Assembly (NCBI GenBank): GCA_024280855.1
Contig: JAJRPG010000055.1
Span: 1 to 39,142 of the forward strand
DNA length: 39,142 bases
Origin: Planctomycetota bacterium
GTDB taxonomy: Bacteria > Planctomycetota > Phycisphaerae > UBA1845
Direction of reading: 5' to 3'
The notes below the pieces were generated by a model, which was not told where the DNA came from, made no database searches, and worked only from the letters and a program-made list of their open reading frames with translations. Position 1 is the stretch's first letter. Each line of letters opens with the position of its first letter. A program made the translations under genes and the position numbers. This document shows positions 1 to 39,142 of this stretch, piece by piece.

Positions 1-695
1 CGTGAGCCATCGAGGAATGCGATTTGGCCTCCGACCAATCCGCCGGCGTGGCCAAACCGTCCGTTGACTCCGCTTGGAAGAGGCGTGGCCTGCCGCCAGA
101 CGTTTGTCATAGTGTCAAAAACTTGTACGGCTTTTGTGTTGGCGCTGATCGGGCTACTCCAACCGCTGATGAGGTAGATGTACCGATTCTGATGAACGCC
201 GACCACGGTATCGTCAACCCGGGTCGGCACGTTCGGTAATTGGGTATACTCGTCAATGATCGGGTCATAGCGGAAAAAGCGTCGTTCGGTTGTATCAACA
301 CCTGCTACGTTATAGCCACCGATGAGATAGACTTCGTTGTTGCAAGTGACGGCTGATGCTGCGATTTTAGGCAGGCCGCTTAGTAATGGTGCGTCGGCTA
401 TTTGAACCCATCCACCTGTTCCCGGTGAAACAAGTTTGTAGGAAGCCGCGGTTATCGTGCCGGGGTCAGTCGGGTCGGTCATGCCCATGAAGCTGTAAAT
501 CGTACAGGTCCCGGCATCACACACGCTCGTTACGGCGTTGTTGGTAATGACTGTGGGGTAGGGTGATAGCTGAGACCAGGTTCCGCTGGCGGCTTGGCTG
601 GTAGCGGTGATTCCTAGAGAGCTACACGTTGCGATTAGCGCTGCTAATAATAGTGTACGCGAGTTCATGGCAGTAAGACGAATCACGGTGAACAT
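1..695 (-). CDS. Secreted Kelch-like repeat protein, 5' part only
   Basis: The gene runs off the left edge, so only the first 231 codons are present, with no internal stop. The start is fixed by a strong ribosome-binding site (GAAGAGGGG) five bases before the ATG at 695; a second in-frame ATG at 668 is less well placed. The N-terminus is a Sec signal peptide (hydrophobic LLLAALIATCSS core, likely cleavage after TSQA). The mature part has repeats of the Kelch type: NEVYLIGGYN near residue 117, FFRYDPIIDEYTQLPNVP near 138, YIYLISGW near 170 and VQVFDTMTNVWRQATPLPSG near 189. In Kelch proteins such repeats are blades of a beta-propeller. The protein is therefore probably an exported or surface propeller; its ligand is unknown. 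The missing C-terminus would show whether it carries an anchor or sorting signal. Confidence 0.72.
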   Translation of the reverse strand, partial: MFTVIRLTAMNSRTLLLAALIATCSSLGITATSQAASGTWSQLSPYPTVITNNAVTSVCDAGTCTIYSFMGMTDPTDPGTITAASYKLVSPGTGGWVQIADAPLLSGLPKIAASAVTCNNEVYLIGGYNVAGVDTTERRFFRYDPIIDEYTQLPNVPTRVDDTVVGVHQNRYIYLISGWSSPISANTKAVQVFDTMTNVWRQATPLPSGVNGRFGHAGGLVGGQIAFLDGS

Positions 696-846
696 ATGAA
701 CCCCTCTTCAATAAATGTCGTCCAAGCCAACGTCAGCTTGTGTACAGGGATCTATCATAGCAAATATGGGGTGTGAACTGCAAGGAATCTTTTATTATAG
801 CTAAAAACAGGCGAAAAATGAGCGTATACGACAGAACTAGTGCACG

Positions 847-874
847 AAAAACACCTAATTCGCTAGGTTTTTTT
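847..874 (-). terminator. Intrinsic terminator downstream of the cheV-like gene
   Basis: A perfect 5-bp stem (ACCTA/TAGGT) with a 6-base loop is flanked by A5 on the left and T7 on the right, so it can act in both directions. It lies about 105 bases after the stop codon of the minus-strand CheV-like gene and upstream of the Kelch-like gene, which separates the two transcripts. Confidence 0.6.
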
Positions 875-892
875 ATTGTAGACCGGTAGTTG

Positions 893-923
893 AACTGGAT
901 TCCTGCCTGCGCGGGAATGACGG
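893..923. repeat. Dispersed palindromic repeat, family A copy 1
   Basis: The core has the form ATTCC(T/C)-N8-GGGAAT, followed by GACGG on this strand. Its reverse complement matches the copy at 5692-5720 at all but one of about 29 positions, including the CCGTC and CCAG flanks. The layout is like that of the neisserial dRS3 repeat, but I infer only similarity of form, not common origin. A more degenerate relative may lie at 7209-7231. Confidence 0.6.
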
Positions 924-978
924 ATAGCTGTGATGGCCAATGGTTTCGTCTATAGTCGGATCGAGGGTAAGCGTGGTG

Positions 979-1902
979 CTAGGCCATTGCGGGAACGTTC
1001 GTAACGAGACTGTCTACTAAGCCTACAAGCTTGGCTAATTCCGGCTTGGTGATTTGCGCATCTGCGCCGACAGATTTACATTTTTTAGTGTTGTCCGCGC
1101 TGACCAACGAGCTGAATATGACGACAGGAATGCTTTTCAGGTTGGCATGGTTTTTTACCCGTCGTGTCAGATACAGGCCATCCATTTTTGGCATTTCGAT
1201 ATCTGTAATGAGGATGTCGTAAGGTGGTTGTCCTTGCTCGTCGATACCTTCTTCTAATTTGTTCCAGGCTGCTTCACCATCAAAACAGACCGTGACATTT
1301 TTGTATCCTGAGTCGTTTAGATTGCCTTTAATGAGTCGTCTCATAACAGGCGAATCTTCTGCGAGAAGAATTCTTTGATTGCCGCGTTTTTCGTTAGCCT
1401 CTATTTTTTCAGCATCTTTTGAGAATAGGTCGATGCCGCCAATATCGAATGCGATTTTTTCAAAGTCGATCATCAGCACGAGTGCTTTATCGATGTGGGC
1501 TACGCATGTGACAGGCGATTCGGTCATGACGCCGGTGTCGGGGATGGCTTCGATGTCGGTAGTTTTTACGCGATGAATATATTCCACGCCTTCGACGAGA
1601 AACGCGATCCGCGTTTCATTGAATTCCAGTATAATGATTTTCCCACTTTGAATATCAATAGAATTTTTGTTGCCAAGTGAGGCTGAGAGATCGATGAGCG
1701 GTAGCGTGGCATGGCGCAATTGGAACACACCTAGTACGTTTGGGTGAGATTGAGGGATGCGGGCTACTTCCAGCGGTTCTATTACTTCGCGCACTTTAGC
1801 GACGTTTACACCAAAGCGTTTTGATCCAAGCTTGAAGACCAGGATTTCAAGTTCGTTTGTACCCGCTTCAAGGAGAATACTGTTTTTAGGTTGGCCGCTC
1901 AT
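979..1902 (-). CDS. cheV: CheV-type chemotaxis coupling protein (CheW domain plus receiver)
   Basis: This 307-aa cytoplasmic protein has an N-terminal CheW-like domain (residues about 15-165, starting LEILVFKLGSKRFGVNVAKV) and a C-terminal response-regulator receiver (about 176-305). The receiver is complete: acidic pair E182/D183 (LLAEDSPVMRR), phosphoacceptor D234 (ILITDIEMPKMDG), serine in VVIFSSL near 264 and lysine 286 (KPEL). CheV proteins couple chemoreceptors to the kinase CheA and tune the array by phosphorylation. I chose the ATG at 1902 because family members begin just before the CheW domain; an upstream GTG at 1986 would add 28 residues and has no ribosome-binding site. No receptor, CheA or flagellar gene lies nearby, so its partners are elsewhere. 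A 240-base leader separates it from the small-RNA terminator upstream. Confidence 0.85.
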   Translation of the reverse strand: MSGQPKNSILLEAGTNELEILVFKLGSKRFGVNVAKVREVIEPLEVARIPQSHPNVLGVFQLRHATLPLIDLSASLGNKNSIDIQSGKIIILEFNETRIAFLVEGVEYIHRVKTTDIEAIPDTGVMTESPVTCVAHIDKALVLMIDFEKIAFDIGGIDLFSKDAEKIEANEKRGNQRILLAEDSPVMRRLIKGNLNDSGYKNVTVCFDGEAAWNKLEEGIDEQGQPPYDILITDIEMPKMDGLYLTRRVKNHANLKSIPVVIFSSLVSADNTKKCKSVGADAQITKPELAKLVGLVDSLVTNVPAMA

Positions 1903-2144
1903 GATATTAATCCATCTGTCATGTCGAACGCTGCAAGCCAGGAAGGTTTGGCTAGGCAAACGTCGAGGGATATATGTACTGCTCACTTCGGAGAATAGAG
2001 CTTATACCAGTTCCTAGTGTCATATCGGCTTGGCTGAGCAAGCAATAGAGTATGTGGAAAATGGTATGTGGTTTTTAAGTTCCGATAACATCGCCGGCGT
2101 GAATAGTTAAATGTCGATAAAGCTCACTGATTTTATGTGCGCAT

Positions 2145-2213
2145 AAAAAAACTCCCCTGGCTGGTGTCCCAGTCAACCAGAGGAGTTCCTTCCCCACACA
2201 CGCGAGGAAGGTT
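2145..2213 (-). ncRNA. Candidate ~70-nt small RNA with two abutting hairpins
   Basis: Read on the minus strand, the predicted transcript starts at about 2213 and folds at once into a first hairpin (CCTTCC/GGAAGG, plus-strand 2188-2211). With no spacer it continues into a second hairpin (AACTCC/GGAGTT plus CTGG/CCAG, 2150-2187) that ends in U7 (2145-2151). A sigma70-like promoter sits exactly upstream (separate entry). The unit lies about 200 bases after the metallo-hydrolase stop and about 240 bases before cheV, so it could also be an attenuated leader of cheV. I do not recognise it as a known RNA family, and no plausible ORF fits inside it. Confidence 0.6.
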
Positions 2214-2218
2214 TGTGC

Positions 2219-2246
2219 AGTATAACAAACGATGTGGCTAAGCCAA
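2219..2246 (-). promoter_or_regulatory. Sigma70-like promoter of the candidate small RNA
   Basis: On the minus strand, the -35 element is TTGGCT (2246-2241), the spacer is 16 bases and the -10 element is TATACT (2224-2219). Transcription would begin about 6 bases further on, at the foot of the first hairpin. The position, not just the hexamers, supports the call. Confidence 0.5.
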
Positions 2247-2415
2247 AACAAAAATTGCTTAAAATCGAGAAAATTTTCAAACTTCACATGATGAAAAAAG
2301 TCGCTAATTACAGGGTGAATGTAGTGTTCAGGCAGGATCGATAAAACCATCTTATTATTGGACCTTTTTTGTTTATTATTTTTAGCGGCGATTATGTGCG
2401 ATCTTGATCGTGAAA

Positions 2416-3315
2416 TTATGACGGAAGTTTTAGGCTTTTGTAGATGGCTTCTAGCCAGCCGTCGGTTTTGATGAACCCGCCGGCCCAATCGTCCCACTTC
2501 GCTGACAGGCCTGCGGCTTTGATATCTTCTAACGATTTTCCAGATTTCACTTGCTTGCGCACTACATCGATCGTGCCTAATAGCATCGCTTGATAAGCTT
2601 TTAGATCATCGAGCGTCGAAATAGGCCCATGTCCTGGAATGATTTTGACGTCTTTGGGCAACTGCTCGATAACGGTTGCGACGTTGCGAGCGACGCCGAG
2701 GACGTTGCCGCCGTGGTCAATGTCAACAAAGGGGAACATGCCTGCGAACATAAGGTCGCCCATGTGAACGACATTGGATTTTGGGAAAAAGATGACACTG
2801 TCACCGTCGGTGTGTCCGTGGGGTAAGTGTAGCGCTTTGATTTCCTCGCCGTTGAAATGCACGGACAAGGATTCGTCAAAGGTGATGACGGGCAGTGCCT
2901 GCTTGGGTAAAGGGCCTACTTCTTTGCCAAATAACATTTGCTTCGTGGCTAATCGCGATCGAACATTTGTATGGGCAATGATCAAAGCTTGTTTACCAAA
3001 GACTTCGTTGCCGCCGGTGTGGTCGCCGTGCCAGTGGGTGTTGAGTAAGAATTTGAGTTTTCCCTTGTTTAATTTGTCGAGGGCGGTTTGGATTTTTATT
3101 GATAGCGGCGCGAACTGGTCGTCGATCATTAACAAGCCATCAGGGCCTGCGCTCACGCCGATATTTCCCCCTCGGCCTTCTAGCATGTATATGTTGCCCG
3201 CGACGTGGTGTGTCTTAATGGTTACATCAGACATCCCTTGCTGTGCACTTGCATAATTGCCACAACAAGTCATGTTTATGGCTATAACGATAAGGGTGAC
3301 GATGCGTGCATTCAT
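2416..3315 (-). CDS. Exported metallo-beta-lactamase-fold hydrolase
   Basis: This 299-aa protein has a signal peptide (residues 1-24, cleavage near YASA) and an MBL fold. The metal-binding motif HxHxDH is intact (NTHWHGDHTGGN, H94, H96, D98, H99). Further ligands follow in LPHGHTDGDS, VHMGDLMF and IIPGHGP. The MBL fold binds one or two zinc ions and hydrolyses a range of substrates. The sequence resembles periplasmic MBL-fold proteins of the subclass-B2/quinoprotein-relay-like type, so substrate cannot be assigned. The start at 3315 is set by GGGAGAG six bases before the ATG; an upstream ATG at 3366 has no such site and would put 17 residues before the signal peptide. The stop is followed about 230 bases later by the hairpin and U-tract of the candidate small RNA, which would also end this transcript. 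Confidence 0.85.
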   Translation of the reverse strand: MNARIVTLIVIAINMTCCGNYASAQQGMSDVTIKTHHVAGNIYMLEGRGGNIGVSAGPDGLLMIDDQFAPLSIKIQTALDKLNKGKLKFLLNTHWHGDHTGGNEVFGKQALIIAHTNVRSRLATKQMLFGKEVGPLPKQALPVITFDESLSVHFNGEEIKALHLPHGHTDGDSVIFFPKSNVVHMGDLMFAGMFPFVDIDHGGNVLGVARNVATVIEQLPKDVKIIPGHGPISTLDDLKAYQAMLLGTIDVVRKQVKSGKSLEDIKAAGLSAKWDDWAGGFIKTDGWLEAIYKSLKLPS

Positions 3316-3416
3316 TTCTGCTCTCCCATAATAATAAGCGATACGAAACTCAATCGATGTAAGCATGTTAGTCGGTTAATTGGGTGCATGATAGTTTCGG
3401 CGTACCTTGAATCATG

Positions 3417-3447
3417 TCCGCTCCCCGCCGGCAATGATGGGGCATCC
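3417..3447. repeat. Dispersed repeat, family B, short copy
   Basis: This looks like an internally deleted copy of the repeat at 5765-5806 and 21044-21084: it keeps the CTCCCC...GCCGG...CAATGATGGGGCATCC landmarks in the same order. It lies in the 304-base gap (3316-3619) between the divergent metallo-hydrolase and mannose-6-phosphate isomerase genes. Apart from the two ribosome-binding regions I see nothing else distinct in that gap. Confidence 0.4.
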
Positions 3448-3619
3448 GGCTTGTTTTCGTAGCGAGTACCTAAGCCACACACCCGCAATTATTAAGCGAC
3501 TATCAATGTCAGTAGCACTTTGCTTGCAGACATAAGTTACGCCTCTACAATCAAAACAGAGTCTCTAAGGCGAGCCGGTTATTGCGCTGCCATGATTATT
3601 TTGCGATTGGCTTTACGAG

Positions 3620-4732
3620 ATGAAGTTATATCCACTGACATTTGATCCCATCTTCAAGCCCAAAATATGGGGCGGGCGCAAGCTTCAGTCCTTACTGGGA
3701 AAAAGCCTTCCGGCTGACGTGCCAATTGGCGAATCCTGGGAAATAGCCGACTTGGAGGACGATCAATCGGTTGTTTCGGACGGACCTGCGAAGGGTAAGA
3801 CCATTCATGAGATGATGGACCTGTGGGGCGATGATTTGCTCGGGGCAGCCGCACCGTTTGAAGGGCGATTCCCCCTGCTCATTAAGTATCTCGACGCCAA
3901 CGAAATGCTCAGCGTGCAGGTTCATCCCGACAAAGCCATGGCTCAGCGCCTGGGAGGCCGAATTCGCATCAAGAACGAAACGTGGTATGTCGTCGCCGCA
4001 GAGCCAGGTGGGCACATTTATCGCGGTGTACGTGAAGGCGTCGATGCCGCAGCATTACAGGCTGCCATCGAAGAAAATCGCGTCGAGGAACTGCTGAACA
4101 AAATCCCGGTTCGGGCAGGCCATGCATACTATTTGCCCAGCGGCACGATTCACGCGCTGGGGGCTGGGGTCGTCGTAGCTGAGGTGCAAACGCCCTCAGA
4201 CATTACCTATCGCGTGTACGACTGGGACCGCGTCGAGGCATCTACCGGCAAGCCTCGAACGCTCCACATCGACGAAGCAATGCAGTGCGTGTCGTTTGAT
4301 ACGTCGCCCATTGCCGGGGAGGATGTCCACCACATAGCCAGCGTCTGGACCTCGCAAACGACATTGATTAGATGCGAGTCCTTCGCCCTGGACCGCGTCC
4401 GCATGGCTGCCGGCGTCGACCAGGCTATCCCCACGGATGGGTTCATGATTTGGATGGTCCTCGATGGTCAGGTGTCCATTCGCTGCGATGACTATGCAGA
4501 GCCGTTTACGTTTGGGGCTGGCCAAACTATCCTTATCCCAGCGGGAATAAAGGGGGCGCGGGTCGAGAGTATCGAATCGTCGATGTGGCTTGAAGCATCA
4601 CTACCCATAGCCAGCCCGCTGAATGAGTTCGAGCGACCCGAAAGAGAAATTCCGGGCGGCGGACACGAAAAATTTGTCCAGTTAAAAACGCCCGGACAGT
4701 CTTCGCCGACTGACCCTAAGCAAGGTGGCTAA
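3620..4732 (+). CDS. manA: Class I mannose-6-phosphate isomerase
   Basis: This 370-aa cytoplasmic enzyme interconverts mannose 6-phosphate and fructose 6-phosphate, linking glycolysis to GDP-mannose and surface-polysaccharide synthesis. The zinc site of the family is intact: Q100 and H102 in SVQVHPDK, E120 in KNETWYVV and H178 in PSGTIHALGAG. The N-terminus (LTFDPIFKPKIWGG) is typical of the short bacterial form, and a second cupin half follows (about 240-340). The ribosome-binding site is weak (ACGAG close to the ATG). The C-terminal 30 residues are polar and probably unstructured. A 77-base gap separates it from the next plus-strand gene; I see no terminator between them, so co-transcription is possible. 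Confidence 0.93.
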   Translation: MKLYPLTFDPIFKPKIWGGRKLQSLLGKSLPADVPIGESWEIADLEDDQSVVSDGPAKGKTIHEMMDLWGDDLLGAAAPFEGRFPLLIKYLDANEMLSVQVHPDKAMAQRLGGRIRIKNETWYVVAAEPGGHIYRGVREGVDAAALQAAIEENRVEELLNKIPVRAGHAYYLPSGTIHALGAGVVVAEVQTPSDITYRVYDWDRVEASTGKPRTLHIDEAMQCVSFDTSPIAGEDVHHIASVWTSQTTLIRCESFALDRVRMAAGVDQAIPTDGFMIWMVLDGQVSIRCDDYAEPFTFGAGQTILIPAGIKGARVESIESSMWLEASLPIASPLNEFERPEREIPGGGHEKFVQLKTPGQSSPTDPKQGG

Positions 4733-4809
4733 AGGCGACTAGTTGCGGATTGGAAAGAAGCGCTAATCCACATCAAGCGTTAGTCCGGTTGGAAAGAACG
4801 TAAATAAGT

Positions 4810-5679
4810 ATGCCGTCTTTTACGATGGAAAAACTTCGGCGGGCTAAGAAAACGATTTACCTCGTAGCCTGTCTATACATTGTCGTCGGATTGGTCGTAG
4901 CTGTTGTCGCGGCTTTGTCCGGTGATAGACTGAGCGCCTTCTTAGGCTTCCTCATTATCACCGGCTCATTAGCCTGCGGTGCGGTGCTGATTGTATTGCT
5001 TCGTTTTGGCGCTCACCTTTCTTCCATTGGCGATCAATTACAAAAATTTCATCAACAGCTACACAATATTCAACTAACACAACGTCAGTTTAACTCAGCC
5101 GTTGTTACAGATGCGCCGCGACAAGACGCATTACCTCAGCCCAGCCAGGGTCATCACCCGGTGGAGGAATCTCTCGTGGCTGCGACGTTAGACCGAAGTC
5201 GCTTTCCCCGCTTGGCTAAGATCATGGACAACGAACCTTCAGGCCAATCAGCTAGTTCGGAAAATTTTTCGCCGAGAAAAACGGCTGCATCCCCCACCAT
5301 TCAGCATGGCGCGAACGTCGTAAAGACCATGAGTATCCGTGCCTATACCACGCTGCCACGCACATGGCAGACTGCGCATCGAGAGGGTGACATTGCGGCT
5401 TGTCGGGCGATACTTTCTACCTATGTAGACACGGCTGATGACGATGCAATTGACGTGATGTCGCTCCAGCTTGAACAGCTCATCGATCAATCAGCCGCTC
5501 ATTTGCGTCAGTCTTTCGCGGGTCACATTCACCGGGAAGATTATGAAGGAGCATTAGCCGTGGGACATCGAATCGTCGAACTCATGCCGGAACACGATCT
5601 CGCTGAAGACTTTGAGAAGATTAAGCCATTTCTATTCGAACGCGTGAGACAAGTCGAACAGCCTGTAGCGACGATGTAA
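4810..5679 (+). CDS. Two-TM membrane protein with helical C-terminal domain, function unknown
   Basis: This 289-aa protein has two hydrophobic segments near the N-terminus (about residues 15-37 and 42-66), then a short coiled stretch rich in Gln and His (HLSSIGDQLQKFHQQLHNIQ). A low-complexity linker follows (about 95-180). The C-terminal domain (about 185-280) is all-helical and resembles tetratricopeptide pairs (WQTAHREGDIAACRAILSTY and EDYEGALAVGHRIVELMPEH). The C-terminal domain is therefore probably cytoplasmic and protein-binding. I do not recognise the family. No good ribosome-binding site lies at the usual distance; GGAAAG is 13 bases before the ATG. Its neighbour manA does not suggest a role. 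Confidence 0.6.
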   Translation: MPSFTMEKLRRAKKTIYLVACLYIVVGLVVAVVAALSGDRLSAFLGFLIITGSLACGAVLIVLLRFGAHLSSIGDQLQKFHQQLHNIQLTQRQFNSAVVTDAPRQDALPQPSQGHHPVEESLVAATLDRSRFPRLAKIMDNEPSGQSASSENFSPRKTAASPTIQHGANVVKTMSIRAYTTLPRTWQTAHREGDIAACRAILSTYVDTADDDAIDVMSLQLEQLIDQSAAHLRQSFAGHIHREDYEGALAVGHRIVELMPEHDLAEDFEKIKPFLFERVRQVEQPVATM

Positions 5680-5691
5680 TTTTTACGACAA

Positions 5692-5720
5692 CCGTCATTC
5701 CCGCGCAGGCGGGAATCCAG
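5692..5720. repeat. Dispersed palindromic repeat, family A copy 2
   Basis: A perfect ATTCCC-N8-GGGAAT palindrome (5697-5716) with CCGTC before and CCAG after lies 13 bases past a stop codon. It is nearly identical to the reverse complement of 893-923. It can form a hairpin at the end of the preceding plus-strand gene and may stabilise or end its mRNA. Confidence 0.65.
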
Positions 5721-5764
5721 CGACGCCATAGTGCGCCTCCTTGTGACGAGGCTTTTCGTGTGTC

Positions 5765-5806
5765 CGTCCCCCACCTTTTGCCGGTAGGCAAACAATGGGG
5801 CACCCG
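5765..5806. repeat. Dispersed repeat, family B, full copy
   Basis: This lies 44 bases after the family A copy, in the convergent gap between the two-TM protein and the SpoIID-like gene. By eye about four fifths of positions match the reverse complement of 21044-21084, including a GCC(G/A)GTAG(G/A)CAAA core and a shared AATGGGGCA end. Together with the family A copy it may be one composite element. Confidence 0.5.
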
Positions 5807-5830
5807 ATGCTGCGACGATATAAAATATTT

Positions 5831-7105
5831 CTAGTACGCGCGTTGCAACTGGCTACCTGGAAAATAGAATCGAAGAATTTCAGCGGCACTCTTGCCTTCG
5901 CGCGCTTGCCCTTCCATACCCCACTGGCAAAGTCCTAAACCGTGGCCATACCCTCGGCCATTTTCAAATGCAACCGTATCCCCCACGACACGCATCTTGA
6001 AATCGGAACTTCGCAGTTTGTTGCCGCCCAGCCATAACCGAAACTTTTCGACCAGCATGTCATGATGTTGATCGCCGTTACCATGCAAGCGAATCGTTAC
6101 AGGTCGCCCTTCTGCTGAGCGTTTGACAATCGATAAATTTCGCAATTGCCCAAGTGATTGCAGTGATTTATGGCGAGCCGTGATTAGACGAAAAATTTCC
6201 TGCTTTCTCAATCGCACTGTCTTCCATCGATAATTATTTTGTGGCGCGATGTTGCAATAATCGCATGCTACTCCACCGGCAAGGGGCGGTATGTCATCCG
6301 CTGGCCCAAAAATAGCTGCCGATTGGGTCATGCCTCCGCAAGCGGCGCTGTAATAAGTGCGAACGATTTCTGTTTTTTCTCCATCGTCGTAAATACAAAC
6401 AATGCCTTCCGTATATTTTGTCGCTTGCGTCGCCAGCCTGCCGGTGCGATCTTCGCGCAATCCGCCGTACACCTGCGAACCTTGTCCGTTAGTCACGTCC
6501 CACTCTTTCGATTGTCTAAATTGCATCTGACACAGTACAAAGCTTCTGGCCGCTATCGCCTGAGCGCGGTAGGCCTGCGTAGCAAAGGTGGGCCAAACCT
6601 CGCGCGCGACAACGCCAGCTACGTAAGTTTCCACCTCAACGAAATTGACAATGTGAATCTTTTTGGCTGACGACACAAAACATCGGAACGCGCCTGGATA
6701 CAATATTCCATCAGCCCAACCGTCCTTGTTTCGTTTAGATAGTTCTAGAGGGGCATCCGAAAATGATCGGACCATGAACGCATTCACCCGATACGCTACG
6801 CCATCAATAAAAATCTTACCGCTGTTAGCCCGGATTCGCACCCATTGATTCGGCGTCGTCCGATAAAATATTTTCCCATCAGCATCTTCGAGCGTGACGG
6901 CGCTGACGCTGCGCAGTTTGAAATCGTCCACGTTTCGGCCTACTAGTACGCGAACGCCTCGCAAGTCGGATTTAGTCTTGGATGTTGTGAGGGTTTTCGC
7001 GTCGGCCGCCGATAGGCAAATGATTAGCCAAGCTATCGCGCAGCGTAGCAAAGTTGCTGTTCGATGAAAGCGTAGACTGGCATTGACCCTGGGCGTTTTT
7101 GACAT
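5831..7105 (-). CDS. SpoIID/LytB-domain protein, probable peptidoglycan lytic transglycosylase
   Basis: This 424-aa exported protein has a signal peptide or membrane anchor (about residues 18-36, cleavage near AADA). The SpoIID domain follows: VETYVAGVVAREVW at 158-171 carries the expected catalytic glutamate (E169), then QAYRAQAIAARSF (177-189), YYSAACGGMTQ near 252 and the terminal GRGYGHGLGLCQWGMEG motif. In Firmicutes, SpoIID cleaves glycan strands during engulfment; the domain also occurs widely in non-sporulating Gram-negatives, where it is thought to act in cell-wall remodelling. Two cysteines in VACDYC may form a disulphide in the periplasm. The ribosome-binding site is weak (CAGG). 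It is the last gene of a minus-strand series, 128 bases after the TPR/alpha-CTD gene, so linkage is possible but not shown. Confidence 0.87.
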   Translation of the reverse strand: MSKTPRVNASLRFHRTATLLRCAIAWLIICLSAADAKTLTTSKTKSDLRGVRVLVGRNVDDFKLRSVSAVTLEDADGKIFYRTTPNQWVRIRANSGKIFIDGVAYRVNAFMVRSFSDAPLELSKRNKDGWADGILYPGAFRCFVSSAKKIHIVNFVEVETYVAGVVAREVWPTFATQAYRAQAIAARSFVLCQMQFRQSKEWDVTNGQGSQVYGGLREDRTGRLATQATKYTEGIVCIYDDGEKTEIVRTYYSAACGGMTQSAAIFGPADDIPPLAGGVACDYCNIAPQNNYRWKTVRLRKQEIFRLITARHKSLQSLGQLRNLSIVKRSAEGRPVTIRLHGNGDQHHDMLVEKFRLWLGGNKLRSSDFKMRVVGDTVAFENGRGYGHGLGLCQWGMEGQAREGKSAAEILRFYFPGSQLQRAY

Positions 7106-7233
7106 AGGCCTGACCCAACACCACGCACTGCAGCAATTAACAATCCCATCGCTCGCTGTCTACTTGGCACAAAGTCAGAATCCGACACGTTTCCTGTCCG
7201 GTCCCTAAGCTTTCTGCCTGCGCGAGGGAGTAT

Positions 7234-8211
7234 CTATGATACGCGGAACGACAAACCAAATCGTTCTAATTGGGTTTTAATTTCGTTTAGCGAAGTCTGG
7301 CCAAAGTTTTGGATAGAAATAAGTTCGTGTTCTGTTTTTTCGGCTAACTCGCCCATGGTCGCTATGCCCATCCATTGCAGACATTTTCTCGAACGAACAG
7401 ATAATTCCATATCCGAAACCGACCGGCTCATGTTTTCCGAAGAGTTCATCGTCGGGGCAGGAGATGGAACCAGAGAGGGCGAGGGAATCGGCATAGGCAT
7501 GCCACCTTCCATCGTCTGACCAAGTTGAAGGTGCTGATTGTCCAGCAAATTCTTGATTTCACAAAGCGAAGTCTCGCCGAAGTTTTTATAGGTAAGAAGC
7601 TCTGCCTCTGTCGTTTTCAACAAATCATTAAGCGTATGAACACCCATTTGCCGCAGACAATTTCGACTGCGCACGCTAAGCTCAAAATCACTGATAGGCT
7701 GCTCAAGCGTAGCTGATTGCTTTTCGCGCTCCATTGCCCGACGCTCGTCGTAGACCATGGTGTACGAACTTTCTACCGACTTGAGAAAATGACGGGCACG
7801 CCAGTTGTTGGGGTCTGCTTCAAGAACCGCCCGCAAACATTTCTCAGCTTCTCCCAATCGCCAGCGGTCTTCAAACATGATAGCCATGTTCAGAAGAACC
7901 TGAACAGTAACTTTCTCAGTGCCAATGCATTCCTGATAATAATTGAACGCGGCATTGTCATCGCCATATTGATCGCTGATGTTAGCCAAACGAAAAGCGG
8001 CGTTTTGATGATGCGAATCAATTTCCATCACCTCGAAATAGCAATCCATAGCCGCAATGCGGTCACCGCTGGCTTCCATTAGGTAGCCTTTTAGGAATTG
8101 CAATTCCGCTCGGTTTTCTTCTGTTTCCTGGCTCGCGTTCAGCGCGGCCTTAGCCTCGTCTAGTTGATCGTCTTGAATTTGTTGTGAAATCGATTGGAGT
8201 GTGGCCGTCAT
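7234..8211 (-). CDS. TPR protein with two RNA-polymerase-alpha C-terminal-type domains
   Basis: This 325-aa cytoplasmic protein has tetratricopeptide-like helices at residues about 5-150, then two copies of the alpha-CTD fold (about 173-232 and 265-325). A Pro/Met/Ser-rich linker joins the two copies. Each copy starts (F/M)ELSVRSR and has a helix-hairpin-helix N-F-G-x-T-S-L-x-E-I-K. In E. coli RpoA the matching loop contacts UP-element DNA and activators. R265, C269, G296, S299 and E302 equivalents are kept in both copies here; the N268 equivalent is Asn in the first and Lys in the second, and K298 is Thr in both. DNA binding, or binding of RNA-polymerase partners, is therefore plausible but inferred. 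The start has GGAAGG 5 bases upstream. Related proteins are, to my knowledge, known from planctomycetes but without a defined role. Confidence 0.8.
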   Translation of the reverse strand: MTATLQSISQQIQDDQLDEAKAALNASQETEENRAELQFLKGYLMEASGDRIAAMDCYFEVMEIDSHHQNAAFRLANISDQYGDDNAAFNYYQECIGTEKVTVQVLLNMAIMFEDRWRLGEAEKCLRAVLEADPNNWRARHFLKSVESSYTMVYDERRAMEREKQSATLEQPISDFELSVRSRNCLRQMGVHTLNDLLKTTEAELLTYKNFGETSLCEIKNLLDNQHLQLGQTMEGGMPMPIPSPSLVPSPAPTMNSSENMSRSVSDMELSVRSRKCLQWMGIATMGELAEKTEHELISIQNFGQTSLNEIKTQLERFGLSFRVS

Positions 8212-8373
8212 TGCCTGCCTTCCGCGTTACTTGATTGTGTAGTTCTGCTACGAATAAACAACTCAACTGCATCGCCAGTCAAAGCGATTAAATTCGTTCC
8301 CCGAGGTCCATATAGAGTGGCCAATGGTACACCGTAACCCGGTAACTGACAACCGCCCGGCGGTGCAGTTTTT

Positions 8374-8760
8374 TCAGGCAGACCCAGAGGACTCCTTCGA
8401 AAGCTTGCGCAACATGCGAAAATCGTAGATTCCAGCATTATGCCCATCTGACCAAACGAACTGAATTGCATAATGACCAACAAGCTGAGCATTGGTGACT
8501 CGCCAGCTTGAAGGATCAGTTTTCAGGATTTGCAGCGGGTTATCATGCTTTTTCTCCCGTTCAGTCCGACAAGTCGCACACGGGCAAACCCTACGCAACT
8601 GGGGTAGAGAAAACTCACTGGTCAGGCCATCCTGCCACTGGATGCGCAAAGTCTGCGCCCCCATACTGACTTTCAAATCAGCCGGAGACGCATCATCAGG
8701 CTCTTCTGAGGGGTTGTCTGTTTCAGGCTTATCGGTGGAATTATCTTGTGTTGTCATCAT
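8374..8760 (-). CDS. DUF971-domain protein
   Basis: This 128-aa protein has an acidic N-terminal tail (about residues 1-30) and then a DUF971 domain. Landmarks are LRIQWQDGLTSEFSLPQLRRVCPCATC, VGHYAIQF and WSDGHNAGIYDFRMLRKL. The family is the N-terminal domain of gamma-butyrobetaine hydroxylases and also occurs alone, often near iron-sulphur assembly genes; the CPCATC cysteines fit metal binding. Its own reaction is unknown. The ATG at 8760 (or the adjacent one at 8757) is preferred to an upstream TTG at 8793. It starts 35 bases after the alpha/beta hydrolase stop and is probably in the same transcript. The 162 bases to the next gene are unusually open in one frame (see rejected list). Confidence 0.82.
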   Translation of the reverse strand: MMTTQDNSTDKPETDNPSEEPDDASPADLKVSMGAQTLRIQWQDGLTSEFSLPQLRRVCPCATCRTEREKKHDNPLQILKTDPSSWRVTNAQLVGHYAIQFVWSDGHNAGIYDFRMLRKLSKESSGSA

Positions 8761-8794
8761 ACCGGAGCATCGTACCACTATAGGTCGTCTCAAG

Positions 8795-9868
8795 CTATGC
8801 GGCGGAGCCTACCAATTGTGGTGACGTAGTTTTAATGGCTACGGTAGGCCGGGCTACCGCTGTGGCGGGGTGATGCAGGTGTTTGTCGAAAAATTGAGTA
8901 ATCCGCCGGCCGTAAGCATCGGGCGCGATTGTCACCGACTGGTTGTGCTTGGCATTGGACACAATCCAAATTTCCTTAGGCCCCTTCGCCAATTCGTAAA
9001 GACTTTGAGACTGCTGAATGGGGATGTAGCTATCCTTCTCGCCGTGAATGAACAACATGGACCGACGACGCAGCCGCTTAACGCCTTTTCTCACTGATGG
9101 GAAACGGCATTGGTGCGTGCTAGCAAACTCCTTAAACACGAACCAGCGATGCAGTTGCCAGGCTAGTGGCGGGTGGTACTTCACGATAAACCGAAGCCGG
9201 GCGAAGGTCATCGCGAAACGTTTGAACAGATATTCAAGGGCGGTATCACTACTAAACGCGCCGTCGGTCACAATAACCCGCACGTTGTCACGCTCTGCCG
9301 CTGCCAGGATAGCCGCACCACCACCACGCGAGACGCCAAACAAGCCCAAATCCTTCGGTCGCCCCTGATTCTCCAAGTGCGCCCCAATGAAATCGATGGC
9401 GGCCAGCATGTCGGCCTGCTCACGGTGACTAGGCCATTGCCTCGGTCGATAATCCGGCTCGTTCTGAGATTGGCCATGACCTCGAAAATCAAAGGTGAAC
9501 ACGTCGTACCCTGCGTCAAGCAACGATGAGGCATACCGAAACGCACTGGAACGCTCACTGGCGAACTCGTGAGCGAAAACAATCATGCCCATGGCCTGCT
9601 TGCCTGTCGCCCCTGAAATAATAAGCCCGCGCAAGCCAAAACCGTCCGCCGATTGGAAAGTCACTTCTTCACAGGGATAGTCAGTTGAGATGCCGTTGCC
9701 CGGTTCAGGCGTGGGCGCAGCCCCATCCATCAGCCGAATCGCCACGCGTGCATACTTTCGTAAAATAGCGATGGTGTAACAAAAAATGAGCGTAACGATA
9801 GCTATGACCACGCAGACGAATACGTGTTGGCTAACGAAATCCAATAAACCATAGAAAAACGGCATCAT
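8795..9868 (-). CDS. Membrane-anchored alpha/beta hydrolase
   Basis: This 357-aa protein has one N-terminal membrane helix (about residues 15-35) and then an alpha/beta-hydrolase domain on one side of the membrane. The nucleophile elbow is GVSRGGG (Ser near 180), the oxyanion strand is IVFAHEFASER, the acid is in LFIHGEKDSYIP and the histidine is in NAKHNQS. The fold hydrolyses esters, amides or peptides; the closest general match is the serine aminopeptidase S33/acyl-esterase type, but substrate cannot be read from sequence. The stop lies 35 bases before the DUF971 start, which suggests an operon. An inverted repeat at 9931-9961 lies just upstream of its start, in the region where its promoter should be. 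Confidence 0.85.
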   Translation of the reverse strand: MMPFFYGLLDFVSQHVFVCVVIAIVTLIFCYTIAILRKYARVAIRLMDGAAPTPEPGNGISTDYPCEEVTFQSADGFGLRGLIISGATGKQAMGMIVFAHEFASERSSAFRYASSLLDAGYDVFTFDFRGHGQSQNEPDYRPRQWPSHREQADMLAAIDFIGAHLENQGRPKDLGLFGVSRGGGAAILAAAERDNVRVIVTDGAFSSDTALEYLFKRFAMTFARLRFIVKYHPPLAWQLHRWFVFKEFASTHQCRFPSVRKGVKRLRRRSMLFIHGEKDSYIPIQQSQSLYELAKGPKEIWIVSNAKHNQSVTIAPDAYGRRITQFFDKHLHHPATAVARPTVAIKTTSPQLVGSAA

Positions 9869-9930
9869 ATATATATCAGCACAAGGCGCGCTTAGCCTCC
9901 GCTAAATTTTTATTTTGATCCGATTCACCA

Positions 9931-9961
9931 CATCCTGGCTCGAACCGCGCATGCCAGGATG
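9931..9961. repeat. Perfect 9-bp inverted repeat upstream of the alpha/beta hydrolase
   Basis: CATCCTGGC (9931-9939) and GCCAGGATG (9953-9961) flank a 13-base loop. No T-run follows on either strand, so it is not a classic terminator. It lies 63 bases before the alpha/beta hydrolase start and 130 bases past the dehydrogenase stop; it could be an operator or an mRNA-stabilising hairpin. Confidence 0.5.
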
Positions 9962-10092
9962 ATAGCAGTGTTTACCGAACACCCGACGGTTTGGCAAGTA
10001 TTGCTACCAGTTGTTTGTTTGTAAGTGCAAATGGCATTGTGGCCAGTGGGTGGCAAGGACTCGATCTTGAAGCTCCTACCGAAGATTCCAGA

Positions 10093-11052
10093 TTATTGGT
10101 GGATGTGGGCCGACGTCACCGGAGGAGAGCCCCGTAGTACGCGAATGACATCATCAACGACTGCGTTCATCCTGGCCTGACTCATGGGTGTCTTAGCCCC
10201 GATGTGGGGTGTGAAAATAATGCGAGGTGCGCCAAACAGCGGATGGTCGTTCGCAGGAGGCTCTTCGTCCAACACATCTAACGCTGCCCCCCCGAGCGCA
10301 CCATTGCGCAACCGATTGGCCAAAGCCAAGCTATCTACCACTCGTCCCCGCGAAGTGTTTATGAGCAGCGCCCCCGGCTTGAATTGTGATAAAGCCTCTT
10401 TATCAATCAGCCATCTCGTCAAATCGGTAAGCGGGACATGCAAACTTACAATGTCCGCCTGATCGTATAGGGACTCTTTATCAACAAACTTAGCCGGAAA
10501 GTCTAACGCCAGCGGGTCAACAATGTCGTGATAAATCACAGACATGCCGAAGCCGACCTGACAGCGCCTCCCCACAGCCTGTCCAATGCGCCCCATGCCT
10601 ATAATGCCAAGCGTCATCTCGGATAGTTCGTTAGCCATTGCGTTTGCGCGGGCCTGTGTATATTCGCCGCGCCGAATAGCTGCGTCGTTGGCTGGAATAT
10701 CTCGCAGTAGCGAAAGCATTAAGCCAATGGTCAATTCCGCCACCGCGCCGGTCGCAGCTGCCGGCGTATAGACCACGCTCACGCCATGCTCGCTAGCGGC
10801 GAGGGTGTCTATGTTGTCCAGACCTACTCCGCCCCGGCCAATAACTTTGAGATTCGGCGCATGTTCAATAACTTCGCGCGTGACTTGAGAAAAGGTGCGC
10901 ACGAGCAAGGCATCACAATCAGCCATAGCTTTGAGCAGGCTATCCTCATCGCACGAATCCAAAACCGTTACTCGGCCCGCTGCTCGCAATTTTTCCATAG
11001 CTTCACGAGACAATCGCTCTGCGACGACGATATGTAACTGTGGCGTTGTCAT
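10093..11052 (-). CDS. D-isomer-specific 2-hydroxyacid dehydrogenase (SerA-like, short form)
   Basis: This 319-aa cytoplasmic enzyme has an NAD-binding Rossmann motif (GMGRIG, 152-157) and the family's catalytic trio: R235 ([10 protein letters not shown]), E264 (DVLDEEPP) and H283 (FTPHIGA). The N-terminal half matches phosphoglycerate dehydrogenases ([13 protein letters not shown]), which make 3-phosphohydroxypyruvate for serine synthesis. It lacks the C-terminal ACT regulatory domain, so it is the short form and the substrate could be another 2-hydroxyacid. It is transcribed alone, with a 214-base upstream gap that holds a structured repeat (11152-11235). The 130-base gap downstream suggests that it is not co-transcribed with the hydrolase. 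Confidence 0.87.
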
Positions 11053-11151
11053 GGTATACGATGATCTTAGGTGTAATAGCGAACGTCAACGACCAGGCCA
11101 GAGACGTAATAGATTTCAGCGGAAAACTAATCCCCCATCAACTAATGATAG

Positions 11152-11235
11152 ATTGCGAATTGGTGCGATTGCCTCATGCTTAGTGAACGACACGGGCAAG
11201 CTGTAGCTTACCCATGCCACCCAGATATTCGCAAT
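11152..11235. repeat. Structured palindromic element between two minus-strand genes
   Basis: Outer arms ATTGCGAAT (11152-11160) and ATTCGCAAT (11227-11235) are perfect complements and enclose an inner hairpin (11194-11213: GGG, one mismatch, AAGCT, two-base loop, AGCTT, CCC). On the minus strand the segment before the inner hairpin reads ATCTGGGTGGCATGGG; a similar string, GAACATCTGGGTGGG, occurs on the minus strand near 14120-14145. I believe this is a dispersed planctomycete repeat, but that is from memory. A structured leader of the dehydrogenase gene is the alternative. Confidence 0.45.
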
Positions 11236-11266
11236 GAGACGGTATCCTGCTCAAGAGTAGGGCCAA

Positions 11267-11386
11267 TCACCCAACAGGCTGAGACCATAAGGCAGCCAGG
11301 AAAAAGGCGACCATAGCAGCCGCGATTAGCCAGAATCGGTGGTGGGAACCAACTTCAAAATGTCGTGGGTCTAAGATGGTTGGCAT
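11267..11386 (-). CDS. 39-aa single-pass membrane peptide
   Basis: A short ORF begins at an ATG (11386) preceded by a good ribosome-binding site, GCAGGAG, ten bases upstream. The protein has a polar N-terminus (MPTILDPRHFEVGSHHR), one hydrophobic helix (FWLIAAAMVAFFLAALW) and a four-residue tail. The orientation is probably N-in. The reading frame stays open upstream as far as 11503, but that extension has no start signal and is Cys/His-rich in an unconvincing way. The function is unknown; small one-helix proteins of this kind often adjust larger membrane complexes, which is inference only. Confidence 0.5.
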   Translation of the reverse strand: MPTILDPRHFEVGSHHRFWLIAAAMVAFFLAALWSQPVG

Positions 11387-11562
11387 GGCTAAGTTCTCCT
11401 GCAAGGGGGCGTGGCCACAACCGGCATAAACCGATTTCGCATCAAGGTGCGAATGGAGGCCTATTTTAGACCTCTGGCAACGCTCCACTATGAAGCATAC
11501 CATACGATTCCACCCCGAGCGGCCAATAATTTCAGTTTTTGATAGGGAGTATCATGCACCAG

Positions 11563-11587
11563 AGCCGCTGGCGCGAGCCTGCGGGCA
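11563..11587. repeat. Dispersed repeat, family C, diverged copy
   Basis: This resembles the arms of the inverted repeat at 12485-12634 (shared GCCGC, GCGC, AGCCTGCGGGCA in order, with a few substitutions). It lies between the divergent membrane-peptide and inositol-phosphatase genes, 46 bases before the latter. The rest of the 246-base gap shows nothing distinct. Confidence 0.5.
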
Positions 11588-11632
11588 TCCTTCCTCTAGC
11601 TAAAAGAGTGACGTCACTTATGATCGGCCCTT

Positions 11633-12454
11633 GTGAATCAGGCTAATTATCAAGACATCTTGTCACTGGCTCGCCAACTCGCCCAAGAGGCCGTTGGCAT
11701 CGCGGCTTCGTATCTTGGCCAAGCTTCGACCAGCATCAAGGCTGACCAAAGCGTTGTCACCGAAGCGGACCAGGCGATTCAGTCGCACATTGTTGAGCAA
11801 GTAGCCAAGCGTTTTCCCGAGCATGCGTTTATCGGTGAGGAGTCGATCGCGTCTTCGCCGGAAGGTGTTGATCCGCTCACCGCGAGGTTCACTTGGGTGG
11901 TCGATCCCATCGACGGCACACGAAATTTCGTGGCTGGCTTCCCCAGTTACTCGACGTCGATCGGTGTGCTTGAGCAGTTCAAACCAGTCGTAGCTGTGAT
12001 TCACGAGCATACTTTGAATCGTAGCTACTCAGCGATCAAAGGCGACGGCGTGAAGATGGATGGGAAACCAATTTCCGTGATTACGCCCCCGCCGGGAACC
12101 GATTTGCTCATCGCGGGGCCTTCGAGTAAAGACCAACCGACGACAGAGATTCTTCAACAAATCATCACCTCGAAAGGCCTGATCTATCGCAACGTGGGAA
12201 GCTCAGCCATGCACCTTGCGATGGTGGCTGACGGTTGTTGCGCGGGTGCGTTTGCTCATCGATGTAAACTTTGGGACATCGCGGCCGGTCTGTTGCTCGT
12301 TGAAGAAGCTGGCGGCGTGGTGACGCAACTCAATGGCGACTCGCTCACGCCGTTTGACCTGTCAGCTGACATGCAGGCGAACATACCATTCGTAGCAGGC
12401 AACCCGAGAGATCACAAATTGCTACTTGATATTACGCGACCGATTTTCGCGTAG
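11633..12454 (+). CDS. Inositol monophosphatase-family phosphatase
   Basis: This 273-aa enzyme has the metal-binding motifs of the lithium-sensitive phosphatase superfamily: GEES (68-71), VVDPIDGTRNF with D91, D94, G95 and T96, and the second motif KLWDIAAGLLLVEEAGG with D215. Members remove phosphate from inositol 1-phosphate, PAP (CysQ type), histidinol phosphate or sugar bisphosphates using Mg ions. The sequence alone does not settle which; the WVVDPIDGT form fits general inositol/PAP phosphatases. The GTG at 11633 gives the expected N-terminal length, although the ribosome-binding site is poor. The gene is followed by the inverted repeat 12485-12634 in a convergent gap. Confidence 0.88.
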   Translation: MNQANYQDILSLARQLAQEAVGIAASYLGQASTSIKADQSVVTEADQAIQSHIVEQVAKRFPEHAFIGEESIASSPEGVDPLTARFTWVVDPIDGTRNFVAGFPSYSTSIGVLEQFKPVVAVIHEHTLNRSYSAIKGDGVKMDGKPISVITPPPGTDLLIAGPSSKDQPTTEILQQIITSKGLIYRNVGSSAMHLAMVADGCCAGAFAHRCKLWDIAAGLLLVEEAGGVVTQLNGDSLTPFDLSADMQANIPFVAGNPRDHKLLLDITRPIFA

Positions 12455-12484
12455 ACAACAACAAAAAGATAATGACGCCGTCAA

Positions 12485-12634
12485 AGCCGCACGGCGCAAG
12501 CCTGCGGGCACGTTATGAGAGGTTTGTGAACTTACGGGCTTTGTTATGTTTATTGTCACCATGCTTGCGCCATGCGCTTTGCGCTTGGTGGATATGATTC
12601 GGCGATCATGCCCGCAGGCTTGCGCCGTGCGGCT
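12485..12634. repeat. Near-perfect inverted repeat (family C) in a convergent gap
   Basis: Two 26-base arms (12485-12510 and 12609-12634) are exact reverse complements, separated by 98 bases. The arms are GC-rich (begin AGCCGCACGGCGC, end AGCCTGCGGGCA). The loop itself holds a weaker hairpin (CACCA/TGGTG near 12559-12592). The element lies between the stops of two convergent genes and could end or insulate both transcripts. A single diverged arm lies at 11563-11587. Confidence 0.75.
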
Positions 12635-12675
12635 CTGGTTGGGCGATTTACGTTTGCTAAAATTCTACGAATTCG

Positions 12676-14040
12676 CTATTGATTCTTCGTGGCTTCATCG
12701 CGCAGTTTTCTTAAATCATCTCGGAAAAGTTCGGCCTCTCTCCGGGCGACATCAGCTGCGTCTCGTGATATGTCTGCTTCTTTGCGTGAACGATCTAGCT
12801 TTTCGAGCATGTCCTTGGCGTCAAAAAGTTTTTGCTCCAGTTGCGTTCGCTTTTCAACTATATCGCCAAGCGCGTCACTGGCCTGTGTCCACTGCTCTTT
12901 GACCTGCGTATTCAGCACATTGGCTAACTTGCGAATACCCGTTTCGATTTCTTCTACCGCCTGTTGTGCACGTTCCGGGCCGTAATCGCTGGGCGCGACA
13001 TCCGGGATGCTTGCATTCATAACAGCCTCCTCAGCGGGAGATGTCTCGCTAACAAATTCATCAGCGGAATTGCCCGTTACGCATTCTTCCGGCGACATCT
13101 CTTGAGCCTGGCTGTCATCAGCTTCAGTTTCGATTGTGGTTTCATTGTCGGTAGATGCTACGGCATCGGCTGCGGTAACCTCTGGCTGGGCTTCAGGTTG
13201 CTCGTCGAGCGTAGGCTCAGGAGCTTGGTCGATGGCCGGAGCGTCGTTAGCCGTATTGTCTGCGGCGTCATCATTATTCATCTGCGCATTGTCGGCTTCG
13301 TCCACCGGCGATTCTACGGCAGGTTCCGATACCGGCGCTTCGGTAATCGCTTCCACCGCATTTTCCATGTCATCTACCGCTTGAGAGTCTTCGGTGACGG
13401 CTTCGTCCGAAGTTTGCGCTTCATCTTCAAGGACAGGTTCAGCCGCTTCCGCTTTCGCCGCATCATCGCTGGAAATTTCATTTGCGGGATTTGCTTCTGC
13501 ATCAACGTCGGGTGTCGCTGAGTCAGTTTCGACTTCCGCATCGGGGTTACTATCTTCAACAAGCGCAGACAGCTTGGCTTCTGCCTCCGCGAGCATGTCG
13601 ATAGCCGCGTCCGCAGCGGCTTCATTGGTGGCAGCGGTGGGCTGTTGACTTTCTTCAATAGCACCAACTTCTACAGCTTCCTGTACGATATTTTGGGCTT
13701 CATCATTTACGACAGACATCATGATTTCCTTTCGCGTATTTGGAAATGCGCGGTCAATGTGGTCAATCATTTCTTCGACGAGCGGATGCTCGGCATCATG
13801 TAATATGTTTATCAATTCCTTCTGATCGTCATCGCTATACATACCATCCGGCGCTTGCCCGATGGGGGTGCATCGAAATACCACCTGCCGTCGCGCACGC
13901 CGCAAAATTTCCAGCTCTGTCCGCAACCTGCGCAGGTCGTGGACATTGTTCACCACGATGGACGTCACCTGCCCATCGCGTGGAATGGAATAGTGTCGGG
14001 GGAAAAATTCCATCGTGACATCCACAAGCGTAACATTCAA
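12676..14040 (-). CDS. Large acidic protein with N-terminal globular domain and C-terminal coiled coil
   Basis: This 454-aa protein has three parts. Residues 1-115 look globular (DVTMEFFPRHYSIPRDGQVT, then a basic helix DLRRLRTELEILRRARRQVV). Residues about 115-350 are a very acidic Glu/Asp/Ala-rich stretch with almost no hydrophobic residues. Residues about 350-454 are a long heptad-like helix (EQKLFDAKDMLEKLDRSRKEADISRDAADVARREAELFRDDLRKL). There is no signal peptide. AGGG seven bases before the ATG supports the start. I do not recognise the family. The shape suggests a cytoplasmic scaffold; the acidic part could bind a basic partner or simply act as a spacer. The neighbours give no clue. 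Confidence 0.6.
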   Translation of the reverse strand: MNVTLVDVTMEFFPRHYSIPRDGQVTSIVVNNVHDLRRLRTELEILRRARRQVVFRCTPIGQAPDGMYSDDDQKELINILHDAEHPLVEEMIDHIDRAFPNTRKEIMMSVVNDEAQNIVQEAVEVGAIEESQQPTAATNEAAADAAIDMLAEAEAKLSALVEDSNPDAEVETDSATPDVDAEANPANEISSDDAAKAEAAEPVLEDEAQTSDEAVTEDSQAVDDMENAVEAITEAPVSEPAVESPVDEADNAQMNNDDAADNTANDAPAIDQAPEPTLDEQPEAQPEVTAADAVASTDNETTIETEADDSQAQEMSPEECVTGNSADEFVSETSPAEEAVMNASIPDVAPSDYGPERAQQAVEEIETGIRKLANVLNTQVKEQWTQASDALGDIVEKRTQLEQKLFDAKDMLEKLDRSRKEADISRDAADVARREAELFRDDLRKLRDEATKNQ

Positions 14041-14358
14041 AAGCCCTGCGCCAGCTCGCGACTAACGAAAAGCACTATCTTAACCGAGCGACCGATAATG
14101 AAATCACGCACTAGCTGCGCGAAACCCACCCAGATGTTCGTCGGATGATGACCTGCCCATCTTCATCTGGGCGAAGACAATGAACATCACTTCGGACCTA
14201 AGGCTAAGCCGATAGACTTACCCATATGGATGGCTTTGAGGTATAACTTGGCCAGTGGAAGGTGAATCGTTTCGAGATCAATTATGGTGTCACCTTTGAC
14301 GAATGGGTAGCGAACTCCGATAATTACGACATCAATCGTGAGAGAAAAAACGTTTAAC
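14041..14358. other. 318-base gap between divergent genes
   Basis: This should hold the promoters of the acidic coiled-coil gene (left) and the MMPL transporter (right). It contains a CCCAGATG/CATCTGGG inverted repeat (about 14128-14170) and the short similarity to the 11152-11235 element. Minus-strand frames across 14060-14400 stay open in pieces and read like broken coding sequence, but no single frame is convincing. Confidence 0.35.
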
Positions 14359-16599
14359 ATGTATGGGTGGACATCAATCATTACGGATCGACCTCGGCTG
14401 GTCGTAGGCATTTGGTTAATGCTCGCGGCTGTGTGCTATTGGGGAGCGCCGCGAATCCCTACTCTTTTAGAAGATGATCGGACTCAATTTCTTCCACAGG
14501 ATTTACCTTCTCAACAGGCCGCGACTCTGCTAAAAGAGGAGTTTCCCCTGGCGGCTTTTGCCAGTCGATTCGTCGTGACGCTGAGCCACGCGGATGGCCT
14601 TACTGCCGCGCATCGCAGTGACATCAAACGAGCATCTATCGCACTTCAAGAACAAAGTCAGTCTATGGATTGGCGGGTGCGTTCGTCGAGCTTAACGCCG
14701 TTCCTCGCTCGATTATTGGAAAGTGATGATGGCCAAGTTGCGCTTATTGTGGTGGAACTGCCGGCTGGCCCGCTTACGCATCATAGTGTTAAACGAGCGC
14801 GATTCGTGCGAGAAATTGTGCTGCGAGAGACTGTAGGCTCGACGCTTGATATTGAATTTACCGGTGCGGCTGCCTTGGGTGAACTGCTCGACGACAAGGC
14901 TAAGCATGATGTAGACCGCACGACGTTTTGGGCGTTCATCGCAGTGGCGACTATTCTTCTTTTTGTATATCGCTCGCCGGTAGCGATGCTGCTTCCCGTT
15001 CTCACCGTAGCAATCACTCTCTTTGTGGCACTGGGTTTGATTGGACGAGCGGCTGGCTGGGGGCTGCCAGTCAATGGCCTGGTCGAAATGTTCATTATTG
15101 TCATCCTGGCTGGGTCCGGCGTGGACTATTGCCTGTTTCTATTCGCACGGTTTCGAGAACGCATAGCCGAGGGGGACGACGCCCGCCTGGCCGTTCAAAC
15201 CTGTCTGAAACATATTGCCCCAGCTATCCTGGCTAGTTCAGGGACCAATGCGGCTGCGATGTGTACGCTCGCGCTGGCAGCCAACAGGGATTTATCAACG
15301 TCGGGGCCGACGATTGCGTTTGCGGTGTTGATTGTCACTGCCACGGTTTTGACACTCACGCCTGCTATGATGTGTTTGGTGGGGCGATATTTAGTTTGGC
15401 CAATGCGCATCGAGCCTACCAGCAAAGACCATTGGCTATGGTCGAGGGTTGCTGGTGTTGTCACGCGACGCCCTGGGCTAACCATTTTGACTACGCTGTT
15501 GGTGATGACGCCTTTTTGCCTAGTGGGTATGCAAGTGAAGCCGCTGTTTGATGCCTATGAAGAATATCCGGCTGATTCGTCGTTCGTTCGCGGCGCTAAA
15601 TTGATTGATGCCCATTGGTTTGAAGGGGAATCAGTGGCTGAACAAACGCTGCTGGTTACCCTGCCGGAAGCTGTTGATACACTCGACAGTGAAGGGCGTT
15701 TGTCGTCAGCGATGGATGCCGTCGCGGCGAAAATCGCGGATCAGTTTCCTGTGGTCTACTATCGTGATTACTTTAATCCACTTGGGCGCGACTCCGCAGA
15801 AGGTGCCAGAAATTCGGCACTGACATCCTGGCTAACGATACCTAAGTCGCTAACCAGGCCCTATTTCATAGGGAAATCAGGCCGGGTATTGCGCATGGAC
15901 ATTGGCCTGCGCGGAGAGCCTCGATCAAATGAGACGATGGATAAGGTCGAGCCGTTGCGTCAAAGCGTGAAGGATGCACTGGGGCAATCACTCTCGAACT
16001 CGAAAGAGCCAGCGCCTATAGAGGTTTATATTGCCGGCGGCTCGGCTGATTATGCAGACATTCGTGCCCTGCGTGATCGAGATTCCAAAGTCGTGGCTAC
16101 CGTGGCTATTTTAGTCGTCGCTTTGATATTATATTGGCTGGTGCGATCCTTTGTGCAGGCAGTCATCCTTGTCGCAGCAACCATGATTACTTACGTCGCG
16201 GCTTATGGCTTGACGTGGTTGATTGCTACGAGCTTCTTGGGGGTTTCGAGCCTTAGTTATCAAATTGACTTCTTATTGTTCATTGTCGTTCTGAGCCTGG
16301 GGCAGGATTACAATATCTACGTCGTGACGCGTATCAGTGAAGAACTTGAGAAATCCAGTCCGCAAGAAGCTATTCGTACGGCGATTGTTAAAACCGGACA
16401 AGTGGTGAGCAGTTGCGGACTCATCATGGCTGCGGCGTTTGGCTCCATGATTAGCGGGTCGTTGGTACTCATGAAAGAGTTTGCCATCGCTTTGGCACTG
16501 GGTATCCTAATCGATACTTTTGTGATTCGTCCCCTGCTCGTACCAGCGGCACTGCTTATACTAGCCCGACGAAATCGCACTAACGTAACCGATGGATAG
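14359..16599 (+). CDS. MMPL/RND-superfamily transporter
   Basis: This 746-aa inner-membrane protein shows the RND layout: one N-terminal helix (about 14-30), a periplasmic loop (30-180), a bundle of helices (185-370), a second loop (400-580) and a second bundle (590-740). The helix-4 motifs that carry the proton-relay Asp are present in both halves: GSGVDYCLFLFARFRE and LSLGQDYNIYVVTRISEE. This is the pattern of MMPL-type exporters of lipids, hopanoids or small hydrophobic compounds, driven by proton flow. The ATG at 14359 is preferred to a GTG at 14338, but neither has a good ribosome-binding site. The stop codon lies 3 bases before rnpA, which suggests that the two genes are co-transcribed. 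Confidence 0.87.
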   Translation: MYGWTSIITDRPRLVVGIWLMLAAVCYWGAPRIPTLLEDDRTQFLPQDLPSQQAATLLKEEFPLAAFASRFVVTLSHADGLTAAHRSDIKRASIALQEQSQSMDWRVRSSSLTPFLARLLESDDGQVALIVVELPAGPLTHHSVKRARFVREIVLRETVGSTLDIEFTGAAALGELLDDKAKHDVDRTTFWAFIAVATILLFVYRSPVAMLLPVLTVAITLFVALGLIGRAAGWGLPVNGLVEMFIIVILAGSGVDYCLFLFARFRERIAEGDDARLAVQTCLKHIAPAILASSGTNAAAMCTLALAANRDLSTSGPTIAFAVLIVTATVLTLTPAMMCLVGRYLVWPMRIEPTSKDHWLWSRVAGVVTRRPGLTILTTLLVMTPFCLVGMQVKPLFDAYEEYPADSSFVRGAKLIDAHWFEGESVAEQTLLVTLPEAVDTLDSEGRLSSAMDAVAAKIADQFPVVYYRDYFNPLGRDSAEGARNSALTSWLTIPKSLTRPYFIGKSGRVLRMDIGLRGEPRSNETMDKVEPLRQSVKDALGQSLSNSKEPAPIEVYIAGGSADYADIRALRDRDSKVVATVAILVVALILYWLVRSFVQAVILVAATMITYVAAYGLTWLIATSFLGVSSLSYQIDFLLFIVVLSLGQDYNIYVVTRISEELEKSSPQEAIRTAIVKTGQVVSSCGLIMAAAFGSMISGSLVLMKEFAIALALGILIDTFVIRPLLVPAALLILARRNRTNVTDG

Positions 16600-16602
16600 T
16601 CA

Positions 16603-16965
16603 GTGACGACGCAAGACCAAACATTTCGATCTCGTGAACGATTACATTTGAAGTGTGATTACGCGCGAGCGTTTACCCAAAAACGCAGTGCGGCTGATGG
16701 CGCCTTCGTGGTCTATGTAGCTGAAAATGGGTTGTCGTGGTCAAGGCTCGGCCTGAGCGTCAGTCGCCGACTGGGAAACGCCGTGACGAGAAACTACGCC
16801 CGTCGTCGTATTCGAGAAGCCTTTCGTCGCGTGAAGTATGATATTCCGCAAGGGCTTGATGTCGTCTGCGTAGCTCGTCATGGAGCCATTAACAAGAAAA
16901 CAAATTTGCAGCAAGCGATGATTAAGCTGGTAAACAAAGCCGCCGCCCGCCGCCCGCGCGATTAG
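16603..16965 (+). CDS. rnpA: Ribonuclease P protein component
   Basis: This 120-aa basic protein helps the RNase P RNA to bind and process pre-tRNA 5' ends. The signature is clear: LGLSVSRRLGNAVTRNYARRRIREAFRR (about 49-76), holding the conserved RNR-type basic motif as RNYARRR, with the N-terminal SRERLHLKCDYARAFTQ strand before it. The start is a GTG, 3 bases after the transporter stop. In many bacteria rnpA follows rpmH and precedes yidD/yidC; neither is here, so this copy is out of the usual cluster. The C-terminus is lysine/arginine-rich. The gene is followed by a GC-rich hairpin. Confidence 0.9.
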   Translation: MTTQDQTFRSRERLHLKCDYARAFTQKRSAADGAFVVYVAENGLSWSRLGLSVSRRLGNAVTRNYARRRIREAFRRVKYDIPQGLDVVCVARHGAINKKTNLQQAMIKLVNKAAARRPRD

Positions 16966-17010
16966 AAATATTCGCACTAAAGCCAAGCTTTTGGGCCTAG
17001 CCCGCAACCT

Positions 17011-17044
17011 CACCCGGCACAGCCCCAATTGGCCGGGCCGGGTG
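17011..17044. terminator. GC-rich hairpin between convergent rnpA and HTH gene
   Basis: A perfect 8-bp stem CACCCGGC/GCCGGGTG (17011-17018, 17037-17044) with an 18-base loop lies in the 97-base convergent gap. No U-tract follows directly (the next T-rich stretch is about 10 bases away), so it may pause or protect rather than fully terminate transcription. Confidence 0.4.
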
Positions 17045-17062
17045 CGTTACAGAATTTTGTCG

Positions 17063-17416
17063 TTACGCCTTCAACAAGCGTGAGACGTTTTTATCCACGA
17101 AATAACGACCATTTTTGAGGTCGATACTCACGCCAGCGTCTTCGAGATTGTTCAAATATCTAAAAACGGTACGGCGCGATGACTTCAACTTACGGCCTAA
17201 ATCAGCGATGGAGACGCCTTTTTCCATAAGGTTAATCATTTTAAGTTGGCGACCATAGATAGATCGTTCACTTTCCAGCTCTTTGCACAATACTTCCGCT
17301 GCTTTTTTGACGGCAGGGTTCTTGCCGTAATGGTTTGATTTTCGTGCAGCTTTTAAGGCTACATGAATTGCAAATGTCTCGGTAAAATCAGATCGAGAGC
17401 TTAATTGTCCAGCCAT
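17063..17416 (-). CDS. Small winged-helix/HTH regulator
   Basis: This 117-aa protein has a C-terminal helix-turn-helix of the HTH_11/DeoR type: VSIADLGRKLKSSRRTVFRY at about 68-87, followed by a short wing LKNGRYFVD. The recognition helix SSRRTVFRYLNNLEDAG is strongly basic at its start. The N-terminal half is helical and rich in charged residues and may dimerise. The start is set by AAGGAG about ten bases before the ATG. It is divergent from the aminotransferase gene across a 229-base gap, so control of that gene, of itself, or both is plausible but unproven. I know of no named family for the N-terminal part. Confidence 0.7.
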   Translation of the reverse strand: MAGQLSSRSDFTETFAIHVALKAARKSNHYGKNPAVKKAAEVLCKELESERSIYGRQLKMINLMEKGVSIADLGRKLKSSRRTVFRYLNNLEDAGVSIDLKNGRYFVDKNVSRLLKA

Positions 17417-17645
17417 CTCTACTACTCCTTAACATAAAATGTCGCTAGTCAAATTTTTAGACCTAGTCTCGCAGACCGCGTATAATTTCGCCCTGCGATG
17501 CGACGATGAATCCTTCTTTACGCCCCAACATACGATAGCTTGGTTGCGGTGTACTGACAATAGCTGGCACTAAAATTTTTTGTTAATTTTTTGTGACGTG
17601 CTAAGGGCACTCTACTAATAAACTTAACACTACGGTAACTTCCAT

Positions 17646-18719
17646 ATGTCCTACTTACACTGGTCTAAAACGCGCCCCTTTGCGAAATATAATCTAGCTG
17701 GAAGTGGCGTGCCGACGGCGGATGCGGCCACGTTTGATACCACCCTTTCAGCCATAACTATGAGCAGCAAAGGGGCTTATGGCGATCCGGTGCTGCTCGA
17801 AATCCTGGCTAATCGGTATGGCGTTCACCCCGATCAGGTGCTTCCCGTCCCCGGAACCAGCATGGCTAACTTCGTCGCCATCGCCGCGGCTGGAAAAAGT
17901 GACCATCCCGTAGCTATGGAATCCCCCGTTTACGACCCGATCACCCTAAGCAGCCAATTCCTCAATATGCCCATTGTACCACTTTCGCGATCCCCTGAAA
18001 ATGGTTTTCTGTTGAATCAAGACGAGCTAGCCAACGCCTTAGCCAAGGGAGCCAAGCTCGTCGTTGTCACCAACCTGCATAACCCTTCAGGCCAATATCT
18101 CGATGCTGAGACGATCTCAAAAATCGCCGCCCAATGTCGTAAAAATGGCGCAACCTTATTAGTAGACGAAGTTTACCTCGACGCCGTTCACATTGTAGGC
18201 GGTCCATCATGGTGGTCAGGTGTCACCCTGGCTGACAATATCGTCATCACCAATTCGCTCACCAAAGTCTACGGGCTTAGCGGTTTGCGCTGCGGCTGGA
18301 TTGTGGGGCCAGCCGCCATTTTGGACCGGGCACGCGAAATCGTGAATCTGCTTCACGTTGATCTGCCCACGCCCTCCAGCGAGCTAGCCCTGCGGGCGTT
18401 GGGTCAATTTCCGGCTTTGGAAGCTCGACATCGAGCCATTCACGAAGCTGGCCAACCGGTCTATCTCCGTTGGGCGAACGAGGAGAAAAGAATCCGGTCG
18501 TATCCCAATTTTGGGGCGCTGTTCGAGTGTTTTAAGCTGCCAGTGGGCGTCACCTCAGACCAGATTGAGGCTGTTTTGGTTTCAAAATATGAGACTCAGG
18601 TCGTTCCAGGTCGTTTTTTCGGGATTCCCGACCATGTTCGGGTGAGTACAGCCGCTGGGCCAGCAGACCTCGCGGAAGGCTTAGCTAGAATCAGTCAGGC
18701 GTTGGACGATTTAATCTAG
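17646..18719 (+). CDS. PLP-dependent aminotransferase, fold type I (class I/II)
   Basis: This 357-aa cytoplasmic enzyme carries the class I/II landmarks: NPSG (146-149), DEVY (174-177), the PLP lysine K207 in SLTKVYGLSGLRCGW and the phosphate-binding R215. Such enzymes transfer amino groups between amino acids and 2-oxoacids; the substrate is not readable. It lacks part of the N-terminal arm seen in aspartate aminotransferases and is short for the family. There is no clear ribosome-binding site at the ATG. An 11-bp tandem A/T repeat lies about 60 bases upstream. The last 9 bases overlap the tail of the convergent LD-carboxypeptidase gene. Confidence 0.88.
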   Translation: MSYLHWSKTRPFAKYNLAGSGVPTADAATFDTTLSAITMSSKGAYGDPVLLEILANRYGVHPDQVLPVPGTSMANFVAIAAAGKSDHPVAMESPVYDPITLSSQFLNMPIVPLSRSPENGFLLNQDELANALAKGAKLVVVTNLHNPSGQYLDAETISKIAAQCRKNGATLLVDEVYLDAVHIVGGPSWWSGVTLADNIVITNSLTKVYGLSGLRCGWIVGPAAILDRAREIVNLLHVDLPTPSSELALRALGQFPALEARHRAIHEAGQPVYLRWANEEKRIRSYPNFGALFECFKLPVGVTSDQIEAVLVSKYETQVVPGRFFGIPDHVRVSTAAGPADLAEGLARISQALDDLI

Positions 18720-19760
18720 CACAGCCGTGGTTTTCGCATCCCATTCCAGAGCGAATCGGCCATCCTCTTCCCGCCGCCAGTACAACGGCACATGCAATGG
18801 TAGTGGGGATAAGGGCCAAGTGTGCCCGACGTCGGTAGTCGCTAGGACAGGGTTATTCCAGAATGAGGGCAGATGAAATTTCAGCAGGGCTAGCATGGCG
18901 TCTCGTTGGTCGGTTTCGCCCCAATGGAAATCACCCAGCAGGATGCCCGCACATTCGTCCCAATAGTTAGCCAATGTAAAGTGAGACAGGAACCGGTCGT
19001 ACCTTTCGATTTTATCATTAAAATCTTCGAGCATTAGCCAATGCCCCTTCGGACGAACGAAGTGGTCATACCGCGAACCAACCATCGTTGATAATACGGT
19101 GAGATTGCCGCCCACCATCTGCACCTGGCTACCGGAAGGTGCGTCGCCCATCAACAGGTCGGCATGTATCGTTCTCGCTGTAGGCTCCCCGGCTAACATG
19201 TTTACCACGTCTCGGAAAAAGTTTTCGCACTCAGGGAGTAAGTTTTTTCTCGTCCAATCTGGCGGGTGGTCGCGTGCCTCTGCGGGGGCGTCGGGGTGAT
19301 GCGAGGCGTATCGCAGTAAACCATAGGCCAAAAACGCTGGCCCCATGTCGTATAGGCCAATGCCCATCTTGTACGCGGCGACGATGTTAGCCATCGGCGT
19401 CAATTCGCTGAATCCAAAAAAAGCGACCGGCGATTTTCGATTTAGCAAAACATCAAAATCTATATGCGGGAGAATGCGCGTAAACCACGCCCCGCCTCGA
19501 ATAGTGACAATCGCCCGCACGTTTGGGTCAGCTAATGCGTTTTGAATATCAGTTGCCCGCTGCAAATCGTCCGACCTACCGGCTAATTCATCCGCCTCAT
19601 TCGGAGCGAGCAAGCTAGTATCCGCAGTCACTTCCCAGGCGTCGCCAACTGTACGCTGCACGAAGTTTACGAATCCGTCATCCGTTTCAAACTTTAGGCG
19701 CTTGAAAAATTTGTCGCAGGAACCAGCCGGGGCGATGAGATGTAGCTTGGGTTTATGCAC
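18711..19760 (-). CDS. LD-carboxypeptidase-like S66 family peptidase
   Basis: This 349-aa protein matches the S66 family (LdcA/MccF). It starts HKPKLHLIAPAGS, and the nucleophile serine sits in VAFFGFSELTPM (near residue 118). GGNLTVLSTMVGS and the glutamate motif LMLEDFNDKIERYDR follow, then the histidine in GDFHWGE. Family members cut the L,D bond of the murein tetrapeptide during recycling, or cleave microcin-type peptide conjugates. The GTG at 19760 gives the natural N-terminus and lies 4 bases after the btpA stop; longer frames upstream only overlap btpA. There is no signal peptide, so it is probably cytoplasmic, as expected for recycling. It overlaps the aminotransferase tail-to-tail. 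Confidence 0.85.
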   Translation of the reverse strand: MHKPKLHLIAPAGSCDKFFKRLKFETDDGFVNFVQRTVGDAWEVTADTSLLAPNEADELAGRSDDLQRATDIQNALADPNVRAIVTIRGGAWFTRILPHIDFDVLLNRKSPVAFFGFSELTPMANIVAAYKMGIGLYDMGPAFLAYGLLRYASHHPDAPAEARDHPPDWTRKNLLPECENFFRDVVNMLAGEPTARTIHADLLMGDAPSGSQVQMVGGNLTVLSTMVGSRYDHFVRPKGHWLMLEDFNDKIERYDRFLSHFTLANYWDECAGILLGDFHWGETDQRDAMLALLKFHLPSFWNNPVLATTDVGHTWPLSPLPLHVPLYWRREEDGRFALEWDAKTTAVLD

Positions 19761-19764
19761 GGGA

Positions 19765-20553
19765 CTATGCCAGCCCCGCCGCTTGGACAAAGGCTTTTGC
19801 GCGATCGGGGTCAACCGGATTGTCAGTGATGCCGTCTTGCTTGAGGGCTGTCCCGACGATGACGCCGCCGGTTTTTCCCAACAAGTCAGCCACTGTTTCG
19901 TGCGTGACGCCGCTACCCACGAACAATCGTCGATCTGGAACCGCCTGGCGAACCACTTCAATATGGCGCGGGTCAGTCGGCGCTCCCGTCGCGACGCCGG
20001 AAACGATTAACCCGTCAGCTAGACCTCGATAAGCTGTTTCTCTCGCGGCCTCGGCTAAGTCTTGTTGACCTAGAGGTGTCGCGTGTTTGACGTGTACATC
20101 AGCTAGGATGCTCACCCGCTTACCGAGCAGCTTGCGATATCGCAGCGTCTTCGCGGCCTGGCCTTCGATGATGCCTTGGTCAGTAGCCATGACGCCGGTA
20201 TGCACGTTGACGCGAATAAACGAAACGGTAGTAGCTGCTGCGATGCCTAGTGCCGCGATGGTGTCATTTCTTAATACGTTGACGCCTAGTGGTACATGGG
20301 TAATTTGAGCGATGCGGTCAATCACTGACGTCATGCCTGCAATCGTAGCTGGGCCTGCGTCGGTGGCTGAGAAGGGTTGATCTCCGAAGTTTTCGATAAT
20401 CAGTGCGTTAAAACCGGCTTCTACAAGAATCTGCGCATCGCTCATTGCCCGCTCTAAAACGGCATCCATACAAGAATGATTAGGAGAACCCGGCAACGCG
20501 GGAAGATGAACTACGCCGATGAGCGAGATTGAAGGAAGATTAAGCATGAACAT
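19765..20553 (-). CDS. BtpA/SgcQ family TIM-barrel protein
   Basis: This 262-aa protein matches the BtpA family: SLIGVVHLPALPGSP at the start, ALIIENFGDQPF, VPLGVNVLRND, FIRVNVHTG, ILADVHVKHA and a C-terminal VGSGVTHETVADLL with a phosphate-binding-like GVIVGTALK. In cyanobacteria BtpA is needed for stable photosystem I; elsewhere the family is an uncharacterised barrel related to phosphate-sugar enzymes. This organism has no sign of photosynthesis, so the role here is unknown. It sits between groES (24 bases upstream) and the LD-carboxypeptidase (4 bases downstream), which indicates one transcript. Two close ATGs (20553, 20547) are possible starts. Confidence 0.85.
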   Translation of the reverse strand: MFMLNLPSISLIGVVHLPALPGSPNHSCMDAVLERAMSDAQILVEAGFNALIIENFGDQPFSATDAGPATIAGMTSVIDRIAQITHVPLGVNVLRNDTIAALGIAAATTVSFIRVNVHTGVMATDQGIIEGQAAKTLRYRKLLGKRVSILADVHVKHATPLGQQDLAEAARETAYRGLADGLIVSGVATGAPTDPRHIEVVRQAVPDRRLFVGSGVTHETVADLLGKTGGVIVGTALKQDGITDNPVDPDRAKAFVQAAGLA

Positions 20554-20577
20554 ACCGCCAAAGCCACGGGCGAAGGG

Positions 20578-20904
20578 TCAATCCTTTGACGAGCGAAAGA
20601 CCGCGACGACGTCTTCGATAGGTACAACGAAAAGGCAATTGTCTTTTTCGAACTCAACGGGGATAGCCTGCTTCGGGTTAAACAGCACGCGGTCGTATTG
20701 ACGCACGGGGAAATTATCGTCTTTCTCAATCTGAGTAGAAACAGCCACGATGCGGCCGGTGATGTTAGGGATTTCGATGGAGTCGGGAAGCTCGATGCCA
20801 CCCTTGGTGACTTTCTTATCCTCATCTTTACGAATCAGCACCCGCTCGCCTAACGGCTCCACGGTATCGAGTCGCGCACTCTTTGTCTTTGGTTTATTCG
20901 GCAT
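20578..20904 (-). CDS. groES: Co-chaperonin GroES-like protein
   Basis: This 108-aa protein has the GroES fold: VEPLGERVLIRKDEDKKVTKGGIELPD, a mobile loop region, GRIVAVS, QYDRVLFNPKQAIPVEFEKDNCLFVVPIEDVVAVF. GroES caps GroEL during protein folding. No groEL is adjacent, and the gene heads a three-gene minus-strand unit with btpA and the LD-carboxypeptidase. The ATG at 20904 is chosen because the sequence upstream of it (to 20964) does not look coding. The mobile loop is altered (SIEIPNITGR in place of the usual EKPQ..G), so it may serve a paralogous GroEL or have a changed role. Confidence 0.82.
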   Translation of the reverse strand: MPNKPKTKSARLDTVEPLGERVLIRKDEDKKVTKGGIELPDSIEIPNITGRIVAVSTQIEKDDNFPVRQYDRVLFNPKQAIPVEFEKDNCLFVVPIEDVVAVFRSSKD

Positions 20905-21043
20905 TCTTAAGGTTCCATCGTCATTTATTAGCCGTGGCCAACACCCACATAGCAGCCGCTGCATTCACGGTACATAGTAGGCGAATTCGGGCGAAAGGAC
21001 CACACCGGCCAGGTTGGCCGCCTTTAGATTCCGTTACAGGAAC

Positions 21044-21084
21044 TGATGCCCCATTCTTTGTCTACTGGCAATGGGTGGGGAATG
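21044..21084. repeat. Dispersed repeat, family B, inverted copy
   Basis: This is the reverse-strand counterpart of 5765-5806. It lies in the 316-base gap between groES and the AT-rich gene, which otherwise holds only a small GGCCA/TGGCC inverted repeat (about 21006-21019). Confidence 0.5.
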
Positions 21085-21220
21085 GAGAAAGATATAACAA
21101 GACGGACTGACCAATCACCAAACCTCATATATAAGCGTGTACCCCGATGCGACTATGCAATTGTTTTCATCCGAGCGACAAGCCAGCGACAAGATATTGC
21201 TCGACTAATTTTGTTGACTT

Positions 21221-21916
21221 ATGATTGTACCATTAGAATGCGATAACGAAATGAACAAAATTAGAATAACAACCTGCGAGCAGCTTGAGGAGTGGCTCGA
21301 AAACAATAATTGGTTGGACCATTCCGTCTTTCTAGACGTGCAGCCACCTTTTAAGCCTAAGAATCCAAAGTCCTCCGAAGGCATGATCAGGCTAAAAGTT
21401 TGGGTATCTGGAGATATAGAGCCAGGTTCAAAACGAACATGGCATAAGTATATTTTTCGAGCAACAGGCGTCACCCAATGGCTTATTTACGATGAAAAGG
21501 ATTGGTCCCCTGACGGTAGTTTATCTGATGAGTTAGAGATACTCGAAGAATGTAGCGGAGTAGGATTTTCTGCAAGATTTTCAAGAGAAATCATAGTTTG
21601 TTGCGATGAACTCGAAATAGAACGTCTTCAGGATGAAACAGATACAGTTGAACCATGGCTCAGTTGCAATGATTATAGCGTAACTGTAGCTGGTAGAAAT
21701 TTACCCACACCACAGGAGTGGGTAACATGGTTCAAAACCGAAAACATCGATGTTGCTTGGCGTTGCATCTATGGAAACGCTAAGCAGGCTGAATTAATTC
21801 CAGTTCAAGATTATTCCGGATGGTTTCTGCAGGTAATTGACAGAATCAAGCACAACGACGAAGGGCTGTTTTCTTTCATACCTCCTCAACGGAAAATAGT
21901 TTTTATGTCCACTTAA
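21221..21916 (+). CDS. Unknown AT-richer protein, apparently cut short by a frameshift
   Basis: This 231-aa protein has no recognised domain. It is rich in Trp, acidic and probably soluble; it starts either at 21221 or at the ATG 21251 (MNKIRITTCEQLEEWLE), the second being more natural. Base composition is visibly lower in GC than the neighbours and codon use differs, which suggests transfer. The reading frame ends at TAA 21914-21916 directly after a run of five T (21900-21904). One added T would carry the frame on for another 50 codons of protein-like sequence to a TAG at 22068 (next entry). It could be a small effector or immunity-type protein from its size and composition, but this is a guess. 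Confidence 0.55.
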   Translation: MIVPLECDNEMNKIRITTCEQLEEWLENNNWLDHSVFLDVQPPFKPKNPKSSEGMIRLKVWVSGDIEPGSKRTWHKYIFRATGVTQWLIYDEKDWSPDGSLSDELEILEECSGVGFSARFSREIIVCCDELEIERLQDETDTVEPWLSCNDYSVTVAGRNLPTPQEWVTWFKTENIDVAWRCIYGNAKQAELIPVQDYSGWFLQVIDRIKHNDEGLFSFIPPQRKIVFMST

Positions 21917-22068
21917 ATGACCGAGACCCCGAGGGGGCGGGATTGGGAATTATAGCTGGTCGTATATTGGGTCGCATTAGCCATGCGACAATTGATTCTG
22001 GTAACTGTTCAATTTCTGGTGAGAATTGGCTTAAATATTTGAATGAGGGAATCGTGCCAGAAGTGTAG
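21917..22068 (+). pseudogene. Probable lost C-terminal part of the preceding gene
   Basis: In the frame one base off from the upstream gene, the sequence reads VHLNDRDPEGAGLGIIAG, then GRILGRISHATIDSGNCS and ENWLKYLNEGIVPEV before a stop. This looks like ordinary protein and joins the upstream frame at the T5 run. The break could be a real mutation, a homopolymer error in the sequence, or a programmed slip. Total length with the extension would be about 272-282 aa. Confidence 0.5.
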
Positions 22069-22139
22069 CCGCAAAGCGTGTGATTGGTTTCCGAAGACGG
22101 CAGGCAATAGCCGTGCCCTACGCATCGTGTCTACGCTAG

Positions 22140-25100
22140 CTATAAGTTTGTAAGTATCTCGATTTTTCTTGGGGATAGAAATACGAGGGAGCATTGGCTA
22201 ACTTGTTTTTTCCAGAGTTGCTCTACGGACCGGGCGTATAGGGTCATTTGTGGGCGGTAGCTTAGCGCTCTGGCTGGGATGTCGTCGGCTGAGATGCGGT
22301 CGGTTTTGTAGTCGATGATTTCGATACTTTGGTCTTCTGGTAAGACGCCGTCCACAATACCGCGCACGAGTACGGTGTCTCCAGATTGGGCGTCCAGGGA
22401 ATTATCAAACCAGTCGATTGATTCGTTGCAGATAAAACGGAACTCCTTGCGAAACGCCTGGCCTGCTTGTCGGATTTTTTCTGCCAGCGGCGTAGTTAAG
22501 AACCAGGCGATGGATTCTACTTCGATTAGTGAGGCTTCTTCTTTAGTGAGAAGTTGGGATTGGATGAGTCTGAGGATTTCACTTTCAATGTCAGCTTGGC
22601 CTTTCGCCTGCTCGAAATTTAGATGTTGTAATACCCGGTGATTGATAATGCCGCGTTGAGCCGCTGCGTCCATCTTTTTTTCTACGTCCGCATTGGCTGA
22701 GGGGATGACAAAGCTTGTCTTTTTCTTGTTGGGTTTAGAAGAATCAGCTTGGCTAGGTTGATCTATCGGGTCGCGGGTATCGTCGAAATATCTTTTCACT
22801 TCGCTAGCACCAATAGCTGCTCGGATGGTTGTGGCAGCTAGATACGGATATTGACGGTCAAATCGCTGGAGGATGTTTTCTGCGTTGGGGTCGTTAGATG
22901 TAATTGTTTTACTGTCTGGCAGAGGTTCCAGTTTTGCAATGGCTCGTAGTGTTGCCGACTCGTCATCTGTTGGCTGAGTTTGTGCCTGCCAGGTGAGCAT
23001 CTCGTCCGTGAGATAGGTTCGAAGGGTGAACAATGTTGTCGCAGTTTGATCGTCCGCCGAGACAGCATCTAAGGGTGAAGCCGCGAGCGTGGGACATAGC
23101 CAATCTAGTGGCGAGGTTGCGGTGGTGAGCGCGAGTTGCGTGGGTGGTGGCAACGGGGCACTTCGCGTTGTAAGGCTCGACCAGGCCTCCATGTTGTTGG
23201 TGGAGCCGACCAGGATGAGCTTGTCTCGCGCTCTTGTCATCGCGACGTATAGAATTCGCGCTTCTTCGTCGCGGGCGTTTCGTTCAATTTCGTCTACCAC
23301 TAGCCGATGGGCTGCGGAGGGATATTCGATCATTTTTTCTCTATCGATCGCGCTTAGGCCTAGCTTGGCTTGGCGGTCGTAAATCATGCGACCTTGACGG
23401 TCTCCGAGGTTAAATTTTGTGCCTAATCCTGCGAGGAAAACGACCGGGAATTCCAGCCCTTTACTTTGGTGGATGGTCATGATTTGTACGACGTTTTCAC
23501 TTTCACCGCTTGTGGGTGCGATGGAAACTTCGCGGTCGGCTTCGGTTAGTGAATCGACGTATTGAATGAATCGGTGCAAGCCTTGTCGTCGGAATCCACC
23601 GAAATCCTGGGTGAGGCGATGAAGTTTGAGCAAATTTGCCCGACGTTGCTTGCCATTGGGTCGGCCTCCTACATAGGCGAGAAAGCCGAACTCCTCGAAT
23701 AAATCCCACAATACATCCGCGGTCGCTTGCTGGCGCATCGCATGGCGATACTTTTTCATGCGGGCAAGTAAGGAGGCTACGCGCATGTGGAGTGACGAGT
23801 CGTTGGCATTGTCGGTATAGGTTCGCACGCAGGTGTGAAAGGGGATGCTTCGGTTCAGGTTGCGCAGTGATAGAAGATCGTCGGCGCTGAATGTCTCGCC
23901 GAAAATGCCGCTGCGCATGACGGCTGCGAGGGGGATGTCTTGTTGGAAATTGTCCAGCACGCGCAGGGCAGCTAGCACATCGCGCACCTCGACGGTTTCC
24001 ATCAAGGAACCACCGGCTGAGGCGTAGGCGGGGATGCCCATCGTGGTGAGCATGGCAGCCATTTGTTGACCATTGACCCTGGCTGCGCGTAGTAGGATGG
24101 CTATGTGCTTGTAGGTGAGGTCTTCGCCGCCGGGCTGAATGGCTTCGGATGTTATGAGCGATTGGATGCGTGAGCCTATGACGTAGGCTTCCCGTGCGGC
24201 GTAGGACCAAAATTTTGAGCTTCGATAATCAATGATCGACGATTCGTCTTGGCTATCGTCAGAAGAAAATTTCCGCTGGAGTAAGTGTATTTCCGCCGGT
24301 TGTCTTGTGGTGGTCGATTCTTCTCTGCCCAGGCGCAGGGCTGCGCGATCGTCGTATACGATGCCTTGGCCATCTTTTCGGGCGGGCATGAGTGATCGAA
24401 AGACGAGGTTCACAGCGTCGATGACTTCGAGGCTGCTGCGAAAGTTTTTTTGTAGATCGATAGCTTGTCGTTGGTCGGTTGCGTTGCGAAAAGTTTGTAG
24501 TCGTTGGGTAAAAAGTGCAGGCTCAGCCAGGCGAAATCGGTAGATACTTTGCTTGACATCGCCCACGGTGAAAAAATTGTCGTCGAGGTCGGCGTTTGTC
24601 TCTCGGCTCATTAACTTGAGGATGGTTTGTTGGATGGGGTTAATGTCTTGAAATTCATCGACGAGAACATGCGCGAATCGTTTTTGTAATTCTACGGCTA
24701 TGTCAGATGGGCTATCGACGTCTCCATCACGGACAAGTAATTCAAACGCAAATCGTTCGAGATCGGAAAATTCTAGCAGGGCGTCTTGCTTTTTTTGTGC
24801 GGCGTAAGCGTTTAGGAAGGCTCGCGTGAGGCCTGTGATGGTCGTTATGTAAGGTGCGGTTTGGGCGAGGCCTGCCATCAATTCGTCTGCGGAGAATAAG
24901 CTATATCGTGATTTGATTCGCTTAGTGAATAGATCATTTTTCACCGAGGCATAAAAATCCTTGGCTTCGTCGCGGGCTTGGCGTAGTTCCTCCGGTGCAT
25001 CCTTGGCTAATCTGATGGAAACTTTCAAGAATTCATATGCTTCGATTTCGCCACGCAGCGTTTCGACATGTTCAAGGATGGCTTCGAGAGATAGTGACGA

Positions 25101-25925
25101 CTCGTTGTTGAAGCCAGACCACTGCTGAAGTTGTGTTATGTATGCGCGAATAGGCTCTGCGTAGGGAAAACCGATTTCGTCCCCCGCTTCGATGCGGCTG
25201 GCTAACTGTTGGGCGTGCGCGGCTTGTTGTTGCATCTCGCCGTGCAGGGCTTCCATGAGTCGCAGCAGAACTTTTTCAGGTGTTTTCGTTTGGGCGGATT
25301 CCGCTTCGACTAGCCAGGATTCAGGATTGGGCAGTGATGAGAGGAAATTAGAAAGTTTTAGGATCAGCGAACTGATTGGCGTATCTTGCCCCAGTCCGTA
25401 TACGTCAACCAAATCAATAAAGCCAGCGCTTAATTTAGCATCAGCTTCACCCTCGTCTGTCGTCGCTTTGTCGTACAGTTTGGAAAATAGATTGTGCAAT
25501 ACTTCTCGTCGAAGCAGGTTCGCCTCATCCCCGTCGAGCAAGGTCGCAGCTGGGTCCAGACTTAGCTCGCTGAACCAACGGCGGATTAGCCATTGGCAGA
25601 AAGCGTGAATCGTTGAGATGTGGGCTGTGCCTACCAGCGATATTTGCTCACGAAGTCGCCGGTCGTTGGGCGAGGTTACCAGACGCTCACGAAGGGCGGT
25701 GACAATACGCGATCTCATCTCCGTAGCTGCGGCATCGGTGAAGGTGAGTACGAGTAACTGATCGACATCACAGCGATGCTGCGGCGGGGCGTCGCAAACC
25801 AGATACGCACATCGTTGGGCAAGGACGGCTGTCTTACCGGAACCTGCGGCGGCTGAGACTATCACGCTGCATCCGGTCGCATCGATGGCTTGCTGCTGTT
25901 CGGCGGTAAAGGGAATCGTTGTCAT
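22140..25925 (-). CDS. addA: AddA-type ATP-dependent helicase/nuclease
   Basis: This 1261-aa protein has UvrD/RecB-type superfamily 1 helicase motifs in order: Walker A AAAGSGKT (25-32), motif Ia VLTFTDAAATEMRSR, motif II LVDEFQD (421-427), motif III FFTVGDVKQSIYRFR (451-465), motif IV LQKNFRS (491-497), motif V TIHQSKGLEFPVVF and motif VI YVAMTRARDKL. The C-terminal PD-(D/E)XK nuclease is intact, with GIVDGVL and IIDYKTD (K1207). AddAB processes double-strand breaks for RecA loading. The length fits AddA. The partner AddB is not in this window. A TATAAT-like box lies 11 bases before the ATG with no ribosome-binding site, so the mRNA may be almost leaderless. Confidence 0.92.
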   Translation of the reverse strand: MTTIPFTAEQQQAIDATGCSVIVSAAAGSGKTAVLAQRCAYLVCDAPPQHRCDVDQLLVLTFTDAAATEMRSRIVTALRERLVTSPNDRRLREQISLVGTAHISTIHAFCQWLIRRWFSELSLDPAATLLDGDEANLLRREVLHNLFSKLYDKATTDEGEADAKLSAGFIDLVDVYGLGQDTPISSLILKLSNFLSSLPNPESWLVEAESAQTKTPEKVLLRLMEALHGEMQQQAAHAQQLASRIEAGDEIGFPYAEPIRAYITQLQQWSGFNNESSLSLEAILEHVETLRGEIEAYEFLKVSIRLAKDAPEELRQARDEAKDFYASVKNDLFTKRIKSRYSLFSADELMAGLAQTAPYITTITGLTRAFLNAYAAQKKQDALLEFSDLERFAFELLVRDGDVDSPSDIAVELQKRFAHVLVDEFQDINPIQQTILKLMSRETNADLDDNFFTVGDVKQSIYRFRLAEPALFTQRLQTFRNATDQRQAIDLQKNFRSSLEVIDAVNLVFRSLMPARKDGQGIVYDDRAALRLGREESTTTRQPAEIHLLQRKFSSDDSQDESSIIDYRSSKFWSYAAREAYVIGSRIQSLITSEAIQPGGEDLTYKHIAILLRAARVNGQQMAAMLTTMGIPAYASAGGSLMETVEVRDVLAALRVLDNFQQDIPLAAVMRSGIFGETFSADDLLSLRNLNRSIPFHTCVRTYTDNANDSSLHMRVASLLARMKKYRHAMRQQATADVLWDLFEEFGFLAYVGGRPNGKQRRANLLKLHRLTQDFGGFRRQGLHRFIQYVDSLTEADREVSIAPTSGESENVVQIMTIHQSKGLEFPVVFLAGLGTKFNLGDRQGRMIYDRQAKLGLSAIDREKMIEYPSAAHRLVVDEIERNARDEEARILYVAMTRARDKLILVGSTNNMEAWSSLTTRSAPLPPPTQLALTTATSPLDWLCPTLAASPLDAVSADDQTATTLFTLRTYLTDEMLTWQAQTQPTDDESATLRAIAKLEPLPDSKTITSNDPNAENILQRFDRQYPYLAATTIRAAIGASEVKRYFDDTRDPIDQPSQADSSKPNKKKTSFVIPSANADVEKKMDAAAQRGIINHRVLQHLNFEQAKGQADIESEILRLIQSQLLTKEEASLIEVESIAWFLTTPLAEKIRQAGQAFRKEFRFICNESIDWFDNSLDAQSGDTVLVRGIVDGVLPEDQSIEIIDYKTDRISADDIPARALSYRPQMTLYARSVEQLWKKQVSQCSLVFLSPRKIEILTNL

Positions 25926-26275
25926 AAGTGTAGGAGATTATAGCTAGGTATTTTTCGGACGCACTATTTTATTTAATACGTCCTAAAGTTCGACGCATTT
26001 TGGGCGTGAATCCCTGCAAATATAGCCCTCCATGAGTTTTTCAAGCCAGATTGTTTTGCATAGCTGCTCGCCGGCTGGGCGTATCGTACATTCGCATTGG
26101 AGGGGGACGAAGCACAGCTGACTGGGGGGTTGGCCAACGGGGGTTGCGGCGATTTATCGTTGCGCTCTCGCTGGCCAGCCTTTGCGGTTTGCGTAGCTCC
26201 TATTGTGGGAGGAACCGGTTATGCGAATCGGCAGGGGGAATGAATGTACTCGCATATCGCTTAGGGGGAAGTATT
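25926..26275. other. 350-base divergent gap with a TATAAT box for addA and an overlapping upstream ORF
   Basis: On the minus strand TATAAT (25942-25937) sits just before the addA start. On the plus strand the frame upstream of the lipoprotein protease stays open from 26051, but the best start signals are later. A small ORF at 26221-26373 (50 codons) has an excellent ribosome-binding site, GGGAGGA, seven bases before its ATG, in a different frame from the protease it overlaps. Confidence 0.45.
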
Positions 26276-27550
26276 GTGCTGGTCCAAAAACGAAGTTCTG
26301 TACGCGCAGGCCGATGGTCTATATTGACTATGGCTTTATTGATCGCAGGTTGTGGGGTGATTCCCGGGCTTGATGGTTCACTCAATTCTCGGCCGACATT
26401 AAGTCTGTCCACGCTGGATGATAATGGTGAGGACACTTTTTTTGAAACTGATACGAACGACGCCTTTCAGACGGCGGAGTTAATATCCATACCCGAATCA
26501 TCACTGGTTATCCGAGGTACGATCAATAGCTCTAGTGATGTAGACCTGTACAACCTTGGGCCTGTGGACGTCGGCGACCGTATTGTTGTCGATATGACGA
26601 CTGAAAACACGCTCGATGGCGCTATCGCCCTGTTCGATGAGCAAGGGGCTTCGCTGTTAATTAACGATCACCGTAATGTGTATCTTGGCACGCAACAGCC
26701 ATTCATAGACATTGTCGCACGGCGGGCGTCGGACGCTTACTATGTTGCGGTATCAGCTACGCCGGGGTATAGCGCCAACGGCGAGTACGGACTCGTCGCA
26801 AGTATTGAAACGAATGCGACAGCTATCCCTGCCTCGCCGGATACGATTCTTCTAGTCTTTAGTGGCGGCAGTAATGTGCGCATTAGTACACGACCTGCTG
26901 TCGATGTTTCACCCTTCAATGCTTCGAAAATCGACGCGAGCTTTGCAGGTCAAACAGACGATGTTGTCGCGGCTTTGGTGCAAATGGTGAGAGATGATTT
27001 TGCTGGCCTGGATGTGACGATTTTGTCTACCAGCGAAGGGGCTAGCTTTGAGTCTTCGATGACGCGGGTGTTCTTTGGCTCTTTTGACCCTGGATTGTTG
27101 GGCGTGGCTGAGGGGGTTGATGAATACAACTCGACCAAGGGGCAAGTAGCCATTGTGTTTACAGATACTTTTGCGGTTTTTGGTGCGTTGCAGCCCAGTG
27201 TGGACCAGATGGCTCAGGCGCTGGCCAATGTGACCAGTCATGAGATTGGGCATTTGCTGGGACTCATTCATACATCAGACCAGTTGGGCATTATGGATGT
27301 GACCGCCAGCTTGAATCAGCTACTCCTGGATCAAACATTTACACAATCTTTAATCTACCCTGACGTGTTTCCGGTAGGTATGCAGGACGCTATCATGTTA
27401 TTGGTCGATAGTGTGGGCGGAGATATTAATATAGATCTTTCTGCCAAGCCGTTGTTCCCCGGCGTGAAAGAGCGGGCGGCTAAGAAAAATGATGTAGCTG
27501 TTCGTAACGGTTTCATGTTAAGCAGTTGCGGGCTTGGGGGACATCCGTAA
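26276..27550 (+). CDS. Lipoprotein metalloprotease with PPC-like domain, paralog 1
   Basis: This 424-aa exported lipoprotein is set by a GTG at 26276 with AGGGGGA six bases upstream. The signal ends in the lipobox LIAGC (near residue 28). A pre-peptidase C-terminal-like beta domain follows (about 60-170: SSSDVDLYNLGPVDVGDRIVV). The catalytic domain has the metzincin zinc motif HEIGHLLGLIH (H322, E323, H326, H332) and a Met-turn-like GIMD shortly after. The protein is therefore a zinc endopeptidase of the cell envelope, with unknown substrate. It is closely related in layout to the next gene. The C-terminal ~40 residues are basic and diverge from the paralog. An ATG at 26240 is also in frame but has an ill-placed ribosome-binding site. 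Confidence 0.82.
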   Translation: MLVQKRSSVRAGRWSILTMALLIAGCGVIPGLDGSLNSRPTLSLSTLDDNGEDTFFETDTNDAFQTAELISIPESSLVIRGTINSSSDVDLYNLGPVDVGDRIVVDMTTENTLDGAIALFDEQGASLLINDHRNVYLGTQQPFIDIVARRASDAYYVAVSATPGYSANGEYGLVASIETNATAIPASPDTILLVFSGGSNVRISTRPAVDVSPFNASKIDASFAGQTDDVVAALVQMVRDDFAGLDVTILSTSEGASFESSMTRVFFGSFDPGLLGVAEGVDEYNSTKGQVAIVFTDTFAVFGALQPSVDQMAQALANVTSHEIGHLLGLIHTSDQLGIMDVTASLNQLLLDQTFTQSLIYPDVFPVGMQDAIMLLVDSVGGDINIDLSAKPLFPGVKERAAKKNDVAVRNGFMLSSCGLGGHP

Positions 27551-27602
27551 CGTGTGGGACAGTGCTAGTCCAGGAGCCAGGGCAATCGCACAGGTTTTTC
27601 CT

Positions 27603-27619
27603 AAAGTTAATCTAACTTT
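27603..27619 (+). terminator. Short AT-rich hairpin between the two protease genes
   Basis: A perfect 7-bp stem AAAGTTA/TAACTTT with a 3-base loop lies in the 116-base gap between the paralogous protease genes. It is weak (mostly A:T) and lacks a long U-tract, so it may only reduce read-through. Confidence 0.3.
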
Positions 27620-27666
27620 TACTTGAATAGCCACCTGCTGGACTGATATAAAGTGATTGAGGATTC

Positions 27667-28884
27667 ATGGAAGAGATGTACATGAGCATGACGATACGCC
27701 AGGCGTATAGGTTAGTTACCGTTTCGCTGCTTACCGTTTTTCTAACGGGCTGTGGCGCGGGTGCAGTGTTTATCATTGATGGAACCGGTGACACGAGTGG
27801 TAATACCGGCGGGAATGGCGGCACGGATGGAACTGTTACTGATGGCAATCGCGATGAAACTGCGACGAGTAATTTAGGGAAAACATCTGACGAGCCTAAC
27901 GATACCTTCGCCGAGGCTATTGTCGCGGTATTTGATGACAGCGACATCGCGGGGTTGCAAGGTACGGTCGCGCAAAAAAGTGATCTTGATGTGTATTTAC
28001 TTGGCGCGCTTAGTGCTGGCGACCAACTTACAATCAATACGACAACGCCAAATTCTGCGCTCGATGTTTCGGTGGCTGTGTTCGATAGCGCGTTTCGCGT
28101 GGTGTATATCAATGACGACGTTAGCGGCTCGAATTTTGATTCAACGCTAACCTGGATTGTTCGTAGAGATAGTGACGCCTTTTATCTAGCTATCACAAAT
28201 TCTGCTTTCGCGGGTACAGGACAGGAGTCGGGCAGTTATCAGTCGGACATTATTGTCAATCGCGGAGTAGGCGTCCCGGCTACGATGCCTCAGATTTTGG
28301 TGATAGATTTTGACGGCGGCACGATAGATGACGCGCCGCTTGGACCAACTACGATTCCAGCTTTTGATGCGGATCAAATTAGCGATTCGTACACTGGTCA
28401 GACTGAAATACTCAAAGGGCTTATTCGGGACTCCATTGCGCGTAATTTTTCGCGGTTCAATATAGAAGTGATGACCTCGGATAATCCGCCAGCTGCGGGT
28501 ACGGAGGTCGCCACGATTTTCATGGGTGGTTTTAGCTCGACGATGTTTGGCATTGCGGACAATGTCGATTTATACAATGCCGATTTTTGTGACGACGCCA
28601 TCATTTTTTCAGAGTCATTTACGCCACGTATTTTTACGAATACACCGTCGCTAGAAGCATTAGCCGAGGCGATTGGCAACGTCACTGCGCACGAAGCAGG
28701 TCATTTGCTTGGCTTGAATCATGTTGATGATGATGCTGCGATTATGGACGACCGCTCATCGGCGGATGCGTTTTTGGAAGATCAGGAATTTATTAGCGCG
28801 CCGCTGTCTCGCGACATTATGTCGCTGGGTACGCAGGATGCTGCGATGCTTTTAGAAGACACCGTTGGCCTGGTTGGGAATTAG
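27667..28884 (+). CDS. Lipoprotein metalloprotease with PPC-like domain, paralog 2
   Basis: This 405-aa protein begins at an ATG with GAGG four bases upstream; ATGs at 27682 and 27688 are alternatives. It has a lipoprotein signal (VFLTGCG). A Gly/Thr/Asn-rich linker follows, then a PPC-like domain (about 85-200: KSDLDVYLLGALSAGDQLTI) and a catalytic domain with HEAGHLLGLNH (H342, E343, H346, H352) followed by AIMDD. It shares the order of domains and many short motifs with the gene before it (such as SD(V/L)D(V/L)Y, FxGQT and LGxQDAxMLL), so the two arose by duplication. The linker and the sequence after the zinc site differ, which may give separate substrates. The pair is probably co-transcribed. 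Confidence 0.82.
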   Translation: MEEMYMSMTIRQAYRLVTVSLLTVFLTGCGAGAVFIIDGTGDTSGNTGGNGGTDGTVTDGNRDETATSNLGKTSDEPNDTFAEAIVAVFDDSDIAGLQGTVAQKSDLDVYLLGALSAGDQLTINTTTPNSALDVSVAVFDSAFRVVYINDDVSGSNFDSTLTWIVRRDSDAFYLAITNSAFAGTGQESGSYQSDIIVNRGVGVPATMPQILVIDFDGGTIDDAPLGPTTIPAFDADQISDSYTGQTEILKGLIRDSIARNFSRFNIEVMTSDNPPAAGTEVATIFMGGFSSTMFGIADNVDLYNADFCDDAIIFSESFTPRIFTNTPSLEALAEAIGNVTAHEAGHLLGLNHVDDDAAIMDDRSSADAFLEDQEFISAPLSRDIMSLGTQDAAMLLEDTVGLVGN

Positions 28885-29001
28885 GCTTACGCGAGTAGGG
28901 TGAGATAAATATACGTCGTTGACTGGTGGGGGATTGGTCGGCGACGCTAATTGGGGAAAGAGCAATCAGCCAATTCTGGCGGATGGGGAGAGGGGTTTAT
29001 C

Positions 29002-29214
29002 ATGGATGCGCTATATGTGCATTGTCCGTTTTGCGCGTTTCCGCACGTTGTTTCAAGGGTGACAGCTGCGAAGTCGCGTTATTGTCGTCAGTGTAAAGGG
29101 GTGTTTTCTCCGGCAGAGGGAGAGATGCCTCAGCTACGTCTTGCGCATGCGACGAGTAAACCCAAGCGCAAAAGACGACACATGGCACTGCGATCGATTC
29201 TTAATAAACGATGA
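29002..29214 (+). CDS. Small zinc-ribbon protein
   Basis: This 70-aa protein starts at an ATG with GAGAGGGG six bases upstream. It has two CxxC pairs (CPFC near residue 9 and CRQC near 29), which form a zinc ribbon, followed by a basic tail rich in Lys and Arg (SKPKRKRRHMALRSILNKR). It could bind nucleic acid or act as a small protein adaptor. It lies 117 bases after the second protease gene on the same strand. I do not recognise a named family. Confidence 0.6.
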   Translation: MDALYVHCPFCAFPHVVSRVTAAKSRYCRQCKGVFSPAEGEMPQLRLAHATSKPKRKRRHMALRSILNKR

Positions 29215-29264
29215 TACAAATTAATGGGATAACTATCGTGAAGTCATTGTCGGCTGTTATGGCG

Positions 29265-29618
29265 TTAGCCGGTTGACTGCATTAAGCCCACGCAAATTCC
29301 TTCCGGGTCGCTAATCATGGCGATGTGGCCAACGTGTGGTATTTCCGTTTTGTTGATGAGAACTTTGGCACCTTGTGTCTTGGCATTCTCTAGCGTGCTT
29401 TCAATGTTATCCACCATGAAATAAACATTGACGCACCCGGCTGGTATATTTTCTGGCGTGGGAAACATCCCGCCAGTAGGTTCCGCACCGGCATCAATTA
29501 AGGTGTATCCGGGCATGGACGCATCATCCAGGGTCCATTTGAACACGGCGCTGTAAAACGCCTTAAACTTTTCCGGGTCTCGTGTCATGAACTCGAAATG
29601 ACATAGTGGATTCGACAT
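29265..29618 (-). CDS. VOC-superfamily (glyoxalase/bleomycin-resistance fold) protein
   Basis: This 117-aa protein has the vicinal-oxygen-chelate fold: N-terminal CHFEFMTRDPEKFKAFYSAVF with a metal-binding histidine, PTGGMFPTP, VYFMVDNIESTLENAKTQGAKVL, and the C-terminal GHIAMISDPEGICVGLMQ with the usual DPEGN-like turn. The type is close to the common small VOC proteins whose substrates are mostly unknown. It is a single-domain protein, so a dimer is expected. It stands alone, convergent with the zinc-ribbon gene. Confidence 0.85.
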   Translation of the reverse strand: MSNPLCHFEFMTRDPEKFKAFYSAVFKWTLDDASMPGYTLIDAGAEPTGGMFPTPENIPAGCVNVYFMVDNIESTLENAKTQGAKVLINKTEIPHVGHIAMISDPEGICVGLMQSTG

Positions 29619-29767
29619 CGAACTACTTTCCTTCCCGCTAAGGGCAACTATCTATTCGCAAGCTACTGCGCACTATCGTCTATCGGAATTGTAGCGATGT
29701 GGAGCGAGCATCGATTGGGCGAGGGACGTAGTATGGAGTGAGCGTGGATGTTATCTGACGAAAGGTG

Positions 29768-31606
29768 TTATTTGTCGTCGCGCGAACGAGCGAACAGGAT
29801 AAACGGTTTATCGGCCCAGCTTATGGGGCTAAGCGATTGATTCAAAATGTCGCCGTCACGAGACCCGCCATAAGTATTTACTGATAGTAAATTTTGTGCT
29901 GGCAGATTAGCAGAACCGTATATTCCTTCATTCTTTGAATCCTCCACATGTATCCAAAAATAAATATCTTCTACTGCTTGGGCAGAGTAGTTGGTGCTGG
30001 GTTGACAAAGCACGATATCGACTTTTGAAAAATTTAGCGGGGGGCAGTTATAAGGCGCAGGCTCCGCTGGAATGGCTATGACAGCAGATCTGCCTCGTGT
30101 CATAAATGTATTCGCATCAAACGATAATAGTTTCGCAAGATTGGTGCGAGAATTACTCGCTGTAGTGTCTGCATGAAAATGCTTCAGATATCTAGAACCA
30201 CTCACGCCGACATTCACAATAACCAACAACATAAACATGAAGGTTAAGTTGCGCGTTCGTATATTCCAAACGTATGGCACGATGCATCCCACGCCGATAG
30301 CTAGTGCGCTGTCTATAAAAATGCCAAATCGGGCATACTCCGCGGACATGCCCGCCCCTTGATGTACAAACTGCATGAAAAACAAACTCATCAGTACAAA
30401 TTGTACGAAGCATACGCCGGCACTGACAAACAAAGGCATCGCGTCCCATCGCTTTTGATAAATCCCTACAGCCATCGCTATCGCGCCACACACCAAGACT
30501 AACCATGTTGCACCTTCAGCGGTCAATGCGATGACACGTAGCAGTCCTTCGCCTAGGAGGGAAACGTCATACATCGCAAGCGAGTTACCGAAATTACTTT
30601 CTATGACTGAGCGATTGTTGATCGCATTGATGAGAATATATGGATTGGTGATGAGATAAGTCACGATAGCTATGATAACACCTGCGAGCGATCGCTTCGC
30701 TGCGGTGATTAGTGTTATACCGACTCGTTGTTTAGCTTCGTCATGACTATTGTCCCAGCTAGCATATTGGATCAAGCTGACGAGTGGAATCAATATCAAA
30801 ATCGGCGCGGATGAAAGCACCATGCCCACCGCTGCGCCGCAGCTAATGCACATGAGCCACCATGACCAACGTGGAGAGGTCTTGATACACATGGCGAAAT
30901 ATACCGCGCATAACATCAGCACGGCTCCGGGTAAATGAGGTTTACCTTCGTGAGACATGCACACGACCACCGGCATGATGGCAAATAGTGCCGCAGCGAC
31001 AATACCCCCGGCCTCCGAGCTAAGGCGGCGGGCGATAGCGAAAACCATAAACACGCCAAGCAATCCCCACGCAGCTACGTAGGCTCGTGCGACGATATAA
31101 AACTTGCCGAATTCGCTGGGGTGATCTAGGTAATAAACAATATCGCTACGAACTTCGATTAAACCGAGTAAGCCGCAAAGCTTTATTAGACCTCCGACGG
31201 GATAGATGAATAGTCCGCCATATTGATACAGCTTGGGGTCAAATTGAAGTTGACGAGGCTTCATCCCCGCCAGGGCCATCATGGTGATCATTTCATCTGG
31301 CTGATGCGTGAACAATCGGTAACGTAAATATATCTTAGCTACATCGCTTTTTGTTTTTGTGAGATGGATGGGTTGACCTGATGACTTATCAATCGGGTCA
31401 GGGTCAACATCCGCCCCGCGCGAGGCGTTGAATTTATTTCCCACATTCGCTAAACGATAAATTTCCTGACCAGACCAAGGCGTCTCTTGGCCAAATAGAT
31501 ATTTATCAATGTCGCGCGAAGGCAATCCCCAGGTAATACCAATGCAGCTGCAGGCTATGTATATCGCCGCGATTACGGTCAATGCGATAGCGGTGGGTCG
31601 AGTCAT
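29768..31606 (-). CDS. Polytopic membrane protein, GT-C glycosyltransferase-like
   Basis: This 612-aa protein has about ten membrane helices. The N-terminal helix (about 7-25) is followed by a long loop with [15 protein letters not shown] (near residue 100), which recalls the Asp-containing first loop of PMT/GT39-type enzymes. Helices then run from about 170 to 470, and a soluble C-terminal tail follows (about 470-612). GT-C enzymes use lipid-linked sugars at the outer face of the membrane. The match is one of layout and of the acidic loop motif, so acceptor and sugar are unknown. The ATG overlaps the thiolase stop by 4 bases (31603-31606), so the two are translated from one mRNA even though their functions seem unrelated. 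Confidence 0.65.
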
Positions 31607-32802
31607 GGTGATTCAAAAAGCGTAGCTACGCCCTGCCCCACGCCCACGCACATGGTCGCTAGTCCGCGTTTTGCATTGGTGCGTTTCATTTCGTGAAGCA
31701 GCGTCGTGACAATTCTCGCTCCGCTACAACCAAGCGGATGACCTAGCGCGATCGCGCCGCCGTTGGGATTTACTTTCGCAGGGTCAAGTTCCAATTCACT
31801 CATGCACGGTATCGCCTGAGCCGCGAACGCTTCGTTTAGCTCGGCTACGTCAATATCGTCAATGGTAAGCCCTGCTCGTTTGAGTGCTTTTTGCGTAGCG
31901 GGAACCGGGCCTAGCCCCATGTGGGCGGGGTCAACCCCAGCCGTAGCCGACGCGCCAACCACTGCTAAAGGCGTTAGCCCTAGTTTATTGGCTAGCTGTT
32001 CTTCCATAATAAGAAGTGCCGCCGCGCCGTCATTGATGCCAGACGCATTCCCAGCCGTTACTGTTCCGTCCTTAGCGAAAGCTGGTCGGAGTTTCGCCAG
32101 TATTTCAAGGGTTGTATCACCGCGAGGATGTTCGTCCGTGTCAACGATAATCGCATCACCTTTGCGCTGCGGAATTTCTACCGAAACAATTTCATCTTTG
32201 AACCGCCCTGCTTCGATCGCAGCTTTGCATTTCATTTGTGTATCGTAAGCAAATTGGTCCTGTAGTTCGCGTGATATCTTATGATGTTTAGCTACGTTCT
32301 CAGCTGTCTCTCCCATAGAGAAGGGATGGTAAAGCGCCGCGAGTTTGGGGTTTGTAAAACGCCAGCCAAACGTGGTATCATAAATTTCCGCTTTTCGATC
32401 GAAGGCTGTTTGGCCTTTGCGAATAACGAACGGCGCACGCGACATACTTTCGACTCCTCCAGCGATCATGACATCGCCGTGGTTCGCTTCAATCATGCGT
32501 GCCGCGATGTTGATGGCATCCAGGCTTGAGGCGCATAAACGATTGATGGTTGAGCCAGGAACCGTATCGGGCAGGCCGGCTAATAAACCCGCCATGCGGG
32601 CTACGTTGCGGTTATCTTCACCGGCTTGGTTCGCCGCGCCGAAATACACATCGTCTACCATCGCCGGTTCTATTCCCGTGCGCGTGATAAGTTCTTTAAT
32701 CACGACCGCCGCTAAGTCGTCAGGCCGAACCGCACTAAGCGAGCCGCCGTATCTTCCCACCGGCGTGCGCACTGCGCAAATGACCACTGCTTTTCGAATC
32801 AT
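31603..32802 (-). CDS. Thiolase (acetyl-CoA acyltransferase), PcaF-like
   Basis: This 399-aa cytoplasmic enzyme has the thiolase active site: nucleophile C90 ([10 protein letters not shown]), H355 ([17 protein letters not shown]) and C385 (MCVGVGQG). The internal motif [14 protein letters not shown] and the [13 protein letters not shown] segment resemble beta-ketoadipyl-CoA thiolases of aromatic degradation (PcaF) more than simple acetoacetyl-CoA thiolases, but no other aromatic-degradation gene is near. It may equally serve in beta-oxidation. The start ATG at 32802 is natural for the family ([17 protein letters not shown]). It heads a two-gene unit with the membrane protein that overlaps its stop. 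Confidence 0.92.
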
Positions 32803-32885
32803 AGGGTTACATCTCCGTTAGTTATCATGCCAGATAATATACAGGAAAGGTGATCCGTTTGTATAGCTGGAGGTTGTTCAAACCC

Positions 32886-33413
32886 CTATCGACCAAAAGT
32901 CATAGCCAATTGCTGATCGTCCATCGCCCCTTCGAGTTGCAGGAGCCTCTTTTTTTCGCGCACGCCGTTAGGCGAGGAGAATCCGCCTAACGAACCATTA
33001 CTACAAAGCACGCGATGACAGGGGACAAGTAGCGGTAGCGGATTGTTAGCCATGGTGCTTCCCACCGCTCGCGCAGCTTGTGGGCTTCCCGCTGCACGAG
33101 CGAGGTCCGCATAAGAGGCCGTTTGGCCATAGGGGATGCGCTGACAGGCTTTGATGACCTCCCCACGAAACGGTGTTAGATGAGTCAGGTCGAGAGGCGC
33201 TGAAAAGCGAACCGTCGATCCGCTAAAGTATTTTTTTATTTGCTGACAAAGTTCTGGCACTATAGATTTGGATTCAACTGCCTCAGGCCAATCATGGTGA
33301 ATGCGTTTGAGAATCTTTTGTTGAGGCCCAGGCAGGTAAGAAGCTACCACTTTTGCATGATGTTCTACTACCCCGAAAAAGCCCCAGTCAGTCTCTAATA
33401 GTTTGTATTTCAT
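32886..33413 (-). CDS. ogt: Methylated-DNA-[protein]-cysteine S-methyltransferase
   Basis: This 175-aa protein repairs O6-alkylguanine by moving the alkyl group to its own cysteine, once per molecule. The acceptor C132 lies in the invariant LVPCHRVLCSNGSLGGFS. The helix-turn-helix before it (IPYGQTASYADLARAAGSPQAARAVG) flips the base, and the Asn hinge (MANNPLPLLV) is present. The N-terminal domain is the short Ogt type; there is no AdaA region, so it does not act as a regulator. It is divergent from the secreted-protein array to its right. Confidence 0.92.
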   Translation of the reverse strand: MKYKLLETDWGFFGVVEHHAKVVASYLPGPQQKILKRIHHDWPEAVESKSIVPELCQQIKKYFSGSTVRFSAPLDLTHLTPFRGEVIKACQRIPYGQTASYADLARAAGSPQAARAVGSTMANNPLPLLVPCHRVLCSNGSLGGFSSPNGVREKKRLLQLEGAMDDQQLAMTFGR

Positions 33414-33519
33414 CGTAGTTGTCCTTAGCCATTAAACAGGCCTCCATGATAGCTTGAGAGAGGTTTTTCAGCTAGAAGCGCTTGGCAACCCCAGAACATG
33501 AGCAATTGACACTTTTTGC

Positions 33520-33549
33520 TTGATTGATATGGAGCTATTCTGCTACAAT
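33520..33549 (+). promoter_or_regulatory. Sigma70-like promoter of the first secreted paralog
   Basis: TTGATT (33520-33525), an 18-base spacer and TACAAT (33544-33549) give a plausible promoter with a leader of about 65 bases. A similar arrangement (TTGCTT-18-TAAACT) precedes the second paralog. Confidence 0.4.
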
Positions 33550-33618
33550 ACCGCTGGTTGACACTTCGACCTTTAAGTCTGTGGTTCTGCACCGAAGGCG
33601 TATGTAATTGGAGGGAAG

Positions 33619-35880
33619 ATGATGAGCGGTAAAAAAGCATTTCGCAACGGTTCTAGCTTTGTACTCATACTAAATGGCAAAGCATCTTGCCTATTTGCCT
33701 TAGCTATTGCATTTTTAACTTTGGCTACGCCTGCTCAGGCGCAGTTTCCTCCGGGTAATACTTCGTTTGAACTTGTACCCATTGGTAGTACTGGGCCTGT
33801 AACTAGCCTTGTAGGTAATGCGATCGTAATTCCTGCAGGCGGTGTTGTGGTTGAATTAGAGTTGCGCATTTTCGGTTGGGCAACGACTGGTGACGGAGGT
33901 TTGCTTGTTGCACAAGCAGCCATAGACGGTAGTGGCTACTGCAGTGGTATCGGCGACCCGCTTTACCCGGTTGGCTATCCCAGCGCTCCGGTTACTGCGT
34001 GTCCTCAGGGTAGTGGTTGCCCGCTGGATGGTGCTACTTGCGACCAAGGTGGCTTTGTTACAGTTAAGCGATGTTCGGCTGTGCCAGAAGGAGACCTGTC
34101 GGGGCAATCGTGTGGTTCCGATCCTGAATGCCCCGCTGGTATGACCTGCGAAGACAGCCCTGACTATATATTCGCGGGATACGATCCGATTGCAGGCTCT
34201 GGCTATCCTGGTTTGAATTATGAAATCTTTGGAGTTTCTCAAGAATTTCCCGGTAAACCAGACGCGACTTGTGTTGGCGGGAGTCTTGACGGTTTTGGTT
34301 GTCTACCGGGGTCCATATGCCCAGGCGGAACCTGCACAGGCCCGCCGCGAAGCTGGCAATTTGGAACGCTACTATTAGCAATCCCGCCCGGGGCTGTGGG
34401 CACTTATAACATCAGTTTTTCGGCGGACACTGAAAGGACGTTTATGGCGGATGGCCTAGCTGAATCCTACGCCGTAGTGAATCTTAATGGTGCGACGATT
34501 ACGGTATCGTCGGGTGCATGCTGCTCCAATTTCGGTGGAGTCGGTATAGAATGTAGACATAATGTGACAGCTGCTTTTTGCGATTCACTCCCCCAGCCAA
34601 CCAATTATAATCCAGGCGAGGAATGCCCACCGCTTGGCCTTGGCAACTTGGGCCCTGATTTCGGAAATGGCTGTGAATGCGTTCAATGCTTAACGGATAG
34701 TGTTTGCAATGACAACAATGACTGTACCGATGATTCCTGCGGCTCAGGTCCATGTGGCGGATGCGGTAACATCCCAAACTACAACACTGCGACGGATTGC
34801 TGTAATCCTATCGGCGGCAGCTTAACTCCAATCGACGACTTTGATGTTTGCACCACAGATTTTTGTAATGCATCGACAGGTGAGGTGAACAATAGCGCGG
34901 CTGCGGCGGCTGGATTGTCGTGTGACGATGGCCTCGCTTGTTCTGTGAATGATGAATGCGACGGTATTAGCAGTGAGGCTAATGGCGGTTGTAGCGGTGA
35001 AGACGTCAACTCGATTGCATGTCCCAATGGCATAAGCGATTGTCCGCTGGGTGAATGCGATGCTGGCTTCTGTTCATGCCATGAAGGCTGCACGACTCAA
35101 GCCGACTGCGAAGACAACGAAGCATGTACCGACAACATTTGCGACCTAGGCACTGGCGAATGTTCTAACCCGTCTAGATTCGATGCGGTCACGCAATGTT
35201 GCGATTCGGCTACTGGAGTCGTCGTTACTTTTGGTGATGGTGATCCTTGCACCGACGACTTCTGCGATGCCATAACTTTTGAGGTCACACACACGCCCAT
35301 TCCTGGCTGTATGAATGCGAACAATCGTTATGTAACTTTTTTCCCCAATCGTGGCGTTGATGCGGTCAATTATTTAGTTACCGAAACGACGTCAGGCCGG
35401 CAGAAGTGGTTGTTGCCACCTACGACGGTAGATGAGCTTGCCAATAGTATAGCCCGGTTAACGGATACTATGCCCGCGCTGCGCGTATGGGATAGCACTG
35501 CGTTATACATTGGAGATTGCATTGTCGCGCCTGGCTTTACTTATGACATTCGCTCCACCACGGATGGCACGAATTTTAGCACTCCTGTACTGGTGGACTC
35601 AGCTAACGTTCCTTCGGACGGTCGCAATTGGGCTGACTGTGTTGGCGCATTTAATACTAGCACTGGCAACTGGGGGCCGCCGGACGGCCTGTTGACCGCC
35701 GCAGATATCTTAGCCGTGGTTCAGGCTTTTCAGTTATCGCTTAACAGTGTGCCAGTGACCTGGGCTGACCTGTCGCCAGAAAGACCCAATGGCCTGGTCA
35801 ACAGCTCAGATATCTTGGATGTCGTGCTAGCCTTCCAGTTCGCGCCGTATCCGCATTCCATGCCAATGGATTGTCCATAA
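33619..35880 (+). CDS. Secreted protein A: shared N-terminal domain, Cys-rich repeats, dockerin-like C-terminus
   Basis: This 753-aa protein has a strong ribosome-binding site (GGAGGGAAG). A long signal peptide is cut near TPAQA/Q (41). Residues about 43-300 are the domain shared with the next two genes: PPGNTSFELVPIGSTG, VVVELELRI, YCSGIGDPLYPVGYP and GTLLLAIPPGAVGTYNISF; then a GACC-type cysteine module (SGACCSNFGGVGIEC). Residues about 350-565 carry several repeats of the form DxxxCT(D/T)DxC. The end (about 677-751) is a two-repeat dockerin-like module, PPDGLLTAADILAVVQAFQ and PNGLVNSSDILDVVLAFQ, in the planctomycete style with few calcium ligands. The shared domain has the length and strand pattern of a cohesin, which is inference. 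It has no sorting signal, unlike its neighbours. Confidence 0.78.
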   Translation: MMSGKKAFRNGSSFVLILNGKASCLFALAIAFLTLATPAQAQFPPGNTSFELVPIGSTGPVTSLVGNAIVIPAGGVVVELELRIFGWATTGDGGLLVAQAAIDGSGYCSGIGDPLYPVGYPSAPVTACPQGSGCPLDGATCDQGGFVTVKRCSAVPEGDLSGQSCGSDPECPAGMTCEDSPDYIFAGYDPIAGSGYPGLNYEIFGVSQEFPGKPDATCVGGSLDGFGCLPGSICPGGTCTGPPRSWQFGTLLLAIPPGAVGTYNISFSADTERTFMADGLAESYAVVNLNGATITVSSGACCSNFGGVGIECRHNVTAAFCDSLPQPTNYNPGEECPPLGLGNLGPDFGNGCECVQCLTDSVCNDNNDCTDDSCGSGPCGGCGNIPNYNTATDCCNPIGGSLTPIDDFDVCTTDFCNASTGEVNNSAAAAAGLSCDDGLACSVNDECDGISSEANGGCSGEDVNSIACPNGISDCPLGECDAGFCSCHEGCTTQADCEDNEACTDNICDLGTGECSNPSRFDAVTQCCDSATGVVVTFGDGDPCTDDFCDAITFEVTHTPIPGCMNANNRYVTFFPNRGVDAVNYLVTETTSGRQKWLLPPTTVDELANSIARLTDTMPALRVWDSTALYIGDCIVAPGFTYDIRSTTDGTNFSTPVLVDSANVPSDGRNWADCVGAFNTSTGNWGPPDGLLTAADILAVVQAFQLSLNSVPVTWADLSPERPNGLVNSSDILDVVLAFQFAPYPHSMPMDCP

Positions 35881-35989
35881 ATATGGCTGAGACTATGTAA
35901 CTATTACATTGTGACTGTCAATAAGGCCGATTTAGGGCTTTTGATGGTGAATATGTTAGAGATTATAGGACAAGTGGCGTAGTTTTCGC

Positions 35990-36019
35990 TTGCTTTTGCA
36001 TGGTGAAAGTTGGTAAACT
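35990..36019 (+). promoter_or_regulatory. Possible promoter of the second secreted paralog
   Basis: TTGCTT (35990-35995), an 18-base spacer and TAAACT (36014-36019) lie about 80 bases before the start. The remaining 221-base gap has no clear terminator for protein A. Confidence 0.3.
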
Positions 36020-36101
36020 AGTTCTCTCAGGTCGGCAATTCGCCTATCAGTAAGTGGAAGATTCGCTCGTTTCATCGCGGGCATAAATGGAGTTAGGGTA
36101 G

Positions 36102-37475
36102 ATGAACGGGAAAGAAGCATCTCGGAATAGGTTCGATTGTGGTTCGTTACGAAGCGCTGCGCGGTCATTGTCATGCGCGGTGGCTATCGCGTGTACAGTC
36201 TTGGCGGCGTCTGCTCAGGCGCAGAATCCTCCGGGTAATACGGTTTATGATCTTGTACCCATTGGTAGCACCGGGACCGTGACCAGCTTGGTGGGGAACT
36301 CGATTGAGATCCCATCCGGCGGCGTGGTGGTTGAGTTGGAGTTGCGAGTATCAAATTGGGCTACGACAGGCGACGGGGAGCTGCTTTTAGTGCAAGCTAC
36401 TATGGACGGCTCTAGCTACTGTAGCGGCGCGGGTGATCCTCTTTATCCGGTTGGTTATCCCGGCTCTCCGGTACTTTCTTGTCCACAAGGGCTTGGTTGC
36501 CCAGATGACGGAAGCACTTGTGATCAAGGTGGATTTGTCACTACAAAGAGATGTAGTGGCGGTGATTTCGAACCTTGTAGGAAATGTAGTGGTATTGGCG
36601 AACCTTGTTTAATCATTCCATGTTCTGGGCCTTTAAGCAATTGTTTAGATAACCCGTTCTACGTTTTTACAAATACTGCTTCCGCACCAATCGCAGCTGT
36701 AGCTTACCTTGGGCTTGACTATCAATACGTTGGTATTAGTACGGGTGTTGCTGTAGCGGATACAGGTCAATCTAAAATGTTCGGTACGCTATTGGTTGAG
36801 ATTCCACCGGGGGCTGCGGGTACATATAATATCAACTTTTTACAGGACAGCGAAACGACCTTCACCGTCGATGGTGTAGCTGACTCCTTCGCCGTAGTGA
36901 ATCTTAATGGTGCAACCATTACCGTGACGTCGGGTTCCTGCTGCTTTGACATCGGCTCTGGTATCACGGGTTGCCTGAATGACGTCACGCAGACAACATG
37001 CGATGCGCAGGCTGGGCTATCCAGTTTCACGCCGAATGGTGAATGCCCACCACTTGGCCAGAACAATATTGGCCCGGATTCCGGGAATGGCTGTTGCCCT
37101 GTGTGCCTCGATAATGCTGGTTGCGATGATAGCAATGCTTGTACTGATGACAGCTGCACAGCAGGTTGTGGCCAATGTATCAACACGATTAATTACGACG
37201 ATGCGACAGATTGTTGCAGCCCTGCTAGCGGTAACTTATCTACGATCGATGACCAGGACTCCTGCACCGATGACATCTGCAATGCTCAATCAGGACTGGT
37301 AAACCACGTTCCCTCAGCCGTTTGTAACGGAGAGTGTACCAGCATAGCCGCCGCAGTAGCCGGGGACTGTCCTGATAGTATCCCAACGGTTTCCGAGTGG
37401 GGCTTGGTTGTCTTGTCGCTACTGTTGTTGGTCTGTGGCAAGCTCTACTTCGGTCGGCGGGAAGCTACGGCTTAA
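36102..37475 (+). CDS. Secreted protein B: shared N-terminal domain, Cys-rich repeats, IPTL-CTERM-like signal
   Basis: This 457-aa protein has a signal peptide cut near SAQA (40) and the same N-terminal domain as protein A (about 41-290), including YCSGAGDPLYPVGYP and MFGTLLVEIPPGAAGTYNINF, then the cysteine module SGSCCFDIGSG. A Cys-rich part with two DxxxCTDDxC repeats follows (about 330-410). The last 31 residues form a sorting signal: IPTVSEWGLVVLSLLLLVCG and a basic end YFGRREATA. This fits the IPTL-CTERM class, which in known cases is processed by an exosortase (XrtH type) at the envelope. No exosortase is in the window. It is 51 bases ahead of the TTG-led frame of the next paralog and probably co-transcribed with it. 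Confidence 0.82.
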   Translation: MNGKEASRNRFDCGSLRSAARSLSCAVAIACTVLAASAQAQNPPGNTVYDLVPIGSTGTVTSLVGNSIEIPSGGVVVELELRVSNWATTGDGELLLVQATMDGSSYCSGAGDPLYPVGYPGSPVLSCPQGLGCPDDGSTCDQGGFVTTKRCSGGDFEPCRKCSGIGEPCLIIPCSGPLSNCLDNPFYVFTNTASAPIAAVAYLGLDYQYVGISTGVAVADTGQSKMFGTLLVEIPPGAAGTYNINFLQDSETTFTVDGVADSFAVVNLNGATITVTSGSCCFDIGSGITGCLNDVTQTTCDAQAGLSSFTPNGECPPLGQNNIGPDSGNGCCPVCLDNAGCDDSNACTDDSCTAGCGQCINTINYDDATDCCSPASGNLSTIDDQDSCTDDICNAQSGLVNHVPSAVCNGECTSIAAAVAGDCPDSIPTVSEWGLVVLSLLLLVCGKLYFGRREATA

Positions 37476-37541
37476 CGCCTAGCCTTGGATGATAGATAAT
37501 TATTGTATTCATTGATATTGGCGTAATTGGATCCAAGGAAG

Positions 37542-38954
37542 ATGAACGGGTACAAAGCATCTCGGAATAAGTCTTGCTTGGAATCGCTACGAAGCGTTGC
37601 GCGGTCATTGTCTTGTGCGGTAGCTATCGCGTTTACAGTCTTGGCTATGCCTGCTCAGGCGCAGAATCCTCCGGGTAATACTGTTTTTGATCTTGTGCCC
37701 ATAGGAAGCACCGGGCCAGTGACGAGCTTGGTGGGGAATTCGATTGAAATCCCAGGCGGCGGCGTAGTGGTTGAGTTGGAGCTACGCATATCCAATTGGG
37801 GCGCGACTGGCGATGGGACGCTGTTGGCTGCGGAAGCAACGATTGACGGTAGTGGCTATTGCAGCGGCGCGGGCGATCCTTTGTATCCGGTTGGTTATCC
37901 CGGTACTCCCGTACTTGTCTGTCCACAGGGCAATGGATGTCCCATTGATGGAGAAACCTGTGATGAAGGTGGATTTGTCGCCGGGCTCGAGTGTACTGCT
38001 ACTGGTGAATCTTGTGTAGTCAGTCCATGTTTTGGGCTTGGGAATTTTTGCATAAATAATCAGCGCTACGTTTTTAATCGTACCATTGCGGATCCCGGAC
38101 CTAATTATCATGTATTTTATCCTGGACTTAATTACCAGTACATTGGTTTCAGTGGATTTGGTGTAGCGGATGTAGGCGAATCTGCAATGTTCGGTACGTT
38201 GTTGGTAGAAATACCTACCGGCGCTTCTGGTACATATAACATTAACTTTTTGCCGGACAGCGATTTGACGTGGCATTTAGATGGATTGGGCGACCCCTAC
38301 GCTGTTGTGAATCTTAACGGCGCAACTGTTACCATCCCGTCCGGATCCTGTTGTTTCAATTTTGGACCAGACACCACCCAATGTATCAATAACGTATCAG
38401 AAACAACTTGTGACGCTCAGGAGCAACCTAGTCATTTCCGTAGTGGAGAGTCGTGTGGCATGGACACACTCCCAGATTCTGGCAATGGGTCTAATTGCGA
38501 TAATTGCCCGTTTGTTCAGAACACGGATCAAGCAGACTTGGATGGCGACGGTGTTGGTGATTTGTGCGACAACTGTTCGCAGGACTTTAACCAAGATCAA
38601 GCGGATAGCGATGGCGATGCCATTGGCAACATTTGCGATAATTGTCCAGAAGTTAGCAATGCCAGCCAAAGCAATCTGGATGGTGATACCGCCGGTGATG
38701 CGTGCGATGACTGTCCGAATGATCCTAACAAGCTTGCACCCGAAATCTGTGGCTGTGGACGAGACGAAACCATGGATAGTGATGGCGATAGCATTACCGA
38801 TTGTCTCGACATATGCATGGGAGCTGATGATGCTATTTTCGGAAACTGCGAAAAGAATATCCCAGCCATGTCAGAGTGGGGGTTGGTAGTCTTCACACTG
38901 ATATTATTGACCTGCGTTAAGCTCTACTTCGGTCGGCGGGAAGCTAATGCGTAA
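37542..38954 (+). CDS. Secreted protein C: shared N-terminal domain, thrombospondin type 3 repeats, IPTL-CTERM-like signal
   Basis: This 470-aa protein starts at an ATG with AAGGAAG directly before it; the upstream TTG at 37527 is not needed. The signal peptide (cut near PAQA, 40), the N-terminal domain and the last 31 residues (IPAMSEWGLVVFTLILLTCV, YFGRREANA) are close to protein B. The middle (about 318-425) is replaced by thrombospondin type 3 calcium-binding repeats: DNCPFVQNTDQADLDGDGVG, then CDNCSQDFNQDQADSDGDAI, then CDNCPEVSNASQSNLDGDTAG, and a final DSDGDSITDC. Such repeats bind many calcium ions and stiffen on binding. The protein should be exported, trimmed and held at the envelope. 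Confidence 0.83.
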   Translation: MNGYKASRNKSCLESLRSVARSLSCAVAIAFTVLAMPAQAQNPPGNTVFDLVPIGSTGPVTSLVGNSIEIPGGGVVVELELRISNWGATGDGTLLAAEATIDGSGYCSGAGDPLYPVGYPGTPVLVCPQGNGCPIDGETCDEGGFVAGLECTATGESCVVSPCFGLGNFCINNQRYVFNRTIADPGPNYHVFYPGLNYQYIGFSGFGVADVGESAMFGTLLVEIPTGASGTYNINFLPDSDLTWHLDGLGDPYAVVNLNGATVTIPSGSCCFNFGPDTTQCINNVSETTCDAQEQPSHFRSGESCGMDTLPDSGNGSNCDNCPFVQNTDQADLDGDGVGDLCDNCSQDFNQDQADSDGDAIGNICDNCPEVSNASQSNLDGDTAGDACDDCPNDPNKLAPEICGCGRDETMDSDGDSITDCLDICMGADDAIFGNCEKNIPAMSEWGLVVFTLILLTCVKLYFGRREANA

Positions 38955-39004
38955 GGCTAGTTTAGTGTGCGGGGCGAGGCATTATATTCCATCATCGACT
39001 TCCC

Positions 39005-39026
39005 CATGTCCAAAAAGAAGGACATG
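39005..39026 (+). promoter_or_regulatory. Perfect 7-bp hairpin in a short leader ORF
   Basis: CATGTCC/GGACATG (39005-39011, 39020-39026) encloses an 8-base A-rich loop and lies inside a nine-codon ORF (MSKKKDMIP, 39006-39035). The TGA of that ORF overlaps the ATG of the next frame (ATGA), a pattern of translational coupling. Confidence 0.35.
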
Positions 39027-39031
39027 ATTCC

Positions 39032-39142
39032 ATGAAAGAGAGTTCTCCTGCAGAATTCATTGGACGGCGTATCCTCGTGGGACCGCCAAAAACAGAATTC
39101 TTTTACGCAGGAGAACTCAGCTATGTTGTTTATGGGAATCGA
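39032..39142 (+). CDS. Start of an unknown gene at the right edge
   Basis: Only 37 codons are present, with no stop. The frame begins at an ATG with AAGGA nine bases upstream and reads MKESSPAEFIGRRILVG, then PPKTEFFYAGELSYVVYG. An alternative start is the ATG at 39123, preceded by GGAG nine bases upstream and covered by the inverted repeat 39040-39118. The short sequence is not enough to choose or to name a family. Confidence 0.35.
   Translation, partial: MKESSPAEFIGRRILVGPPKTEFFYAGELSYVVYGNR
39040..39118 (+). promoter_or_regulatory. Long inverted repeat over the 5' end of the right-edge gene
   Basis: GAGTTCTCCTGC (39040-39051) is the exact complement of GCAGGAGAACTC (39107-39118). GAATTC occurs just inside each arm (39053-39058, 39095-39100), and a GGCG/CGCC pair lies in the middle. 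The right arm holds the GGAG before the ATG at 39123, so folding would hide that ribosome-binding site. Confidence 0.5.

Follow-up and report, generated by a model that had tools for sequence, protein, structure and literature searches.

A known bacterial small RNA close in design to the locus reported here is RepG of Helicobacter pylori, the product of an intergenic gene that forms two stem-loops and uses its terminator loop as the pairing site (PMC8295292). The RepG loop is C/U-rich and reads G-repeats in a known target. H. pylori is not known to encode Hfq. Another point of comparison is provided by the CsrA-titrating RNAs of the CsrB/RsmZ type, which carry GGA in hairpin loops and belong to hosts that encode CsrA. 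Within the phylum of interest, the Rhodopirellula-1 motif is a candidate structured RNA of Proteobacteria and Planctomycetes, to which the present locus can be likened by description only (PMC2864571). Small RNAs of this group are sparsely represented in a review table that holds 8 entries for the PVC group versus 345 for Proteobacteria (PMC9029176), and a limited look at the open-licence literature found no paper characterising small RNAs in Phycisphaerae.

Here, we analyzed a window of 39,142 nucleotides (the whole stretch of DNA under study, contig JAJRPG010000055.1 of assembly GCA_024280855.1) from a planctomycete of the class Phycisphaerae, in which the original prediction had placed a promoter, two hairpins and a T run in a compact arrangement. 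We regard this unit as a probable free-standing small RNA gene, judging by its sequence and that of its homologues. It resembles RepG in having two stem-loops, an intergenic position and a terminator loop that is a candidate pairing site; an exposed and conserved terminator loop was found in all four known copies. The likeness is one of design, with no homology claimed, and the loop sequence differs, being GGGACAC here. With CsrB/RsmZ-type RNAs the unit shares a GGA in a hairpin loop and a host that encodes CsrA, but it is much shorter, has few GGA and does not conserve ANGGA.

Anatomy of the unit

All predicted parts were confirmed at their coordinates on the minus strand, from 2246 to 2145. 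The sigma-70-like promoter (2219-2246) consists of a -35 element TTGGCT (2246-2241), a 16-nt spacer and an extended -10 element TGTTATACT (2227-2219), in which TATACT occupies 2224-2219 and TG lies one base upstream of it. Six bases separate the -10 element from ACCTTCC, the opening of hairpin 1. The putative small RNA of ~69 nt (2145-2213) is delimited by its fold and homologues, with a predicted start at 2214-2212 and a predicted end at the T run. Hairpin 1 (2188-2211; CCTTCCTCGC-GTGT-GTGGGGAAGG) has 10 bp, and its 5' CCTTCC does not differ among the four copies. An AA linker joins it to hairpin 2 (2152-2185), the terminator stem, which carries the GGGACAC loop at 2164-2170 and can adopt two near-equal forms, one with a UUGA bulge and GACA loop (-19.7 kcal/mol) and the other with 12 bp and a 10-nt loop (-19.1 kcal/mol). 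Together with the T7 tract that follows (2145-2151), hairpin 2 forms a Rho-independent terminator at the 3' end of the RNA. Outside the unit, on the same strand, a metallo-beta-lactamase-fold gene (2416-3366; Pfam PF00753) lies upstream, and cheV (979-1902; CheW and receiver domains in Pfam) starts 242 nt after the T run.

The strength of this anatomy was compared with chance within the window. The minimum free energy of the 76-nt unit was -39.5 kcal/mol, as good as in none of 200 dinucleotide shuffles (z -5.4), and 11 of 13,022 sliding 76-nt frames of the window, at four separate places, folded at least as well. The other three places, 16981-17056 (-), 26119-26194 (+) and 33055-33130 (-), had folds of -45.6, -44.0 and -41.0 kcal/mol, respectively. 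Fold strength is thus notable but not unique within the window. Promoter matches of the unit's quality occurred at chance level (6 found versus 6.8 expected in 6 kb), and a simple terminator scan did not list the unit's terminator. As promoter matches are at chance level and similar folds exist elsewhere, the anatomy alone would not settle the nature of the unit; its above-chance status comes from the conservation described below.

The claim that no ORF fits the unit proved slightly too strong, as a mechanical 140-aa ORF (2075-2497) crosses it, and the three copies from its genus have no stop codon along the RNA in two of three frames. A coding reading, perhaps with the exception of a micro-peptide, was nevertheless rejected, with a conservation pattern that does not look coding-like and a hairpin 2 that is invariant at third positions too. 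The string AAACCTTCCT had been reported to recur in the cheV leader, and two occurrences were indeed counted in the window (0.06 expected), at 1940-1949 in the leader and at 2205-2214 at the RNA start, both on the minus strand. A longer alignment between unit and leader was weak, and the recurrence is best treated as coincidence: 11 of 500 shuffles reached the alignment score and other places in the window scored higher, so the leader was rejected as a duplicate of the unit. Membership of a known RNA family was also rejected. None of the 4227 families of Rfam 15 reached its gathering score in the window, where the weak matches (E up to 10) were at chance level. The best of them overlapping the unit, the PyrR site RF00515 (15.4 bits, E 8.5) and Chlorobi-1 RF01696 (11.3 bits, E 2.2), compare with gathering scores of 54 and 50.

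Conservation within the genus and changing neighbours

Lack of conservation in related genomes had been named in advance as grounds for abandoning the small RNA idea, and this was not what we found. Both other genomes examined for the genus (G001 and G002) carry the unit, as does the genome of the window (G000), with one copy per genome among the matches reported. The G001 copy is 90% identical over 111 bases and the G002 copy 86% over 105 bases; the remaining genomes in the same search gave short matches only, at E 0.025 or worse. Identity was counted by segment for the pairs window/G001, window/G002 and G001/G002, in this order. The promoter agreed at 26, 21 and 21 of 28 positions and the hairpin 1 segment at 18, 17 and 21 of 24, while hairpin 2 with one flanking base (2151-2185) agreed at 34, 35 and 34 of 35 (0-1 changes) and the T run at 8 of 8 in every pair. 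Past the T run, the next ten bases agreed at 8, 7 and 7 positions, and the twenty bases starting 12 nt beyond it at 7, 2 and 6. The neighbouring metallo-beta-lactamase-fold gene was identical at 721 of 900, 670 of 896 and 677 of 895 positions (75-80%). By these counts, conservation of hairpin 2 and the T run far exceeds that of a protein gene and the flanking DNA beyond them is scrambled; the promoter is somewhat better or equally kept, and hairpin 1 is about equal to the gene and no better. The T7 tract itself is kept in G001 and G002. A second terminator of the window's genome, at L023 230-268 (G000:C82, about 142129-142167) behind a gene that we take to encode ribosomal protein S9, shares its terminal GGGGAGTTTTTTTATGC with the unit, which suggests that the ATGC conserved downstream of the T run may occur commonly in this genome.

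Each genus copy has its own promoter at the correct spacing. All three retain the extended -10 TGyTATACT; an exception is the -35 element of G002, which reads AGGGCT. This bears on the alternative that the unit is the mere 3' terminator of the metallo-beta-lactamase-fold gene, possibly yielding a processed 3'-UTR RNA. The gene does lie upstream of the unit, on the same strand, in all three genus genomes; yet the distance from its stop codon to the promoter varies from 135 to 408 nt (169, 135 and 408 nt in the three genomes), the extended -10 stays at fixed spacing, a terminator has no need of base-level loop identity, and a metallo-beta-lactamase-fold gene was not established as the upstream neighbour among the ORFs of the more distant G013 locus (L030). 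We consider this explanation improbable.

The downstream side was informative for the other alternative raised at the outset, an attenuated leader or riboswitch-like element of cheV. Although the window has cheV on the unit's strand, 242 nt from the T run, the suggestion that related copies might also precede it failed, with cheV in one of the three genus genomes and the unit in all three. No match to cheV was found in G001 or G002 at E <= 1e-20. The next gene after the G001 unit is unrelated and encodes a Kelch-repeat protein, and the next gene in G013 is a convergent folD; the G002 contig ends ~136-137 nt past the unit, and the comparison of downstream genes accordingly covers the window, G001 and G013. 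In all three the downstream gene differs, and the unit is conserved independently of it. Together with the lack of any Rfam family at gathering score in the window, this makes a cheV leader highly improbable. Of the two possibilities originally offered, the free small RNA stood, with a conserved unit, its own promoter, changing neighbours and a stem kept despite sequence changes in G013, and the leader did not. As a separate observation, the presence of cheV in the window's genome but in neither congener implies a gain or loss of this gene within the genus.

A diverged copy and the limits of the family

A covariance model built from the three genus copies only (R1, without G013) was searched against 51 family genomes. 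It matched G013, a genome of another genus of the same family, at G013:C78:113689-113752 with 25.4 bits (E 4.2e-4 per genome, 51 genomes searched), which is modestly above the noise, as the next-best chance matches reached 22.1 bits. Within this match, CCTTCC and GGGACACCAGCC are identical to the window. A pattern of the two motifs occurred in G001, G002 and four unrelated stretches in 257 Gb of genomes, and ~0.004 occurrences were expected in the 51 family genomes, a figure to be read in the light of the pattern having been drawn up after G013 was seen. At the four unrelated stretches, the second model (R2) gave no match of weight. The G013 copy has a promoter, TTGTCG-16-TATCAT, spaced as in the window and again six bases from ACCTTCC; nine of its 12 positions match at the expected place (chance probability 0.005). 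Its T run is shorter (ATTTTCT), and it adjoins folD on the opposite strand. E-values of R2 flatter any strong terminator, as demonstrated by an ordinary terminator in G473 scoring 35.1 bits, and the case for G013 consequently rests on R1, the pattern and the promoter. On these grounds, the G013 copy is very likely a homologue of the unit.

Base pairing was compared without and with this copy. Within the genus, two-sided changes were seen in none of 25 pairs, and each of 500 shuffles paired at least as well; four hairpin 1 pairs varied on one side, and pairs 9-26 and 31-66 were each lost in two of the three copies. With G013, four of 24 pairs changed on both sides, a number reached by one of 500 shuffles, where all four changes lie in hairpin 2, all come from one sequence and two are the outermost pairs. 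Over the alignment, 92.4% of cells paired, which six of 500 shuffles reached and slid controls did not approach (47.8-60.9%), in a G013 register chosen among several MAFFT runs as the fitting one. Folding of single copies gave z -2.8 for G001 and -3.5 for G002. When trimmed at the T run, the G013 copy folds into both hairpins, more weakly (z -2.1), and extending its 3' end gives a different best fold. Hairpin 1 weakens from -16.5 kcal/mol in the window to -12.7 in G001 and G002 and -8.6 in G013.

Only four convincing copies emerged from sets of 51 family, 114 order, 397 class and 392 phylum genomes, which overlap; searches of over 40 genomes used strict filters with 12-42 candidates scored per genome and may have overlooked diverged copies. 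In the 51 family genomes, R1 returned 24 matches, comprising the three genus copies, the G013 copy and 20 others (11 of these 20 inspected as sequences). R2 returned 13 matches in the order (the four known copies and nine others, all inspected) and 13 in the class (the four known copies, one inspected before and eight new ones, all inspected), where none of the eight new matches had a promoter of 9/12 or better. Its two matches among the phylum genomes were the window's own genome and the G473 sequence mentioned above, a gene terminator without hairpin 1. A model that includes the promoter (R3), run on 40 family genomes, recovered the four known copies and one match in G024 (E 0.045). This match (L133, G024:C237:80-174, +) scored 24.0 bits and has an extended -10 TGATATAATG rightly placed and two weak hairpins; it carries neither CCTTCC nor the loop, and is probably due to chance. 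In another family, L071 (G228:C7:63122-63189, -) presents tandem hairpins with a CCTTCC arm paired to GGGAGG and a terminator whose loop contains GGGAC, followed by T7; it scores 25.5 bits with R2 and lacks a promoter of 9/12; it is possibly a very distant relative, possibly a chance match. A mobile element or phage origin was rejected, with no match in phages, plasmids or, for the exact pattern, viral contigs. A narrow, lineage-restricted RNA family is the best reading of this distribution.

Host machinery and candidate modes of action

Hfq was found in none of eight genomes, in a search whose control was positive in five of 14 control genomes. An Hfq-dependent trans-acting small RNA is unlikely given this result. 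A CsrA gene, in contrast, was found in 50 of 51 family genomes, including all four carriers of the unit (control positive in three of 14 genomes). The window's genome has another CsrA-like stretch (G000:C35:1439-1588, +), which a TAG interrupts.

One alternative is a decoy or CsrA-bound small RNA, in which the GGA in the loop and that at the hairpin junction would titrate the protein. Two GGA, one of them at the loop, are kept in all four copies 17 nt apart, and CsrA is able to bridge sites separated by 10-63 nt (PMC7652899). The CsrA core ANGGA (PMC6028588 and PMC7652899) is present in the window and G013 copies but absent from those of G001 and G002, the GGA count does not exceed that of shuffles (P 0.12-0.52), the GG at the loop site is for the most part base-paired in the genus copies (unpaired probability 0.21-0.24 in the three), and titrating RNAs such as CsrB have many more GGA (22). 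Since two copies lack ANGGA and GGA shows no enrichment, we treat CsrA titration as a rival, not as the best reading, and judge it to have a small chance of being correct.

A different small RNA, pairing through the invariant 5' CCUUCC and masking the Shine-Dalgarno sequence (AGGAAGG), was also considered. All four copies agree in CCTTCC but differ in the partner arm, and SD-like sites of the form AGGAAGGTN{3,11}ATG numbered 13, 19 and 16 versus 10, 8 and 6 in a reversed control. However, SD sequences produce an excess over a reversed control anyway, and nearly all of the arm is paired in every copy, the exception being one mismatch base in G001 and G002. Only two ORF pairs behind such sites were shared, both between G000 and G001 and neither with G002 (a membrane-protein-like frame, 86.5% identical over 297 aa, and a 41-aa frame), and no target was common to the three genomes. 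Pairing through CCUUCC is an unlikely mode of action.

The terminator loop differs from the CCUUCC arm in being open, with GACA unpaired at a probability of 0.96-1.00 in all four copies. Loop pairing was chosen as the preferred mechanism, since no other element of the RNA combines exposure with identity in all four copies. According to this proposal, the sigma-70-type promoter would start transcription at about 2213, and RNA polymerase would cross two abutting hairpins and stop at the T run, releasing a compact ~69-nt RNA that would most likely act in trans without Hfq. Hairpin 1 would cap and protect the 5' end, and the exposed GGGACAC loop would pair with GUGUCCC-like sites in target mRNAs. 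GTGTCCC was searched for in the window only, where its sole occurrence is the complement of the RNA itself. The same observations would also fit a protein that binds the loop.

We infer transcription, the RNA ends and action in trans from sequence. With the mechanism discounted, a free-standing small RNA gene is a fairly likely explanation; pairing through the terminator loop is a possible mode of action, put forward tentatively. The full proposal, a new Hfq-independent small RNA family of Phycisphaerae in which the terminator ends the transcript, its GGGACAC loop is the sole pairing or protein-binding site and hairpin 1 is a 5' cap, is more doubtful still. The RNA family is new; its kind, a free-standing bacterial small RNA gene with an intrinsic terminator, is already known.

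Overall, reading promoter, hairpins and terminator from sequence alone can reveal a conserved RNA gene missed by Rfam. If the terminator-loop reading is true, the unit would represent a design of RepG type reached by convergence, in a phylum with few named small RNAs. If transcribed, the RNA would offer a handle on post-transcriptional control in Planctomycetota that have CsrA and no detectable Hfq.
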